From Propionibacterium cyclohexanicum (GTDB lineage Bacteria; Actinomycetota; Actinomycetes; Propionibacteriales; Propionibacteriaceae): DNA of 64,000 nucleotides. The stretch is from positions 1 through 64,000 of the forward strand of contig NZ_FOGZ01000004.1 of assembly GCF_900111365.1 (NCBI RefSeq). The letters are read 5' to 3'. The notes under the pieces are model-generated. The model saw nothing but the letters and a program-made list of their open reading frames with translations, made no database searches and was not told the DNA's origin. The position numbers and the translations under genes are program-made. Positions 1-64,000 of the stretch are shown piece after piece; the first letter of the stretch is position 1, and every line of letters begins with the position of its first letter.

Positions 1-97
1 CCCTGGGCTTCCGCAACCTCACCAACTACATCGCCAGAAGCCTGCTCGAGACAGGCGGATTCAGACCCCAACTACACCCTCGATTGGGATGAGCCCG
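1..97 (+). mobile_element. Right end of an insertion sequence inserted in gcvP
   Basis: The gcvP reading frame is colinear with the family down to position 98 and then stops matching. From there to the window edge the plus strand encodes a transposase-like C-terminus. The junction lies at about 94-97, where the element tip reads GGGCTCATCCC from the outside inwards. The other end, the partner inverted repeat and any target duplication are outside the window, so the IS family is an inference. Confidence 0.65.
3..92 (+). CDS. Transposase, C-terminal 29 residues (partial, ISL3-like)
   Basis: An open frame enters from the left edge and ends at TGA 90-92. It includes the stretch LGFRNLTNYIARSLLETGG followed by FRPQLHPRLG. 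A 'GFRN(L)TNYI.R.LL' ending resembles the C-terminus of ISL3-type (DDE_Tnp_ISL3) transposases of actinobacteria; this is recalled family knowledge, not a search. The frame reads toward the gcvP junction and stops about 4 bp before it, as is usual for transposase genes that run to the IS tip. Only the last 29 codons are visible. Confidence 0.55.
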   Translation: MGFRNLTNYIARSLLETGGFRPQLHPRLG

Positions 98-2182
98 TCC
101 GGGTTGCGCGAGCCCGACCAGGGCATTGAGGTTGGCGCCATCGACATAGACCTGTCCGCCCGCCTCGTGCACCATCGAGCACAGTCTCGTGATGGTCTCC
201 TCGAAGACGCCGTGCGTACTGGGATAGGTGACCATCGCCACAGCGACTGTGTCGCCATGGCGCGCCAGCTTGTCGGCCAGGTCCGTCAGGTCGATCTGGC
301 CGTCGGCTTCGGACTTCACGACAACGACCTGAAGGCCTGCCATGCTCGCGGAGGCGGCGTTGGTGCCGTGCGCCGAGGACGGGATGAGGCAGACGCGGCG
401 GTGGCCTTCGCCGCGGGAGCGGTGGTAGGCCCGGATGGCCGACAGGCCGGCGAACTCACCGGCCGCCCCGGAGTTGGGTTGCAGCGTGCATCCCGCGTAG
501 CCGGTGATGGCCATCAGCCAGTCCGAGAGCTCTTTCAGGAGGATCCGGTAGCCCTGCGCGTCCTCGCTGGGGGCGAAGGGATGCAGGTCCGCGAAACCGG
601 GCAGGGTCATGGCCTCCAGTGCTACGGCAGGGTTGAGTTTCATGGTGCAGGAGCCGAGCGGGATCATGCCCGTGTCGAGCGCGTAGTCGCGGTTCTGGAG
701 AGTCCGCAGATAGCGCATCAAGCGCGTCTCGTTGTGCTGACCGGTGAACACCGGATGGGTCATGAACGCATCCGTGCGCAGATCGGCGCCCAGGCCGCCC
801 CACGGTTCGGCCGGTCCCTGGGGGCTTCCAGCGAAGGCCTGCACGACATGATCGAGATCCTCGTCGGTGGCGTCCTCCCCGATGCTGATCCCCACCAAGT
901 CGTGATCCACCAGCCGCAGATACACCCCCAGCTCGCGAGCGGCGGACACGATCTGGCGTGCCCGACCCGGCGCCCGTACCGTGAGCGTGTCGAAGAAACT
1001 CCCTGACAGGAGTTCGAACCCGCCGGCGCGCAACACCCCGGCCAGCCCACGAGCGCGCCCGTGGATGCTGCGCGCCATGGCTCGTAGTCCCTCGGGGCCG
1101 TGATGGACGCCGTACATCGCGGCCACCACGGCGAGCAGCACTTGGGCCGTGCAGATATTGGAGGTCGCCTTGTCGCGGCGGATGTGCTGTTCGCGGGTCT
1201 GGAGCGCCAGCCGATAGGCGACGGCGCCCTCGGCATCCCGCGAGACCCCCACCAGCCGCCCGGGCAGCTGCCGGGCAAGCTCGTCGCGTACCGCGATGTA
1301 GCCGGCATGCGGACCGCCGTAGAACAGGGGCACCCCGAAGCGCTGGGTGCTGCCCACCGCAATGTCGGCACCCCATTGCCCCGGTGGCACGACGAGCGCC
1401 AGCGCGAGCGGATCGGCGGCGGCGATCACCAGGGCCCCGGCATCGTGAGCTGCGCCGGCCAGGGCGCGCAGCTCGTCGGTGCTGTGCATCCGCCCGTCCA
1501 CGGTGGGGGTCTGCACCACCACCGCGAAGGCCTCGCCCAGGGCAGCCGGATCGTCGGGGTGCGCTGCCGGGAACACCTCGACACCGATCGCATCCATCCG
1601 GGTGTGCAGCACGGCAAGGCTTTGCGGAAGCAAACCCGGCCCCACGACGACTCGTCCGCGCTTCCCACGGGAGACCCGGTGCGCCATCGCGACTGCCTCG
1701 GCCACCGCTGTGGGCTCGTCCAGCAGCGACGACCCGGCAATCGGCAGGCCGGTCAGCTCGGCGATCATGGTCTGGAAGGTCAGCAGGGCCTCCAGCCGGC
1801 CCTGGCTGATCTCCGGTTGGTAGGGGGTATATGCGGTGTACCAGCCGGGGTTCTCCAGCACATTGCGGCGCAGCACGGCAGGAGTGATGGTGCCGTGGTA
1901 GCCCATTCCGATCATCGCGCGGCGGGGATGGTTCAGCCCGGCGAGCTCGCGCATCCGGGCAGCGATGGCGGCCTCATTGCGGGCCAGCGGCACATCGAGA
2001 CTGCCGGTCATCGCGATCTGGGAGGGGATGGCCTGACGGCTCAGCTCATCGAGGCTGCCCAGGCCGAGCTGCGCGAGCATCTCATCCTGGTCGGCAGCAC
2101 TGGGGCCGATCTGGCGCGTGCTGAAATCATCGTACGGCCAGCCGGAGCCGCCGCCCTGCCCTGCCCGTTCGGCCCAATCCAT
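98..2182 (-). pseudogene. gcvP: Glycine dehydrogenase (P-protein), 3' end removed by IS insertion
   Basis: GcvP decarboxylates glycine with PLP and loads the aminomethyl group onto lipoyl-GcvH. About 695 genuine residues are present, including the STHGVFEE region and the segment VDGANLNALVGLAQPG. The family then normally runs into a short loop and the PLP-lysine motif HLNLHKTF. Here the frame instead reads 23 unrelated residues and stops at position 26. Both the catalytic lysine and the roughly 250-residue C-terminal part are therefore missing from this copy, and the product should be inactive. The remainder may lie beyond the IS, outside the window. Start chosen at ATG 2182 because a -10 box TAGACT lies 6 bp upstream (leaderless). 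Same strand as gcvH and garA, as in mycobacteria. Confidence 0.88.
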
Positions 2183-2188
2183 GGAAGA

Positions 2189-2194
2189 AGTCTA
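2189..2194 (-). promoter_or_regulatory. -10 element TAGACT, leaderless gcvP promoter
   Basis: TAGACT is followed by 6 bases and then the ATG at 2182. No Shine-Dalgarno fits in between, so transcription probably starts at the start codon. If so, the broken gcvP can be transcribed independently of the upstream merR. Confidence 0.5.
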
Positions 2195-2311
2195 GTGAGC
2201 GACCGGTACGCCGACCGGTCCGTGCAATGCGTCCGCGGGCAGCGGGGCGGTTCCAAGCGCCCGCTCTCAGCGCCCGCTGCCGGGTGCCACCTGCCGAGTA
2301 CCGAGTACCGA

Positions 2312-2887
2312 TCAGGATGCCGACTGCCGGGCGTGCCGGCGCCTGGCCCGTGAGAATTCGTCGTCGCCCCCGCCGGGCTCACGGTCGTCGCGTTGCACGG
2401 GCAATTCGGTGAGGGTTCCCTTGATCTCGCGAGCGACGCCGTCGAGGGCAATCGCGAACATGCCCTGGCCGCCCCGCAGCAGGTCGAAGACCTGGTGTTC
2501 GCTCGTGCACTCGTAGACCGAGACGCCGTCGCTGAGGATCGTCACACCACCGAGTTCCCGGTTGCCGCGGGTGTGCAGATAGTCCACGGCCTTGCGAATC
2601 TGCTGCAGCGAGATGCCGGCGTCGAGGAGGCTCTTCACGACCTTGAGCATGAGAATGTCGCGAAAGGAGTAGAGCCGCTGGGTGCCCGAACCCTCCGCAG
2701 AGCGGATGGCGGGGGTGACGAGCCGGGTGCGCGCCCAGTAGTCGAGCTGACGATAGGTGATGCCGGCGATGCGGCAGGCGGTCGAGCCCCGGAACCCAGC
2801 GTCCTCGGGGACGGGGGCGTAGTCGCCCTCGAACAGGACATCCTGCTGGATGTCGCTCGTCATCCGCCCGGAGGCTGGGTAGGTCAC
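2312..2887 (-). CDS. MerR-family transcriptional regulator (Rv1830-like)
   Basis: This 191-residue regulator has the winged-helix signature of MerR proteins (ITYRQLDYWARTRLV, then a Q/G-rich turn and RLYSFRDILMLKVVKSLLDAGISL). A C-terminal domain (GVTILSDGVSVYEC...FDLLRGGQGMFAIALDGV) replaces the usual metal-binding helix. It sits between the bifunctional nuclease gene and gcvP, the same place as M. tuberculosis Rv1830. Start: GTG 2887 follows GAGGAAAGAGG at good spacing; upstream in-frame ATGs at 2914 and 2986 lack a ribosome site. The tail is charged and probably disordered. The ligand is unknown. Confidence 0.85.
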   Translation of the reverse strand: MTYPASGRMTSDIQQDVLFEGDYAPVPEDAGFRGSTACRIAGITYRQLDYWARTRLVTPAIRSAEGSGTQRLYSFRDILMLKVVKSLLDAGISLQQIRKAVDYLHTRGNRELGGVTILSDGVSVYECTSEHQVFDLLRGGQGMFAIALDGVAREIKGTLTELPVQRDDREPGGGDDEFSRARRRHARQSAS

Positions 2888-2941
2888 GCTGGCCTCTTTC
2901 CTCGGTCGACGCATCACAGGGCCTGCTGCGCTGCACTCCTG

Positions 2942-2971
2942 ACGGTAAGCGTCCCACCCACCACGGCGCAA
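2942..2971 (-). promoter_or_regulatory. Candidate promoter of the merR gene
   Basis: On the minus strand, TTGCGC (2971-2966), an 18-bp spacer and TACCGT (2947-2942) form a plausible housekeeping promoter. It gives a leader of about 48 nt before GTG 2887. MerR proteins often bind such long spacers, so autoregulation is possible but not shown. Confidence 0.4.
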
Positions 2972-3073
2972 TGACATCGGCGCCACGAAGCGGTCGTGTC
3001 GCGCCCCGAGCGGACCTGCCGTGCAGCGGCGATGAGCGGCTGTGCCCAGCGACGAGGGCGATCGCGGCCCGGT

Positions 3074-3535
3074 TCAGGGCTCGAAATCACCGGGGTCCAC
3101 CTGGTCGAGGAAGCTCTTGAACTCCTCGACGACATCCGCGTCGCCGTCGACAGCCTCGACGCCCAGTTCAGACACCAACTCGTCGGGGCACTCCACGGGA
3201 AAGTCAAGCACGATGGACAGGGCGACGATGTCGGACAGCCGACCCTCGATCTCGTCTGCGTCGACGAGGATCCGGGCGCTGAAGACACCCTCGCGCCAGC
3301 CGGTGATCTCGGCACTGATGTCGTGAGGGTGCAGTGCCTCCACGATTTCGGCGAACAACCGGAAGCTGGGTGCCGCTCCGCCGTTGTCCTGCTCGCTGAT
3401 GCCGAGCACCGTGGCCGCGGTCACGGCGTCCACCCACACGGGGATCAGCCGTGTCGTGCCCTTCTCGCGCAGCAGCAGCACGGGCTGGTCCGCGGACTCC
3501 ATGATCCTGACACCGGCAACTTCGAGTTCGGCCAT
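3074..3535 (-). CDS. Bifunctional nuclease domain protein (DUF151)
   Basis: This 153-residue protein belongs to the DUF151/BFN family. The core reads PVLLLREKGTTRLIPVWVDAVTAATV and then FRLFAEIVEALHPHDISAEITGWREGVFSARI. Plant and Thermotoga members have RNase/DNase activity; the role in actinobacteria is not settled. An acidic C-terminal tail (VDGDADVVEEF) is present. The ATG at 3535 lies 1 bp after the stop of the upstream merR/ftsR gene, implying translational coupling. The same gene order occurs around Rv1829. Confidence 0.85.
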   Translation of the reverse strand: MAELEVAGVRIMESADQPVLLLREKGTTRLIPVWVDAVTAATVLGISEQDNGGAAPSFRLFAEIVEALHPHDISAEITGWREGVFSARILVDADEIEGRLSDIVALSIVLDFPVECPDELVSELGVEAVDGDADVVEEFKSFLDQVDPGDFEP

Positions 3536-3536
3536 T

Positions 3537-4229
3537 TCAACGCTCCAGCAAGGTGTACATGAGGGCGACGTGTGCATGGATGACGAGCTGGGAGACTTCG
3601 CTGAGCAGATGGGCTGCGTCCGGGTTATTGCGCACGAACGGCTGAACGCCCTGCTCCACCAGCCCGGCCTCCCGCTCGGCGGCCTGTTTGATCGCCCGTA
3701 GATGACGGGTGTCCATACCGTATGCCTGCAGCTTTCGTGCCACCACGCAGATCATCAGGGCTTCACGCCCGTAATAGGACGAATTACGCCGGGGCATGAC
3801 CAGTTGCTGGCGTTCCAGTTCGATGAGGCGCGCCTCGGGCAGTCCCGAGCCCCTGAGGAGTTCACGGCGGGTGAGGCGAATCGGCCGGCTCGCATGATTC
3901 TCATGGCGCTCAGCCGCCGCGCCGGAGGAGGACTCCACGGGCGGCGGGGGCGGCGGCTCGGCGCGCGGCGGCTCCTTGCCGGCGTCCATGAGCTCGAGGT
4001 TCTCGCGGATGACCTTGAGCGGCAGGTACTGATCGCGCTGCACCCGCAGGATGTAGCGCAACCGGTCGATGTCCGCCTGGGAGTACTTGCGATAGCCCGA
4101 CGGTGCGCGTTCGGGCGAGACCAGACCTTCTCCCTCAAGGAACCTGATCTTGGAAATAGAGACGTCGGGGAACTCTGCCTTGAGGATCGTGAGGACCTGG
4201 CCGATGCTTCGCAACGGCGCCTGGGCCAT
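3537..4229 (-). CDS. ftsR: FtsR-like MerR-family regulator (Rv1828-like)
   Basis: The protein has 230 residues. Residues 8-75 form the MerR DNA-binding head (SIGQVLTILKAEFPDVSISK, GYRKYSQADIDRLRYIL). A proline-rich linker (about 87-100) follows, then a conserved C-terminal domain with RREL and YYGREAL motifs. In Corynebacterium the orthologue FtsR activates ftsZ; Mycobacterium Rv1828 is structurally characterised. Its ATG at 4229 overlaps the garA stop in TGATG, so it is translated with garA. The position between garA and the DUF151 gene matches the orthologues. The symbol is assigned by similarity and synteny. Confidence 0.85.
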   Translation of the reverse strand: MAQAPLRSIGQVLTILKAEFPDVSISKIRFLEGEGLVSPERAPSGYRKYSQADIDRLRYILRVQRDQYLPLKVIRENLELMDAGKEPPRAEPPPPPPVESSSGAAAERHENHASRPIRLTRRELLRGSGLPEARLIELERQQLVMPRRNSSYYGREALMICVVARKLQAYGMDTRHLRAIKQAAEREAGLVEQGVQPFVRNNPDAAHLLSEVSQLVIHAHVALMYTLLER

Positions 4230-4717
4230 CAGCGCAGCCCGTGCTCGCTCACGAAGAAGACCATCCGGAACTTGCCTATCTGGACTTCCTCACCTGGTCG
4301 CAGCACGGCCGACCCGTCAACGAGCGTCCGATTCACGTAGGTTCCATTGAGACTGCCGAGATCGGTGATCCGCACCTCGCCGCCCACCATGTCGAAACGC
4401 GCGTGATGGCGCGAGACGGTGATGTCATCGAGGAAGATGTCACAGTCGGGGCTGCGGCCGGCAGTGGTCTGCTGCTGGTCCAGCAGGTAGCGGGCGCCGA
4501 CATCGGGGCCCCGGGTGACGATGAGCAGGGCATTGCCCTCGGGCAGGGCGCTGACCGCGGCGGTGTCCTCGGCACTGATTTCGGTGCGAGGGGCATCCTC
4601 CTCGATCGCGGGAATCACGGAAGTGGTCTCCGAGGAACTCCCGAGCCGCTCCCCACACTGAGCGCAGAAATTACTTCGGTCAGGGTTCTCGTGACCGCAC
4701 TTCTCGCAAATCATCAT
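4229..4717 (-). CDS. garA: GarA-like FHA-domain regulator with N-terminal zinc ribbon
   Basis: GarA binds and inhibits 2-oxoglutarate-dependent enzymes (2-oxoglutarate decarboxylase, glutamate dehydrogenase) until Ser/Thr kinases phosphorylate its N-terminal ETT motif. Here residues 28-33 read SSETTS, with Thr31/Thr32 as likely phosphosites. The FHA domain (about 60-158) keeps AGRSPDCDIFLDDITVSRHH and DLGSLNGTYVN. Unlike M. tuberculosis GarA, it begins with a CxxC...CxxC zinc ribbon (Cys4, 7, 18, 21). Start ATG 4717 is preceded by AAGGAAAGAG; a GTG directly after gcvH (4819) would add 34 unrelated residues. An ATG at 4714 is an equal alternative. The next gene overlaps by TGATG. Confidence 0.88.
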   Translation of the reverse strand: MMICEKCGHENPDRSNFCAQCGERLGSSSETTSVIPAIEEDAPRTEISAEDTAAVSALPEGNALLIVTRGPDVGARYLLDQQQTTAGRSPDCDIFLDDITVSRHHARFDMVGGEVRITDLGSLNGTYVNRTLVDGSAVLRPGEEVQIGKFRMVFFVSEHGLR

Positions 4718-4819
4718 GGCGCGAACTCTTTCCTTGGTGACGACCAACCTGGCCGGTCTCCCCCACCTTACCGACCGCAGGCGGCACTCTGGGCAGGCTG
4801 GCCGGGGGTCAACCGACAC

Positions 4820-5206
4820 TCACTGCTCGCCGATGAGCTCCTGATATGCCTCGGCGTCGAGCAGCTCGTCAACGCCCGGATCGTCGGCCAACTCCACCTC
4901 GAACAGCCAACCCTCTTCGTAGGGAGCAGCATTGACGGTCTCGGGGGACTCGTCGAGAGCTTCATTGACAGCACTGACGATACCGGTGGCGGGTGCGAAC
5001 AGATCCGACACCGACTTGGTGGACTCGAGTTCACCGCACGGATCCCCGGCGACGACTTGTGCCCCCACAGTGGGCGCAGAGACATAGACGATGTCGCCCA
5101 GCTCACGAGCGGCGTACTCGGTGACCCCGACACGCGCGGTGGCCCCCTCGACGCGCACCCATTCATGCTCGCGGCTGTACAGGAGATCGGAAGGAACTTC
5201 AGTCAT
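4820..5206 (-). CDS. gcvH: Glycine cleavage system H protein
   Basis: GcvH carries the lipoyl group that shuttles the aminomethyl intermediate between GcvP, GcvT and the lipoamide dehydrogenase. The 128-residue protein is of normal length, with the lipoylation lysine in ELESTKSVSDLF (Lys64). ATG 5206 follows AGAGAGG; the upstream in-frame start at 5248 has no ribosome site. The gene heads the run gcvH-garA-ftsR-DUF151-merR-gcvP. Because gcvP at the far end is interrupted, GcvH may now lack its cognate decarboxylase unless another copy exists. It could still serve as a lipoyl carrier. Confidence 0.95.
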   Translation of the reverse strand: MTEVPSDLLYSREHEWVRVEGATARVGVTEYAARELGDIVYVSAPTVGAQVVAGDPCGELESTKSVSDLFAPATGIVSAVNEALDESPETVNAAPYEEGWLFEVELADDPGVDELLDAEAYQELIGEQ

Positions 5207-5288
5207 GGCAGTACCTCTCTGACGTGTCGTTCGGATCCACTGCCTCACAAGTCAACCATCACTCGAGTAAGCTCGCGAGCTGCCCAGG

Positions 5289-5412
5289 AGCCTGGGCGAG
5301 CCTGCGAGCCCTTCAGTGGAGCCTGGGCGAGCCTGCGAGCCCTTCAGTGGAGCCTGGGCGAGCCTGCGAGCCCTTCAGTGGAGTCGGGAGCGAGCCTGCG
5401 AACCGTTGAGAG
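5289..5412. repeat. 31-bp tandem repeat array, 3 identical units plus one degenerate
   Basis: Three identical 31-bp units start at 5289, 5320 and 5351 (each begins AGCCTGGGCGAGCCTGCGAG). A diverged fourth runs to about 5412. The array fills the gcvH-pgsA2 gap and overlaps the last codons of the phosphatidyltransferase gene, whose stop lies at 5375 in unit three. The unit contains the direct sub-repeat GAGCCTG/GCGAGCC. There are no spacers between units, so this is a minisatellite rather than a CRISPR array. Confidence 0.9.
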
Positions 5413-6016
5413 AAGGTGCGCTGGCGAGCAGCAGGCGGGTCTGGTGCACATAAAGTGCGCCGGCCCACCAATAGAGGAAGGCCCCCCACAGGGCGAACGC
5501 CCACCCGACGATCCGGGCTGCCGGTGCCCAGCCCCATGGCCCGGCGCCCAGCAGTACCAGCGGCAGGGCGTAGAGCAGGCAGAAGGTGGCGGCCTTGCCG
5601 ACGAAATGCACCGGAAGGCTGGTGTAGCCGCGTGTCTTGAGCGCGGGGACGAGACACAGCATCATGATGTCCCTTGTCAGCAGCACCACGAGGAACCACC
5701 ACGGGATGATGCCACGCACCGTGAGCCCCACCACAGTCGCCGCGATGTACAGCCGATCGGCAACCGGGTCGAGCATCTGCCCCAGCCGGCTGATCTGGTG
5801 GAGCCCGCGTGCGAGTTTGCCATCGAGCCAGTCGGTGGCGCTGGCGATGGCGAGCAGGACGATCGCAGCGACATCGGCATGTCGCAGGATGAGGGCGAGG
5901 AACAGCGGCACCCCGGCCAGCCGCAATGCGGACAGCAGATTGGGGATCGTGATGACGGCGTCGGTGTCGTAGCCGGTCTCCCGAACCGACACCTCGCTGT
6001 GTTGAGAATCGCCCAC
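5375..6016 (-). CDS. CDP-alcohol phosphatidyltransferase (PgsA2-like)
   Basis: This is a 213-residue integral membrane enzyme that transfers a phosphatidyl group from CDP-diacylglycerol to an alcohol. The family signature D-x2-D-G-x2-A-R-x8-G-x3-D-x3-D is intact in DWLDGKLAR...GQMLDPVADR. Several hydrophobic helices follow (IPWWFLVVLLTRDIMMLCLV, ATFCLLYALPLVLLGAG). Product (phosphatidylglycerophosphate, cardiolipin or other) cannot be fixed from sequence; position near gcvH matches M. tuberculosis pgsA2 (Rv1822). GTG 6016 has TAGTCT 6 bp upstream, so it is probably leaderless. The last residues (SQARSRLH) are encoded by the adjoining 31-bp repeat. Confidence 0.85.
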   Translation of the reverse strand: MGDSQHSEVSVRETGYDTDAVITIPNLLSALRLAGVPLFLALILRHADVAAIVLLAIASATDWLDGKLARGLHQISRLGQMLDPVADRLYIAATVVGLTVRGIIPWWFLVVLLTRDIMMLCLVPALKTRGYTSLPVHFVGKAATFCLLYALPLVLLGAGPWGWAPAARIVGWAFALWGAFLYWWAGALYVHQTRLLLASAPSLNGSQARSRLH

Positions 6017-6022
6017 GTCCTC

Positions 6023-6028
6023 AGACTA
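6023..6028 (-). promoter_or_regulatory. -10 element TAGTCT, leaderless pgsA2-like promoter
   Basis: TAGTCT is 6 bp before GTG 6016 and lies in the 17-bp gap after pimA, giving the gene its own start separate from the PIM operon. Confidence 0.5.
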
Positions 6029-6033
6029 GGCCA

Positions 6034-7191
6034 TCACAGCGTCGCGCCCGGTGGCCGGCGCTCGTCCGTGTCCTTGTCACGCAACCATGCCGAATTCTGC
6101 TGGGCAAGCACATACATGGCGAGCACCTGGGGCCCGATGACCGACCAGTCGTAGCGCTCGGCCAGCGCCCTGCCGCGCGACAGGCGCAGGTCGCGGGGTT
6201 CGGCCAGACTGCGCAGAATGGCCCGTGAGGCACTGGCCGAGTTGCCGGCGCGGAAGAGCCAGCCGACCGGGCCGTCGTCGTCCGTGAGAACCTCGACGAA
6301 GGCACGCAGGTCGGAGGCGACGACCGGGGCGCCACAGGCGAGCGCCTCCAGCAGGACGATCCCGAAACTCTCGCGTCCGGTCTGGGGGGCGATGTAGATA
6401 TCGCTTCGCCCCAGCCATTCGTTGCGCGCCTGATCGTCGAGCCCGCCCAGGAAGCGCACGCCCTCGACCGAGCGTGACGAGCCGTTGCCGATGACGACGA
6501 CGTCCAGATCGGGATAATGGGCCCGCACCAGCGGCAGGGCGGCAGTGAGCACCTCGAAGCCCTTGCGTGGCTCGTCGTAGCGCCCGAGGAAGGTGAGACG
6601 TGGATGCTCGCCGCCTCGCCAACGTCCCTGCGTGCCACAGATCGGATAGTCGTCGACATGGATGCCGTTACCGATGACAACGGGTGCCACACCCCGGTGG
6701 TGCTGTGCCACGGCGGCCGCCTCGCTCGACACTGCGATCGAGGAGTCGATCCTGCTGACCACCCTCGGCAGGATACGGTTCGCCAGCTCCACCGCCCCCA
6801 CGGCGGGGGTGGCTGTGTGGAAGGTCGCGGTGACCGGGCGGTCGGTGAAGTACAGCGCAAGCAGGCAGATGCTCGGGGTCACGGGCTCATGGAGGTGCAC
6901 GACATCGAACTGCCCATTGTCGAGCCAGTGTTTGACCGCCAGCGCCGGACCGATACCGAAGTTGATCCTGGCCACCGAGCCGTTGAAGTTCACGGGGACG
7001 GCTCGTCCTGCGGAGACGAACTCCCCAGGCAGCAGGCCGGTTTCGGCGAGGAGGGCCGGCGTGGCGCGGCCGGGAGCGATGATGGAGACTTTGTGCCCAT
7101 GTTCCTTGAGCCAGCCTGCCAGCCCCAGGACATGGTTCTGGACGCCGCCGGGCCGGGCGAACGAGTAGGGGCAGACGATGCCCACCTTCAT
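6034..7191 (-). CDS. pimA: Phosphatidylinositol alpha-mannosyltransferase
   Basis: PimA adds the first mannose from GDP-mannose to phosphatidylinositol on the cytoplasmic membrane face. The 385-residue GT4 enzyme begins MKVGIVCPYSFARPGGVQNH (nucleotide-sugar/acceptor loop). It has the donor-site motif ESFGIVLLEALACGAPVVAS near residue 275. Its ATG overlaps the acyltransferase stop by 4 bp (ATGA); open frame further upstream is only a shadow of that gene. Last gene of thrS-HIT-pgsA-acyltransferase-pimA, the same order as Rv2614c-Rv2610c. The C-terminus ends in a short charged tail. Confidence 0.93.
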   Translation of the reverse strand: MKVGIVCPYSFARPGGVQNHVLGLAGWLKEHGHKVSIIAPGRATPALLAETGLLPGEFVSAGRAVPVNFNGSVARINFGIGPALAVKHWLDNGQFDVVHLHEPVTPSICLLALYFTDRPVTATFHTATPAVGAVELANRILPRVVSRIDSSIAVSSEAAAVAQHHRGVAPVVIGNGIHVDDYPICGTQGRWRGGEHPRLTFLGRYDEPRKGFEVLTAALPLVRAHYPDLDVVVIGNGSSRSVEGVRFLGGLDDQARNEWLGRSDIYIAPQTGRESFGIVLLEALACGAPVVASDLRAFVEVLTDDDGPVGWLFRAGNSASASRAILRSLAEPRDLRLSRGRALAERYDWSVIGPQVLAMYVLAQQNSAWLRDKDTDERRPPGATL

Positions 7192-8066
7192 GCGGTCACT
7201 CCCTTGAAGAATCGCTGGAGCATGTGCCAGTCGAGCGGGTGGGCACGGATCTGCTCGACGAAGAAGTCCGCCAACCACTGGCTGGCTTCGATGAGCCCCT
7301 GCTCGTGGGGTCCTACGGCAATCGGGCCCGCTATCACGACATGGAGCTTGCGGTGCCCGTCGAACCAGGTGGCGGCTGCCATGAGGGGATGATTGCCCTG
7401 CTGGGCCAGCAGGGCTGGGCCCGGCGGCATCGTCTGCTCCAGGCGGCCGGTGGGAAGATCCCAGTGCACGGGCAGACCGCGACGGCTGAAGTCCCGATCG
7501 GCGACCAGACAGACGAGCGCCCCCGCGTCGACGTCGTCGCGCAGCAGACCGAAGACATTGCGCTCCTTGACACTGAAGATCTTGATACCGAGCTTCGCAC
7601 GCAGATCGCGGAAGTACTCGAACTGACCGTCGGGCAGGGCCTCGGCGACAGACGTCACGGGTAGCTGTTCCAGGCCGGCGTAGGCACCTACCAGGTCCCA
7701 GCTGCCCATGTGCGGCAGAGCTACCACCAGCCCTCCCTCGCGGCTGAGCCCGACCAGCCGCGCCCAGGCCTCGGGATCCTCGATGACGACCTTCTTGCGG
7801 ATCCTGGCCGGTGACCAGTGACCCAGCTGCAAGGACACCGCGACATTCTCGAACCAGGAGCTGAAGGCCTTGCGGGTGGCGCGGCGCCCGGGTTCGGCCC
7901 CGGTGATCACCTGGTAGTTGAGCTGCCATTGCCGCACGTGGCGAGGGGGTTTGGCCACCAGCCAGCGCAGCACCACCGCCCCGAGCGGACGCCACAGCCA
8001 TTGCGGCGTGTGGGCGCCCACCTTCATCACCGCGAGCTGGCTGAGGACATGCTTCCTGGGCTTCAC
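7188..8066 (-). CDS. Phosphatidylinositol mannoside acyltransferase (PatA-like)
   Basis: This 292-residue lysophospholipid acyltransferase-type protein acylates the PIM mannose in mycobacteria (PatA, Rv2611c). The HX4D catalytic motif is present as HMGSWD (His119, Asp124). DRDFSRRGLP and the PPGPALLA region are typical of the HtrB/LpxL fold. Start: GTG 8066 overlaps the PI-phosphate synthase stop by 4 bp (GTGA). The stop overlaps pimA by 4 bp. Coupled translation through the operon suggests the enzymes are made in fixed proportion at the membrane. Confidence 0.9.
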   Translation of the reverse strand: MKPRKHVLSQLAVMKVGAHTPQWLWRPLGAVVLRWLVAKPPRHVRQWQLNYQVITGAEPGRRATRKAFSSWFENVAVSLQLGHWSPARIRKKVVIEDPEAWARLVGLSREGGLVVALPHMGSWDLVGAYAGLEQLPVTSVAEALPDGQFEYFRDLRAKLGIKIFSVKERNVFGLLRDDVDAGALVCLVADRDFSRRGLPVHWDLPTGRLEQTMPPGPALLAQQGNHPLMAAATWFDGHRKLHVVIAGPIAVGPHEQGLIEASQWLADFFVEQIRAHPLDWHMLQRFFKGVTA

Positions 8067-8686
8067 CGGGTCCCGCTCGCTTGCTGGGCGCCCTTCATCT
8101 GGCCGTGCACGAGGGCCATGCGCTGGCCCACGGTGACGATCCCCGCGACCGCGAGAACCACCAGTGCGGCAGGCAGGGCCCAGTGCACCCCCAGACCGGT
8201 GAGGAATGCGCCGAGCAGGCCGATGAGTAGCCGATCGGAACGCCCAGCGAGGCCGCCGTTGACGCTGTAGCCCAGGGACTCGCCGCGAGCCTTCGTATAG
8301 CTGGTCACCTGCCCGCAGACGAGCGCAACGATGGCGAGTGCAGCCCACACCTTGTTGTAGTCCTCCCCCACGTAGTACAGGGCCAGGCCACCGAAGACCG
8401 CACCGTCGGCGACCCGGTCGAGACAGCTGTCGAGGAAGGCACCCCAGTCGCTGCTCGTCCCGCCCATCCGGGCCATGATGCCGTCGAAGCTGTCGGAGAA
8501 GATGAAGACGAGCAACAGCAGGGTGCCCTGCCACAGCCATCCGGCAGGGAAGCAGATCAGCGAGACGGCGATGACGCCGATCGTTCCGACCCAGGTCACC
8601 ATGTCGGGGGTGATCTTCGCCTTGAGCAGCAGCGCGGCCAGCGGCGACAGCACCTTCGTCCATCGGGAACGCAGATGCTCAAGCAT
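8063..8686 (-). CDS. pgsA: Phosphatidylinositol phosphate synthase
   Basis: It makes phosphatidylinositol phosphate from CDP-diacylglycerol and inositol-1-phosphate, the entry step to PIMs. The 207-residue membrane protein has a complete CDP-alcohol motif, SDSFDGIMAR...GAFLDSCLDRVAD. Six hydrophobic helices can be drawn. ATG 8686 overlaps the end of the HIT gene by 8 bp; longer upstream frame is a HIT shadow. Placement between HIT and PatA-like genes is diagnostic for actinobacterial PgsA1. Confidence 0.92.
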   Translation of the reverse strand: MLEHLRSRWTKVLSPLAALLLKAKITPDMVTWVGTIGVIAVSLICFPAGWLWQGTLLLLVFIFSDSFDGIMARMGGTSSDWGAFLDSCLDRVADGAVFGGLALYYVGEDYNKVWAALAIVALVCGQVTSYTKARGESLGYSVNGGLAGRSDRLLIGLLGAFLTGLGVHWALPAALVVLAVAGIVTVGQRMALVHGQMKGAQQASGTR

Positions 8687-9278
8687 GGTTGTCCTCCTGT
8701 GCGGGGCCGAACAGCTCGACCCATGCCCGGGCGAAGAGCGCCCTGGTGTCCGAGAGAAGCTGGGGCAGGGCCTTGGTGCGGCCCACCACGGGCAGGAAGT
8801 TCGAGTCGCCCTGCCATCTCGGGACGATGTGCTGGTGAAGATGGCCGGCGATCCCGGCGCCTGCCACCTCACCTTGATTGATGCCGATGTTGTAGCCGGC
8901 GGGCCGGGAGACCTTCTCGATGACCGCCAGTGCCTGCTTGGTCAGCAGCGCGATCTCCGCGCTCTCCTGCTCGGTGGTGGCACCGTAGGCGCTCACATGA
9001 CGATAGGAGCACACGAGCAGGTGACCGGGATTGTACGGATAGAGATTGAGGATCGTATAGGCGTATCTGCCACGCCGGGTGATGAGCGCGGTCTCGTCGT
9101 CGCGCTGCGGTGAGAGGCAGAAGGGGCATTGCTGGGGTGAGCTGGTGTCGCTCGGCTTGTCCTTGCCGTCGATGTAGACCATCCGGTAGGGCGTCCACAG
9201 TCGCTGCAGGGCGTCGGGCACGCCGGCCAGCAGATCGGCGGATTCGGGAGTTGAGCCTTCCTGCTCGGGATGGTTCAC
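8679..9278 (-). CDS. HIT-domain nucleotide hydrolase (Rv2613c-like)
   Basis: The protein has 199 residues. The histidine triad is GHLHQH (His146, 148, 150), followed by IVPRWQGD. Cys51/Cys54 (CPFC) probably bind zinc together with a histidine. The mycobacterial orthologue Rv2613c is an AP4A phosphorylase; that activity here is inferred from family and position. GTG 9278 overlaps the thrS stop (GTGA), and the stop overlaps pgsA by 8 bp. Confidence 0.9.
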
Positions 9279-11311
9279 CGTGCCGCTCCCGGTTGGGCGC
9301 TGGGGTCCTCGGCGCTGCGTGAGGCGATGTGGTCGAGGATCCTGGCCACCGCCTCGTCGACGGGTATCCCGTTGTCCTGACTGCCGTCGCGGAAGCGGAA
9401 GCTCACCGAGCCAGCGTCGCGGTCCTGTTCTCCGGCGATGAGGATGTAGGGCACCTTCTCACGGGTGGCGTTGCGGATCTTCTTCTGCATCCGGTCGTCG
9501 GACTCGTCCACCTCGGCGCGCACCCCGCGCGCTCTCAGCATGTCGGTGATGCCCTTGAGGTAGTCGCTGAACTCGCCGGCCACCGGCACACCGATGACCT
9601 GCACGGGGCTGAGCCATGCTGGGAAGGCGCCAGCGTAGTGCTCGGTCAGCACCCCGATGAAGCGTTCGACCGAGCCGAGCTTCGCTGAATGGATCATCAC
9701 CGGGCGCTGGTGGCTGCCGTCCGCCGCGGTGTATTCCAGCCCGAACCGCTCGGGCTGGTTGAAGTCGTACTGGACGGTGGACATCTGCCAGGTGCGGCCC
9801 AGCGCGTCCCTGGCCTGCACGGAGACCTTCGGCCCGTAGAAGGCGGCGCCCCCCGGGTCGGGTACCAGCTCCAGGCCAGTGGATTCGCAGGCCTGCCGCA
9901 GGACCTCGGTGGCAACCGACCAGTCGTCGTCGGATCCGATGAACTTGTCCGAGTTCTCGTCCCGGGTTGACAACTCGAGGTAGAAGTCCTTGAGTCCGAA
10001 GTCGCGGAGGATCCCGAGGAAGAAGTGGAGGAGCATCCGGATCTCGTCGCCGGCCTGTTCGGGAGTGCAGTAGGTGTGCGAGTCGTCCTGGGTGAATCCG
10101 CGCATCCTCGTGAGGCCCTGGACCACACCGGACTTCTCGTAGCGATAGTCATGCCCGAGCTCGAAGAAGCGCAGCGGCAGCTCACGGTAGGAACGGCCCC
10201 GGCTGCGGAAGATCAGGTTGTGCATCGGGCAGTTCATGGCCTTGAGGTAGTACTCCTGGCCCTGATGGGTGATATTGCCCTGGGCGTCACGCTCCTCGTC
10301 GACATTCATCGGGGGGAACATCGTGTCCGCGTAATAGGGCAGGTGGCCCGAGGTGTGGAACAGCCCGCCCTTGCTGATATCGGGGGTGTGCACGAAGTCG
10401 AAGCCGGCTTCCAGATGGCGCTGCTCGATGTAGCTCTCGATGACGTGACGCAGGATGCCGCCCTTGGGATGGAAGACGACCAGGCCGGGGCCGATCTCCT
10501 CTGGGAAGCTGAACAGGTCGAGTTCGGTGCCCAGCTTGCGGTGGTCACGCTTCGCGGCCTCAACCAGGCGGGCCTGGTAGGCCTTGAGGTCATCACGACT
10601 GGCCCAGGCCGTGCCATAGACCCGCTGCAGTTGGTCGTTGTGCTGGTCGCCACGCCAATAGGCGGCGCTGGTCTTGGTCAGCGCGACAGCCTTGATGTAG
10701 CCGGTATTGGGCACATGGGGGCCGCGGCACAGGTCCCGCCATGCGACAGTGCCGTCACGGCGCACGTTGTCGTAGATGGTCAGCTCGGAGCCGCCCACCT
10801 CGACTGCCGAATCGTCCTCGGCGGAAGGATGGCCCTTGTCGGAAATCAGTTCGAGCTTGTAGGGCTCGGCGGCCTCCTCGGCCCGGGCCTGCTCCTCGGT
10901 GACCACGCGGCGGACGAAACGCTGCCGCTGTTTGATGATGGCGGCCATCTTCTTCTCGATGGCTTTGAGGTCCTCGGGCGAGAGCGGATCGGTCTTGAAG
11001 TCGTAGTAGAAGCCGTCGGTGATGGGCGGGCCGATGCCGAGTCGGGCCTGCGGAAAGATCTCCTGGAGCGCCTGAGCCGTCACGTGCGCGGCTGAGTGGC
11101 GGATGATCGACAGTCCCTCGTCGCTGGTGTCGAGCACCGGCTCGACGAGATCGCCGTCGTGCACTTCGGTGGCCAGGTCGACAGTGATGCCATTGAGCTT
11201 CATCGCCACGATCGAGTGGTCTTCGCCGAACAGGTCAAGACCTGTCGTAGTGCCCTCGATCACCTTCGCCTGCGAGTGCTCGTCCTGAGTGATCGTGATG
11301 GTTGAGGACAC
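9275..11311 (-). CDS. thrS: Threonyl-tRNA synthetase
   Basis: ThrS charges tRNA-Thr. The protein starts with a TGS domain (about 1-65), continues with the editing domain, and has the class II catalytic core. The zinc-binding [12 protein letters not shown] motif and the motif 2 loop ([21 protein letters not shown]) are visible. The anticodon-binding domain closes the 678 residues. GTG 11311 is chosen because AAGGAAG lies 8 nt upstream; an ATG at 11335 and the ORF limit at 11368 lack one. First gene of the PIM operon, overlapping the HIT gene by 4 bp. No T-box was found in the 349 bp upstream. Confidence 0.95.
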
Positions 11312-11660
11312 GATGATCTTCCTTTCGGGCGGCATACCTGGCCGCGCGTGGGCAATGACGCCCCCCATTGTGCCCGATATCGGCCCCAGTTCGGCCCCAC
11401 GGGTAGCGAAGTGGCGGGACAGGCTGACAAAGCGTCAGATCACGCATTCGCTTCTGGTGGGTTCGTGCGCTTCTGGTGGGTTCGTGCCCCTGCCCAGGTG
11501 CTGGAATCGCTCGGGCCCTGGTGCCTCTCGGCGAATCCCGCACCCGGCGTCCCGTGGCAGTGGACCCGCCGCGACACGCCCGCCATCGGGACGATGGCGG
11601 TCACATGGCGGTCAAGACCCCCGTGGGGGTGTTTGGCAATCCATGTCCGGTCCTACTGGG
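11312..11660. other. Intergenic space thrS to tRNA-Val
   Basis: This 349-bp stretch has no supported gene. It holds a perfect 19-bp direct duplication (11449-11467 and 11468-11486, beginning CGCTTCTGGTGGGTTCG) and a small GC-rich inverted repeat at 11617-11630 (ACCCCC-GT-GGGGGT). No T-box or other riboswitch signature was recognised on the thrS strand. Confidence 0.6.
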
Positions 11661-11732
11661 TGGGCGACACTGGGTTTGAACCAGTGACCTCTTCCGTGTC
11701 AGGGAAGCGCGCTACCACTGCGCCAGCCGCCC
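11661..11732 (-). tRNA. tRNA-Val (GAC)
   Basis: 72 nt. Acceptor GGGCGGC pairs with GTCGCCC (one G-U), discriminator A, no encoded CCA. The anticodon loop TGACACG carries GAC. Third gene of a Gly-Cys-Val tRNA run on the minus strand. Confidence 0.93.
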
Positions 11733-11733
11733 G

Positions 11734-11804
11734 AGGTGGAGACGGGATTTGAACCCGTGTATACGGATTTGCAGTCCGCTGCCTCGCCTCTCGGCCACTC
11801 CACC
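11734..11804 (-). tRNA. tRNA-Cys (GCA)
   Basis: 71 nt. Acceptor GGTGGAG pairs perfectly with CTCCACC, discriminator U as expected for Cys. Anticodon loop ctGCAaa. Only 1 bp from tRNA-Val(GAC), so co-transcribed. Confidence 0.94.
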
Positions 11805-11868
11805 ATCTGAAGAGTCACCTCATCAGAAAGGCTTGTGACCATCTGGATGGGGCAATTGCCTCTCTCCG

Positions 11869-11941
11869 AGCGGACGACGGGACTTGAACCCGCGACCCTC
11901 ACCTTGGCAAGGTGATGCTCTACCAGCTGAGCCACGTCCGC
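11869..11941 (-). tRNA. tRNA-Gly (GCC)
   Basis: 73 nt. Acceptor GCGGACG pairs with CGTCCGC, discriminator U. D arm TGGCTCAGCTGGTAGAGC and T loop GGTTCAAGTCCC are standard; anticodon GCC. First tRNA behind the promoter at 11981-12009. Confidence 0.94.
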
Positions 11942-11980
11942 ATGCTTGGTCGAGGCCTGCCTCGTTCAAGCGCGTTGGCT

Positions 11981-12009
11981 ACTCTAGCGAAGACGGTCAG
12001 AGCACACAA
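11981..12009 (-). promoter_or_regulatory. Promoter of the tRNA Gly-Cys-Val run
   Basis: On the minus strand TTGTGT (12009-12004), exactly 17 bp, then TAGAGT (11986-11981) sit about 40 bp before tRNA-Gly. The -35 hexamer lies at the edge of the first unit of the 33-bp repeat array. Confidence 0.55.
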
Positions 12010-12136
12010 CTCGGGTTGTGTGCCCATCAAGCTCGAACACAACTCGGGTTGTGTGCCCATCAAGCTCGAACACAACTCGGGTTGTGTGCCCATCAGGCTC
12101 GAACACAACTCGGGTTGTGTGCCCATCAGGCTCGAA
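12005..12136. repeat. 33-bp tandem repeat array, 4 units
   Basis: Four contiguous 33-bp units start at 12005, 12038, 12071 and 12104. Units 1-2 and 3-4 differ by a single A/G (ATCAAGCTC versus ATCAGGCTC). Each contains the inverted repeat ACACAAC-TCGG-GTTGTGT (overlapping the preceding unit by one base), able to form a 7-bp hairpin. The array lies between divergent tRNA-Gly and tRNA-Val(CAC). It is open as an 11-residue peptide repeat on both strands, but nothing suggests translation. Confidence 0.92.
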
Positions 12137-12302
12137 CGTCGGTAGCCGCTGGACGATCGGTTCGTTGCCCTCCAGAGTCGTTCGACTGCCATCTACCGTG
12201 GTCGGTGCACTGGCTCGGGCACCGGGATCAGCTGGGGCAGCCAGGAAGGGCGTCCGGCAAGTGGCAGCAATTCGCGTGGTGCGCTAGCCTTGTCGACGGT
12301 CC

Positions 12303-12374
12303 GGGCGATTGGCGCAGGGGTAGCGCGCTTCGTTCACACCGAAGAGGTCACTGGTTCGATCCCAGTATCGCCCA
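12303..12374 (+). tRNA. tRNA-Val (CAC)
   Basis: 72 nt. Acceptor GGGCGAT pairs with ATCGCCC, discriminator A, no encoded CCA; anticodon loop ttCACac. A -10-like TAGCCT lies at 12285-12290. The body is close to tRNA-Val(GAC) on the other strand, suggesting an old duplication. Confidence 0.93.
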
Positions 12375-12382
12375 CCGGACGC

Positions 12383-12426
12383 AGGGCTGCCCCAGATTCC
12401 GATCTATGTGCGGGGCAGCTCTTTTG
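12383..12426 (+). terminator. Intrinsic terminator after tRNA-Val(CAC)
   Basis: AGGGCTGCCCC (12383-12393) pairs with GGGGCAGCTCT (12412-12422, one G-U) across an 18-nt loop and runs into TTTT. Confidence 0.7.
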
Positions 12427-12740
12427 CTATCAGCCGTGCCATCTACCCTACCCTTGCGAGCCACCCCGCCCCCGCGAGCCGGAAGCGCCAGAGACCAGAA
12501 GTCTCTACCACGCGTCTCACTCTGTGTTACGTCTGCGTTACGGGGGTTCTGAAGATTCTTCGGTATTTCCCGTTCTCAGCGAAGGATTGGGCGTCCTCGA
12601 ACAGTGATCAGCGTCTCAAAGAGTGGTTTTTGGTGTCACATGGTGGACGCACCGCTTGCGCGGGATCTGCTCCCGGGCAGAGAGTTACCACAAGCTACGG
12701 CAACGGCGCCGCCCTGATGATCGAACGAAAGGGCACGCAG
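12427..12740. other. Intergenic space before the CbiX-like gene
   Basis: No gene is supported in these 314 bp. A cobalamin-riboswitch consensus was looked for because of the downstream chelatase-like gene and was not seen. No convincing promoter hexamers were fixed; the only clear site is GAAAGGG just before ATG 12741. Confidence 0.5.
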
Positions 12741-13550
12741 ATGACTGCACCGGCATTGGTCCTCTTGGCCGAGGGCTCCGCGGAACCCCGCGTTGTCGAG
12801 GTGATCCACCAGTTGCGCAAGCAGATGCAGGTGCAGCGCCCTGAGCTGTCGATCCATCTCGCCTTTCTCGATCACTGCCCACCCAGCGGGCCTCAGGTGG
12901 TGAGCACTCTCGCAGCCCGGGGTGTCAAGGAAATCGTGTTCGCTCCCCTGACGCTCAGTCACGCCGTTGACGTCGGCGATGCCGCCGAGCAGATGCTCGC
13001 AACGGTGCGCAGGAACCACCCCGGTCTCAGTGTCACCGTGGCTCATCCCATCGGGCCGGCCACCGAGCTGCTCAATGTGCTCGACCTGCGGCTGCGCAAT
13101 GCCCTGTCCGCCTGCCACGCCCTGGAGCTCGACGCCTTGGTGCTGTGCGCCCCCGATTGCGGTGACCCGCGCGGCGCCTCGCTGCTGGCGCGCCGGGCCC
13201 GCCAGTGGGGCTCCCACCACAAGTTGCCGGTCGCTGTGGCCTGCGCCGATGGTTCGGGAACCTCGGTCGTCTCGGCGATGGCCAGTCTCCACGAGCAGGG
13301 CCGGCGTGCGATCGCAGTGGGCTGTCTTTTCCTCACCGCCGACGACTCCTATGTCCTGGCGAGCGAGCAGGCCATCGCTGCGGGTGCCGTGGCAGTGAGC
13401 GCCCCCTTGGGCGCAGACGGGCACATCATCGATCTGATCATCGCCCGGTATGCCTTCGCGGCGATGGCCATGCTCGACAATGCGCCGGCTTCCGAGCACC
13501 TCGGTGCCGATGTCCTGACCACGGGCAACACCCAGCTGATGGCTCTGTGA
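12741..13550 (+). CDS. CbiX/SirB-type sirohydrochlorin chelatase-like protein
   Basis: A 269-residue protein of the CbiX superfamily, which inserts Fe or Co into sirohydrochlorin for siroheme or cobalamin. The N-terminal half begins PALVLLAEGSAEPR (the usual 'HGS' chelatase start has become EGS) and continues with FLDHCPPSGPQVVSTLAARGVKEIVFAPLTLSHAVDV. A second, similar half follows (LVLCAPDCGDPRGASLL). Because the first-half histidine of HGS is replaced by Glu, activity may differ from canonical enzymes. ATG 12741 follows GAAAGGG. Stand-alone gene, convergent with PPK2. Confidence 0.75.
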   Translation: MTAPALVLLAEGSAEPRVVEVIHQLRKQMQVQRPELSIHLAFLDHCPPSGPQVVSTLAARGVKEIVFAPLTLSHAVDVGDAAEQMLATVRRNHPGLSVTVAHPIGPATELLNVLDLRLRNALSACHALELDALVLCAPDCGDPRGASLLARRARQWGSHHKLPVAVACADGSGTSVVSAMASLHEQGRRAIAVGCLFLTADDSYVLASEQAIAAGAVAVSAPLGADGHIIDLIIARYAFAAMAMLDNAPASEHLGADVLTTGNTQLMAL

Positions 13551-13668
13551 ACCCGCCTGTCGCACAGTTTCTGCCGGGCCGCTGGATGAATGGACATGTG
13601 GCTCGGCAGACAGCGCAAGCGGCCTGCCGCATCTGGGCGACACCACCACAGACCGCCTTGCGCAGCTC

Positions 13669-14553
13669 TCAGCACTGCGCAACCCTGAGGCGCTCGGCCT
13701 GTAGGTCGAAGTCTGCCGGTGGCCATGTCATGCCCATCGCCTCCAGCTCCTCGATGAGGATTGTGGTGATGGCCCAGTTGCGGTACCACTTCTTGTCGGC
13801 CGGTATGACATACCACGGGGCGTAGTCGGGATTGCAACGGGTCAACGCCACGCCATAGGCCTCCATGTACGCGTCCCAGTGCGACCGGCTCACGAGATCG
13901 CCGGGGTTGTACTTGTAGTACTTCTCGGGATCGTTGATCCGGTCGAGGAAGCGCTGCTTCTGCTCCTTCTTCGACACATTGAGGAAGAACTTCACCACCC
14001 TTGTTCCCCGGGTGGTGACTTCGGCCTCGAAGTCATTGATCTGGCCATAGCGCGCTTCGATCTCCTCGGCCCGGGCGAGCTTGTTGACGCGCCCGATGAG
14101 CACGTCCTCGTACTGGGATCGATCGAAGATGCCCAGCTGTCCCGGTTCGGGCAGCTCGCGGCGGATACGCCACAGGAAATCGTGAGCCAGCTCCTCCTCG
14201 GTGGGCGCCTTGAAGGCGTGGAGGCGCACTCCCTGGGGATCGACCATCCCCACCACATGGCGGATGGTGCCACCCTTCCCGGACCCGTCCATACCCTGCA
14301 AGACCATGAGCAGGGACCGGGCCCGGGGCTGCTTCGAGTTGGCGTAGAGACGTTCCTGTAGATCGTCCAGGCGCGGACGAAGCTCCTTGAGCTCCTTCTC
14401 GCCGTCGTTGGAACCGCTGCCGGGAAACAGTGGTGTGGCATCGCTGGGGAAGCTGGTCACATCCACCTCACCACGAGGGCAGCGCAGGGCAGCCCGCACG
14501 GACTCCTTCGGATCGTCGAGGACCTTCTCATGCTTGTCATTCATGTGACTCAT
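13669..14553 (-). CDS. ppk2: Polyphosphate kinase 2 family protein
   Basis: PPK2 enzymes transfer phosphate between polyphosphate and nucleotides. The 294-residue protein has the Walker A GMDGSGKGG (87-95) and the Walker B-like FDRSQYEDVLIGRV. A lid with multiple Arg/Lys (TTRGTRVVKFFLNVSKKEQKQRFLDR) follows. The single-domain length fits class I or III PPK2; the preferred nucleotide (ADP or AMP) cannot be read from sequence. Start ATG 14553 (14544 also possible); longer frame upstream lacks conservation. Transcribed divergently from msrB, convergent with the CbiX-like gene. Confidence 0.92.
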   Translation of the reverse strand: MSHMNDKHEKVLDDPKESVRAALRCPRGEVDVTSFPSDATPLFPGSGSNDGEKELKELRPRLDDLQERLYANSKQPRARSLLMVLQGMDGSGKGGTIRHVVGMVDPQGVRLHAFKAPTEEELAHDFLWRIRRELPEPGQLGIFDRSQYEDVLIGRVNKLARAEEIEARYGQINDFEAEVTTRGTRVVKFFLNVSKKEQKQRFLDRINDPEKYYKYNPGDLVSRSHWDAYMEAYGVALTRCNPDYAPWYVIPADKKWYRNWAITTILIEELEAMGMTWPPADFDLQAERLRVAQC

Positions 14554-14654
14554 TGTTGCCGACCGGGCTGGCGGGCCAGTGCCATACCGCGCATCCACAC
14601 CAGCGAGTTGAGCAGGATGCATAGCCTGGTTGTCACCAGGAGGCAGGAGGAATG

Positions 14655-15080
14655 ATGTCCGATCAGGCACAATCCCCGAAGACCCGAACCGAGGAGCAAT
14701 GGCGGGCGCAGCTGAGCCCCCAGGAGTTCCATGTCCTGCGCGAGGCGGGCACCGAGGCGCCGTTCCAGGGCGAGTACACCGACACAACGGTCAAGGGCGT
14801 CTATCGATGCCGGGCCTGTGGCGCCGAGTTGTTCCGCAGCGACACCAAATTCCCTTCGCACTGCGGCTGGCCCAGCTTCTACGCACCGCTGGCCGGTGAC
14901 ACCGTGCAGTACCTCCGCGACGACTCGATCCCGGGTCGGCCCCGCACGGAGGTGCGCTGCGCCAACTGTGGCTCGCACCTGGGGCACGTCTTCGAGGGCG
15001 AGGGGTATGACACCCCTACCGACCAGCGCTACTGCATCAACTCGATCTGCCTCACCCTTGAGCCCGACCCCGAGCCGTGA
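14655..15080 (+). CDS. msrB: Peptide-methionine (R)-S-oxide reductase MsrB
   Basis: It repairs methionine-R-sulfoxide in oxidised proteins. The 141-residue protein has both zinc CxxC pairs (CRAC, CANC) and the catalytic cysteine in QRYCINS. FPSHCGWPSF is the substrate-site motif. The residue pair after INS is IC rather than the common AA/AS, leaving an extra Cys that might resolve the sulfenic acid. ATG 14655 is preferred over the adjacent ATG 14652 because AGGAGG then sits 5 nt away. A -10-like TAGCCT is about 30 nt upstream. Confidence 0.95.
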   Translation: MSDQAQSPKTRTEEQWRAQLSPQEFHVLREAGTEAPFQGEYTDTTVKGVYRCRACGAELFRSDTKFPSHCGWPSFYAPLAGDTVQYLRDDSIPGRPRTEVRCANCGSHLGHVFEGEGYDTPTDQRYCINSICLTLEPDPEP

Positions 15081-15157
15081 GCTCTGTGGCGCCGGAGGCG
15101 ATGACCGAATGAGATGTGCAGGCGGCGTGGCCCCCTCACCGCGCCGCCTGCACCGCG

Positions 15158-15163
15158 TAGGGT
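15158..15163 (+). promoter_or_regulatory. -10 element TAGGGT, leaderless DUF3000 promoter
   Basis: TAGGGT is 6 bp before ATG 15170; there is no Shine-Dalgarno in the gap. The promoter would drive the DUF3000-rnd pair. Confidence 0.5.
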
Positions 15164-15169
15164 CACAGC

Positions 15170-15796
15170 ATGGCCGCCGACAGTGACGAAACCGCAGCCC
15201 GTCAGCGGTTCGACAGCCTTGTGGTGGCCATCGAGCAGTTCCACTGGCGCGCAGACGTGAGCGTCCAGACGATTGCCGCGCCCCAGCGGCTGGCCGAATA
15301 CAGCTATGCGCTCGAAGCAGACTTGGGCCGCCACGACGAAGAGCTGGGCTCCGGACGCCTCGTCATGCTGCACGATCCGCTGGGAAGCGACGCCTGGCAG
15401 GGAACTCATCGTCTCGTGAGTCTGGTGCGGGCCGACACCGATTTCGAGCTGGTCACCGATCCGCTCATCGGCGAGGTCGGGTGGAGCTGGTTTACCGAGG
15501 CGCTCGATGAGCGCAAGGCCCGGTACCGCGCACCAGCCGGTACAGTCACGGTCGTGTCCAGCCGGTTCTTCGGCGACATGAACACCGAACCTGATCGGGC
15601 CGAGGTGGAGATCAGGACAAGCTGGACTCCCGTGCTCGATGCAACGACGGACATCACTGCCCATCTGGCGGCATGGCAGGCACTGATCTGCCACGTCGCG
15701 GGCCTGCCTCCTCTTCCCGAGGGGATCAGCCCACTCATCCCCAGACCGTGGCAGGGTCCCTCGCGAGATCTTGGAGATGAACTGAACAATGAGTGA
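15170..15796 (+). CDS. DUF3000 family protein
   Basis: Uncharacterised 208-residue actinobacterial protein. Recognised from FDSLVVAIEQFHWRADV, the GEVGWSWFTEAL segment and SSRFFGDM, and from its position directly before RNase D (as Rv2680-Rv2681). No membrane segment or signal peptide. Its stop overlaps the rnd start by 8 bp, so the two are co-translated and may share a function in RNA processing; that function is unknown. Confidence 0.85.
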   Translation: MAADSDETAARQRFDSLVVAIEQFHWRADVSVQTIAAPQRLAEYSYALEADLGRHDEELGSGRLVMLHDPLGSDAWQGTHRLVSLVRADTDFELVTDPLIGEVGWSWFTEALDERKARYRAPAGTVTVVSSRFFGDMNTEPDRAEVEIRTSWTPVLDATTDITAHLAAWQALICHVAGLPPLPEGISPLIPRPWQGPSRDLGDELNNE

Positions 15797-17069
15797 CGCT
15801 CTTACCGTCGACCACGAGATCGACGAGGACTCGGGACTTCCGATCCTGTCGATGCCGCGCGACGGGCTACCCGCCCTGGTCGACACCCCGCAGGCACTGG
15901 ACGAGTGCATCGCCAGCCTCGGGTCAGGATCTGGTCCGGTGGCGATTGACACCGAGCGGGCTCAGAGCTTCCGCTACAGCGCCAAGGCCTATCTGCTGCA
16001 GTTCCGGCGTGCCGGATCGGGGACCTGGCTCATTGATCCGGAGGCATTCGAGCCGGCACCCGGCACCGTGTCCGATCTGGGGGCACTGCGCGAGGCGCTC
16101 GCTTCGGCGGAGTGGATCATCCACGCAGCAACCCAGGACCTGCCCTGCCTGGTGGAACTCGGGCTGTGGCCCCACACCCTCTTCGACACCGAGCTGGCCG
16201 GGCGGCTGCTGGGACTCGATCACGTCGGTCTGGGGCACATGGTCGAGCATTATTTCGGCCTGCATCTGCTCAAGGAGCATTCGGCGGCCGACTGGTCCAC
16301 CCGGCCGCTGCCCCGCGACTGGATCGCCTATGCGGCGCTCGACGTGGAACTGCTCGTCGAACTGCGCGACAAGATCCGCGCAGAGCTGGCTGAGGTGGGC
16401 AAGTTGGAGTGGGCCGCTCAGGAGTTCGCCCACCTTGCGCGGGCCTGCCGGCTTCCCGTGCCAGCGCGCAAGGAGCCATGGCGGCGCACCCACGGCACGC
16501 ATACCGTGCACAGCCGACGGGGCTTGGCTTTGGTGCGGGCGCTGTGGACGGAGCGCGACGAGATCGCCCGGGCGCTGGACAAGGCACCCGGCAAGATCGT
16601 GCCGGACAAGGCAATCACAGAACTGGCCGCAAAGGTCGTCAAGGACGATGCGCCGGTGCCCGGCGCCCGAGAGCTGGACTCGGTCATGGGCTTCCATTAC
16701 CGCATCGCCAAACAGCACCGCGACCGGTGGCTGAAGGCCTGCGAGCAGACGGCTGCCCTGCCTGCTGGCGAACTGCCCAGCCTCCATGCGGTGCACGACG
16801 GCCCACCCCAGCCGCGCAGCTGGCAGCGCACTCGGCCCGAAGCCTGGGATCGCTGGCAGCGCATCCGGCCGGCGGCGAATGCGCTCGCCGAGCAGCTCGT
16901 CATGCCGTCGGAGAATCTGGTCTCCCCCGATGCGCTGCGCCGGCTTGCCTGGGATCCGTTGCCCTCCAACGACGAGCAATCGATCGACGCGCGGCTGGCT
17001 GAGTACGAGGTGCGCCCCTGGCAGCGGGCCCTGCTGGATCCGGTGCTCGGCGCGGCCCTACGCGCCTGA
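15789..17069 (+). CDS. rnd: Ribonuclease D
   Basis: 3'-5' exoribonuclease that trims tRNA and other stable RNA precursors. DEDDy residues are visible: AIDTERA (Exo I), IIHAATQDLPCL (Exo II), YAALDVELLVEL (Exo III). An HRDC region follows at about 220-300 (ARALDKAPGKIVPDKAITEL), with a second helical repeat to the end at residue 426. Overlaps DUF3000 by 8 bp. Ends 1 bp from the dxs stop on the other strand, without a terminator hairpin. Confidence 0.92.
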   Translation: MSDALTVDHEIDEDSGLPILSMPRDGLPALVDTPQALDECIASLGSGSGPVAIDTERAQSFRYSAKAYLLQFRRAGSGTWLIDPEAFEPAPGTVSDLGALREALASAEWIIHAATQDLPCLVELGLWPHTLFDTELAGRLLGLDHVGLGHMVEHYFGLHLLKEHSAADWSTRPLPRDWIAYAALDVELLVELRDKIRAELAEVGKLEWAAQEFAHLARACRLPVPARKEPWRRTHGTHTVHSRRGLALVRALWTERDEIARALDKAPGKIVPDKAITELAAKVVKDDAPVPGARELDSVMGFHYRIAKQHRDRWLKACEQTAALPAGELPSLHAVHDGPPQPRSWQRTRPEAWDRWQRIRPAANALAEQLVMPSENLVSPDALRRLAWDPLPSNDEQSIDARLAEYEVRPWQRALLDPVLGAALRA

Positions 17070-17070
17070 A

Positions 17071-19011
17071 TCAGTCGCCGGGCCGGTACGAGGCGGTGCC
17101 TGCATCCGAAGGGACGGCTGCGGATGTGTCGCGGGGTCGCACAGCGATGGCCATCTCGGTGACCGAGCGGGCAATCTGCTGGTCGGTCAGACCCAGCTCA
17201 TCGAGCAGCTGAGAGCGGCTGGCCACGGGCAGATACTCCTGCGGCACCCCGAACTGCCGCATCGGCACATCCACCCCGGCGGCGCTCATCGCCTGCTGCA
17301 GGTGCGAGCCGAGCCCCTCGACGACCAGACCGTCCTCAATGGTCACGACCAGGCCGAAGCCGGAGGCCAGCTTCACGAGCGTCGGGTTGACCGGGAGGGC
17401 CCATACCGGGTCGGCGACCGTAACACCCAGGCCCTGGCGGGCCAGTCGCTCGGCGGTCCTCAGTGCCATCCCCGCCATCGCCCCGTAACCGATCACCAGG
17501 ACATCGCGCGAGTTGTCGCGGCGCAGCAGGTCGATGCCGTCCTGGCAAGCCACCGCGGCAATGGGAGAGGGCAGCTTCCCTTTGCTGTAGCGGATCAGCG
17601 TTGGCGCGTCATCGATTTCTACCGCCTCCACCAGGGCATCGCTGAGTCGCTGGGCGTCACGCGGGGCGGCATACCGAAGGCCCGGGACGATACCGGCCAG
17701 GCAGGCATCCCACACCCCATCGTGGCTGGGGCCGTCGGGCCCGGTGATCCCTGCGCGGTCGAGGACGAAGGTGACGCCCAGCCGGTGCATGCCGACGTCG
17801 AGCAGCAGCTGGTCGAAGGCACGGTTGAGGAAGGTGGAGTAGACGGCGAAGACCGGATGAAGCCCGGCCCGCGCCATGCCTGCGCAGGAGGCAACGGCAT
17901 GCTGTTCGGCAATGCCGACATCGAAGACACGCTCGGGATAGGCCGCAGCGAAGCGGGTCAGTCCCACCGGATGGAGCATCGCCGCCGTGACACCCACCAC
18001 GCGAGGGTGATCGGCGCCGATGTCGACCATGTCCTGGGCGAAGGCGTCGGTCCATGTGGCTTTCACCTCTGCCTGGATCGGCTCACCGGTGATGGCATTG
18101 ATCTGGCCGATGGCGTGGAAGCGGTCCTCCTCGTGGTTCTCGGCGAGGGGGAATCCTTTGCCCTTCACCGTGATGGCATGCACGATCACCGGCCCGCCGA
18201 AGCCTTTGGCCTGGTTCAGCGCGGTGACCAGGGCATTGAGATCGTGGCCGTCAATGGGACCGATGTACTTCAACCCGAGATCGGAGAACAGGCCTTGGGG
18301 GGCCAGCACGTCCTTGAGACCAATCTTGAGACCGTGCAAGAGCTCGTAGGCCTGACGCCCGAAAAGCGGGGCACGGCTCACCGAGGCCTTGATGAGGTCG
18401 AGCGTCTTCTCATAGCGGGGGTCGGTACGAAAACCGGACAACTGCTCGGACAGTCCACCGACAGTGGGGGCGTAGGAGCGCCCGTTGTCGTTGACGACGA
18501 TGACCATTCGCAGATCGGGTTCCACCGCGATGTTGTTGAGCGCCTCCCAGGTCATCCCCCCGGTGAGGGCACCGTCGCCGACCACGGTCACCACCGTGCG
18601 ATCGCTCTGCCCGGTGAGCCGGAAGCCCCTGGCCATTCCTTCCGACCAGCTCAGGCCTGTGGAGGCGTGGGAGTTCTCGACCCAGTCATGCTCCGACTCG
18701 GTGCGATTCGGATAGCCGGTCAGCCCGTCCTTCTGACGCAGTGTGGTGAACTGCCCGGCCCGGCCGGTGAGGATCTTGTGGACATAGCTCTGGTGCCCCG
18801 TGTCGAAGACGATCGGATCGTGGGGAGAATCGAAGACCAAGTGGATTGCCATGGTCAGCTCGACCACGCCCAGATTCGGGCCAAGATGCCCGCCGGTGCG
18901 CGCCACATTCGTGATGAGAAAGCGGCGGATCTCCTTGGCAAGGACGCGGCGATCACGCGGCGTCAGTGCTTTGAGGTCTGCCGGCCCATTGATCCCGTCC
19001 AGGAGCGCCAT
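17071..19011 (-). CDS. dxs: 1-deoxy-D-xylulose-5-phosphate synthase
   Basis: TPP enzyme joining pyruvate and glyceraldehyde-3-phosphate, the first step of the MEP isoprenoid pathway. The 646-residue protein shows GGHLGPNLGVVELT (substrate histidine), the TPP motif GDGALTGGMTWEALNN and the transketolase half with DRAGITGPDGPSHDGVWD. ATG 19011 has TAAACT 7 bp upstream, matching other leaderless starts here; the in-frame extension to 19080 overlaps the SOS-box gene and is not conserved. Confidence 0.95.
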   Translation of the reverse strand: MALLDGINGPADLKALTPRDRRVLAKEIRRFLITNVARTGGHLGPNLGVVELTMAIHLVFDSPHDPIVFDTGHQSYVHKILTGRAGQFTTLRQKDGLTGYPNRTESEHDWVENSHASTGLSWSEGMARGFRLTGQSDRTVVTVVGDGALTGGMTWEALNNIAVEPDLRMVIVVNDNGRSYAPTVGGLSEQLSGFRTDPRYEKTLDLIKASVSRAPLFGRQAYELLHGLKIGLKDVLAPQGLFSDLGLKYIGPIDGHDLNALVTALNQAKGFGGPVIVHAITVKGKGFPLAENHEEDRFHAIGQINAITGEPIQAEVKATWTDAFAQDMVDIGADHPRVVGVTAAMLHPVGLTRFAAAYPERVFDVGIAEQHAVASCAGMARAGLHPVFAVYSTFLNRAFDQLLLDVGMHRLGVTFVLDRAGITGPDGPSHDGVWDACLAGIVPGLRYAAPRDAQRLSDALVEAVEIDDAPTLIRYSKGKLPSPIAAVACQDGIDLLRRDNSRDVLVIGYGAMAGMALRTAERLARQGLGVTVADPVWALPVNPTLVKLASGFGLVVTIEDGLVVEGLGSHLQQAMSAAGVDVPMRQFGVPQEYLPVASRSQLLDELGLTDQQIARSVTEMAIAVRPRDTSAAVPSDAGTASYRPGD

Positions 19012-19018
19012 GGCGGCA

Positions 19019-19024
19019 AGTTTA
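19019..19024 (-). promoter_or_regulatory. -10 element TAAACT, leaderless dxs promoter
   Basis: TAAACT with a 7-bp gap to ATG 19011, inside the 46-bp space after the preceding gene. Confidence 0.5.
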
Positions 19025-19057
19025 GGACCGGGAACCGCATTTCTTCGGCCAGCGCCC

Positions 19058-19570
19058 CTACAACCGCCGGACGAAGACATTGCCGCGCAGCGCCTCTTCG
19101 ATCAGCGCCACTGCCCGGCGCAGACGCACAAGCCGTGCCTCCTCGCGCTGGAGCATGTCAACGGCAGCGTCGAGAACCTCCAGGCTCACCACATCGGCCA
19201 GGCCGGTGCGGGCCCCGGCCAGGGCCTCCCGGGTGGAGCGGATCTGCCCCTCGACATGGTCGGCCGCGAAACGCGCCAGCACTAGCGGCTGGCGCCGCAG
19301 CAGTGGATAGCCGCGATAGTCGGGAGGGCAGCAATTCAGCAGGAAGGCCACCGCGTCGGGCTCCATCCGATCGGTCCCGGGAGGCGCCACCCTGTCGGGC
19401 CAGCCGGGCGGCAGATAGCTGCCCTGCGAGTCACGGCTGTCCGCATTGGCGGCCGAGCGGCTCCTTGTACGAACCCCGCTACCGGCATGGCCCGCCGCGT
19501 CGAGGCCCCACACCCGATGCCCACCATGGCGGCGCGTGGAAGACGCATCTGCTGCTGAAACCGTGCTCAT
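19058..19570 (-). CDS. Conserved actinobacterial protein of unknown function behind a LexA box
   Basis: The 170-residue product has a disordered basic N-terminus (1-68). A conserved-looking helical domain follows from about residue 69: MEPDAVAFLLNCCPPDYRGY, then DHVEGQIRSTREALAGARTG and DMLQREEARLVRLRRAVALI. The C-terminal half reads as two long amphipathic helices with coiled-coil character. No enzyme motif, signal peptide or membrane helix is present. ATG 19570 follows AGGTGAG. A perfect 16-bp LexA operator lies 49 bp upstream, so it is probably induced by DNA damage. I recall similar proteins in other actinobacteria but no assigned function. A shorter product from ATG 19366 would keep the conserved part. 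Confidence 0.75.
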   Translation of the reverse strand: MSTVSAADASSTRRHGGHRVWGLDAAGHAGSGVRTRSRSAANADSRDSQGSYLPPGWPDRVAPPGTDRMEPDAVAFLLNCCPPDYRGYPLLRRQPLVLARFAADHVEGQIRSTREALAGARTGLADVVSLEVLDAAVDMLQREEARLVRLRRAVALIEEALRGNVFVRRL

Positions 19571-19619
19571 GGAACTCACCTGCCATCTGTGTCAGTGAGC
19601 CGGTGGGAAAGACCCGGCA

Positions 19620-19635
19620 TCGAACCTGTGTTCGA
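19620..19635 (-). promoter_or_regulatory. LexA (SOS) box
   Basis: TCGAACctgtGTTCGA is a perfect inverted repeat matching the Gram-positive/actinobacterial LexA consensus (CGAAC-N4-GTTCG). It lies 49 bp before ATG 19570. It is also about 88 bp beyond the 3' end of acnA, so only the 19570 gene is a sensible target. Confidence 0.8.
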
Positions 19636-19722
19636 TAAATCCAGTGTGCATCGCGACACTGACAGGAACGAAGGCCGGGCCGCCCATCCGACAGCAGAGA
19701 ACAGGACCGGAGCCCGAGAAGA

Positions 19723-22395
<2,673 letters not shown>

Positions 22396-22475
22396 TGAAT
22401 CCCTCTCCTGGAATCGTGGTTGCAGGGGCGGACTGCCGACCAACCGCGATGCCATCACCTGTCTCGCCCGGGAAT

Positions 22476-22493
22476 TATCTTGACATCAAGATA
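22476..22493 (-). promoter_or_regulatory. Palindromic operator upstream of acnA
   Basis: TATCTTGA-CA-TCAAGATA has perfect 8-bp arms and overlaps a possible -10 (GATAAT, 22479-22474, minus strand), about 80 bp before the acnA start. AT-rich palindromes of this size are typical of MarR-family sites. A TamR-like regulator controls aconitase in Streptomyces, but identity here is only a suggestion. Confidence 0.6.
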
Positions 22494-22604
22494 CCTGCTC
22501 GAGTCGTTCGATCCCAGTTTGGCAGACGCATGCCGCGCCCGACACGATGCCGGGGGATAGGACGCCTCGCCGACGGGCCCTCCGCCGCGCGGAGCCCGGC
22601 AGCT

Positions 22605-22610
22605 TAGGCT
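22605..22610 (+). promoter_or_regulatory. -10 element TAGGCT, leaderless Hsp70-like promoter
   Basis: TAGGCT is 6 bp before ATG 22617. The intervening GAGGGC is too close to act as a ribosome site. Confidence 0.5.
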
Positions 22611-22616
22611 GAGGGC

Positions 22617-24155
22617 ATGCATGTGGGAGTCGATTTCGGGACGACCCGGACAGTGGTGGCCTTCGCCGATCGGGGGAACTATCCCGTGGTCAGCTTCTTC
22701 GACCATCTCGGCGACTCATTCGACCACTTCCCCAGCGTCGCGGTCGTGCGCCCGGACGGCCGTCTCGATTTCGGCCCGGCGGCCCTCGACGACCGCCCAG
22801 GGGTGCGGGTGAGGTCATTCAAGCGCGCCCTGGCAGCCCCCGATGCCTCGATCGACACGGTCGTCGAGGAGCAAGGCGTGCGGGTCCGCCTCATCGACCT
22901 CTTGGTGGGTTTCCTGTCGGCCCTTCGCGCTGCGCTCGCCGACGACTCGACCCTGTCAGAACTGATCGCCGATGATCCGCTGGAGAGCGTGGTCATCGCG
23001 GTGCCAGCCCATGCGACGAGCGCTCAGCGCTTCATGACGCTCGAAGCCTTCCAGCGTGCCGGCTTCCCAGTTGTCGCCATGATGAACGAGCCCTCTGCCG
23101 CCGGCTTCGAGTACACCCACCGTCAGGAACGCACGGTCACCGCCCGCCGCACCCAGATCATCGTCTACGACATGGGTGGAGGTACCTTCGACGCCTCGCT
23201 GGTCGATGTGCGCGACCACGCTCACGAGGTCCTGGATTCCGTCGGCATCAATCGCCTCGGCGGTGACGACTTCGACGAGACCCTCGTGCGGCTCGCGCTG
23301 TCGGCGGCCGGGACCAGCGCCGCCGGGCTGAGCCCGGGGGCGCTGGCAGCCTTGCGGGAGCAGGCCCGCCAGGCAAAGGAGTCGCTCGTCCCCCAGACCC
23401 GGCGCATCGCGCTCGATATCAACGACCGGCCGGTGAGAATCCCGGTCGATGATTTCTACGAGGCTGTCGAGCCACTGGTCTTGCGGAGCATCGACGTTGT
23501 CGCGACGCTGCTGGAGCGCGATGGACCTGCCCGGGACGCCGAGCTGGCGGGCATCTACGTGGCGGGCGGCGCCTCGGCCTTGCCAGTGGTGCCGCGCATG
23601 TTGCGCACACGCTTCGGACGCCGGGTGCACCGCGCGCCCTATCCCACCGCCTCTACCGCCATCGGCCTTGCCATCGCCGCCGATCCGGATTCCGGCTACA
23701 CCCTCACGGACCGGCTCTCGCGCGGCTTCGGTGTCTTTCGCGAACGGGACAACGGACGCCAGGTGGTCTTCGATCCGATCGTTTCCCGCGACGAGACCCT
23801 GCCCACCGCCCAGAGCCTGCGGCTGGTGCGGCGCTACCGCCCGGTGCACAATGTGGGCTGGTTCCGCTTCGCCGAATACTCGCGCCTCGACGCCGACGGC
23901 CAGCCTGTCGGCGACACCGCGCCCTTCGGCGTGGTGCTCTTCCCCATCGATCCAGCGCTGCGCGAGACGACAGATCTGGAGAAGATCCCGGTGACGCACA
24001 TCTCGGACGCCCCGCTCATCGAGGAGGCCTACACGGTCGATCCGAACGGCATCGTGCACGTCGACATCACCGACATCGAGGACGGCTATCGGCGCAGTTA
24101 CTGGCTGGGCCAGTCCGGCAATCACGGCGACCAGACCCGCCCGCAATCCCGGTAA
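22617..24155 (+). CDS. Hsp70-family (DnaK-like) protein
   Basis: The ATPase domain is well kept: phosphate 1 GVDFGTTRT (4-12), phosphate 2 YDMGGGTFDASLVDV (from 184) and the adenosine motif IYVAGGASALPVVPRML. After about residue 350 comes a roughly 160-residue C-terminal part that is not like the DnaK substrate-binding domain, and the alpha-helical lid and EEVD-type tail are absent. At 512 residues it is about 100 shorter than DnaK. Such actinobacterial Hsp70-like proteins are common but uncharacterised; a chaperone role is not established. Monocistronic, divergent from acnA. Confidence 0.85.
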   Translation: MHVGVDFGTTRTVVAFADRGNYPVVSFFDHLGDSFDHFPSVAVVRPDGRLDFGPAALDDRPGVRVRSFKRALAAPDASIDTVVEEQGVRVRLIDLLVGFLSALRAALADDSTLSELIADDPLESVVIAVPAHATSAQRFMTLEAFQRAGFPVVAMMNEPSAAGFEYTHRQERTVTARRTQIIVYDMGGGTFDASLVDVRDHAHEVLDSVGINRLGGDDFDETLVRLALSAAGTSAAGLSPGALAALREQARQAKESLVPQTRRIALDINDRPVRIPVDDFYEAVEPLVLRSIDVVATLLERDGPARDAELAGIYVAGGASALPVVPRMLRTRFGRRVHRAPYPTASTAIGLAIAADPDSGYTLTDRLSRGFGVFRERDNGRQVVFDPIVSRDETLPTAQSLRLVRRYRPVHNVGWFRFAEYSRLDADGQPVGDTAPFGVVLFPIDPALRETTDLEKIPVTHISDAPLIEEAYTVDPNGIVHVDITDIEDGYRRSYWLGQSGNHGDQTRPQSR

Positions 24156-24256
24156 GGCTGACCGCTTCATCGACTGTTATTCCTTGATAGATTCTCATGG
24201 AGCACGCAGAGCGCCTCGAGTCATTTTCTTAGAATTCTTTAAAGGGTGACCTCATA

Positions 24257-24523
24257 GTGGACTACAGCAGGCAATTCCAAGAACGATTTGTCTCACCAGA
24301 GGGCAGAGTGACCGCTATCCCCCGGAAGAGGCAGTTTCTAGCTGAGCTATTGAAGTTCTCTGCGGCGAAGTTCAAGGAGAATATCGTCTATTCGGAAGCG
24401 GAAGTGAACATCATCTTGGCTGGCATTATCGACGACAAAGCCTGGCTTCGTCGTATGTTGGTCGACTATGGTTATCTCCAGAGGGATCCCTATGGAAAAT
24501 CATATAGGTTAAGACAAGCGTGA
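24257..24523 (+). CDS. DUF2087 domain protein
   Basis: 88 residues, almost entirely a DUF2087 domain: GRVTAIPRKRQFLAELLKF, YSEAEVNIILAGIIDD, LRRMLVDYGYLQRDPYGKSY. DUF2087 is a small winged-helix-like domain, often fused to ArsR or MarR regulators, so DNA binding is plausible but unproven. GTG 24257 follows GGGTGA. Base composition is clearly lower in GC than both flanks, with rare codons (CTA, TTA, ATA, AGA). The MFS gene starts within about 17 bp after the stop, suggesting a regulator-efflux pair acquired together. Confidence 0.8.
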   Translation: MDYSRQFQERFVSPEGRVTAIPRKRQFLAELLKFSAAKFKENIVYSEAEVNIILAGIIDDKAWLRRMLVDYGYLQRDPYGKSYRLRQA

Positions 24524-24539
24524 GGGATTGGCGGGACCA

Positions 24540-25736
24540 GTGCGAAACTTGCGAGGAAACAGGAACTTCATCGCGCTGCTGACGGCGCAGCTGGTGTCGA
24601 GCCTTGGCGACTGGTCTACATCGATCGTTATACCGGTACTGCTTTATAAGTATACCGGGAATAGTGCCACGACAGCCGTCTTGATGCTGTGCCGGTTCTT
24701 GCCTGCGCTGCTAGCGAATTGGATCATCAGAGGCTTGCAACTTAGATTCCTCAACCCTGTCGCAATTATGCGAGTCATGGACTTGATCCGCATGCTCCTC
24801 TTCCCGATATTTATTGTGGCAACGGCTCCCTGGCACTTCTATGTGCTCACCTTCGTCACCTATCTGTGCAGTGCCGTAGCAAAACCATGCTCGCTTTCCG
24901 TCGTCAAGCTGTGCTGTGAATCCGACGACCTTGCTTCGGCGAACAATCTTCTAGGGGCAGGTCAGAATCTGCTCATGCTCATCGGACCTCTCATTGGTGG
25001 GATCCTCTACGCGTCCCGTGGGGCTGCGTTCGTCCTGGTCTTGAACTCGGCAACCTTCTTGGTATCGTTCCTGATTCTCCTCCGGGTGAAGGTGGCTCAC
25101 AGCGGTCCTGCGAACAGCGCCGAAGAAGCATGGGGCAGACATGGTCTGTATCGTGATGTTCTCCGCCTTGCTCGCAGCTATCCGCAGATCGTTCTATTCA
25201 TTGTTGTGGATGCTGTTTCAGGCTTCGCCTTTGGTGCACTGAACACACTCATCCCGGCGGGGGTCCAACTGCGATTCCACAACTCGGCGTTCATCTATAG
25301 CGCCCTGCTTTCGTCGCTGACAGGCGGCATGCTGATCGGCAACATGGTGTTTCAACGGTGGTTCATCCGATTCAAACTCCTCAGGGTCTACCTTGTCGCG
25401 ACCTCTGTGGCGCTCGTGTTCTTCCTTCTGTCCGGTCTGGCGACCATGGCCGCCTTGGCTGCTGTTTTTCTTGCCATAGTAGGGCTGTGCAACTCGATGC
25501 AGGACGTGGTTCTCGCCACGAGTGTCCAAGCCGCAGTCGAGGACATCAGGGGTTTGACTACGGTATTTGCTATCAGTGAATCGCTCGCTGCGGTTTCGGT
25601 TGTCGTGTCATCAGCCTTGTTGGCTGTCCTGCTCCAAAAGGTCTCTGTGACAACTCTGACGATTCTCGTGTTCGCTCTTGCCACGGGAGGATGTGTGGTC
25701 TACTGCCTGTTGCATAGACGGGCTCTTGCTACATAG
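24540..25736 (+). CDS. MFS transporter (MFS_3 / EntS-like)
   Basis: 398 residues with about 10-12 hydrophobic helices. The start NFIALLTAQLVSSLGDWSTS is typical of the MFS_3 efflux group, which includes enterobactin exporter EntS and macrolide exporters. Substrate unknown. A GTG at 24540 is chosen; TTG 24528 is possible but sits against GAGGG. Like the DUF2087 gene it has lower GC and a different codon choice from neighbours, supporting horizontal acquisition. Confidence 0.82.
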   Translation: MRNLRGNRNFIALLTAQLVSSLGDWSTSIVIPVLLYKYTGNSATTAVLMLCRFLPALLANWIIRGLQLRFLNPVAIMRVMDLIRMLLFPIFIVATAPWHFYVLTFVTYLCSAVAKPCSLSVVKLCCESDDLASANNLLGAGQNLLMLIGPLIGGILYASRGAAFVLVLNSATFLVSFLILLRVKVAHSGPANSAEEAWGRHGLYRDVLRLARSYPQIVLFIVVDAVSGFAFGALNTLIPAGVQLRFHNSAFIYSALLSSLTGGMLIGNMVFQRWFIRFKLLRVYLVATSVALVFFLLSGLATMAALAAVFLAIVGLCNSMQDVVLATSVQAAVEDIRGLTTVFAISESLAAVSVVVSSALLAVLLQKVSVTTLTILVFALATGGCVVYCLLHRRALAT

Positions 25737-25965
25737 ACGTGCTGGCGAAGGCGATCTCGCATGGCAGCGATATTCACTCCCCCAAGGCTGGAGTCCGGTG
25801 GGACCATATCTGGCTTTACCGGTCCTCGCATCACCAACCGGATCCATGCCGCCAGGACTGGGGCAGCCAGGCGCTCTTGCGGGGGACGGGCACGCGGCAC
25901 CTCGCGCAGAGAATCCATCTCGCTCTCATCGCTCGGTGAGACCGAGCACTTCCCGTGCGATTGAT
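25737..25965. other. Orphan intergenic segment after the low-GC pair
   Basis: These 229 bp return to higher GC and contain no gene I can defend. Unusually, long frames stay open on both strands here (plus 25761-25964; minus 25700-26017), without recognised homology. A 7-bp hairpin GCTCGGT-GAG-ACCGAGC sits at 25931-25947 without a T-tract. It could be residue of a gene broken when the pair arrived. Confidence 0.35.
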
Positions 25966-27252
25966 TCACGACGGTTGACCTGGCCTCGACGTCGAGCGTT
26001 CCAAAATGGCCAGGCACTCCACATGATGGGTCATGGGGAACATGTCGAAGGCCCGCAGGGTGCTCACGCGGTAGCCGCGCGCGCCGAAAGATGCGAGATC
26101 GCGCGCCAACGCGGCAGGATCGCAGGCCACATAGGCGACCCGACTCGGGGTGCGCGCGGCGATCCCGGCCACCACCTGGCGCCCCGCCCCCGACCTCGGC
26201 GGGTCGAGGACCACCAGATCACAGTGGCCCGGCAATGAGCCAAGAGCCCGCTCCACCCGGCCAGCCACGAAGCGCGCCTCGGGCACATTCGTGCCGGCCA
26301 GCCGGATGGCCGGCCCATCCAGCTCGACGCCCGTGACCCGCGCTCCCGCATCGGAGAGCGCGGCAGCGAACACGCCTACCCCGCAGTACAGGTCGAGGGC
26401 TGTCTCGGCGGGGCGCGGTTCCACAGCGGCCAGCACGGCCTCGCTCAATGTGCCAGCTGCTCCAGGGTGCACCTGCCAGAAGCCGTCGGCCCGCACCCTG
26501 AACTGCCTCTGCCCCACCTGCTCGCGCACGATGAGGTCGCCGGCCAGCATCCGGCCCTCGCTCATGATGCTCACCCCTGAGGCGGCGGTGGTCACGAGGA
26601 GTTCCCGGCCGGCCCGACGAGCGAAGACATCGAGTTCGGTGCCGCGCGGACCACGCGGATCGGCGATGAGGCAGCCCTGCGGCGGCAGCTCGACGAAGTC
26701 ATTGCTGCGGTAGGCGCGCATCCCGGCTCGTCCGTCGCGCACGAGATAGCGCATTCGGGTGCGCCAGTCCAGACCGTTCGACGCAGCTCCGGGCACCGGT
26801 TCGACGACGACCTCCCGGTGCAGGCCGGCAAGCCTGTCCAGTTGTTCGGAGATCACCTCGGCCTTGAGCCGCCGCTGGGCGTCCAGCCGGATGTGCTGGA
26901 ACTCCAGACCCCCGCACTCCGGAGGCACCCGGCAGGGTGGATCCACCCGATCCGGGGCAGCTCGCCTGATCTCCACAGCGTCACCGCGCCAGAATCGGGC
27001 ATGGCCCACCTCGGTGAGACGCACCATGACGAGTTCGCCGGGAAGGGTGTGGCGTACAAAGATGACGCGGCCCTCATAACGGGCCACGAAATGCCCGCCG
27101 TGCGCGACCCGCCCGACCTCCACCGGCCCCACAATGTCGCCGACCTCCTGAGCGCCCGGCGAGACCTGGGCGGCGTCGTGGTCGCGCACTCCCACCTCGA
27201 GTTGGCGGCGGCGCACCCCGCCTCGGGCTGCCGGCCGTGACCACCGGCCCAT
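25966..27252 (-). CDS. SAM-dependent RNA 5-methyluridine methyltransferase (TrmA/RlmD-like, Rv2689c-like)
   Basis: The 428-residue protein has a TRAM domain (about 38-95) and a Rossmann methyltransferase with LYCGVGVFAAALSDAGARVTG, DPPRSGAG and the catalytic cysteine in VACDPAALARDL. The base-flipping glutamine is in DGFWQVHP. The Fe-S region reads C107...C113-GGL-EFQH: the family's third cysteine (CGGC) is Leu116, so an intact [4Fe-4S] cluster is doubtful. ATG 27252 overlaps the transporter stop in TGATG. Whether it acts on 23S rRNA or tRNA is not evident. Confidence 0.88.
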   Translation of the reverse strand: MGRWSRPAARGGVRRRQLEVGVRDHDAAQVSPGAQEVGDIVGPVEVGRVAHGGHFVARYEGRVIFVRHTLPGELVMVRLTEVGHARFWRGDAVEIRRAAPDRVDPPCRVPPECGGLEFQHIRLDAQRRLKAEVISEQLDRLAGLHREVVVEPVPGAASNGLDWRTRMRYLVRDGRAGMRAYRSNDFVELPPQGCLIADPRGPRGTELDVFARRAGRELLVTTAASGVSIMSEGRMLAGDLIVREQVGQRQFRVRADGFWQVHPGAAGTLSEAVLAAVEPRPAETALDLYCGVGVFAAALSDAGARVTGVELDGPAIRLAGTNVPEARFVAGRVERALGSLPGHCDLVVLDPPRSGAGRQVVAGIAARTPSRVAYVACDPAALARDLASFGARGYRVSTLRAFDMFPMTHHVECLAILERSTSRPGQPS

Positions 27253-29243
27253 CAGCGTCGGCCAGCGAGGGTGCGCTGGCGGTACCGGTCGGCAAGCTCA
27301 CGGCTCGACTTGAGCTGATAGGGCACCGAGGTGACCATGACGCCCTTCATGAAGTGCAGCCGGGTACTGATGAGCAACGCGGTCTGGTTGTGCAGCAACT
27401 GCTCCCACCAGTGCCCCACGACATACTCGGGGATGTACACGCAGACGATGTCACGCGGATTCTCGCTGATCAGCTCCCTGACATAGTCCAGGAAGGGCTG
27501 GGTGACCTGGCGGAACGGTGAGTCGATCACCTTGAGCGGCACGGAGAGGTCATCCGCCTGCCAGGCCCGCACCACCTCGGCGGTCTCATCCGGATCGACA
27601 GCGACGGTGACCGCCTCGAGCTCGCTGGGCTGGGTGGCTTTCGCGAACTGGATTGCCTTGACAGTGGGCTTGTTCAGGGCGCTCACCATGACGACTGCCC
27701 GCACCCGGCTGGGCAGTGCCCGGTCGGAGGGCCCGATCGTCCCGACCTCCTGGCGCACCTGCTCGTAATGCCGGTGGATCTGGCGCATGAGCCAGAAGAT
27801 CACCACCATGGCAAGCAACGCGAGCCAGGCACCGTGGATGAACTTGCTCACCACCACGATGATGAGCACAACACCGGTCATCACCATGCCGATGCTGTTG
27901 ATGACTCGGCTGTGCTTCATCTGGCGCCGGGTGGCCGGATCGGTCTGCGTCTTCAGCTTGCGGGTCCAGTGGCGCAGCATGCCGATCTGGCTGAGCGTGA
28001 ACGAGATGAACACGCCCACCACGTACATCTGGATGAGCATCGTCACCGAGGCATCGAAGACGAGCACCAGCACGACCGCGCCGGTGGCCAGGGTGAGAAT
28101 GCCATTGGAATAGGCCAGCCTGTCGCCGCGGGTGTGCAACTGGCGGGGCAGCCAGCCGTCGCGCGAGAGGATCGAGCCCAGCGTCGGGAAACCGTTGAAC
28201 GCCGTATTGGCGGCCAGGAACAGGATGACCATCGTCATGGTGATGAGGAAGTAGAAGCCCAGTGGAAAGCCGGGGTAGAACACGGCCCGGGCGAGCTGGC
28301 CCATGACGGTGGTCGGCTCGCCGGTGATCCGCTGGCCCGTGCTCGACATGAAATAGGAGCCGGCGCTTACATCGATCATCTTCACGCCGGCGAGCCGCGC
28401 CAGCACGAGAATGCCCAGCAGCATGCTCACCGCTATCGTGCCGAGCAGGAGCAGCGTCGTGGCCGCATTCTTGCTCTTCGGCTTGCGGAAATTGGGCACA
28501 CCGTTGCTGATGGCCTCCACCCCGGTGAGCGCCGCGCAGCCGGACGAGAAGGTCCGGGCAAGCAGCGCCACCATCCCCAGCCCGACGAGAGGTTCGTATT
28601 GCTGGGTGCCAACGACCGTATAGCCAGCGGTGGAGGCGGTCAGTGGGTGACCGAGCACGAAGATCTGCACGAGACCCCAGATCACCATGACGGCCACACC
28701 GGCCATGAACAGATAGGTGGGCACCGCGAAGATCCCGCCGGAATCGCGTACCCCTCGCAGGTTCACGGCCATGATGAGCACGATGACGACGGCCGCGACC
28801 TCGCCCTCGTGGCCGCTGATGAACGGCAGCATCGCCTTCGCGTTCTGGACCCCCGAGCTCACCGAGACGGCCACGGTGAGTACATAGTCCACCAGGAGCG
28901 CGCTGGCCACGACGAGCCCTCCGGTGGGGCCCAGGTTGGTGGTGACGACCTCATAGTCACCGCCTCCGCTGGGATAGGCGTGCACGGTCTGGCGATAGCT
29001 CGCAACGACCACGAGCAGGACCGCCGCCACGGCCAACCCGATGGGCAGCGAGAAGCCGAAACCGGCCATCCCGGCCAGGGAGAGGGTGATGAGGATCTCA
29101 TCAGGCGCATACGCCACCGAGCTCAAGGCATCGGAGGCGAAGATCGGCAGCGCGATACGCTTCGGAAGCAACGTCTCCCCCAGCTGTGCACTTGACAGCC
29201 GGCGTCCGACGAGCACGCGTTTGACCGCATCGGTGATGCTCAC
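27252..29243 (-). CDS. APC-superfamily potassium transporter (KimA-like, Rv2690c-like)
   Basis: 663 residues: about 12 membrane helices in the first 470, beginning with the APC signature FASDALSSVAYAPDEILITL. A cytoplasmic C-terminal domain of about 190 residues follows (RAVVMVSALNKPTVKAIQFA). The arrangement resembles KimA, a K+/H+ symporter inhibited by c-di-AMP in Bacillus. Divergent from two TrkA genes, as in M. tuberculosis Rv2690c/Rv2691-Rv2692, which supports a K+ role. GTG 29243 has TAGGGT 8 bp upstream (leaderless). Overlaps the methyltransferase gene by 1 bp. An amino-acid permease remains the alternative. Confidence 0.82.
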   Translation of the reverse strand: MSITDAVKRVLVGRRLSSAQLGETLLPKRIALPIFASDALSSVAYAPDEILITLSLAGMAGFGFSLPIGLAVAAVLLVVVASYRQTVHAYPSGGGDYEVVTTNLGPTGGLVVASALLVDYVLTVAVSVSSGVQNAKAMLPFISGHEGEVAAVVIVLIMAVNLRGVRDSGGIFAVPTYLFMAGVAVMVIWGLVQIFVLGHPLTASTAGYTVVGTQQYEPLVGLGMVALLARTFSSGCAALTGVEAISNGVPNFRKPKSKNAATTLLLLGTIAVSMLLGILVLARLAGVKMIDVSAGSYFMSSTGQRITGEPTTVMGQLARAVFYPGFPLGFYFLITMTMVILFLAANTAFNGFPTLGSILSRDGWLPRQLHTRGDRLAYSNGILTLATGAVVLVLVFDASVTMLIQMYVVGVFISFTLSQIGMLRHWTRKLKTQTDPATRRQMKHSRVINSIGMVMTGVVLIIVVVSKFIHGAWLALLAMVVIFWLMRQIHRHYEQVRQEVGTIGPSDRALPSRVRAVVMVSALNKPTVKAIQFAKATQPSELEAVTVAVDPDETAEVVRAWQADDLSVPLKVIDSPFRQVTQPFLDYVRELISENPRDIVCVYIPEYVVGHWWEQLLHNQTALLISTRLHFMKGVMVTSVPYQLKSSRELADRYRQRTLAGRR

Positions 29244-29251
29244 GACGGCCC

Positions 29252-29257
29252 ACCCTA
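29252..29257 (-). promoter_or_regulatory. -10 element TAGGGT, leaderless KimA-like promoter
   Basis: TAGGGT with 8 bp to GTG 29243. A plus-strand -10-like TACGCT at 29362-29367 serves the divergent trkA pair, about 70 nt before its start. Confidence 0.45.
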
Positions 29258-29436
29258 ATGCCGCACCGAAGCGAAGCTGCCATCGCGTCCGGCAATGGAA
29301 GCCCGCTGCACGCCGCCGACCACGGCCGGCGGGCGGGGCGCGGACTGTCCGGGTGCCTGGCTACGCTGGGGACGCACTGGCGAGGCGGGTGCACCAAAGC
29401 GGCGCGGATCGGCGCCGACAGATCGCGGAGGTTCGA

Positions 29437-30099
29437 GTGCATTTTGTGATCATGGGCTGTGGGCGCGTCGGTGCAAGCCTGGCACGGATCCTGGAGAAGC
29501 GCGGCCACTCCATCGCCGTCATCGACCTCAATGTCGAGGCGTTCCGCAAGCTCGGGCCGGACTTCTCCGGACGCACGGTCAAGGGTGTGGGTTTCGATCG
29601 GGACGTGCTGCTCAAGGCCGGGATTCGCGAGACCGATGGCTTCGCCGCCGTGGCCAGCGGCGACAACTCCAACATTCTCGCAGCCCGGGTCGTGCGCGAG
29701 GAGTTCGATGTGCAGAACGTCGTGGCGCGCATCTACGACCAGGGCCGCGCCGAGGTCTACGAGAAGCTGGGCATTCCCACCGTCGCCACCGTCCGCTGGG
29801 CCGCAGGCCAGGTGATGAACAGGCTGCTCACCGACGTGGCCACCCCGGTGTGGCGTGACCCCTCGGGCATGACCTCCCTCCTGCAGGTGCCTTTCGAGAG
29901 CTCCTGGGCCGGTACCTCGATCAAGGACATCGAGTCGAAGCTGCATGTGAAGGTGCCCTTCATCACCAGGCTCGGCAGTGGCCAGATCCCGGCCGACCAG
30001 CTGCTCCTCCAGGAGGGGGATGTGCTCTACATCGCCGCCACTAATGACCGCGCCCAGTCGGTCTTCCGCGCGCTGTCCGCGGCCCCGGAAGGGCATTGA
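29437..30099 (+). CDS. ceoB: TrkA-type potassium uptake regulator (CeoB-like)
   Basis: 220 residues: RCK_N domain with NAD-binding VIMGCGRVGASLARILEKRG and acidic IDLN at the end of beta-2, then an RCK_C domain (IKDIESKLHVKVPFITRLG...EGDVLYIAA). Cytoplasmic gating subunit for K+ transporters. GTG 29437 is preceded by GGAGG at 5-6 nt, which fixes the start. Followed 33 bp later by a second TrkA gene; divergent from the KimA-like transporter it may regulate. Orthologous to Rv2691 by position. Confidence 0.9.
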   Translation: MHFVIMGCGRVGASLARILEKRGHSIAVIDLNVEAFRKLGPDFSGRTVKGVGFDRDVLLKAGIRETDGFAAVASGDNSNILAARVVREEFDVQNVVARIYDQGRAEVYEKLGIPTVATVRWAAGQVMNRLLTDVATPVWRDPSGMTSLLQVPFESSWAGTSIKDIESKLHVKVPFITRLGSGQIPADQLLLQEGDVLYIAATNDRAQSVFRALSAAPEGH

Positions 30100-30132
30100 G
30101 CCGATGCACACGCCAGAAAGGGCAACGCAGGG

Positions 30133-30807
30133 ATGAGAGTTTCGATCGTGGGTGCCGGAAACGTCGGCCGCTCCATCGCCAGGGAGCTGATCGCCAATGG
30201 GCACGAGGTGCTGCTCATCGAGAAGGACCCGCACGCCATCAAGTCCGATACCGTTCCGGAGGCGGAATGGCTCCTCGCGGATGCCTGTGAGATGGACTCG
30301 CTGGCCGAGGCCGATCTGCAGACCTGCGATGTCGCCATCGCCGCCACCGGCGACGACAAGGCCAATCTCGTGCACACTCTCCTCGCGAAGACCGAGTTCG
30401 GGGTTCCGCGGACAGTTGCGCGGGTGAACCATCCGCGCAACGAGTGGATGTTCGACGAACGTTGGGGCGTCGATGTTGCAGTGTCCACGCCACGCATCAT
30501 GTCCGCGCTGGTTGAGGAGGCCGTCAGTGTCGGCGCCGTGGTGCGACTCATGACCTTCAAGAAGGGATCTGCCAATCTCGTCGAGCTCACGCTGCCCGAG
30601 GAGTCGCCGGCGGTCGGCTCCCGGGTACGCGAGCTGAGCTTCCCCGGCGACGGGGTCCTGGTGGCCATCGTCCGCGACGGGCGGTCCCGTCCCCCCGAGC
30701 GCGACGCCGCCGTGGAGATGGGCGACGAGTTGTTGTTCACGATCTCCGAGGAATACGAGCAGGAGCTGTCGCGCTATCTCGTGCCGACGCCGGCCAAGAG
30801 GCGCTGA
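30133..30807 (+). CDS. ceoC: TrkA-type potassium uptake regulator (CeoC-like)
   Basis: 224 residues, RCK_N with VSIVGAGNVGRSIARELIANG and LLIEKD, then RCK_C (SRVRELSFPGDGVLVAIV...MGDELLFTI). Probably forms a hetero-complex with the preceding TrkA protein, since split pairs are the rule at this locus. ATG 30133 has GAAAGGG about 13 nt upstream. Ends 112 bp before the OB-fold gene on the other strand; no strong terminator hairpin in the gap. Confidence 0.9.
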   Translation: MRVSIVGAGNVGRSIARELIANGHEVLLIEKDPHAIKSDTVPEAEWLLADACEMDSLAEADLQTCDVAIAATGDDKANLVHTLLAKTEFGVPRTVARVNHPRNEWMFDERWGVDVAVSTPRIMSALVEEAVSVGAVVRLMTFKKGSANLVELTLPEESPAVGSRVRELSFPGDGVLVAIVRDGRSRPPERDAAVEMGDELLFTISEEYEQELSRYLVPTPAKRR

Positions 30808-30919
30808 GAACCGGCCGGCTGCCTGCGTTCCCGTCCCGGTGCGCCACGATCCGCGATTCGCCACGATCCTCGCGCGGACCGCCCGTCCTCGAATGTGGGG
30901 TGCCGCCGTCCTAGCGCGT

Positions 30920-31318
30920 TCAGGCGAGCAGCTTGTAGCGGGGGTTGTAGATGATCGCAGTGCGCCCGTCGTGATTGACCAGCCCTTCAACCCGCAACCG
31001 GCGCCCCGGATCAACCCCGGAGATGGTGTGCCGACCCATCCAGATGAGCTTCACCGTCCCTGAGCCATCGGTCAGTTCGGCTTCGAGCCAGTGGTGACGC
31101 TCATTCGGATTGAGCGTGACCACCGACACAGTCCCCTGGACGGTGACGCGCTGACGATCCCCGACCTCACCGATGGGGGTGGCGCCTGAGCGGATGGCCT
31201 CGTCCACGAGCTCTTCGGATTCCAGCTCGCGGTCGGAGCTGATCAATCGCCGCAGTCTGCGACGCCACCAGGAATCCTTGCGAGCTGGTCGGGTGCGGTC
31301 GTCCCGGTCGGTCGGCAT
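30920..31318 (-). CDS. OB-fold nucleic-acid-binding protein (Rv2694c-like)
   Basis: 132 residues. After a basic, Trp/Arg-rich N-terminus (DSWWRRRLRRLI), the OB fold runs from about 45 (RQRVTVQGTVSVVTLNP...LEAELTDGSGTVKLIWMGR...GRRLRVEGLV). Members are annotated as OB-fold or RecG-like wedge proteins without known function. ATG 31318 is used; a TTG 9 nt further up is less likely. Lies 19 bp after DUF3710 on the same strand, as in mycobacteria. Confidence 0.85.
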   Translation of the reverse strand: MPTDRDDRTRPARKDSWWRRRLRRLISSDRELESEELVDEAIRSGATPIGEVGDRQRVTVQGTVSVVTLNPNERHHWLEAELTDGSGTVKLIWMGRHTISGVDPGRRLRVEGLVNHDGRTAIIYNPRYKLLA

Positions 31319-31337
31319 GGTGATCAACTCGCTGATC

Positions 31338-32123
31338 TCAGCGTGCTTCCGGCTGCGATCCGAGATTCTCCGGCAGGCTCAAGGGGATGAGATCGCCGGG
31401 AACCATTGGACGCTCACCGCGGCGCACGACGGTGTTCGCGAAGAACTCGTAGAGCAGCTCGGCCGGGCCCTCAATGCCCTCCGAGACGCCCGCTTCCCCC
31501 ATGAGCACGCCACGCAGCAGCCACCGCGGGCCCTGGGCGAACCAGGTGCGTGAGACGTGGTAGCCATGCTGTCCATCGGGTGTGGTGAGGGGGACGACCC
31601 GGCGGACCTCGGTTCCGAAAGGCCCCTTGCCCAGGGTGAAGGTGCCGCCCGCAGAGTTGGTGTTCTCCATCATCTCGGCACGAATCGTCGGGAGCATGCT
31701 GTGATGGGCGGGGGCCGCGAACAGCGACAGCTCCAGCACTGACTGGCCCTGGACCACCAGCACGGCCTGCACCTCCTGGGTGGCCTGGTTCACCTGCAGC
31801 TGCAGCTGCATGCCGTCGAAGGGAGTGAGCACCAGGCTGCCGAAATCGAGCCGCTCGACGTCGTCGGCCTCCAAGTCCACCTCGGTGATGTCGAAAGGTC
31901 CTTCGGTGCGCCAGTCCTTCGACTCGTCGAGCAGTTCCCATTCGTCGGCGGGTGCCGTGCGGGCAGCTGCCTGCTGTTCGGAACCGTCCGCATCAGGGGA
32001 GAGGCCGGAGTCGACGAGCCGCTCCTCCGCGGACTGCGCGGGGTCCTCGGTATGCGTGGTCGCGCCCGCGGCCTCTTCCGCATCGCTGTCGACCGACGTG
32101 TGCTTCTTGCGACCAAAGATCAC
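31338..32123 (-). CDS. DUF3710 family protein
   Basis: 261 residues. The first 70 are acidic and probably disordered. The DUF3710 domain (about 75-245) is recognised from DITEVDLEADDVERLDFGSL, the Gln-rich strand GMQLQLQVNQATQEVQAVL and GPRWLLRGVLMG. No catalytic motif is known. GTG 32123 follows GGGAGAG closely. Operonic with the OB-fold gene (Rv2696c-Rv2694c order). The dut gene that usually sits next to it is absent here. Confidence 0.85.
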   Translation of the reverse strand: MIFGRKKHTSVDSDAEEAAGATTHTEDPAQSAEERLVDSGLSPDADGSEQQAAARTAPADEWELLDESKDWRTEGPFDITEVDLEADDVERLDFGSLVLTPFDGMQLQLQVNQATQEVQAVLVVQGQSVLELSLFAAPAHHSMLPTIRAEMMENTNSAGGTFTLGKGPFGTEVRRVVPLTTPDGQHGYHVSRTWFAQGPRWLLRGVLMGEAGVSEGIEGPAELLYEFFANTVVRRGERPMVPGDLIPLSLPENLGSQPEAR

Positions 32124-32374
32124 TGCTCTCCCACCATCGTGCCGGGCCCTCGGTGAGGGGACGCGCCTGCGCAGCACATCGGATCCAACATTAGCCCGGC
32201 AACGCGTGCCCCAGCGCGTGACCCGCATCCGAGGAGGCAGATCCTCCCGCCGCCCTGCCGCGCCACCGCGCTCCGCACTTGCGGGCGGGGCAAGGACATG
32301 GATCTAGAATGGGCAGCATCGTCCGCACGCCAGGTGGACGCCACGTCTTGCCCGCACCATCGAACGGAGAGCCC

Positions 32375-32662
32375 ATGGCAACCCCCAAGAACCTGCAGTT
32401 CAAGCTCCTCGGTGCGGTGGCCAGCGCCGGCGTCGCGCTGGTCGGGCAGCGGCTGCTCAAGGGTGGCTGGCGTCGGGTCACCGGCGAAGAGCCTCCGGAC
32501 CCCTCCGATCCTCAGGTGCCGGCCACGAAGGCGATCAGCTGGCTGATCCTCAGCACGCTCCTCATCAGCGTGGTCCAGCTGCTCATCCAGCGCAAGGCCG
32601 CTCGTCAGACCAACCCCATCACCAAGGACCGCGGATCGGCGAGCGCTCCCTTCTCGGTGTAG
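32375..32662 (+). CDS. DUF4235 small membrane protein
   Basis: 95 residues. Hydrophobic segments at about 8-24 (LLGAVASAGVALVGQRLL) and 48-68 (AISWLILSTLLISVVQLLI) flank a GWRRVTGEEPPDPSDP loop typical of DUF4235; the C-terminus is basic. Function unknown. ATG 32375 follows CGGAGAG; -10-like TAGAAT is present at about 32307. Convergent with DUF4193. Confidence 0.8.
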   Translation: MATPKNLQFKLLGAVASAGVALVGQRLLKGGWRRVTGEEPPDPSDPQVPATKAISWLILSTLLISVVQLLIQRKAARQTNPITKDRGSASAPFSV

Positions 32663-32747
32663 CCACTGGCTCATGGCCCGCCCGGGTGCTGTGCAGGGGC
32701 GCATTCCCGGGCGGACGGACGACTGAACGGACGCCTGAGCAGAACCG

Positions 32748-32785
32748 GACGACACTGCCGGACAATGACGACACTGCCGGACAAT
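32748..32785. repeat. 19-bp direct duplication before the palindrome
   Basis: The 19-bp unit ACGACACTGCCGGACAATG occurs twice in tandem immediately upstream of and into the large palindrome; the second copy's end (GGACAATG) is the first arm's beginning. Confidence 0.7.
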
Positions 32786-32826
32786 GAGTGGGCCCATGCC
32801 GATCGGCATGGGCCCACTCATTGTCC
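32779..32826. terminator. 48-bp perfect palindrome between convergent genes (candidate bidirectional terminator)
   Basis: Two 24-bp arms (first beginning GGACAATGAGTGGGCCCATG) meet with no spacer at 32802/32803. It lies 117 bp after the DUF4235 stop and 105 bp after the DUF4193 stop, pointing to bidirectional termination. There is no T-tract, so another role (protein binding, recombination) is possible. Confidence 0.6.
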
Positions 32827-32930
32827 ACTTCAGTACTTGTCCACCCTGTGTCTGTCCACCCAGTGCTTACCCACCCCGGTGCTACAGCGAGATCGCGTCC
32901 CGGCTCCTGGCCCGGGTGCCATTGGAGGTT

Positions 32931-33227
32931 TCAGACACAGTCGATGCAGTACATGTCCTTTCCCCGCGTCTCCGCGAGCTGGCTGCGGGACTTCACGAGG
33001 AAGCAGCTGGCGCAGGTGAACTCGTCTGCTTGACGGGGCAGCACACGAACGGTGAGCTGCTCGTGCGAGAGGTCGGCCCCGGGCAGCTCGAAGGCCTCGG
33101 CGGCCTCAGCCTCGTCCTCGTCGACCTTGCCGGAGTTCTTGTCGTTGCGTCGGCTCTTCAGCTCCTCGATCGAGTCCTCACGTGTCTCGTCCTCAGACTT
33201 GCGAGGTGCATCGTAATCAGTCGCCAT
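32931..33227 (-). CDS. DUF4193 family protein
   Basis: 98 residues. N-terminus MATDYDAPRKSEDE, an acidic middle, and a C-terminal zinc-ribbon-like part with Cys pairs FTCASC and MYCIDC. Matches the conserved actinobacterial DUF4193 (Rv2699c). ATG 33227 follows AAAGGG. Function unknown. Neighbouring sepH is divergent. Confidence 0.85.
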   Translation of the reverse strand: MATDYDAPRKSEDETREDSIEELKSRRNDKNSGKVDEDEAEAAEAFELPGADLSHEQLTVRVLPRQADEFTCASCFLVKSRSQLAETRGKDMYCIDCV

Positions 33228-33473
33228 GGTGCCCTTTCGAATACCTGCAGCCGGAGGAACCCGGCCGCTTCTCATCGGGTGTTCCGGACCTCGATCCGGA
33301 GCACCTGCTCGTTCTGCCGCCCACAGAACGCCCGAATTTTACCCATTGTTCCCCGAAGTGCAACCCTGTTCCCGTCAGTTTCTAGGACCCGATCCGGTAG
33401 CCGCGCAACCGGCGGCCCTCCCTCCGGGCAGCCGGGGGCTTCCCGGTGAGCGTTCTTCGCCGCGCGCTCGCGG

Positions 33474-33479
33474 TAGGTT
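33474..33479 (+). promoter_or_regulatory. -10 element TAGGTT, sepH promoter
   Basis: TAGGTT is 6 bp before ATG 33486, the spacing seen at other leaderless starts in the window. If translation really begins at 33570, this would instead give an 84-nt leader. Confidence 0.45.
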
Positions 33480-33485
33480 TGTCCC

Positions 33486-34715
33486 ATGCCCCGTCGAGAC
33501 GCGGCGGCGGGCACGAGAGCGACGAACGCGCCGGGGCTGTGTCCCCCGGCGCCATGCAGGGGGATCCAGATGGACAGCGCATTGACGCCGAGAGAGATCC
33601 AGTCCCGCATCAGAGCGGGAGAGTCTCTCGAAGACGTTGCGCGCGCCGCCGGGGTGCCCACCGGGGACATCGAGGGATATGCGGCACCGGTGCTCGCCGA
33701 GCGCGAGCACATGGCAGCCCTCGCGCAGAGCGCGCAGGTACGCCGAGCCACCGGCCCGAGCACCCCGATCTCGCTTGACGAGAGCATCGTGCCCCGGCTC
33801 GAGAACAGGGGCGTCGATCCCGCCTCGGTGCTGTGGGACGCCTGGCGCGAGGAGGATCGCGCCGATCGGCACTGGACGGTAAGGCTGTCCTATCAGTCCG
33901 GTTCGGCGGGCCACGAGGCGCTCTTCGACTTCGATCCCCGAGGTCGTTCGGTGAGCCCGGTCAATTCCGACGCGCAGAAGCTGGTGGGTGAGCCGCAGGA
34001 GCACAAGCGTCCGGCCCCGCGGCCCCGCACCAAGACCGACCCCGACACCGAGCCCACGGTCGATCTCAATGACGAGCTGGCGCTCGTGCGGGCAGTCCAG
34101 GACGACGAGACGCCGATCATCGCCGGTGGGTCGGCACTGGCGGAGTTGTATGCCGCGGCAGCCGCCAACCACACCGGCCGAAGGCCGAGGAATTCGCCGA
34201 CCGACAATCTGCGCGAGACGGACGGCATCTACGACATCGTGCCGAATCCTCCCTCCGACATGGATGTGCTCTACGACATGCTCTCGGGCTTCGACGAGGA
34301 TTCGGTGCACGTGTATTCCGGGCTGGAGCGGCCCGTCCATCTCGGCGGCGAGCCATCCGCCGACATAGCGGACACCCCCACCGCCACCGGCGAGCCACCC
34401 GCCGAGGACCACGACGAATCCGCTGGAGCCCCCCGGTCAACGCAGCGAGCGAGCACGCAGGCAGCGACGCAACCCGCTGGCCCACCGGCCGGCTCGAACG
34501 CCCCGGAACCGCCCGAACAGGACGCACTCGGGCCCAAGGAGACCACCCATCACCCCGAGACTCTGAAGAACCCGACCAGCCCTGCGCCTGCAGCCGGCAA
34601 GAAGAGCCCACGGCGCCGGCGCGCCCACCGCGCGAGCGTGCCCACCTGGGACGAGATCATGTTCGGTGGCCCGCGCCCCGAGTCGTCGGGTGAACCCCCG
34701 CACGACAAGCAGTGA
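33486..34715 (+). CDS. sepH: Septation protein SepH (DUF3071)
   Basis: SepH binds FtsZ and stimulates ring assembly in actinobacteria. The helix-turn-helix core is clear (LTPREIQSRIRAGESLEDVA, then APVLAEREHMAALAQSAQVR). A long disordered Pro/Thr-rich region (about 190-370) follows. The end has RRRRAHRASVPTWDEIMFGG, the conserved C-terminal motif. The roughly 50-residue beta-rich N-terminal segment found in Streptomyces SepH is missing; only 28 unrelated residues precede MDSALTPREI. Start ATG 33486 is supported by the adjacent -10; ATG 33570 (381 residues) has AGGGGGAT and is a strong alternative. Confidence 0.85.
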   Translation: MPRRDAAAGTRATNAPGLCPPAPCRGIQMDSALTPREIQSRIRAGESLEDVARAAGVPTGDIEGYAAPVLAEREHMAALAQSAQVRRATGPSTPISLDESIVPRLENRGVDPASVLWDAWREEDRADRHWTVRLSYQSGSAGHEALFDFDPRGRSVSPVNSDAQKLVGEPQEHKRPAPRPRTKTDPDTEPTVDLNDELALVRAVQDDETPIIAGGSALAELYAAAAANHTGRRPRNSPTDNLRETDGIYDIVPNPPSDMDVLYDMLSGFDEDSVHVYSGLERPVHLGGEPSADIADTPTATGEPPAEDHDESAGAPRSTQRASTQAATQPAGPPAGSNAPEPPEQDALGPKETTHHPETLKNPTSPAPAAGKKSPRRRRAHRASVPTWDEIMFGGPRPESSGEPPHDKQ

Positions 34716-34747
34716 CACTTCCCCCCTGCCGAGGCGGCGAGCTGGGC

Positions 34748-35419
34748 TCATCCGAAGGGCAGAGTCTGGGGACTGAGGGTGGCATGCAATGGACGGCCCA
34801 TGCCAAGCCGAAAGTGCTTACGGCACAGCACCTCGTAGTGCAGGCCGGCTGGCGTGCCCTCGGCGGTGTCGGCAATGAGCACCTGCTCACCCTGCCTCAC
34901 CAGATGGCCCTCGCGCACCCTCGCATTCATCGTGCCGCGTGCCCCACACCAGCACAGCGGTTGCACCTGCATCGTCTCCACCCGATCGGCGAGCTCGACG
35001 AGCCGACGCGATCCGGGAAACATCAGGCTGCGGAAATCGCTGAGGATCCCGAAGCAGAAGACGTCGATGCCCAGCTCGTCGACGACCCGCGCGAGCTCAT
35101 CGATGTGGGTCGGCGTATAGAACTGCACCTCGTCACAGACCAGGAAGTCGATCCGCGCACCCGAGGTCAGTTCCTTGACGATCATCGCCCAGAAGTCCAG
35201 CGCATCGTCCACCTCCACCGCAGGCCGGCTCATCCCCACCCGGGAGGTGATCTCCGGCGCCCCGCTGCGATCCTGCCTGGTGAACAGCAGACCCCGACGG
35301 TCGTGGGCCGACTGGGTGTGCGCAGTCTGCAGGGCAAGGGTCGACTTGCCGGAATTCATCGGCCCGCTGAAGAACAGCAGCTGGGCCGTGGCAGGAGCGC
35401 TGGCATCCATTCCGCTCAT
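34748..35419 (-). CDS. tdk: Thymidine kinase
   Basis: Type II thymidine kinase for thymidine salvage, 223 residues. P-loop SGPMNSGKST (18-27), DEVQFY catalytic region, and zinc cysteines in CWCGARGTMNARV and YEVLCRKH. ATG 35419 overlaps the upstream phosphodiesterase stop by 4 bp (ATGA). Third gene of DUF5998-phosphodiesterase-tdk, a run with overlapping starts. Neighbours do not suggest a shared pathway beyond nucleotide metabolism. Confidence 0.94.
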   Translation of the reverse strand: MSGMDASAPATAQLLFFSGPMNSGKSTLALQTAHTQSAHDRRGLLFTRQDRSGAPEITSRVGMSRPAVEVDDALDFWAMIVKELTSGARIDFLVCDEVQFYTPTHIDELARVVDELGIDVFCFGILSDFRSLMFPGSRRLVELADRVETMQVQPLCWCGARGTMNARVREGHLVRQGEQVLIADTAEGTPAGLHYEVLCRKHFRLGMGRPLHATLSPQTLPFG

Positions 35420-36558
35420 GACTGCCCACCCCAGCCCTCGTCAACGACCAGCGGCACACGCATCTCCTCATCGCTCAACGATCCGTGCTGGCCGATCAAC
35501 TCCAGCTCATGGGGTCTGGCAGTGGTCATCACCGCCCAATTTCCGCGCATCGCCACGAGCACATCGCCCAGCCTGCCGGCCGCGGACGCGCCGAGCACCG
35601 GTCCGAACCAGCCCGCCTCGGCGGCATCCCGGCGGGTGCACACCCACGCGCGGTCCCCCAGACACCGCGACCAGCGCGCGGCCACCGCATCCGCAGAGCC
35701 GGTGTAGAGCTGACGAAACCGGCCCTCCCCCGACAGCAGATCGACCCCGCTGCGCAGCTGCGGCTCGTCCTCGAAGAGGATCTGCGCACCAGCTGGCACG
35801 TCGATCATCCCGTGATCACCGGTGACGAGCAGGCAGACATCGCCGGGCAGGGCGCGGCGCAGCAGCTCCAGATCGTGGTCGATGCGCGCCAGGCAGGCGC
35901 GCCAGCGCGAGGAGTCGACCCCGAAGGCGTGCCCGGAGTGATCGAGATCGCCCTCGTAGACATAGGCGAGGGCTGGGCCAGGTGTGGCGACGGTACGGCA
36001 GATCTCCTCGATGCGCTGCTGGGTGCCGACATCGTCGACCGGGTGGTAGCTGCCTCCGCGCAGTCCGGCACGGGTGAGCCCGGAATCGGAGAACTTGGCA
36101 CGGGCAACGGTGCTCACCGCGACCCCGGCCTGCTCGAGACGCTGGAACCAGGTGGGGTGGGGCTGAAAGAGCTCGGGCTGGGGATCTCCGGATCCCCAGT
36201 GAAGGGCGTTGAGCACCCTTCCGCCCGGTGCAGTGCGGAAGGTGTACCCCACGATGCCATGCTGGCCCGGCGGCAGGCCGGTCCCCAGTGTGGTCAATGA
36301 CACCGCGGTCGTCGAGGGCACGGCGGCGCTGATCGGGCGCGCCTCGCCCAGCAGCTCGGGAAAGTACTCGAGGATCGACAGATGGCGGCGCAGCTGATGC
36401 CAGCCCAGGCCGTCGACGAGCAGCACGACGTAACCGCGGGCCTTCGGCAATCCCCAGGGGTCGTGCCCGCCGGCACCGAGCCTGCAGGCGACAGCGCCCA
36501 ACACCTCGGCGAGGGTGTTGTGCCCATAGTCGGGAGCGGCGGGCAGCGGTCCGCTCAT
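35416..36558 (-). CDS. Alkaline phosphatase superfamily nucleotide pyrophosphatase/phosphodiesterase
   Basis: 380 residues. Metal-site motifs of the NPP group: LLVDGLGWHQL (first Asp), the nucleophile in AVPSTTAVSLTTLGTGLPPGQHGIVGYT, DLDHSGHAFG and LLVTGDHGMIDVP. The substrate is unknown; related actinobacterial enzymes are only annotated. ATG 36558 overlaps the DUF5998 stop (ATGA), and the stop overlaps tdk. No signal peptide, so cytoplasmic. Confidence 0.88.
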   Translation of the reverse strand: MSGPLPAAPDYGHNTLAEVLGAVACRLGAGGHDPWGLPKARGYVVLLVDGLGWHQLRRHLSILEYFPELLGEARPISAAVPSTTAVSLTTLGTGLPPGQHGIVGYTFRTAPGGRVLNALHWGSGDPQPELFQPHPTWFQRLEQAGVAVSTVARAKFSDSGLTRAGLRGGSYHPVDDVGTQQRIEEICRTVATPGPALAYVYEGDLDHSGHAFGVDSSRWRACLARIDHDLELLRRALPGDVCLLVTGDHGMIDVPAGAQILFEDEPQLRSGVDLLSGEGRFRQLYTGSADAVAARWSRCLGDRAWVCTRRDAAEAGWFGPVLGASAAGRLGDVLVAMRGNWAVMTTARPHELELIGQHGSLSDEEMRVPLVVDEGWGGQS

Positions 36559-37151
36559 CGCTGCAATCGCCGGGCCGGCACCTCGCGCTGCAGGCGCGTG
36601 GCAAATCCCTCGAGCCGGGCGACCGAGGCGGGGTCGTCCGCAGTGGGACTCATCCGCATCGTGATGTCCTCGTTCACCTCGTCGGCATCGAAGCCGTGCT
36701 CGGCCTGGCATTCGGGATCGGAACAGTGTGCAGGGACGATCTCGAAATGACGCACCGCACCCCAGCCGATCGTCAGGACGATCTCCCTGATGATGCTCGC
36801 GTCGGTGCCGTATCTCTCCGGATTCGACACCGCCCGGCTCAGCGAGACGACTCCGATGAGATCCAGCGGCACCGATTCGGTGCTTGTCACAGCCATGTTC
36901 TGGCCCCGCTCGTCGGACTGCTCATCGGTGTGTACCACGAGCAGCCGGTTGGCAGTGAGCACGAGCACAGTGAGATGACGCAGGATTTCGTCGGTTGCCA
37001 CGACCGCCTCGTGCTGGACCACGAAATCGGCAACCTCCTCACCGGCGAGAGACTGCTCCACGGCATCGACGACCAGTTGCGGGAAGAAGCCGCAGTCGTT
37101 GATCCAGCGGACCAGGTCGTCGGGCAGGTTGCTCACGGGCGCGGTCGTCAC
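36555..37151 (-). CDS. DUF5998 family protein
   Basis: 198 residues, uncharacterised. Conserved-looking stretches are LVRWINDCGFFPQLVVDAVE, HEAVVATDEILRHLTVLVLT and AHCSDPECQAEHGFDADE; the Cys/His cluster could bind a metal. GTG 37151 is used since the ATG further up belongs to non-conserved frame. First gene of the DUF5998-phosphodiesterase-tdk run, divergent from the App1-like gene. Confidence 0.78.
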   Translation of the reverse strand: MTTAPVSNLPDDLVRWINDCGFFPQLVVDAVEQSLAGEEVADFVVQHEAVVATDEILRHLTVLVLTANRLLVVHTDEQSDERGQNMAVTSTESVPLDLIGVVSLSRAVSNPERYGTDASIIREIVLTIGWGAVRHFEIVPAHCSDPECQAEHGFDADEVNEDITMRMSPTADDPASVARLEGFATRLQREVPARRLQR

Positions 37152-37193
37152 GGGCCCATCTTGCCACCATCCGCCGGCACCCGGCCTTCCCGT

Positions 37194-37199
37194 TAGGGT
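37194..37199 (+). promoter_or_regulatory. -10 element TAGGGT, leaderless App1-like promoter
   Basis: TAGGGT with 7 bp (all G/C) before ATG 37207. The G-rich gap could alternatively act as a poor ribosome site. Confidence 0.45.
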
Positions 37200-37206
37200 G
37201 GGGGCC

Positions 37207-38271
37207 ATGAAGCATCGCCCCTTCATCGGCACGCGCGTCGAGGACTTTCTCACCCGCGTCATCGCACGGGCGCTGCGCCGGCGGGGATGGCATGAGGCCC
37301 TTGTTCCCTACACCGGCTACGGAACCGAGGATCACATCCGGGTCCTGGCCCGGATCGTGCTCAACCCGCCGCACGCCGAGCGAGCGCTGCCTGGCTACGC
37401 TGCGGCGTGGCTCAACCGCCGGGGGTGGCGCAACTTCGTCGGACTGCCGGTCCAGCACGGCCACGCCGTGCTGCGCCTGGCCGGCGAGACGCTGCACCTG
37501 CGCAGCGACCGGCAGGGCTATATCGATATGACCGTCAAGGCCCACCAGCTCAGCCCCGGATGGCACAAGGTGCGCCTGGAAGCCCCTGGCGCTCAGCCGG
37601 TGGATGCCCCGGTGCAGGTGGTCGCCAGCGACGAGAGCTTCGGCATCATCTCCGACATCGACGACACCATCATCTCCACCTCGCTCCCGCGCATCGTCCT
37701 GGCGGCGTGGAACAGCTTCGTCCAGATGGAGGGCAATCGGCAGGCGGTGCCTGGGATGGCGAGGATGTACCAGCATCTGCTCGCCGAGCACCCGGGCGCC
37801 CCCGTGGTCTATGTCTCGACCGGCGCCTGGACCTCGGTGCCGTTCCTGCGACGCTTCATGGCGCGCCACGGCTATCCCCGCGGGGCGATGCTGCTCACCG
37901 ATCTGGGCCCGACGAACACCGGCTGGTTCCGCTCCGGCCCGGACCACAAGCGCTACTCGATGGGCGAGCTTGCCCGAGACTTCCCCAATATCTCCTGGGT
38001 GCTGGTGGGCGACAACGGCCAACACGATCCGGTCCTGTATCGCGAGTTCGCCGATCTGCACCCCGGCAGGGTGCGCGCCATCGCCATCCGCACCCTCACC
38101 GCAGCCGAGCAGATGCTTGCGCACGGCACCGTCACCGTCCTCGTGGACAGCGCCCATCTGGAATGGACGCCCTCGCAGGCTCCGCTGGTCACAGGTGCCG
38201 ATGGCGATGAGCTGTGGCCGGCGTTGCGCGAGGTGCTCGAACCGGCCCGGCGGGCCGGCGAGAAGGACTGA
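37207..38271 (+). CDS. App1-like phosphatase domain protein (DUF2183)
   Basis: 354 residues. HAD-type catalytic motif SDIDDTI (nucleophile Asp150, Asp152), later STGAWTSVPFLRRFM, and LVGDNGQHDPVLY matching the third/fourth HAD motifs. The family is named after yeast App1, a phosphatidate phosphatase; bacterial members are uncharacterised, so a lipid substrate is only possible. N-terminal beta-rich part (to about 140). ATG 37207. Confidence 0.86.
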   Translation: MKHRPFIGTRVEDFLTRVIARALRRRGWHEALVPYTGYGTEDHIRVLARIVLNPPHAERALPGYAAAWLNRRGWRNFVGLPVQHGHAVLRLAGETLHLRSDRQGYIDMTVKAHQLSPGWHKVRLEAPGAQPVDAPVQVVASDESFGIISDIDDTIISTSLPRIVLAAWNSFVQMEGNRQAVPGMARMYQHLLAEHPGAPVVYVSTGAWTSVPFLRRFMARHGYPRGAMLLTDLGPTNTGWFRSGPDHKRYSMGELARDFPNISWVLVGDNGQHDPVLYREFADLHPGRVRAIAIRTLTAAEQMLAHGTVTVLVDSAHLEWTPSQAPLVTGADGDELWPALREVLEPARRAGEKD

Positions 38272-38368
38272 GCCCCGCCACCGCTCACCAGCTCATCGAG
38301 GGGCGCAGCGTGTCGGCGCGCTGGAATAGCATTCGTCCCAGTCATCCACCCGGTTCAGGAGGTCAGCC

Positions 38369-39379
38369 GTGCCACGATCGATCGTTGTCCGCGCTGCGGG
38401 CGAGCACAGCGCGCCCGGTGCGCCTGTCAATACCGCAGGCATCGAGGACTTCCCTGCCAGCGATCTCGGCGAGGGGCCGGTCACCGTCGAGGTGAACTAT
38501 TCGAGCATCAATTACAAGGACGCGCTCGTCCTCACCGGACGTCCCGGGGTGGTGCGCACCACCCCGCTGATCGCCGGTATCGATCTGGTCGGGACCGTCG
38601 TGGAATCCTCGTCGCCACGCTGGCATCGAGGCCAGCAGGTGCTCGCCAACGGCGCAGGCATGTCGGAGACCCGCCATGGAGGCCTGGGCGCGCTGGCCCG
38701 GCCGCCGGCCGAGGCACTCGTCGCCTTGCCCGGGGAGCTCACCGCCCGTCAGGCCGCCGCGCTGGGAACAGCCGGATACACCGCTGCACTGAGCGTGCTG
38801 CGCATCGCCCAGGCGGGCGTCGAATCCTCGCGCGACGAGCCCATCCTCGTGACCGGCGCCACCGGCGGTGTCGGCTCGGTGGCGGTCATGCTGTTGTCCG
38901 CCCTGGGCCACCACGTCGCGGCGCTCACCGGGCGGGTGGACGAGTTCAGTGACTATCTCATCGGGCTGGGCGCAGCCCAGATCGTCGACCGCCAGGAACT
39001 GGGCACACTTGGGCGTCCCCTTCAAAAGCAGCGCTGGGCCGGTGTGGTGGACACGGTGGGAGGGACCGTGCTCGCCAATGCCCTCGCGCAGACCCGCTAC
39101 CAGGGCACCGTCACTGCCTGCGGGCTGGCGGCCTCCACCGATCTGCCCGCCACCGTGATGCCCTTCATCCTGCGCGCGGTCACCCTTGCCGGCATCGATT
39201 CGGTGCAGGCCCCCTACGCGGCGCGGCAGGCTGCCTGGGCGCTGCTTGCCGAGAGGGTCGACGTGGGGGCCCTCGAAGCGCTGACCCGAACCGTTGCGCT
39301 CGGCGAGGCCGTCGAGGCGAGCGCGCAGTTGCTCGGGGGGCAGTCCCACGGACGCATCGTCGTTGACGTGAGCGCCTGA
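38369..39379 (+). CDS. acuI: AcuI/YhdH-type acrylyl-CoA reductase (zinc-less MDR)
   Basis: 336 residues, medium-chain reductase without zinc ligands. N-terminal domain with VNYSSINYKDALVLTG, characteristic of YhdH/AcuI (NADPH-dependent acryloyl-CoA reductase). Dinucleotide motif VTGATGGVGSVAVMLL. In a propionate producer acryloyl-CoA reduction would be metabolically sensible, but that link is inference. GTG 38369 follows AGGAGG at 5-6 nt; -10-like TAGCAT lies at about 38328. Confidence 0.85.
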   Translation: MPRSIVVRAAGEHSAPGAPVNTAGIEDFPASDLGEGPVTVEVNYSSINYKDALVLTGRPGVVRTTPLIAGIDLVGTVVESSSPRWHRGQQVLANGAGMSETRHGGLGALARPPAEALVALPGELTARQAAALGTAGYTAALSVLRIAQAGVESSRDEPILVTGATGGVGSVAVMLLSALGHHVAALTGRVDEFSDYLIGLGAAQIVDRQELGTLGRPLQKQRWAGVVDTVGGTVLANALAQTRYQGTVTACGLAASTDLPATVMPFILRAVTLAGIDSVQAPYAARQAAWALLAERVDVGALEALTRTVALGEAVEASAQLLGGQSHGRIVVDVSA

Positions 39380-39462
39380 ACCCACGGCGATGCCGGCCGG
39401 GTCCGCGCCGCCGGGAGACTGGCCGGGCCCAGAACTGAACACAACAAGGAGCTTCACCGCAT

Positions 39463-41916
39463 ATGGCAGCCAGCAAGACAGCCGAGCCCGAGGACGACTT
39501 CGAGGAACGCATCATCGACGTCGACGTCACCCAGGAGATGGAGAACTCCTATCTGGAGTACGCCTACTCGGTCATCTACTCCCGCGCCCTCCCGGACGCC
39601 CGCGACGGCCTCAAGCCGGTGCAGCGACGCATCCTGTACGGCATGCACGAGCAGCACCTGCTGCCCGACCATGCCTTCGTCAAGTGCGCCCGCGTGGTCG
39701 GTGAGGTGATGGGCAAGCTCCATCCGCACGGCGACTCGGCGATCTACGACGCCTTGGTGCGGATGGGCCAGGACTGGTCGATGCGCCTGCAGCTCGTCGA
39801 CGGGCACGGCAACTTCGGCTCGCTCGATGCCGGGCCGGCCGCGATGCGCTACACAGAATGCCGCCTCAACCCGGCCGCTCTGCCGATGCTCGAGGGCCTC
39901 GACGAGGACACCGTCGACTTCCGCCCCAACTACGACGGCAAGGGACTCGAGCCCTCGGTTCTGCCGGCCGCGTTCCCCAATCTGCTGGTCAACGGCGCCA
40001 CCGGCATCGCGGTCGGGATGGCCACGAACATCCCCTCCCACAATCTCGCCGAGGTCGTCCAAGCGCTCGTACACCTGCTCGCCCACCCCGATGCCGAACT
40101 CGACACCCTCATGTCCTTCATCCCCGGGCCCGATCTGCCGACCGGCGGGAAGATCATCGGTCTGGCGGGGATCCGCGACGCCTATGCCACCGGGCGCGGC
40201 ATCTTCAAGATCCGGGCCAGCACCCGCATCGAGCAGGTCAGCCCACGTCGACGCGGCATCGTGGTCACCGAACTGCCCTTCGGGGTGGGCCCCGAGAAGG
40301 TGATGGAGCAGATCAAGCACCTGGTGCAGGCGAAGAAGATCTCCGGCATCGCCGACATCAAGGACCTCACCGACCTAGCGAACGGGCTGCGGCTGGTCAT
40401 CGAAGTGAAGAACGGCATCAACCCCGAGGCGCTGCTCGACCAGCTCTTCCGCCATACCAAGCTCGAGGACTCGTTCGGCATCAATGCGGTGGCCCTCGTG
40501 GATGGGCAGCCGCGCACCATGGGCCTCAAACAGATGCTGCAGGTCTATCTCGACCACCGCCTCGAGGTATGCCTGCGGCGGGCGCAGTTCCAGCTGCGCA
40601 AGGCACAGGACCGGCTGCATATCGTCCAGGGCCTGCTCCTGGCTATGGTCGGCATCGACGATGTCATCGCCATCATCCGCTCCAGCGACGACGTGCCCAC
40701 CGCCCGCACGCGGCTCATGGAGGCCTTCGAGCTGGACGAGGTGCAGGCGAATTACATCCTCGACCTCCAGCTGCGCCGCCTCACGAGGCTCTCGCGCCTC
40801 GAGCTGGAGGCCGAGCGCGATGATCTGCAGCGTCGCATCGCCGAGCTGTCAGGCCTCATCGCAGACCCCCAGAAGCTGCGGGCCCAGGTGCGCGACGAGT
40901 TGCGGGCGATCTCGAAGAAGTTCGGCACCGCCCGGCGCACCGTGCTGCTCGAGGCCACCCGGGTGCCACCGGCCGGCGCGACGCCTCTGGAAGTGCCCGA
41001 TGACCCGTGCTGGGTGATGCTCAGCTCAACCGGCCTCATGGCACGAATGAACCGCGCCGAGGACCGCCCTGGCCTACCCGATGCCGGACCACGCTCAGCT
41101 CACGACGTCATCGTGTCGGCGGTCGCCACGAGCGCCCACTCCGACTTCGGCGTCATCACCAACCATGGCCGGCTGCTGCGCGCCCACGCCATCGATCTGC
41201 CGGAGGTGGTCAGCACGGCGAACGCGCCGAGCCTGCGAGGTGGCTCGCGTGCCCGCGAGCTGCTCGCGCTCGGCAAGAACGAGCACGTCATCGCGCTGTG
41301 CTCCCTCGACCCGAACTCCGCCGGGCTCGCGCTGGGGACGCGTCGCGGCATCGTCAAGCGAGTGGTCCCGGAGGTGCTCACCAAGGACGCCTGGGAGGTC
41401 ATCTCGCTCGCCGCCGGCGACGAATTGGTGGGCGCCGCCGAGCTGGTCGACGAATGCGACGAGCTGGTGTTCGTCAGCTCGGACGCACAGCTGCTGCACT
41501 TCCCGGCGTCACTCGTGCGCCCGCAGGGCCGCGGTGGTCACGGGGTGGCCGGCATCCGGCTGGCCGATGGCGCCTCGGCCATCTGGTTCGGCGTCAGCCC
41601 GAGCACCGACGCCGTCGTCGTCACCGCAGCGGGCTCGTCCACGGCGCTGCCCGGCACCGAGGCGGGCACCGTCAAGGTGACGAGCCTGGATCAGTACCCG
41701 GCGAAGGGCCGGGCCACCGGCGGAGTGCGCTGTCACCGGTTCCTCCGCGGCGAGGACGCCCTGACCTTGGCCTGGGTGGGCCCGCAACCGGCGGTGGCGG
41801 CGAGCTCGAGCGGAATCCCCGTCCAGATACCACCGGCAACCGGCCGGCGCGACGGCTCGGGCACCCCCCTGGCCCAGGCACTTGCCGCCGTCAGCTCGCG
41901 GGTGATGCCGCACTGA
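39463..41916 (+). CDS. parC: DNA topoisomerase IV subunit A (ParC)
   Basis: 817 residues. Catalytic tyrosine Tyr130 in AMRYTECRL, quinolone-pocket region [15 protein letters not shown], and GyrA/ParC-type core to about 500. The C-terminal beta-pinwheel lacks a clear GyrA box, and the partner ParE is encoded 3.3 kb away in convergent orientation. Hence topoisomerase IV rather than gyrase. The very C-terminus is Ser/Gly/Pro-rich. ATG 39463 has AGGAG 11 nt upstream. Followed directly by a 33-bp repeat array. Confidence 0.9.
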
Positions 41917-41920
41917 GCAC

Positions 41921-42151
41921 CACCCCCACACGGCTCCACCCCTTACGGGGCTCCACCCCCACACGGCTCCACCCCTTACGGGGCTCCACCCCCACACGGC
42001 TCCACCCCTTACGGGGCTCCACCCCCACACGGCTCCACCCCTGACGGGGCTCCACCCCCACACGGCTCCGCCCCTGACGGGGCTCCACCCCCACACGGCT
42101 CCGCCCCTGACGGGGCTCCACCCCCACACGGCTCCGCCCCTGACGGGGCTC
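41921..42151. repeat. 33-bp tandem repeat array, 7 units
   Basis: Seven contiguous 33-bp units from 41921 (each beginning CACCCCCACACGGCTCC) fill the parC-panE gap, starting 4 bp after the parC stop. Units 1-3 have ACCCCTTACGG, unit 4 ACCCCTGACGG, units 5-7 GCCCCTGACGG, a stepwise drift that records how the array grew. Each carries a CCCC...GGGG stem. Open in several frames as an 11-residue peptide repeat but without a gene context. Confidence 0.95.
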
Positions 42152-42170
42152 CGCGTGGGAAGCTGGAGGC

Positions 42171-43106
42171 ATGAGAATCGCCATCATCGGCGCCGGTGCC
42201 ATTGGCGGCTTCTTCGGCGCCAAGCTGGTCGCTTGCGGCCAGGACGTCCATTTCGTGGCCCGGGGTCGTACCCTCGACGTGCTTCGCTCGCAGGGTCTCA
42301 CGCTCGTCAGCGGGGCACGCCGGCAGGTGATCCCTGTACACGCCGCCGAGGACAGCTCCGACATCGGTCCAGTCGACATCGTGCTGTGCTGCGTGAAGGC
42401 CACCCAGGTCATCGACGCCCTGGAGCCAGCCGGCGCCCTCATCGGCTCGGGGACCGGTGTCGTCACCACGCAGAACGGCGTCGACGGCCCGCGGCTCACC
42501 GCGAGTGTCGTCGGGCGCGAGCACACCCTGCCCGGGGTGGTGAAAGTCTTCGCTCAGGCCCTCGAGCCAGGACTGGTCAGCCATGTCGGCGGCCCCGGCT
42601 CTCTGGAGGTCGGCGAATGGCACAACGAGCCCACCGCGCGGATCGCCGCACTGCGCGCAGCGCTCATCGCAGCGCAGATCCCCTCGCCCGCCCCGCGCGA
42701 CGTATGGGAGTTGCTGTGGGAGAAGTCGATGATCGTCGTCCCGGCCGGCGGACTCGGTGCCCTCTCGGGCGTGCCGATCGGTGAGCTGCTCAGCCGTCCG
42801 GGTCTGCGGCGGGTGCTGGTCTCCGCGATCCGCGAGATCCGCGAGATCGCTGCGGCGCGCGGCGTGTCGATGGCCGATGAGGTCGTCGAGCGCACAATGG
42901 CCTTCATCGAGTCCGAGCCACCTGCCGCCACGACCTCGCTGCAGCGCGATCTCATGGCCGGCCGGCCCAGCGAACTGGACCCGCAGCTGGGGGCGGTGGT
43001 GCGATATGGCCGTGACGCCGGCGTGCCCACTCCCCTGCACGAGCTCATGTACGAGGTGCTGAAGCTGGGCCGGGGCCGGCAGGGCCCCGTAGGGCTTGCC
43101 GGGTGA
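42171..43106 (+). CDS. panE: 2-dehydropantoate 2-reductase
   Basis: 311 residues. NADPH-binding IIGAGAIGGFFGAKL at the N-terminus and the catalytic lysine in LLWEKSMIVVP (Lys185). Reduces ketopantoate for pantothenate and CoA synthesis. No other pantothenate gene is near. ATG 42171 lies 20 bp after the repeat array; a GGGAAGC sits about 10 nt upstream. ApbA/PanE relatives with other 2-oxoacids exist, so substrate is by family. Confidence 0.88.
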   Translation: MRIAIIGAGAIGGFFGAKLVACGQDVHFVARGRTLDVLRSQGLTLVSGARRQVIPVHAAEDSSDIGPVDIVLCCVKATQVIDALEPAGALIGSGTGVVTTQNGVDGPRLTASVVGREHTLPGVVKVFAQALEPGLVSHVGGPGSLEVGEWHNEPTARIAALRAALIAAQIPSPAPRDVWELLWEKSMIVVPAGGLGALSGVPIGELLSRPGLRRVLVSAIREIREIAAARGVSMADEVVERTMAFIESEPPAATTSLQRDLMAGRPSELDPQLGAVVRYGRDAGVPTPLHELMYEVLKLGRGRQGPVGLAG

Positions 43107-43232
43107 ACACAATCCGGCCAGGCATCAGCGCCCTTCACTACCCGATCGCGCGCCAGACATGCGCAGGGACAACACGCTTCGGCCCTCAGCGATCGGTGCC
43201 CTGTGCCAGGCCCGGATCCAGCCTCGCATCGC

Positions 43233-43238
43233 TAGCCT
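43233..43238 (+). promoter_or_regulatory. -10 element TAGCCT, leaderless carbonic anhydrase promoter
   Basis: TAGCCT lies 7 bp before GTG 43246; no Shine-Dalgarno is present. Confidence 0.5.
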
Positions 43239-43245
43239 GTGGGCC

Positions 43246-43740
43246 GTGCCCGATTTCGATGATCTCCTCGCCGCCAACGCCGGCTATGCCCGTGACTTCG
43301 CTCTCAAGGGTGCAGCGCCCTACGCCGTGCGGGGGGTGGCGATCCTCACCTGTATGGACGCCCGGCTGGAGCCGCTGGCGATGTTCGGGCTCTCGACCGG
43401 CGACGCCAAGGTGCTGCGCAATCCCGGCGGGCATCTGGATGAGGGTGCACTCAACGGCCTCATTCTCGCCGTTCAGCTGCTGCGGGTGAACCGGATCTGC
43501 GTCGTGGAGCACACCCGCTGCGCCATGGCCGGTGGCGACGATCAGGCGGTGTTCGCGAAAATCGCCGCCGCGACAGGCGATGACGCCTCGTGGTGCACCT
43601 TCGGAGCCGATCCCGATCAGCCTGCGCGGGTCAGCGCAGACGTCGCCAAGCTGCGCGCCCACCCGCTCGTCGGCCCGCGGGCCACCATCGGCGGCTTTCT
43701 CTACGACGTCGACGACGGGCGGCTCAGCCAGCTGGCGTGA
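43246..43740 (+). CDS. Beta-class carbonic anhydrase
   Basis: 164 residues. Zinc ligands Cys36 (LTCMDAR), His89 and Cys92 (EHTRCAM), and the Asp38-Arg40 dyad. A compact type like M. tuberculosis Rv1284. Interconverts CO2 and bicarbonate, useful for carboxylation reactions in propionic fermentation. Start GTG 43246 is set by the -10 box; the open frame to 43096 upstream overlaps panE and is unrelated. Ends 16 bp from the MFS gene on the other strand. Confidence 0.9.
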   Translation: MPDFDDLLAANAGYARDFALKGAAPYAVRGVAILTCMDARLEPLAMFGLSTGDAKVLRNPGGHLDEGALNGLILAVQLLRVNRICVVEHTRCAMAGGDDQAVFAKIAAATGDDASWCTFGADPDQPARVSADVAKLRAHPLVGPRATIGGFLYDVDDGRLSQLA

Positions 43741-43756
43741 GCAGACCGACAGGCAC

Positions 43757-45112
43757 TTACCCGGCAGCCGGCCGCCCGGCCTCGTGCCGACCCACTGGGA
43801 TGAGCGCGATGAGCCCGGCGAGAAGCACGATGGCGATGCCGATGATTCCGAAGTACTGCGCGTTGGAGGTACCGGTCACCGCCATCCCGATGGTGACGAA
43901 CAATCCGAACAGCGCGGGCGACAGCGGCGAGGCGACCCGCCCGGTGGTGGCGTACAGGCCGAAGACCTCACCGCTCATGCCGGCCGGGATGAGCCGTGCC
44001 AGATAGCTGCGCGAGGCCGCCTGGGCCGGCCCCACGAACAGGCACAGGATGAGGCCCAGCACCCAGAACATCGCCTGGCCCCGGTCATGGAGGAAGAAGA
44101 CCGCCATGGCCAGCACGATGAGCGCCACCAAGGAGATGACGATCACCGGCTTGGGACCGATCCGGTCGTCCAGCCTGCCCATGAGGATCGTTGCCACCCC
44201 GGCGACGATGTTGGCGGCGGCGCCGAAGATGAGCACCTGCGAGGCGCTGAACCCGAAGGTGTTCTGCGCCATCGCGCCACCGTAGATGAAGATGCCGTTG
44301 AGACCGTCGCGGAACAACGCCGAGGCCAGCAGGAACCACACGATGGTGCGATGGGTGCGCCACAGGCCGGCGATGCTGGCGAAGAGCCGGCGGTAGGAGC
44401 CGACGATGCCCAGGCGGGGCACCGGCTCGCGAGGGGGCTGGTCGCGCAGAGTGCGGAAGATCGGGGCCGTGAACACCACGATCCATACCGCGCAGAACAG
44501 CATGGACACCCGGATGTCCATGCTGTTGGTGCCGCTCACGCCGAACAGGCCCACCTCGGGGGCGATGAAGGCGAAGTAGATCGCGAGCAGCGCGACGATC
44601 CCCCCGAGATATCCCATTCCCCAGCCGAAGCCGGAGATCCGCCCGACATTGCCGGGCGTAGCGACCTGGTCAATCGCGGCGTTGTAGCTCGCCGACGCGA
44701 TCTCGGACAGGATCGTGCCCGCTGCGACGAGCAGGAATCCCGGCCACAGCCAGGCCGGGGAGGGGGCCACCACGACAAGGCTGGCGGTGATGATCGCGAG
44801 CCCCCACGTGAGCCATCTCAGGGTGCGCATCGTGTGGCCGCTACGGTCGGCGCCTTGGCCGGAGAGCGGGGCGGTGAGCGCGATGATGACGCTGGCGCTC
44901 GTCAGGCAGACCGACTGCACCAGGGCCGTGTGGTTGGCGGTGCCGAAATGGCTGCTCACCAGATAGACACTGAAGACAAAGGTGGTGACGACGCTGGCCC
45001 ACGGCTGGGTGCCCCAGTCCCACAGCGCCCAGGCGGTGATCTTCTTCCTCGTCGCCGGGCCGGCGGCCCCAAGGGCCGACGCTGGCGCGGCAGCATCGAT
45101 CTGAGAACTCAC
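43757..45112 (-). CDS. MFS transporter, UMF1 (Atg22-like) family
   Basis: 451 residues, about 12 hydrophobic helices. Starts ITAWALWDWGTQPWASVVTT, the UMF1 hallmark; later SASYNAAIDQVATPGNVGRISGFGWGMGYLGG. Yeast Atg22 exports amino acids from the vacuole; bacterial substrates are unknown. GTG 45112 has TACGGT 6 bp upstream and no separate ribosome site, fitting a leaderless start. Lies between carbonic anhydrase and parE. Confidence 0.85.
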   Translation of the reverse strand: MSSQIDAAAPASALGAAGPATRKKITAWALWDWGTQPWASVVTTFVFSVYLVSSHFGTANHTALVQSVCLTSASVIIALTAPLSGQGADRSGHTMRTLRWLTWGLAIITASLVVVAPSPAWLWPGFLLVAAGTILSEIASASYNAAIDQVATPGNVGRISGFGWGMGYLGGIVALLAIYFAFIAPEVGLFGVSGTNSMDIRVSMLFCAVWIVVFTAPIFRTLRDQPPREPVPRLGIVGSYRRLFASIAGLWRTHRTIVWFLLASALFRDGLNGIFIYGGAMAQNTFGFSASQVLIFGAAANIVAGVATILMGRLDDRIGPKPVIVISLVALIVLAMAVFFLHDRGQAMFWVLGLILCLFVGPAQAASRSYLARLIPAGMSGEVFGLYATTGRVASPLSPALFGLFVTIGMAVTGTSNAQYFGIIGIAIVLLAGLIALIPVGRHEAGRPAAG

Positions 45113-45118
45113 CTCCTC

Positions 45119-45124
45119 ACCGTA
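45119..45124 (-). promoter_or_regulatory. -10 element TACGGT, leaderless UMF1 promoter
   Basis: TACGGT with 6 bp (GAGGAG) before GTG 45112. The GGAG is too close to the start to work as a ribosome site. Confidence 0.42.
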
Positions 45125-45171
45125 GAGCGCTCAGGTGAACGGTGAGCGACATCGTGTCGACCCCTGTCCCC

Positions 45172-45225
45172 CTGCTTCTCCCGGTGCGTGCCCGCCGGCT
45201 GCTTCTCCCGGTGCGTGCCCGCCGG
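45172..45225. repeat. 27-bp direct duplication 3' of parE
   Basis: Two identical 27-bp copies in tandem (45172-45198, 45199-45225; each begins CTGCTTCTCCCGGTGCGTG) in the 139-bp gap between parE and the UMF1 gene. Confidence 0.85.
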
Positions 45226-45251
45226 CCCGGCGGAAAGGAGCTGAACGGGAC

Positions 45252-47339
45252 TTATACGTCGATCCGATCCTCGTCGAGCTGATAGGCGCCCTGCACGATG
45301 AAGTCCTTGCGGGGGGCCACTTCCGAGCCCATGAGCAGTTCGAAGGTGGCAGCGGCCGATTCGGCATCGTCCAGGGTGATCCTTCGCAGCAGACGGTGCC
45401 GCGGATCCATCGTGGTGTCCGCCAGCTGATCGGCATCCATCTCGCCGAGACCCTTGTACCGCTGCGGTTCCTTGAAGTGCACGCCCTTGGAGGTGAGCTG
45501 GGCCATCGTGCGCTGATACTCGGGATCGGAATAGGTGTAGATGTACCGCTCCATCCCCCTCTTGGGGTTGGTCAGCTCGAAACGGTGCAGCGGGGGAACG
45601 GCGCTGAACACCCGGCCGGCTGCCACCATGGGGCGCATGTACCGGAAGAACAGCGTGGCGAGTAGGCAGCGGATGTGCGCACCATCGGAGTCCGCGTCGG
45701 CCATGAAGATGATCTTGCCGTAGCGCGCCTGATCGATGTCGAAGGACTTTCCCGAGCCCGCGCCCACCACCTGGATGATCGCCGCGCACTCCGCGTTCTT
45801 CAGCATGTCGCCGAGCGAGGCCTTCTGCACGTTGAGGATCTTGCCTCGGATCGGCAGCAGTGCCTGGAACTCGGAGTTGCGGGCCCGCGAGGCGGTGCCC
45901 AACGCGGAATCGCCCTCGACGATGAACAACTCGCTGCGCTCGCCGTCGCTGCTTCGGCAGTCCTTGAGTTTGGGCGGCAGGCTCGAGGACTCCAAGGCGT
46001 TCTTGCGCCGCTGGTTCTCGCGATGGGCGCGCGCCGCGACCCTGGTGCGCGAGGCGGTCACGACCTTGTCCATGAGGGCGCGGGCCTCCTGGCGGGTCGA
46101 CGCCTTCGTTGCGGTGAGATAGTCCGCCAACTCGGTCTCGACGATTCGGGTCACGAGACGGGCGACCGGCGGGGTACCGAGCACCTCCTTCGTCTGCCCC
46201 TCGAACTGGGGCTCGGGAAGCCGTACGGTGACCACTGCCGTGAGGCCTTCCAGGATGTCTTCCTTGGTGACCTCTTCGCCGCTCCTGAGCAGCCGGGTGC
46301 CGTCGAGCGCCTTCGCGAAGGCACGCACCATGCCACGTTCGAAGCCTTGCACGTGGGTGCCTCCCTTGGGGGTGGCGATGATGTTGACGAAGGAACGCTC
46401 GACGGTGTCGTATCCGGTGGACCAGCGCAGCGCGATGTCCACGTCGAGACGTCGCTCGACCTCAGCGGAGATCATCTGGCCGTGAGCGTCGGGCATCGGC
46501 ACAGTTTCGGTGAACGAGTCGGCGCCGCGCAGGCGCAGGATGCCGGTGAGCGGCGAGCCCTCGGTGAGGAAGTCGACGAACTCGCTGATTCCACCCTCGT
46601 GACGCAGGGCGGTGGTCTGAGGCACCTCCCCCCGCGCATCCGTCACCTCGATGGTCAGCCCGGGAACCAGGAAGCTGGTCTGGCGCGCCCGCCCCAGGAG
46701 CTGGTCCAGCGAGAGCTGGGCGTCCTTGAGGAAGATCTGGCGATCTGGCCAGTAGCGAATGCGGGTGCCAGTCGCGGATCTCGCGGTCTTTCCGACCACA
46801 CGCAGCCCGCTGCCGGGGGTGAAAGGCGCGTCGGGACCCTCCCCCGCGAAGATGCCGGGGTGTCCGCGCCGGAAACTCATCGCCCAGGTCTTGCCGCCTC
46901 GGTCCACCTCGACATCGAGACGCGAACTGAGCGCATTGACCACCGAGGCCCCGACGCCGTGCAGGCCGCCAGCCGCGGCATAGCTGCCCGCGCCGAACTT
47001 GCCACCGGCATGCAACTTGGTGAAGACCACCTCCACCCCGCTGAGACCGGTTCGCGGCTCGGTGTCGACCGGAATGCCGCGAGCCACGTCGCGGACGCTG
47101 ATCGATCCATCGGCGTCGAGGCGAACATCGATGTGGTCGCCGAACCCGGCGAGCGCCTCGTCCACGGCATTGTCGATGATCTCCCACAGGCAGTGCATGA
47201 GTCCGCGCGTGTCGGTGGTGCCGATGTACATGGCAGGGCGCTTGCGCACTGCCTCGAGCCCTTCCAGGACGAGGAGATTCTTGGCGCCATAGGCGGCGCT
47301 CAGCTCGGGGCCTTCCTGCACGGTTCTGTTGGTCGACAC
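45252..47339 (-). CDS. parE: DNA topoisomerase IV subunit B (ParE)
   Basis: 695 residues. GHKL ATPase with IIDNAVDEAL, GGLHGVGASVVNAL; TOPRIM with FIVEGDSALGTA and MADADSDGAHIRCL; and C-terminal RYKGLGEMDADQL. Pairs with ParC (39463-41916) for decatenation. GTG 47339 has TAGGCT 7 bp upstream. Separated from parC by panE, carbonic anhydrase and an MFS gene, in convergent orientation, unlike the adjacent parE-parC of many bacteria. Confidence 0.93.
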   Translation of the reverse strand: MSTNRTVQEGPELSAAYGAKNLLVLEGLEAVRKRPAMYIGTTDTRGLMHCLWEIIDNAVDEALAGFGDHIDVRLDADGSISVRDVARGIPVDTEPRTGLSGVEVVFTKLHAGGKFGAGSYAAAGGLHGVGASVVNALSSRLDVEVDRGGKTWAMSFRRGHPGIFAGEGPDAPFTPGSGLRVVGKTARSATGTRIRYWPDRQIFLKDAQLSLDQLLGRARQTSFLVPGLTIEVTDARGEVPQTTALRHEGGISEFVDFLTEGSPLTGILRLRGADSFTETVPMPDAHGQMISAEVERRLDVDIALRWSTGYDTVERSFVNIIATPKGGTHVQGFERGMVRAFAKALDGTRLLRSGEEVTKEDILEGLTAVVTVRLPEPQFEGQTKEVLGTPPVARLVTRIVETELADYLTATKASTRQEARALMDKVVTASRTRVAARAHRENQRRKNALESSSLPPKLKDCRSSDGERSELFIVEGDSALGTASRARNSEFQALLPIRGKILNVQKASLGDMLKNAECAAIIQVVGAGSGKSFDIDQARYGKIIFMADADSDGAHIRCLLATLFFRYMRPMVAAGRVFSAVPPLHRFELTNPKRGMERYIYTYSDPEYQRTMAQLTSKGVHFKEPQRYKGLGEMDADQLADTTMDPRHRLLRRITLDDAESAAATFELLMGSEVAPRKDFIVQGAYQLDEDRIDV

Positions 47340-47346
47340 GCGGGCA

Positions 47347-47352
47347 AGCCTA
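47347..47352 (-). promoter_or_regulatory. -10 element TAGGCT, leaderless parE promoter
   Basis: TAGGCT is 7 bp before GTG 47339. The -35 region falls just before the short repeats at 47371-47419. Confidence 0.5.
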
Positions 47353-47370
47353 GTGGGAGTGCGACGTCAG

Positions 47371-47419
47371 CCCAGGATGCTCGACGCCCAGGGATGCTCG
47401 ACGCCCAGGACGCTCGACG
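47371..47419. repeat. Short tandem repeat, 16/17/16 bp, 3 units
   Basis: Three near-identical units (CCCAGGATGCTCGACG, one with an extra G, one with C for T) lie directly upstream of the parE promoter. Confidence 0.8.
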
Positions 47420-47545
47420 CTGGGCCCACCGCCCAGGGCCTGCAGACGGTGGGCCACCGCTGCAGTTAGGCTGTCGGGGGGCCCAGTAGGTCCCATGGGT
47501 CGGCGTCATCCGCGCGGCCCACCTGAACCGGGGGGGTCAAGCGCC

Positions 47546-47980
47546 ATGGCAGCGGATCAGCCAGATCGTGGCGCGGTCGACGCCTTCTACGAGATCTTCG
47601 CCACCGGCGATCCGGAACGGATGCGGCAGGTGCTCGCGCCGGACTGGCGCAACCACCCGGCAGATCCAGGCCACACCCCCGATGTGTCCGGCTTCATCGC
47701 CGGCGTGCGCGACACCCGCGCTGCACTGTCGGATCTGCGCATCGACCGGCTGGCCACTGTCGCGCAGGGTGATCTCGTCGTGTGCCGCAGCCGCCTCTCG
47801 GGTGTCTTCGTGTCCGGTCTCGCCGGCCTCGCGCCGACGCACCGGGCTGGCTCCTTCGACGCGATGGACATGCACCGGCTCCGCGACGGTCTCATCGCCG
47901 AGACCTGGCACTTCGAGCACCCCGAACAGCTGGTCCTGGAACAGCGAGTCCTGGAACAGCCGGTGGAGCATAGCGGCTGA
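47546..47980 (+). CDS. SnoaL-like / ester cyclase family protein
   Basis: 144 residues with an NTF2-like fold: VDAFYEIFATGDPERMRQVLAPDWRNHPADPG at the start and DMHRLRDGLIAETWHFEH at the end, typical of SnoaL-type 'ester cyclase' proteins. Substrate unknown. Not linked to any polyketide genes, so likely a generic small-molecule enzyme. ATG 47546 has GGGGGG about 7-12 nt upstream. The last residues (LVLEQRVLEQPVEH) form a small internal duplication. Confidence 0.72.
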   Translation: MAADQPDRGAVDAFYEIFATGDPERMRQVLAPDWRNHPADPGHTPDVSGFIAGVRDTRAALSDLRIDRLATVAQGDLVVCRSRLSGVFVSGLAGLAPTHRAGSFDAMDMHRLRDGLIAETWHFEHPEQLVLEQRVLEQPVEHSG

Positions 47981-48054
47981 ACCGTCGATCCACCAGAGGG
48001 GTCGTTTTCCGCCCACGGCGTGGCATGCCTGCTTGGCTGCCAGGCGGGTCCGCG

Positions 48055-48060
48055 TACGCT
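48055..48060 (+). promoter_or_regulatory. -10 element TACGCT, leaderless DUF7455 promoter
   Basis: TACGCT is 6 bp before GTG 48067, without a ribosome site. Confidence 0.5.
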
Positions 48061-48066
48061 GGCCAC

Positions 48067-48264
48067 GTGAGTACAACAGCATTCGACAGCACCCAGCTGA
48101 CCGCGGCCGACCGCTGCGATCGATGCGGCGCCCGGGCGCACCTCAAAGTGCTTCTGGCCAACGGCGGCGAGTTGTTGTTCTGCGCGCACCACGCCCGCGC
48201 ACATGCCGAGAAGATCAAGCAGGTTGCTGTGAGGCTTGAGGGTGACGCCGGTCTTCTAGACTGA
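48067..48264 (+). CDS. Small zinc-ribbon protein (DUF7455-like)
   Basis: 65 residues. Zinc-finger pattern DRCDRCGARAHLKVLL...LLFCAHHARAH (Cys-x2-Cys...Cys-x2-His). Similar small proteins sit next to sigma-factor loci in actinobacteria (Rv2708c region), which fits SigA/SigB being close by. Function unknown. GTG 48067 is set by the -10 spacing. 155 bp before ldh. Confidence 0.8.
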   Translation: MSTTAFDSTQLTAADRCDRCGARAHLKVLLANGGELLFCAHHARAHAEKIKQVAVRLEGDAGLLD

Positions 48265-48419
48265 GGCCGGAACGCCGCACTGGCGATGTGACGAACTGTG
48301 GCAGTCGTGCGACAGCATTCGACGCTCGCCTGCGCGGCTTTGGCCGAGCCATTGGGCGCGGCCGCTTCCAGCCGGTTCCGGCTCCTGCCGGAATCAGTCA
48401 CCTTCAGTAAGGAGTCTCA

Positions 48420-49385
48420 ATGGCCACGACCCATGTCGTGAGTGATCTTCCCAAGGTAGGAATTGTCGGTGCGGGCCAGGTGGGCTCGGCGATGGCTTAT
48501 GCCACGATCATTCGCGGTGTTGTGCCGCGGATCGCGGTGTACGACATCGACGAGAAGCGCGTCAACGCCCAGGTCGCCGATCTCGCTCACGGCACGATCT
48601 ACGCCGGTGCGGAAGTTACCGGGGGCGCTGACCCCGAGGTCCTGCGCGACAGCGACATTGTCGTCATCACCTCAGGGGCTCCGCAGCGTCCCGGTCAGAC
48701 CCGCCTCGACCTGGCCGATGTCAATGCAAAGATCATTGGCGACATCATTCCCAAGGTGCTCAATGTGGCCCCCGACGCGATCATCGTCATCGTCACGAAT
48801 CCCTGCGATGTGCTCACCGTCGTGGGCCAGAAGATCAGCGGCCTGCCCGCCAGCCGCATCTTCTCCACCGGCACCAGCCTCGACACGGCGCGCCTGCGGC
48901 ACATCATCGCCCAGCGCGCCAATGTCCGCGAGAACAATGTGCATGCCGAGATGGCCGGCGAGCACGGTGACTCCGAGTTCGCCCTGTGGTCGAGCGCCAC
49001 GATCGGTCTCGTCCCCATCAAGGACTGGGTCGACGACGAGGGCAACCACCCCTTCACCGACGACGTGACCACCCAGATCGCCGAGGACGTGGCGCAGGCT
49101 GCCTACCACGTCATCGAGGGCAAGGGTTCCACCAACTATGCCATCGGCCTGTCCGGTGCGAATCTCATCGAGCGCCTGCTGTCGAACAGTCGAACCCTCA
49201 TGCCGGTTTCCAGCATCCTGGACGACTACTACGGCATCTCCGGGGTGGCCCTCTCGGTGCCCACCCTGCTGAGCAACCAGGGTGTCATCCGCGCTGTCCC
49301 CACTCCGATGTCAAAGGCCGAGCGTGGCGCTCTGGACACCTCGGCGGCAACGCTCAAGGCCATCATCAGCTCGCTGGGTTACTGA
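48420..49385 (+). CDS. ldh: L-lactate dehydrogenase
   Basis: 321 residues. NAD-binding VGIVGAGQVGSAMAYA, substrate loop GAPQRPGQTR with Gln89 at the position that favours pyruvate over oxaloacetate, Asp155/Arg158 in SLDTARLR and catalytic His182 in AGEHGDSEF. Interconverts pyruvate and L-lactate, used both in fermentation and lactate growth. ATG 48420 follows AAGGAG at 5 nt. Ends before a strong hairpin shared with sigA. Confidence 0.95.
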   Translation: MATTHVVSDLPKVGIVGAGQVGSAMAYATIIRGVVPRIAVYDIDEKRVNAQVADLAHGTIYAGAEVTGGADPEVLRDSDIVVITSGAPQRPGQTRLDLADVNAKIIGDIIPKVLNVAPDAIIVIVTNPCDVLTVVGQKISGLPASRIFSTGTSLDTARLRHIIAQRANVRENNVHAEMAGEHGDSEFALWSSATIGLVPIKDWVDDEGNHPFTDDVTTQIAEDVAQAAYHVIEGKGSTNYAIGLSGANLIERLLSNSRTLMPVSSILDDYYGISGVALSVPTLLSNQGVIRAVPTPMSKAERGALDTSAATLKAIISSLGY

Positions 49386-49439
49386 GCCCACGCCACGACG
49401 ACAGGGCCAGCCCGTGGTGTGGCCCGCTCCTCAACCCGA

Positions 49440-49486
49440 TGAAGGCGGGCCCGGCGAGTTCCTCGCCGGGCCCGCCTTCATTCTCC
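49440..49486. terminator. Bidirectional hairpin between ldh and sigA
   Basis: 19-bp perfect arms (49440-49458, 49462-49480; first arm begins TGAAGGCGGGCCCGG) with a 3-nt loop and TTCTCC after. It lies 55 bp after ldh and 31 bp after sigA on the other strand. Confidence 0.8.
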
Positions 49487-49516
49487 TGAGCTCGTGGTCC
49501 ACCTGTCGGGGCTGGC

Positions 49517-50863
49517 TCAGTCCAGATAGTCCCTCAGCACCTGCGAGCGGCTGGGATGGCGAAGCTTGCTCATGGTCTTGGATTCGATCTGGCGGATCCG
49601 CTCGCGGGTGACGCCGTAGACCTTGCCGATCTCGTCGAGGGTCTTGGGTTGTCCGTCGGTCAACCCGAAACGCATCGAGACGACCCCAGCCTCGCGTTCA
49701 CTGAGCGTGTCGAGCACATCGTGCAGCTGCTCCTGCAGGAGGGTGAAGTTCACCGCGTCGGCCGGCACGATGGCCTCGGAGTCCTCAATAAGATCCCCGA
49801 ACTCGGAGTCGCCGTCCTCGCCCAGCGGAGTGTGCAGGCTGATCGGCTCGCGGCCGTACTTCTGCACCTCGACCACTTTCTCCGGGGTCATGTCGAGTTC
49901 CTGGGCAAGCTCCTCGGGGGTGGGCTCACGGCCCAGGTCCTGAAGCATCTGGCGCTGCACCCGGGCCAGCTTGTTGATCACTTCCACCATGTGCACCGGA
50001 ATGCGGATGGTGCGGGCCTGGTCGGCCATGGCGCGCGTGATGGCCTGCTTGATCCACCAGGTGGCGTAGGTGGAGAACTTGTAGCCCTTCGTGTAGTCGA
50101 ACTTCTCGACGGCGCGGATGAGGCCGAGATTGCCCTCCTGGATGAGATCGAGGAAGAGCATGCCTCGGCCGGTATAGCGCTTCGCCAGGCTCACGACCAG
50201 CCGCAGGTTGGCTTCGAGCAGATGGTTCTTCGCGCGGTGCCCATCCTGGGCAATCCACTCGTAGTCCTCGAGATCAGCTGCCGGCACGGCCTTGTCAGCC
50301 TGGCTGAGCTGCTCGTCGGCGAACAGGCCGGCCTCAATGCGCTTGGCCAGGTCGACCTCCTGTTCGGCGTTGAGAAGCGCCACCTTGCCGATCTGCTTGA
50401 GATAATCCTTGACCGGGTCCGCCGTGGCGCCGGCGACGGTGACCTGCTGCTCGGGCTCGTCGTCGTCGTCGGTGTCCGAGAGGCTGAAACCCTGGTCCTC
50501 GGCATTGATCTTGGCCTCGTCCTTCTCGGCCTGGTGCTTGTCGAACTTCGAATCGTCGACATCGTCGAGATTGCGCTTCTTGCCTCCGGCACGCACCACG
50601 ATGTCGTCGCCCTGGCGCTCGAAGGTGACCTCGACCCCGCCCTGCTCGACGGTCCCCTTGTCCTTGCCATGGATGGCTTGCGTGAGCGAGGCAGCGCTCG
50701 TGGTGGCCGTCTTGGCGGCCTTGGTCGTGCGGGATGCGCGTGAGGCCTTCGTCGAAGTCTTCTTGCGGCTCGTCACCGCCACGTCACCTTGGGGTGTTTC
50801 GGGTGTCGCCTCCTTCACCGAGGAATCGCCGGTCGAAGTCGTAGCTTTCGCGCGAGCCGTCAC
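49517..50863 (-). CDS. sigA: Primary RNA polymerase sigma factor SigA
   Basis: 448 residues. A basic/acidic N-terminal extension (about 1-150, Lys/Ala/Thr-rich, then Asp/Glu-rich) precedes region 1.2 ([20 protein letters not shown]). Region 2 shows [20 protein letters not shown] and [17 protein letters not shown]; region 4.2 is [18 protein letters not shown]. Long extensions are typical of actinobacterial principal sigma factors (HrdB, SigA). GTG 50863 follows GGAAGG. Divergent from sigB. Confidence 0.95.
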
Positions 50864-51211
50864 AAGGGACCTTCCACATACGAGGGGCTGGCTGTTGACC
50901 ACCGCGGTCAGGGTGTGCACGAGCCAGCTGCTGTCAAGAGTGCACCTGCTCAAGTGTGACACGCAGCGGTACGGTACCCAACTCAGGTAGGCCTTATCGG
51001 GCGAAACGGCGTAGGGTGGCCCATCGGGTCGCTCGACCCTGGCCCGGTGACCAGAGCCCGTGCCTCTGAGGTGCCGCCCGCGCGGTGCGAGGTCAGACCA
51101 GGGTCGCAGCCATACCCGCAACTCGTACTCTTTTCAAATTCCTTCGGCGTTCTGGGATGGATCTGTCACAGATTCACGTTGAACACTGTCGAGGACACGG
51201 AAGGAAAGCCC
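50864..51211. other. Divergent sigA-sigB promoter region
   Basis: 348 bp without a gene. Contains a TTGACA (minus strand, near 50935) that could be a sigA -35, and a 13-bp inverted repeat ATCTGT-C-ACAGAT at 51161-51173 about 40 bp before the sigB start. The sigB ribosome site GGAAGGAAAG is at 51199-51208. Confidence 0.45.
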
Positions 51212-52138
51212 ATGGATTCGAAAACTCGTGTGCGCAGCACCGACGGCATCGACGGCAAGGACTCCGTCGGCCTCTACCTGGAGTCAATCGCCAAGACGCC
51301 GCTGCTGAGCGCCGCCGAGGAAGTCGACCTGGCCAGGCTCATCGAGGCCGGACAGTACGCCCAGGCGATTCTGCGTGGCACCGTCGAGAGCGATGTCGAG
51401 GCGAGCGAGGACGAGCTGCGCGCCATCGCCGACGAAGGTGAACGCGCCATGCAGCACTTTGTCCGTGCGAACCTTCGGCTCGTGGTGTCGGTCGCCCGCA
51501 AGTACGGGCGCAGCCAGATGCCGCTGCTCGACCTGGTTCAGGAGGGGAACACCGGACTGATCCGAGCCGTGGAGAAGTTCGACTATGCGAAGGGATTCAA
51601 GTTCTCCACCTATGCCACTTGGTGGGTCCGGCAGGCCATCAGTCGCGGCATTGCCCAGCAGGGACGCATCGTGCGGCTACCGGTGCACGTCGCCGAGCAG
51701 GTCAACCAGATCTCGGCGGTGCGGCGCAATCTGGAGCGCAAGCTCGGACGCGAACCCGAGACGGCCGAGATCGCCGCAGAGCTGGGAGTCGACGAGGCGA
51801 AGGTCATCGACCTCATCCGCTATTCACGTGAACACATCAGCCTCGACGCCCCTGTCGAGGACGATGGCGACACCTCGTTGGGTGATCTCATTGCCCGCGA
51901 GACCGCGCCGGGCCCCGACGAGCTGGTACTGGACGCCGAGGATCGCACCCGCCTTGAGGCGATGCTGTCCGACCTCGACGATCGCTCGGCCGATGTCATG
52001 CGCCGGCGTTACGGCCTGCTCGACGGCCGGCAGGCGAAGCTCTCGGACATCGGGGCAGTGTGGGGTATCACCGCAGAGCGGGTGCGCCAGATCGAGCGGG
52101 CCGCGCTCAACCAGCTACGCGCCACCTCTGCCGCCTGA
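51212..52138 (+). CDS. sigB: Principal-like RNA polymerase sigma factor SigB
   Basis: 308 residues: region 1.2 (DSVGLYLESIAKTPLLSAAE), region 2 ([36 protein letters not shown]), region 3 and region 4.2 (WGITAERVRQIERAALNQL). No N-terminal extension, as in group 2 factors such as mycobacterial SigB. These usually serve stationary phase and stress. ATG 51212 follows GGAAGGAAAG. Head-to-head with sigA. Confidence 0.9.
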   Translation: MDSKTRVRSTDGIDGKDSVGLYLESIAKTPLLSAAEEVDLARLIEAGQYAQAILRGTVESDVEASEDELRAIADEGERAMQHFVRANLRLVVSVARKYGRSQMPLLDLVQEGNTGLIRAVEKFDYAKGFKFSTYATWWVRQAISRGIAQQGRIVRLPVHVAEQVNQISAVRRNLERKLGREPETAEIAAELGVDEAKVIDLIRYSREHISLDAPVEDDGDTSLGDLIARETAPGPDELVLDAEDRTRLEAMLSDLDDRSADVMRRRYGLLDGRQAKLSDIGAVWGITAERVRQIERAALNQLRATSAA

Positions 52139-52159
52139 CATCCAACCGCGCCGACTGCC

Positions 52160-52225
52160 GAGCGGGGTCCGGGACTCGAGTCCCGGACCCCGCTCGTGTT
52201 GCTGCGCATCGTTGCGCAGCAACAC
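52160..52225. terminator. Double hairpin between sigB and tesB
   Basis: First hairpin: 18-bp perfect arms with no spacer (52160-52177/52178-52195, starting GAGCGGGGTCCGGGACTC). Second: GTGTTGCTGCGCA-TCGT-TGCGCAGCAACAC (52196-52225), which can extend into GCTC of the first stem, so the two compete. 22 bp after sigB; the tesB stop is 33 bp further. Confidence 0.78.
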
Positions 52226-52257
52226 GAGCGGCCATGCGAATTCCCCCGCCAGCTGTC

Positions 52258-53130
52258 TCAGGTCAGTGCCGGACGGTCCTTGACCACCCTGATGAGCCCC
52301 TCCTGGGCGCAGGAGGCGATGAGGCGTCCGTCCTGGAAGAGCCGCCCGGTGGACAGCCCCAGCGAATTGCTGGCCGAGGGCGAGAGCATGTCGTAGAGCA
52401 GCCACTGGTCCGCGCGCGGACGGCGATGGAACCACATGACGTGGTCGATGCTGGCGATCTGCAGCTGCTGGGACAGGAATGCGACATTGTGGGGAATCGT
52501 GGACACCGACAGCAATGTGAGATCGGACAGATAGGCCAGGATCGCCTGGTGAATGCCGATCTCGTCGGGCAGCGGGTCGGTGGTTCTCACCCAGACCCGC
52601 ATATGTGCCCGATGATTGGCCGGTTCGATGCCGCCGCCGTCGCTGGAGTCGCCCGCGAAGCGCACCTCAAGGGCATCCCACTCGTGCCACAGCGCTCCGT
52701 TTCCGTAGCGCTCCTGCGCGACGTCGATGAACGGACGGCAGTCCTGGGGGCCTGGAACCCCCACCGGCTCGGGATCTCCGTGGTCAAGGCCTGGCTCCAG
52801 GACATGGAAGGACGAGGACATCGCGAAGATGGCCCGGCCGTCCTGTACTGCCGTGACCCGCCGTGAGGAGAATGCGCCGCCGTCTCGCAGGGCCTCCACC
52901 TCGTACTCGATGTCATGGTGGGCGTCCCCGGGGCGGATGAAGTAGGCGTCCAGCGAGTGCGCCACTCGATCGGGGGCCACGGTTCCGTAGGCCGCCATGA
53001 GGGCCTGGGCCAACACTTGGCCACCGTAGGTGCGCTGCATCGTGGTCCGAGGGTGACGTCCGACGAAGACCTTGTCAGGGGCCGCTTCGAGACGAAGCAG
53101 ATCGACCAGTTCAGCGGTAGTGGCAGGCAT
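52258..53130 (-). CDS. tesB: Acyl-CoA thioesterase II
   Basis: 290 residues, double hot-dog fold. N-terminal MPATTAELVDLLRLEAAPDKVFVG-type start, TYGGQVLAQALMAAY, the active-site Asp in IASIDHVMWFHR and Gln in SCAQEGLIRV as in E. coli TesB. Hydrolyses acyl-CoA to free acid. ATG 53130. Followed on the same strand by hrpA, but 30 bp separate hrpA's end from the tesB start. Confidence 0.93.
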   Translation of the reverse strand: MPATTAELVDLLRLEAAPDKVFVGRHPRTTMQRTYGGQVLAQALMAAYGTVAPDRVAHSLDAYFIRPGDAHHDIEYEVEALRDGGAFSSRRVTAVQDGRAIFAMSSSFHVLEPGLDHGDPEPVGVPGPQDCRPFIDVAQERYGNGALWHEWDALEVRFAGDSSDGGGIEPANHRAHMRVWVRTTDPLPDEIGIHQAILAYLSDLTLLSVSTIPHNVAFLSQQLQIASIDHVMWFHRRPRADQWLLYDMLSPSASNSLGLSTGRLFQDGRLIASCAQEGLIRVVKDRPALT

Positions 53131-53160
53131 GACCCCACTGTGCCACGACTGCGGCGCCGA

Positions 53161-56100
53161 TCACGCCAGCTGCTCGGCCGCGGCCCTGATGGCCTTGCGG
53201 ATGCGCTGGGGCGAGACGCTCACAGCGGTACGCAATCTCTGGGCGAAGGTCTGCACCCGCAGCTCCTCGATGAGGAATCCGATGTCGTCGACCTCGTCGG
53301 GAAGCGGTCCGGGCGGACAGGCCTGGCACAGCTCGTCGTACTCGGCACACAGCTCGTCCAGGCCGGCGCGCACTCGCTCGTCATGAGCGGGATTGGCCCG
53401 GGCCGCGTCCAGGCGCTGGGCGGCGGCCGCGAGATAACGCGGCAGATGGTCGTACCAGGGGTCACGGGTGAACGAGATGAACGCCGGGAAGACGAGGTTG
53501 TCGAGCTGCGCGGCGACGTCCTCCGCGGCCGGCGCGGGTGCCCCTTCGAGTGCGGAACGCACCCGCTGAGCGTTCTCCAGCGCGCTCGCAGCCACCGAAA
53601 CCACCTGTCGCATCATGTCGGCCTGCACCTGGCGCACCTGGAGTGCCAGCGCCTCGAAGGCCGCGGCGTCGCGGATCCCCGCGATCTCGGTGAAGCCCCG
53701 GGCGGCACGGTCGACCGTCTTGAGCCGGGCATCGGCCAGCAGTTCGCCGATCGAGCCATAGGGACTGTTTCCCAACCACAGCTTCTCCTGGTTGCCCAGA
53801 TGGGAGACGACCCACCGGGTGGGATCGGGAGTGGTGAGCACGAGCAGCCGGCGCACCCCGGCCGCATGTGAGCGTTCGGCATGCTCGGCGGTGTCGAGCA
53901 CGACGACAGCCACAGAATCGCCGTCGTCGCGCAAGGCCGGGTGGCCGACCGCAGTGATCCCGCGATCGCTGAACTGCTGGGTCCTGGCCAGCGGCCCGAA
54001 GGTCCAGCTCGTGTAGCCGGTCCGGTCCGTGGCCGAGGCCTGCCGTGTGAGGGTCTGTGAGACATGGTCGGTGAGCTGGTGCTGGAGGCCGGCCAGGTCC
54101 TTGCTGACGTGCGCCTGCTTCGCCCGGTCGCTCACCCGGAAGCTGACCCGCAGATGTCCGGGTACCTGCTCCGGTGCCCAGTCGGCCGAATCGACCAGGA
54201 CTCCGGTGGTGGCCGCCAGGGCGCGTCCGAGCTCCTCATGGAACCAGGCCCCATGGTCGGGGTCGTGCGCGCGCAGCCAGCGCAGCGCCTGGCGTGCCCG
54301 GTCGGGAGCGGGCACCAGCTGGATGCGCACCGGCTTGGGCAGGGTCCGGATGAGCTCGGTGGCCAGCTCGGTGCGCAGTCCGGGCACCTGCCAGCTGAAG
54401 GTCTGGGGACAAAGCTGGTTCAGTTCGGCCAGGGGCACGCTGACCGTGACACCGTCGGAGCCCGACCCGGGCTCGAAGACATAGCTCACCGGGAGCGTAA
54501 GGTTCCCTACCTGCCACTGGTCGGGGAAGTCGGTGGCCTCCACGGTGTCGGCATCGTCGCGCACCAGATCGCCATGGTGCAGGTCGAGCAGGCTGTGGTC
54601 CTCGGTGTGTGCCCACCAGGCGTCGAAGGTGGCGGCGGAGTGCACCTGGGAAGGGATGCGAGCGTCGTAGAAGTCGAAGATGGTCTGATCGTCGACGAGC
54701 AGGTCACGGCGCCGGGTGCGCTCCTCCAGTTCCTCGATCTCCTGGCGCACCTGCCGGTTACGCTGCAGGAAGGCGTGCTCGCCGCGGCGCTCATCGGGAA
54801 CCCAGGACTGCTCGACCAGCCCGGTCCGGATGAAGATCTCGCGGGCCTGTGCCGCATCGATGCGCCCATAGTCGACCAGTCGCCTGGCGATCACCGGAAT
54901 GCCGTAGAGGCTGACCTTCTCGTAGGCCAGCACGCCGGCGGTGGAGCTCGACCAGTGCGGTTCGGAGTAGCTGTGCTTGAGCAGGTGGGCGCCCACCTGC
55001 TCAATCCATTCCGACTGGATCTGGGCACAGGTACGCGCCCACAGCCGGCTGGTCTCCACCAGTTCGACGGCCATCACCAGTTCGGGTGGATGCGAGCTCA
55101 GTGCCGATCCGGGCTGGATGGCGAAATGAGCGCCGCGGGCACCGAGATACTCCTGGGGTCCCTTGCGCTGTCTGCGCCCGCGATGGCTCTGCTTCGCCTC
55201 GGCTTTGTCGTGCTCGGCCAGGCCGACGTGGGAGAGCAGGCCCGCAAGGATCCCAGTGAGCGCCCCCTCGACGCTGGCCGGCTCGCGGTTGCGGGTCACC
55301 CCCAGCTCGTCGTCGATACGGCGGATCTGGGTGTGCAGGTCCTGCCATTCGCGGACCCGCAGGAAGTTGATGTACTCCGCGCGGCACAGGCGCCGGAACT
55401 GGTTGCCGGACAAGGCCTTGCGTTGCGCGCCAAGGTAGCGCCACAGCCGCCAGATGGCCCACAGGTCGCCGCCCTCACCGGGTTGCTCCCGTGCGCCGAA
55501 CTCCCCGCGACGGCCCTCGTGCACGCTGTAGCGCGCCGGCGAACCCGTTGTCCCGATGCTGTTCGGCGCGGGCTGTCCGGAGAGGATCTCGTCGCTGAAG
55601 AAGCGTCGGTGCAACTGATCGGCCTTCTGCCGCTCTTCCGCCGGACGTTCGCGCACATCCTGGATGGCCAGCGCCGAGACGATCACCTCCACCTCGCGCA
55701 GGCAGCCCAGCCGTCCTGCCTCGATGAGCATCCGGCCAAGTCTGGGGTCCAGGGGGAGTTCGGCGAGTTGGCGTCCTATGTCGGTGAGCCGGGGATGGCG
55801 CCGATCCCCGGGCCGCAGGGCGCCCAGCTCGTCGAGCAGGCGCAGGCCGTCGCCGACCTGCACGCGATCGGGGGCCTCCACGAACGGGAAGGTGGCGATG
55901 TCGCCGAGTTCGGCCTGTGCCATCTTGAGGATCACCGACGCGAGATTGGTGCGCAGAATCTCAGGTTCGGTGAATTCGGGACGCGAGGCGTAGTCGTCCT
56001 GGGAGTACAGGCGTATGCACACCCCTGGTGCCACGCGTCCGCAGCGTCCGGCCCGCTGGTCCGCGCTGGCCCGGCTGATCGGCTCGATGGGCAGCCGCTG

Positions 56101-57183
56101 CACCTTCGTGCGGGCGGAATAGCGCGAGATACGGGCGAGGCCGGTGTCGATGACACTGCGGATCCCCGGCACCGTGAGCGAGGTCTCGGCGACATTGGTG
56201 GCCAGCACGACCCTGCGGGTGGCGTGCGGTGCGAAGACGCGGTGCTGCTCGGCCGCCGAGAGACGGGCGAACAGCGGCAACACCTCCAGCCCGGTGAACC
56301 TGGCTCCCTCGATGGCGCGGGCAGCCTCACGGATCTCACGCTCGCCGGACAGGAAGACGAGCACATCGCCGCTGGGTCCGAGCTCCCGCAATCCCGCCAC
56401 GATCCCGGCAGCCATGTCCTGGTCTTCACCGTGGTCGGCGGTGTCGGCTGCCACCGGGCGGTAGCGCACCTCTACGGGGAAGGTCCGCCCGGACACCTCC
56501 ACGATCGGTGCCGGGCGGCCCTGCTCGTCGGCGAAGTGCTCGGCGAATCGCTGGGTGTCGATCGTGGCCGAGGTGATGATCACCTTGAGATCGGGCCGGC
56601 TGGGCAGCAACTGCTTGAGATAGCCGAGCAGGAAGTCGATGTTGAGGCTGCGCTCGTGCGCTTCGTCGATGATGATCGTGTCGTAACGGCGCAGGAGCCG
56701 GTCGTGGTTGATCTCAGCGAGCATCACGCCGTCGGTCATCACCTTGACCCGCGTCTGGCGCGAGGACTGTCGAGTGAAACGCACCTGATAGCCAACCGTC
56801 TCGCCCAGCGGGACCTGCAACTCCTCGGCCAGCCGCTCGGCCACCGTTCGTGCAGCAATCCGGCGCGGCTGGGTGTGGCCGATCCGTCGCCTGCCCAGCT
56901 GGAGGCAGATCTTGGGTATCTGGGTGGTCTTTCCCGAACCGGTCTCGCCGGCCACCACGAGTACCTGGTGGTCGGCGAGCAATGCGCCGATCTGTTCGAC
57001 GTGGGCGCTGATCGGCAGGGCCGGATCGTAGCTGATGACCGGTTCGGCGGGCTGTCGCGCTTCTGCCTGCGAGAGCCTGTCAGGTACCCGCGCCGGATGC
57101 GCTGCACGCCGTCTGCGATCCGGGTCCTGGCCGCCGACGGGCTGCGGCCGGGACCTCTCAGCGGCTGGCTCGTCGGAAGTCAT
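53161..57183 (-). CDS. hrpA: ATP-dependent RNA helicase HrpA
   Basis: 1340 residues. Helicase core: Walker A AGETGSGKTT (78-87), DEAH (173-176), SATIDTQRF (III), QRAGRCGRVAPG (VI). Then the ratchet and OB regions, and a long DUF3418 C-terminal half specific to HrpA. In E. coli HrpA acts on mRNA and stalled ribosomes. ATG 57183; a TAGGCT lies 9 bp upstream, slightly far for a leaderless start. A single intact frame through 4 kb. Confidence 0.94.
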   Translation of the reverse strand: MTSDEPAAERSRPQPVGGQDPDRRRRAAHPARVPDRLSQAEARQPAEPVISYDPALPISAHVEQIGALLADHQVLVVAGETGSGKTTQIPKICLQLGRRRIGHTQPRRIAARTVAERLAEELQVPLGETVGYQVRFTRQSSRQTRVKVMTDGVMLAEINHDRLLRRYDTIIIDEAHERSLNIDFLLGYLKQLLPSRPDLKVIITSATIDTQRFAEHFADEQGRPAPIVEVSGRTFPVEVRYRPVAADTADHGEDQDMAAGIVAGLRELGPSGDVLVFLSGEREIREAARAIEGARFTGLEVLPLFARLSAAEQHRVFAPHATRRVVLATNVAETSLTVPGIRSVIDTGLARISRYSARTKVQRLPIEPISRASADQRAGRCGRVAPGVCIRLYSQDDYASRPEFTEPEILRTNLASVILKMAQAELGDIATFPFVEAPDRVQVGDGLRLLDELGALRPGDRRHPRLTDIGRQLAELPLDPRLGRMLIEAGRLGCLREVEVIVSALAIQDVRERPAEERQKADQLHRRFFSDEILSGQPAPNSIGTTGSPARYSVHEGRRGEFGAREQPGEGGDLWAIWRLWRYLGAQRKALSGNQFRRLCRAEYINFLRVREWQDLHTQIRRIDDELGVTRNREPASVEGALTGILAGLLSHVGLAEHDKAEAKQSHRGRRQRKGPQEYLGARGAHFAIQPGSALSSHPPELVMAVELVETSRLWARTCAQIQSEWIEQVGAHLLKHSYSEPHWSSSTAGVLAYEKVSLYGIPVIARRLVDYGRIDAAQAREIFIRTGLVEQSWVPDERRGEHAFLQRNRQVRQEIEELEERTRRRDLLVDDQTIFDFYDARIPSQVHSAATFDAWWAHTEDHSLLDLHHGDLVRDDADTVEATDFPDQWQVGNLTLPVSYVFEPGSGSDGVTVSVPLAELNQLCPQTFSWQVPGLRTELATELIRTLPKPVRIQLVPAPDRARQALRWLRAHDPDHGAWFHEELGRALAATTGVLVDSADWAPEQVPGHLRVSFRVSDRAKQAHVSKDLAGLQHQLTDHVSQTLTRQASATDRTGYTSWTFGPLARTQQFSDRGITAVGHPALRDDGDSVAVVVLDTAEHAERSHAAGVRRLLVLTTPDPTRWVVSHLGNQEKLWLGNSPYGSIGELLADARLKTVDRAARGFTEIAGIRDAAAFEALALQVRQVQADMMRQVVSVAASALENAQRVRSALEGAPAPAAEDVAAQLDNLVFPAFISFTRDPWYDHLPRYLAAAAQRLDAARANPAHDERVRAGLDELCAEYDELCQACPPGPLPDEVDDIGFLIEELRVQTFAQRLRTAVSVSPQRIRKAIRAAAEQLA

Positions 57184-57257
57184 GACTGGGCAAGCCTAGT
57201 TGCACCCAGAAGCATTCCGGAACGGCCGCCTCGCGAACTGCCCGGTCGGCGGGCAGC

Positions 57258-59747
57258 TCAGTCGGCCGGAGGCACGGCGATGTCCTCGCCCTGTTCCTGG
57301 GTCTGTTCGCTGGTGCGCGGCTCAGGCTCCTGGGGAAGCGGGAGCGCACCGGACGCATCCCCGCCCAGCCGCCAGTCACGGATCTCGGGCATGTCCTCCA
57401 GGTTCTCCACGATGTAGTCCGCGTGGCGGCGGAGCTGGTCCTCGCACCAGCGGTACAGCTCATGGCTGCCCTTGGGTGTCTGCCATGCGTTGTTGAGGCA
57501 GTCCATCACGAGGTGGTAGCGGTCGACGTTGTTGCGGACCACCATGTCGAAGGGCGTGGTGGTGGTGCCCTGCTCACGGAATCCGCGGGCACGGAAGCGG
57601 TCGGGATTCGGGCGGCCGTGCACAAGCTGGTGGATCGCACCCGGGTAGCCGTGGAAGGCGAAGACCACGTCGACGTCGTCGGTGAAGGTCTCGGTGAAGG
57701 CCTTGGTGCTCATACCGTGGGGGTGATCCTTGGGGCGGAACAGGCACATGAGATCCACGACATTGACGAAGCGCACCTTCAGCTCGGGAAGTCGGGCCTT
57801 GAGGATCTCGGCGGCAGCGACCGCCTCCATCGTCACGACATCCCCGGCACAGGCCAGGACGATGTCGGGCTTCTCCCTCCCGAGGTCTTCCGTGCCGGCC
57901 CAGTCCCAGATCCCGTAGCCTTTCGTGCAGTGCTCGACCGCCTCGTCGATGGTCAGCCACTGAGGCTGGGGCTGCTTGTCCTGGATGATGAGGTTGACAT
58001 AGCTACGGGAGCGCAGACAGTGTTCGGAGACTTCGAGCAGGCAGTTCGCATCCGGGGGCAGGAAAATCCGGCTGACCGTGCCCCGAAGGTTGAGGACCAC
58101 CGAGATGAGTTCTGGGCTCTGGTGACTGAAGCCGTTGTGGTCATTGCGCCAGCAGGTCGAGCTCAGCAGGATGTTCGTGCTGGGCACCTTCTCGCGCCAC
58201 TCCAGGTGATAGGCCTCTTCGAGCCACTTCGCCTGCTGCATGGTCATGGATGCCGAGACCATGGCGAAGGCCTCGTAGGTGGCGAACAGGCCGTGGCGCC
58301 CGGTGAGCGTGTAGCCGTCGAGCCAGCCGTGACAGTTGTGCTCGGAGAGCACCTCCATGACGCGTCCTGAGTTCGACAGCTTGACGTCGAGAATGTCGGT
58401 GCGCTCGGCGAAGGCACGGTCCGTGGCCTCGAAGACGGCGCCGAGGCGGTTGGAGTTGGCCTCATCGGGGCAGAACAGCCGGAAGTTCGTGGGATTGCGC
58501 CGGTAGATGTCGCGCATGTATTCCCCGAGCTTGCGAGTGGACTCAATCTGCTCGGCGCCGCGCTGTCCGGGGTCCACGTCGACGGCGTAGTCGCGGTATT
58601 CGGGGAGGTCGAGGTCAACCGAGATCTTGCCGCCATTGGCGTAGGGCGTGGCACTCATCCGCTTGTCCCCTGCCGGATTGTTCGCCAGCACGAGATCGGT
58701 GGGGCTGCCATCGGGGTTGAACAGCTCGTCGATGCGATAAGAGCGCATCCACGCCTCGAGTTGCGCACGGTGCCCGGCGTTGTCGCGCACCTGGGCCAGC
58801 GGCACCTGGTGGGCACGCCAGGTTCCTTCCACCTGGTTACCGTCCACGATCTTCGGTCCGGTCCAGCCCTTGGGGGTGCGCAGGATGATCATCGGCCAGT
58901 CCGGTCGCTGCCCGTCCCACTCGTCGCTTCGCGCCAGCTGCTGGATCTGTCTGATCCGCTCGTAGCAGTAGGCCAGCGCGGACGCGAAGCGCTCGTGCAT
59001 CCACGGAAGGTCGTCGCCCTCGACCCATACGACCTCATACCCGTGCCCCTCGTAGAGGGCCTCCAGCTCAGCCGGGTCCTTGCGTGCCTGGACGGTGGGG
59101 CTGGCGATCTTGGCACCATTGAGGTGCAAGATCGGCAGCACGGCGCCGTCACGTTGAGGGTTGAGGAAGCTGATCCCCTTCCAGCCGCCCTCCAGCGGGC
59201 CGGTTTCGGCCTCGCCGTCGCCAACGACGGCCACCGCGAGCAGTTCGGGATTGTCGAAGACGGCGCCGAAGGCATGCGAGAGCACATATCCCAGTTCACC
59301 GCCCTCGTGAATGGATCCGGGCGTGGTGACCGAGGCATGAGAGGGGATGCCGCCCGGAGCGGAGAACTGGCGGAACAGCCGGCGCATGCCCTCCTCGTCG
59401 CGCGTCACTCGGGGATAGACCTCGGTGTAGCCCCCCTCCAGGTAGCCAGCCGCGACCAGCGCCGGGCCTCCGTGACCTGGACCGGCCAGATAGATGCAGT
59501 CCTGCCCGGTGTGGCGGATGAGCCTGTTGAGGTGCGCGTAGATGAAGGCGAGACCGGTGCTGGTCCCCCAGTGCCCGAGCAGCCGGGGCTTGATGTCTTC
59601 GGGCTCCAGGCTGCGCTTCAGCAGGGGATTCTCCTGAAGGTAGATCTGGCCGACAACGAGGTAATTGCAGGCGCGCCACCAGGCGTCGACCGAATGGAGT
59701 TCTTCGAGGCTCAGAGGAGGGACCGTGGACAGTGTTTCTGAGGTCAT
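57258..59747 (-). CDS. xfp: Phosphoketolase (xylulose-5-phosphate/fructose-6-phosphate)
   Basis: 829 residues, TPP enzyme that splits xylulose-5-P (and often fructose-6-P) with phosphate to acetyl phosphate. Motifs: YLAGPGHGGPALVAAGYLEG, GDGEAETGPLEGGWKG, THQ-equivalent FSHQSPEL and HGYPGAIHQLVHGR. A low-complexity Gln/Glu-rich tail follows. The open frame continues upstream to 60806 through another gene and is spurious; ATG 59747 has TAGTTT 7 bp upstream. Gives a shortcut to acetate/acetyl phosphate in this fermenter. No partner pentose genes nearby. Confidence 0.95.
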   Translation of the reverse strand: MTSETLSTVPPLSLEELHSVDAWWRACNYLVVGQIYLQENPLLKRSLEPEDIKPRLLGHWGTSTGLAFIYAHLNRLIRHTGQDCIYLAGPGHGGPALVAAGYLEGGYTEVYPRVTRDEEGMRRLFRQFSAPGGIPSHASVTTPGSIHEGGELGYVLSHAFGAVFDNPELLAVAVVGDGEAETGPLEGGWKGISFLNPQRDGAVLPILHLNGAKIASPTVQARKDPAELEALYEGHGYEVVWVEGDDLPWMHERFASALAYCYERIRQIQQLARSDEWDGQRPDWPMIILRTPKGWTGPKIVDGNQVEGTWRAHQVPLAQVRDNAGHRAQLEAWMRSYRIDELFNPDGSPTDLVLANNPAGDKRMSATPYANGGKISVDLDLPEYRDYAVDVDPGQRGAEQIESTRKLGEYMRDIYRRNPTNFRLFCPDEANSNRLGAVFEATDRAFAERTDILDVKLSNSGRVMEVLSEHNCHGWLDGYTLTGRHGLFATYEAFAMVSASMTMQQAKWLEEAYHLEWREKVPSTNILLSSTCWRNDHNGFSHQSPELISVVLNLRGTVSRIFLPPDANCLLEVSEHCLRSRSYVNLIIQDKQPQPQWLTIDEAVEHCTKGYGIWDWAGTEDLGREKPDIVLACAGDVVTMEAVAAAEILKARLPELKVRFVNVVDLMCLFRPKDHPHGMSTKAFTETFTDDVDVVFAFHGYPGAIHQLVHGRPNPDRFRARGFREQGTTTTPFDMVVRNNVDRYHLVMDCLNNAWQTPKGSHELYRWCEDQLRRHADYIVENLEDMPEIRDWRLGGDASGALPLPQEPEPRTSEQTQEQGEDIAVPPAD

Positions 59748-59754
59748 AACCATG

Positions 59755-59760
59755 AAACTA
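59755..59760 (-). promoter_or_regulatory. -10 element TAGTTT, leaderless phosphoketolase promoter
   Basis: TAGTTT, 7 bp, then ATG 59747. The nearer ATG 59753 would be only 1 bp away. Confidence 0.42.
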
Positions 59761-59824
59761 ACAACCCCGGCAAGACCCGGCCGGACCATCCGTGAGAGCC
59801 CCGGATTCCCGCCATGGCCCCGGA

Positions 59825-60760
59825 TCACCAGATGAGGTGAACCAGAGCCACGAAGCCGGCGATCGTCACGATCGAGCAGAGCGTGGTGATGAGGATCACA
59901 TCGCGACACAGGCGCTGCGCGATGCCGTAGCGCGAGGAGAAGACGAAGACATTCTGGGCAGTGGGCAGGGCCGCCAGCACCACGGCGGCCAGCGCAGTGG
60001 CCTGATCCAAGCCCAGCAACCAGGCGAACGCCAGGGCCGCGAGCGGCTGAACGAACAGCTTGAGGACGCACAGGTACAAGGTCTCGGCACCCTCGTCGAG
60101 GTGGAAGTGCAGACCATTGCGCAAGGAGATTCCGTAGGCGATGAGCATGCAGGGCACGGCGAGACCGCCGAGCAGGTCCAGGCTGTCGCCCACCAGCCGA
60201 GGCACCGGCAGGTGGGCAAGGTTGAAGACCAGGCCGAGCAGCACCCCGAGCGTCATCGGATTGCGCAGCGGTGTGGTCATGTTTCGCAGCCACGAGCTCG
60301 CCCGCCCTGCGCGCCGGGTCTCGAGAAGATCGAGGATGCTCAGTCCGATCGGTTGCATGAGCCCTTGCTGCATGAGCAGCAAAGGGGCAACCCAGCTGGT
60401 GTCCTTCATCACATATGCCGAGATGGGTATGCCCATGTTGTTCGCATTGACATAGCAGGCGCAGAACGCGCCGATCACCCGATGGCCGGTGCTGGCGCGC
60501 GGGCGCAGGTAGCTGGCAAGCAGATAGGCCAGGATCGACACGCCGACTGCGATGAGGCCGACGAGCACATTGGTACTGAAGATCCGTGATGCGTTGGCCC
60601 GGGACAGGGTGACGAACATGAGCGAGGGCATTCCCACCGCGAACGCGAGCCGGTTGAGCACCTTCTCCGCCGACTCGTCGAGCACCCCGAGCCGGGCCAC
60701 GAGCACGCCCACGCCGATCACCACCCAGATGGTGACGAATCCGCTGAGCACGTCGAACAC
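59825..60760 (-). CDS. AEC-family (auxin efflux carrier-like) organic acid transporter
   Basis: 311 residues, 10 hydrophobic helices, beginning VLSGFVTIWVVIGVGVLVAR. The signature ACYVNANNMGIPISAYVM and the C-terminal PTAQNVFVFSSRY are typical. Bacterial members transport malate, malonate or related acids; specificity not visible. GTG 60760 has TACACT 8 bp upstream. The divergent SorC-type regulator 86 bp away is its likely controller. Confidence 0.86.
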   Translation of the reverse strand: MFDVLSGFVTIWVVIGVGVLVARLGVLDESAEKVLNRLAFAVGMPSLMFVTLSRANASRIFSTNVLVGLIAVGVSILAYLLASYLRPRASTGHRVIGAFCACYVNANNMGIPISAYVMKDTSWVAPLLLMQQGLMQPIGLSILDLLETRRAGRASSWLRNMTTPLRNPMTLGVLLGLVFNLAHLPVPRLVGDSLDLLGGLAVPCMLIAYGISLRNGLHFHLDEGAETLYLCVLKLFVQPLAALAFAWLLGLDQATALAAVVLAALPTAQNVFVFSSRYGIAQRLCRDVILITTLCSIVTIAGFVALVHLIW

Positions 60761-60768
60761 GGACTGTG

Positions 60769-60774
60769 AGTGTA
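60769..60774 (-). promoter_or_regulatory. -10 element TACACT, leaderless AEC promoter
   Basis: TACACT, 8 bp, GTG 60760. The rest of the gap to the SorC start is 72 bp and probably carries its operator. Confidence 0.45.
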
Positions 60775-60846
60775 CGCATTCGGGGCAGCGGCGAGGATGG
60801 ACCCACATCAGGTGGCAGCAGTCCCCTAAGCTGGAACGACGCGAGA

Positions 60847-61806
60847 GTGGAGAGCCAGTTGGCACATCATGACGACCTGTACCGGGCCGCGCTGCTGTAC
60901 TACATCCAGGGTGAGTCCATGGAGGCCATCGCCCGTCAGCTCGACGTCTCCCGCTCCACCGTCTCGCGCCACCTCAAGCAGGCCCGCCAATCCGGTCTGG
61001 TGCGGATCACGCTGAATCCTCCCGACGCGGCGTCCTCGCGCCTGGAGTCGACCATCGAGCGCCTGTTCGGTATCACGGCGCACATCGTGACGATGCGCGA
61101 CTCGGTCAGCGAGGTTGCCCGCCTCGACCGGGTTTCCAAGGTCGCCGCCAGTTTCATCAGCGATGCCGTGGTCGACAATACGATGGTGGGCCTCGCCTGG
61201 GGGACCACGCTGGCGGCGGTCGCGACTCACCTCGTGGCGCATCCGGTGGCGGGCTGCACCCTGGTCCAGCTCAACGGTGCCGCCAATGACCGCACCACCG
61301 GTATCGACTATGTGTCCAACATCATGTCGAGCTTCGCACACGCCTTCGACGCCGACTCGATCCTGTTCCCCGTGCCGGCCTTCTTCGACTATGCGAGCAC
61401 CCGTGAGGCCCTGTGGCGCGAACGATCGATCATCAGGGTGCGCGCAGCCCAGGAGCAATGCGGGCTGGCGGTGTTCAGCGTGGGCTCGCTCACGAGTGAG
61501 CTGCCGAGCCATGTGTACTCGTCGGGTTACCTGACCGCCCACGAACGCGCCGGACTGGCGGCAGATCACGTGGTGGGTGATGTGTGCACCGTGCTCTTGC
61601 GCAGCGATGGGTCGTGGGCCGACATCGAGCTCAATGCCCGGGCCTCAGGCCCGACGCCGAACCAGCTGCGGCGCATCCCACGCCGGATCTGTGTCGTCGC
61701 CGGTTCGGGAAAGGCACTTCCCCTGCTCGCGGCGCTGCGGGCGAAGGTCATGACCGAACTCATCGTCGACGTCCAGACCGCCAACGCGCTGCTCGAGTTG
61801 CTGTGA
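60847..61806 (+). CDS. SorC-family transcriptional regulator
   Basis: 319 residues. N-terminal HTH (YRAALLYYIQGESMEAIARQ, VSRSTVSRHLKQARQSGLVR) and a C-terminal sugar-phosphate-binding domain (LAWGTTLAAVATHLV, LVQLNGAANDRTTG). SorC/DeoR/CggR proteins sense phosphorylated sugars. GTG 60847; -10-like TAAGCT about 14 bp upstream, TTG 60859 is an alternative. Divergent from the AEC carrier, convergent with glpC (25 bp), so either could be its target. Confidence 0.85.
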   Translation: MESQLAHHDDLYRAALLYYIQGESMEAIARQLDVSRSTVSRHLKQARQSGLVRITLNPPDAASSRLESTIERLFGITAHIVTMRDSVSEVARLDRVSKVAASFISDAVVDNTMVGLAWGTTLAAVATHLVAHPVAGCTLVQLNGAANDRTTGIDYVSNIMSSFAHAFDADSILFPVPAFFDYASTREALWRERSIIRVRAAQEQCGLAVFSVGSLTSELPSHVYSSGYLTAHERAGLAADHVVGDVCTVLLRSDGSWADIELNARASGPTPNQLRRIPRRICVVAGSGKALPLLAALRAKVMTELIVDVQTANALLELL

Positions 61807-61831
61807 GCTCTGTTCCTTCGCCCGCGCCGGC

Positions 61832-63208
61832 TCAGACCTGGGGCGAGTCGATCTCGGACAAACCGTAGGCTGCGTGGATCAGATGGATGGGGTGCACGGT
61901 CTTGGCGCCCGATCCCTCGCGGATCTGCCAACGGCAGGTCTCGGTGTCGCAGACCGCGAACTCCTTGTTCGTGGCCTTGATCTTCTCGAAGAGCGGGCGA
62001 CCGACGGCTTGGGCGATCTCGTACTTCTCCTTCTTCAATCCGTAGGTGCCTGCGATTCCACAGCAGTTCTCGTCGGACTCCACGACCTGGACCCCTGGCA
62101 CCAGCTCCATGAGCCGGATGGCGGGCATGCCCATGCCCTGGGCCTTGAGCTGGCAGGGGGCGTGGTAGACGAAGCGGCTGTCTATGCGCCGGAAATCGGT
62201 CGGCAACTGCCCGTGGTCGTACAGATCGAGCAGGAACTCGCTCGTCTCGCGCAGCCTGGCGCCGACGTCGAGCACCTGGGGGTCCTCGACGCCCATGATC
62301 TCGTGGGCCTCGTGCTTGACCATCCCTGCGCACGAGCCGGAACTCGAGACGATGGTGGGCTCACGGCCTGCCGCAGACAGCTGCTCGCACAGCGCGCGGA
62401 TCTTCGCGCGCGCGCCATCGAACAGGCCGTTGGACTGCTCGGCCAGGCCGCAGCAGCCTTGCTTGGGCACGATGACATCGAAGCCGAGGTATTCGAGCAC
62501 CTCAATGGTCTTCTTGGAGGTCTCCACCTCGAAGTAGGCACCGGCACAGCCGGTGAAGAAGATCACCGGGCCGCGGGCGGGCTGGTCGGACCGCCGGGGG
62601 GTGGGGCCACTCCGATGCTTGAGCCAGCCCTGCACGGTCTGGCGCTGTGCCACCGGCATGGGGGCGTCGCGGTGCACGCCCACCACCTTCTCGACCGCCA
62701 CCCGGATCGGCTTGCGGCGAAGCGCCCAGTTCGCCACCGGTGCGATGGGCGTCATGAGCTTGCCCTCAAGGGTGGTCTGGGTGATGAGCCGGTCGCGCAG
62801 CGGCATGTGGCCCTGCTTCATGACCGCCCTGGCCATGGAATTGATCTCGGCGACGCGTACCCCTTGAGGGCACGCAAGGGTGCAGATGCCGCAACTGGAG
62901 CAGTAGTCCAGGGTATGGTCGACCGACTCGCCGTTGCGGAAACGTTCCGCCTGGGGACCGACGTACTTGGGTCCGCTGAACAGCTCGGTGACGCGGGCCA
63001 CCGGGCACTGCGTCTCGCAGATGGTGCACTTGACGCACTGGTCGAGGGAGACCCGATTGAGCTGCTGAGCCTCGTAACTGTTGGGATTGTGGTTGAGACG
63101 CGGGCTCGCCTTCCTGAGGTGTTCCCACACCGACATATCCGAGCCGTTGCCCGACCAGGCCTGGGTGGGCTGTCGGGTCGACGCATCCAGACGACGGGTT
63201 TCAGTCAT
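61832..63208 (-). CDS. glpC: Anaerobic glycerol-3-phosphate dehydrogenase subunit C
   Basis: 458 residues. Two 4Fe-4S ferredoxin sets (Cys58, 61, 64, 68; Cys103, 106, 109, 113) followed by two CCG domains (KQGCCGLAEQSNG, ENCCGIAGTYGL). Membrane-linked electron carrier that passes electrons from GlpA/GlpB to menaquinone. About 60 residues longer at the N-terminus than the E. coli protein. ATG 63208 overlaps the GlpB stop by 8 bp. Last gene of the glp operon. Confidence 0.9.
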   Translation of the reverse strand: MTETRRLDASTRQPTQAWSGNGSDMSVWEHLRKASPRLNHNPNSYEAQQLNRVSLDQCVKCTICETQCPVARVTELFSGPKYVGPQAERFRNGESVDHTLDYCSSCGICTLACPQGVRVAEINSMARAVMKQGHMPLRDRLITQTTLEGKLMTPIAPVANWALRRKPIRVAVEKVVGVHRDAPMPVAQRQTVQGWLKHRSGPTPRRSDQPARGPVIFFTGCAGAYFEVETSKKTIEVLEYLGFDVIVPKQGCCGLAEQSNGLFDGARAKIRALCEQLSAAGREPTIVSSSGSCAGMVKHEAHEIMGVEDPQVLDVGARLRETSEFLLDLYDHGQLPTDFRRIDSRFVYHAPCQLKAQGMGMPAIRLMELVPGVQVVESDENCCGIAGTYGLKKEKYEIAQAVGRPLFEKIKATNKEFAVCDTETCRWQIREGSGAKTVHPIHLIHAAYGLSEIDSPQV

Positions 63209-64000
63209 GGTCCTTCTCCTCACAACGAGCGACGATGGCCTCACAGGCCCGCATTGCGCTGGCAAGCGCAATGCCCTCCCCGGACTTCTCATCCCACCGC
63301 TGGGCCCCAGCCAGGATTCCGCCGGCGGCGTGGAGATTTCGATGGACGGGCCCTCCGGTGCGGGGATCGAGCACCACCATGTCGGTGTCGGTGGCAAGCC
63401 CGGCGCGGAACAGCGGCTGTTCGCGGGCCCAGGAGTCGTTGATCAGCTCGCCGCTGGGACGGGCGACGGGCAGATCGAGGATCGGCTCGGACAGCTGCTG
63501 GTAGGAATCGAGGCGCAGGGCGCCGGACTCGAAACCGCCGGGCGCAAGCAGCACCGCGCGGGCGGGAATGTGGGTGTCGTGCCCGCTGGTGGCGACGATG
63601 ACCTCGCTGACCCGGTCCGCCTCGGCCGTGATCCCGGTGAGCGCGCTGCCGGAGATGATCTCCACCCGTTCGGCCCGGGCGATCCGAGTGAGCTTTTCGT
63701 TGATCCGCATCCCCGGCACACCCGGTGGTGGTAGCGGAATCTCGAACAGTGCAGTGCCGAGTTGGGCTCGCAACTCGGGGAAGGCCCGGGCATCCTCGAT
63801 GCCCAGCACGGCGGGCAGGGCCACCGTCTCCCCCGGCTCGACGACCGCGCTGAGCACCCGGGCGAATTCGCTGCGCCGCGCAGGGTCGTCGAGGGCCCGG
63901 GCGATATTGAGGCCCGTGGAGTCGACCTCAGACCCGCGCGCCGGAAAGGACACCTGGGCAGCTCGCGTGCTGAGCCGCCCGCCATCCGGCAGATCGGTGG
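63201..64000 (-). CDS. glpB: Anaerobic glycerol-3-phosphate dehydrogenase subunit B (5' end outside window)
   Basis: The frame is open to the right edge, so only about 266 C-terminal codons are seen. Motifs: DLPDGGRLSTRAAQVSFPAR, PALLGIEDAR-like LPAVLGIEDARAF, and the FAD-domain end LHAAGGILAGAQRWDEKSGEGIALASAMRA. GlpB is a flavin subunit of the anaerobic G3P dehydrogenase. Overlaps glpC by 8 bp; glpA is expected further right. A GTG at 63953 is an internal codon, not the start. Confidence 0.88.
   Translation of the reverse strand, partial: TDLPDGGRLSTRAAQVSFPARGSEVDSTGLNIARALDDPARRSEFARVLSAVVEPGETVALPAVLGIEDARAFPELRAQLGTALFEIPLPPPGVPGMRINEKLTRIARAERVEIISGSALTGITAEADRVSEVIVATSGHDTHIPARAVLLAPGGFESGALRLDSYQQLSEPILDLPVARPSGELINDSWAREQPLFRAGLATDTDMVVLDPRTGGPVHRNLHAAGGILAGAQRWDEKSGEGIALASAMRACEAIVARCEEKDHD

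Follow-up and report, generated by a model that had tools for sequence, protein, structure and literature searches.

A conserved LexA operator precedes an uncharacterised actinobacterial gene whose probable SOS control is limited to some clades

In the 64,000-nucleotide stretch of Propionibacterium cyclohexanicum DNA analysed here (the window), an uncharacterised minus-strand gene is preceded by a perfect LexA operator that recurs ahead of its homologues, and we consider it to be a LexA-repressed SOS gene, with a probability of roughly 0.88 as judged from sequence; it very probably has a genuine place in the way bacteria respond to DNA damage, though one that has yet to be studied. The 16-mer TCGAACCTGTGTTCGA (Table 1) has no mismatch to TCGAAC-N4-GTTCGA (TCGAACNNNNGTTCGA), is the sole exact match to this pattern in the window and leaves 49 nt to the ATG at 19570 on the minus strand, in agreement with the first-pass annotation, which had described a flawless SOS operator 49 bp ahead of a 170-residue gene. 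Base composition alone predicts 0.0019 perfect operators per 64 kb and 0.084 per genome, and the window holds nine sites with up to two mismatches to TCGAACNNNNGTTCGA, against 2.38 expected from shuffles. A perfect match is by itself no proof, since the genome also has a perfect site inside an ORF; the proof comes from conservation.

Table 1. Features of the studied locus (positions in the window).
Feature	Position	Strand	Remarks
LexA operator (SOS box), TCGAACCTGTGTTCGA	19620..19635	.	two perfect inverted half sites, 4-nt centre
PafBC/RecA-NDp-type element, CTGTCAGTG-N8-CACACT	19643..19665	-	stops 7 nt short of the LexA box
Second TGTCAGTG	19590..19597	+	opposite orientation, between LexA box and ATG
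Uncharacterised gene	19058..19570	-	170 aa from ATG; no Pfam/NCBIfam family
Conserved core, residues 52-170	19061..19417	-	PPGWPxxVxPP strap, FLLDxCPxxYR, LRRxPxVLAR, C-terminal RxVxLxEEALRG
Variable N-terminal extension	19418..19570	-	predicted disordered; missing in many orthologues
dxs (1-deoxy-D-xylulose-5-phosphate synthase)	17071..19011	-	Pfam; downstream of the gene
acnA (aconitase)	19723..22458	-	Pfam; upstream neighbour, same strand

The gene was found in 24 of 57 genomes in a search of relatives and in 14 of 396 genomes of a phylum sample (own genome included in both), and, among named genomes, the best 80 of 375 relatives were kept, a selection that favours near relatives. The resulting 117 loci, 106 of them distinct by core DNA, were scored over one fixed upstream interval. 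A perfect box was present at 52 of the distinct loci, a box with one mismatch at 21 and with two at 13, so that 86/106 carry a box with at most two mismatches; the other 20, with three or more, include nine Streptomyces-type homologues. At the same threshold, control intervals gave 0/105 (downstream) and 3/95 (far upstream). The 4-nt centres and the flanks of the boxes vary from locus to locus, and recent shared ancestry therefore does not explain the conservation. A chance palindrome is ruled out by the conservation before homologues together with the controls, and a tRNA remnant, considered because TTCGA resembles a T-loop, was discarded as no tRNA was found there. The persistence of the box ahead of orthologues was the check that the first-pass annotation had itself named as capable of refuting the claim, and it strongly supports the proposed LexA control, making that claim much stronger than a single palindrome would. 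Five plasmid-collection records (Nonomuraea, Embleya, Streptomyces) carry the gene as well, one with a one-mismatch box, three with a two-mismatch box (65 nt upstream in one case) and one with none.

The same operator type is found at expected members of the regulon in this genome. Perfect sites number three genome-wide (the studied gene, the upstream region of lexA and the one inside an ORF), and sites with at most one mismatch number 18, compared with 10 for the reversed control pattern; about half of the latter class is thus expected by chance, and a lone site of this kind is weak evidence. lexA has a second box, with one mismatch, besides its perfect one; recA and ruvC have an upstream box with one mismatch each, and a DUF6504-dnaE2-dinB cluster has a one-mismatch box at C27:78155-78170. 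The pattern used here, which we take to be the actinobacterial LexA consensus, agrees with the boxes before lexA, recA and ruvC. LexA (TIGR00498) and RecA exceed their NCBIfam cut-offs, as RuvC and the DUF6504 protein do in Pfam, and the genome thus encodes a LexA of matching specificity, given the boxes before lexA itself. For the two polymerases of the cluster, the best models are error-prone polymerase and DNA polymerase IV, whose cut-offs they do not reach; the cut-offs they do exceed belong to TIGR00594 (polymerase III alpha superfamily) and NF002677 (polymerase IV). We read the boxed cluster (L145 6156-11409, G000:C27:78155-83408) as a translesion polymerase cluster. Divergent from lexA, and with a common upstream region containing the perfect SOS box, lies a one-helix protein with no Pfam match (L120 752-1438), presumably DivS/ChiZ-like by position only.

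On the far side of the operator from the gene we identified an element resembling that of the PafBC system. The RecA-NDp motif is given as tTGTCRgtg-8nt-TannnT in PMC5656591 and the PafBC motif as TGTCRG-10N-TA-3N-T in PMC8151990; against the latter, the window reads TGTCAG-N10-CACACT, with a single mismatch in the -10-like part, which begins with C where the printed consensus has T. The window and five other loci (L002, L011, L019, L025 and L026) show the form YTGTCRGTG-N8-CANACT, whose end lies 5-10 nt short of the box. Genome-wide, there are four occurrences of the pattern TGTCAGTG-N9-ANNNT, against none for the reversed control, and an exact match to the PafBC-type pattern was also observed directly before a dnaX-like ORF with Pfam DNA polymerase III gamma/tau domains (L137 1501-1522). 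Both PafB and PafC appear to be present, as adjacent WYL-domain genes at G000:C28:126954-128155, one of them with Pfam HTH_PafC. Genes under both systems, including recA, are described in PMC8223512, and in mycobacterial recA a PafBC-dependent P1 is combined with a LexA-dependent P2 (PMC5656591). The studied locus is similar in having a RecA-NDp/PafBC-type element and a LexA box in one upstream region, but differs from mycobacterial recA in that they lie 7 nt apart, seemingly within one promoter, and in the C of the -10-like part. A simple scan for a sigma-70-like promoter at the locus yielded no passing candidate. A different arrangement is seen in 33 of the 86 distinct boxed loci, where the final T of a -10-like TAnnnT hexamer doubles as the opening T of the box, and LexA would therefore cover the start site there.

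We propose that LexA bound at the operator would cover the start region of the minus-strand promoter and that, upon damage, RecA loaded on single strands would promote LexA self-cleavage, thereby freeing the promoter. The PafBC-type element would add a RecA-independent activation in the clade of the window, as in mycobacterial recA. The transcript would carry the small gene and possibly dxs. Its product would be a soluble, all-helical protein, with a conserved head (WP...PP strap, CPxxYR, LRRHPxVLAR and EALRG) and a variable hairpin tip.

The protein could be assigned to no family: as the first-pass annotation had it, this is a gene of unknown function with no known SOS domain, and Pfam, NCBIfam, PHROGs and PADLOC gave the window protein no family. 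An alternative start (GTG 19579) would give 173 aa. The conserved core comprises about 119 residues, and many orthologues have only 120-140 aa in total. Predicted models reach a mean pLDDT of 79 for the full length and 92.5 for the core (107 and 106 residues, respectively, at or above 90), with helices at residues 69-80, 83-87, 89-93, 95-124 and 130-161, arranged as a helical hairpin that bears a short head of helices; the two long helices of the first-pass annotation are thus recovered in these models. Its basic, disordered N-terminus fared differently. Disorder is indeed predicted, with a block-mean pLDDT of 40-46 over the N-terminal 50 residues, but the extension is absent from many orthologues, and the conserved core has almost no net charge (median +1 over the 72 rows of alignment A2). 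The disordered extension is not a family feature; being peculiar to this gene and some relatives, it should not carry a functional argument. A short AGGSxR-like stretch recurs, by eye, in the extension of the window protein and of L002, L003, L007 and L011. DNA binding by the core is likewise unsupported, its net charge being near zero. The head (residues 52-104 and 145-163) is the best conserved part, and the hairpin tip (105-144) is less so; we infer from the models a protein-binding module. Inspection of the window protein sequence and of the helical model revealed no evident transmembrane segment.

Pfam over 24 members returned eight families with one or two members each, taken as noise (ThcOx was the best, E 0.0031, in one member; RecX_HTH2 had E 0.013, in two members), and PHROGs over 24 members 12 families, again with one or two members each (best E 0.028). 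Distant members had no match in Pfam (six scanned) or NCBIfam (five scanned). Homology of the window protein to ImuA', ImuB or DnaE2 was not found in NCBIfam up to E=1, in a library that includes ImuA' and error-prone polymerase models matched by other proteins. The best PDB hits were at E 0.48 by sequence and at Foldseek E 1.0 and 0.95 by fold, and the best BFVD hit at E 0.39. Superposition on an Smc coiled coil with VIA-align (Z 8.1 with 90 residues at rmsd 4.6; Z 8.0 with 87 residues at rmsd 5.4) was at the level of a common arrangement, and the fold searches as a whole turned up nothing beyond generic arrangements of helices. A defence gene was rejected, as the window protein had no PADLOC match; among 61 members, DrmD (E 0.0034) and SIR2 (E 0.075) were each matched by one. 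A phage or plasmid gene was rejected too, the search of phage records giving no match at E 0.001 and that of the plasmid collection the five records above; one viral contig (L173 5001-5387) encodes a weak relative with 32% identity (E 1e-5). Literature searches for the gene and for LexA work in relatives, a coverage outside which most subscription papers lie, retrieved nothing on the gene.

The family extends well beyond the loci with a box. A class-wide profile search found it in 155 of 394 genomes and in 58 of 122 genera, and 40 distant loci, picked to spread over families and genera, were scored together with 25 of the 30 loci returned by the search. Of the 98 proteins in a tree, 59 come with a box (two mismatches allowed) and 39 with none at that threshold. 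The boxed members belong to the family of the window (f1, 19/21; Propionibacteriaceae, from contigs it has in common with named loci), to a Nocardioidaceae-like family (f3, 19/19), to a Nonomuraea-containing one (f89, 18/18), to f110 (1/1) and to f9 (2/3), and the boxless ones are 36 members spread over 20 other family groups (0/36 boxed), two f1 loci (L008 and L174) and one f9 member; the names of f3, f89 and the Streptomyces-like f6, which is among the 20 boxless groups, are drawn from named loci or plasmid-collection records in which the sequences or boxes are identical. The trait changes at least six times on the protein tree, in which gains and losses are indistinguishable because it has a midpoint root and weak branches (few columns; 48 of 95 inner branches open). 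LexA scored above the cut-off in 30/30 genomes checked, 27 of them boxless at the studied gene, and in 28/30 the 600 nt ahead of the lexA match contain a box with at most one mismatch. Since lexA keeps its own box in boxless lineages, the absence of the box is a real wiring difference and not an altered LexA specificity; SOS control of the family is, on this evidence from sequence, a clade trait, and with 39 of 98 homologues boxless it is not a general requirement for the protein. The three f1 genomes with no LexA match above the cut-off (G006, G016 and G030) all lack the gene (p=0.05).

The Streptomyces-type homologues (f6, including an S. chartreusis plasmid copy) illustrate this difference. 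They belong to the same protein family and form one branch on the tree (5/9 f6 loci used), but, unlike the window, show a LexA box in 0/9 loci; an RpiR-family regulator lies upstream in 9/9 and an ANTAR protein downstream in 4/9 (Pfam, one member each).

The neighbourhood raises the question of whether the operator serves dxs, SOS induction then raising isoprenoid precursor supply and the small gene being a leader or passenger. The gene stop is followed after 46 nt by the chosen start codon of dxs, on the same strand and with no terminator-like site between, so co-transcription in the window is possible. With neighbour ORFs called by our own GC3-based rule, which is approximate, 55 of 93 loci have an acnA ORF and 78 a dxs ORF, the latter at most 300 nt away and on the same strand in 60/78. 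Nevertheless, in the 16 gene-less relatives compared, a set without those of f2, f4 and G013, the 700 nt ahead of dxs contain no box with zero or one mismatch; one of the 16, L154, has a two-mismatch box at -47 before dxs. Near the gene in the 18 f89 loci no acnA or dxs ORF was detected, and a dxs ORF was found in just 1/15 of the f3 loci examined (about 3.3 kb each); all of these loci are boxed, and the box persisting in f89 in this way indicates that it follows the studied gene. The protein itself is, moreover, conserved across the class. Control aimed at dxs is, in our view, quite improbable; the box belongs to the studied gene, with which dxs may be co-transcribed in the window. In three gene-less loci (L156, L157 and L158, from G006, G030 and G016), the frame upstream of dxs ends, by eye, in an aconitase C-terminus. 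An RNase_T-type exonuclease is encoded in six f89 loci (L222, L225, L226, L229, L231 and L232; Pfam on L226).

What the protein does is far less constrained than its regulation. The first-pass annotation had suggested a new checkpoint or repair factor, for which neither fold nor domain gives a lead; the neighbours do not settle the role, and the family also exists with no SOS control in many lineages, a clade limitation that now constrains any functional claim. SOS regulons usually hold a checkpoint-type effector, and a small, predicted soluble protein with no recognised catalytic domain could halt cell division or replication. The SOS division inhibitors DivS, ChiZ, YneA and SosA are membrane proteins; the studied protein is like them in being small and, judging from the box, under LexA, but it has no evident membrane helix and is predicted to be soluble and all-helical. 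The place of DivS/ChiZ is, in addition, already taken in this genome by the one-helix protein divergent from lexA, and the boxless homologues in many lineages also speak against a checkpoint, which we regard as rather unlikely. An accessory role in repair or translesion synthesis, with DnaE2/DinB or another repair enzyme, would agree with the presence, in f1, of a DnaE2 orthologue (at least 47% identity) in 13/20 gene-bearing against 3/13 gene-less genomes (p=0.03, uncorrected for kinship), with a LigD-polymerase-like ORF, recognised by eye, a few genes away in 26/93 loci, and with the exonuclease family near the gene in 6/18 f89 loci (Pfam on one member). However, 7/20 gene-bearing f1 genomes lack that DnaE2 type, the single DnaE2-search match of G002 is DnaE1-like, and neighbours vary between families with no repair gene as a constant partner; such a role seems unlikely to us.

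The repeated changes of LexA control on the tree, together with the acnA-gene-dxs order in boxless families (f79, f81, f97 and f99, for example), would also suit a regulator of general rather than damage-specific function that is linked to the acnA-dxs region and has come under LexA only in some clades. Against this, the gene is kept in f89 and f6 loci in which acnA and dxs were not found, and we know of no biochemical link between the gene and acnA-dxs; we regard this reading, like a checkpoint, as rather unlikely. We put first, with considerable doubt, a partner-binding damage-response modulator, the checkpoint, repair accessory and general regulator readings being close behind and the readings overlapping: the conserved head may bind a partner protein and adjust its activity during damage recovery, a proposal we make only tentatively. 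Combining partner binding with the distribution of the box, the family might be a core damage-response effector that entered, or was kept in, the LexA regulon separately in several families (that of the window, Propionibacteriaceae by named loci; the Nocardioidaceae-like f3; the Nonomuraea-containing one; and others), with LexA plus PafBC wiring in the clade of the window and a helical head acting on a protein partner; we hold this picture to be somewhat less likely than not.

The studied gene shares the operator type at its promoter with actinobacterial LexA genes such as recA, lexA and dnaE2 (S. venezuelae regulon, PMC9380542), and differs from them in encoding a protein devoid of known repair, recombination or polymerase domains; the main text of that paper contains no mention of aconit-, dxs or RpiR. 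Outside model bacteria, many SOS genes have yet to be described. This one, which lacks any described domain, has a perfect box that places it beside lexA, recA, ruvC and the dnaE2 cluster, and three well-sampled families conserve that box; the gene offers itself as a candidate for a novel function in the damage response. Because related lineages keep LexA yet differ in the box, the family lends itself to studying how genes are recruited into the SOS regulon and lost from it.
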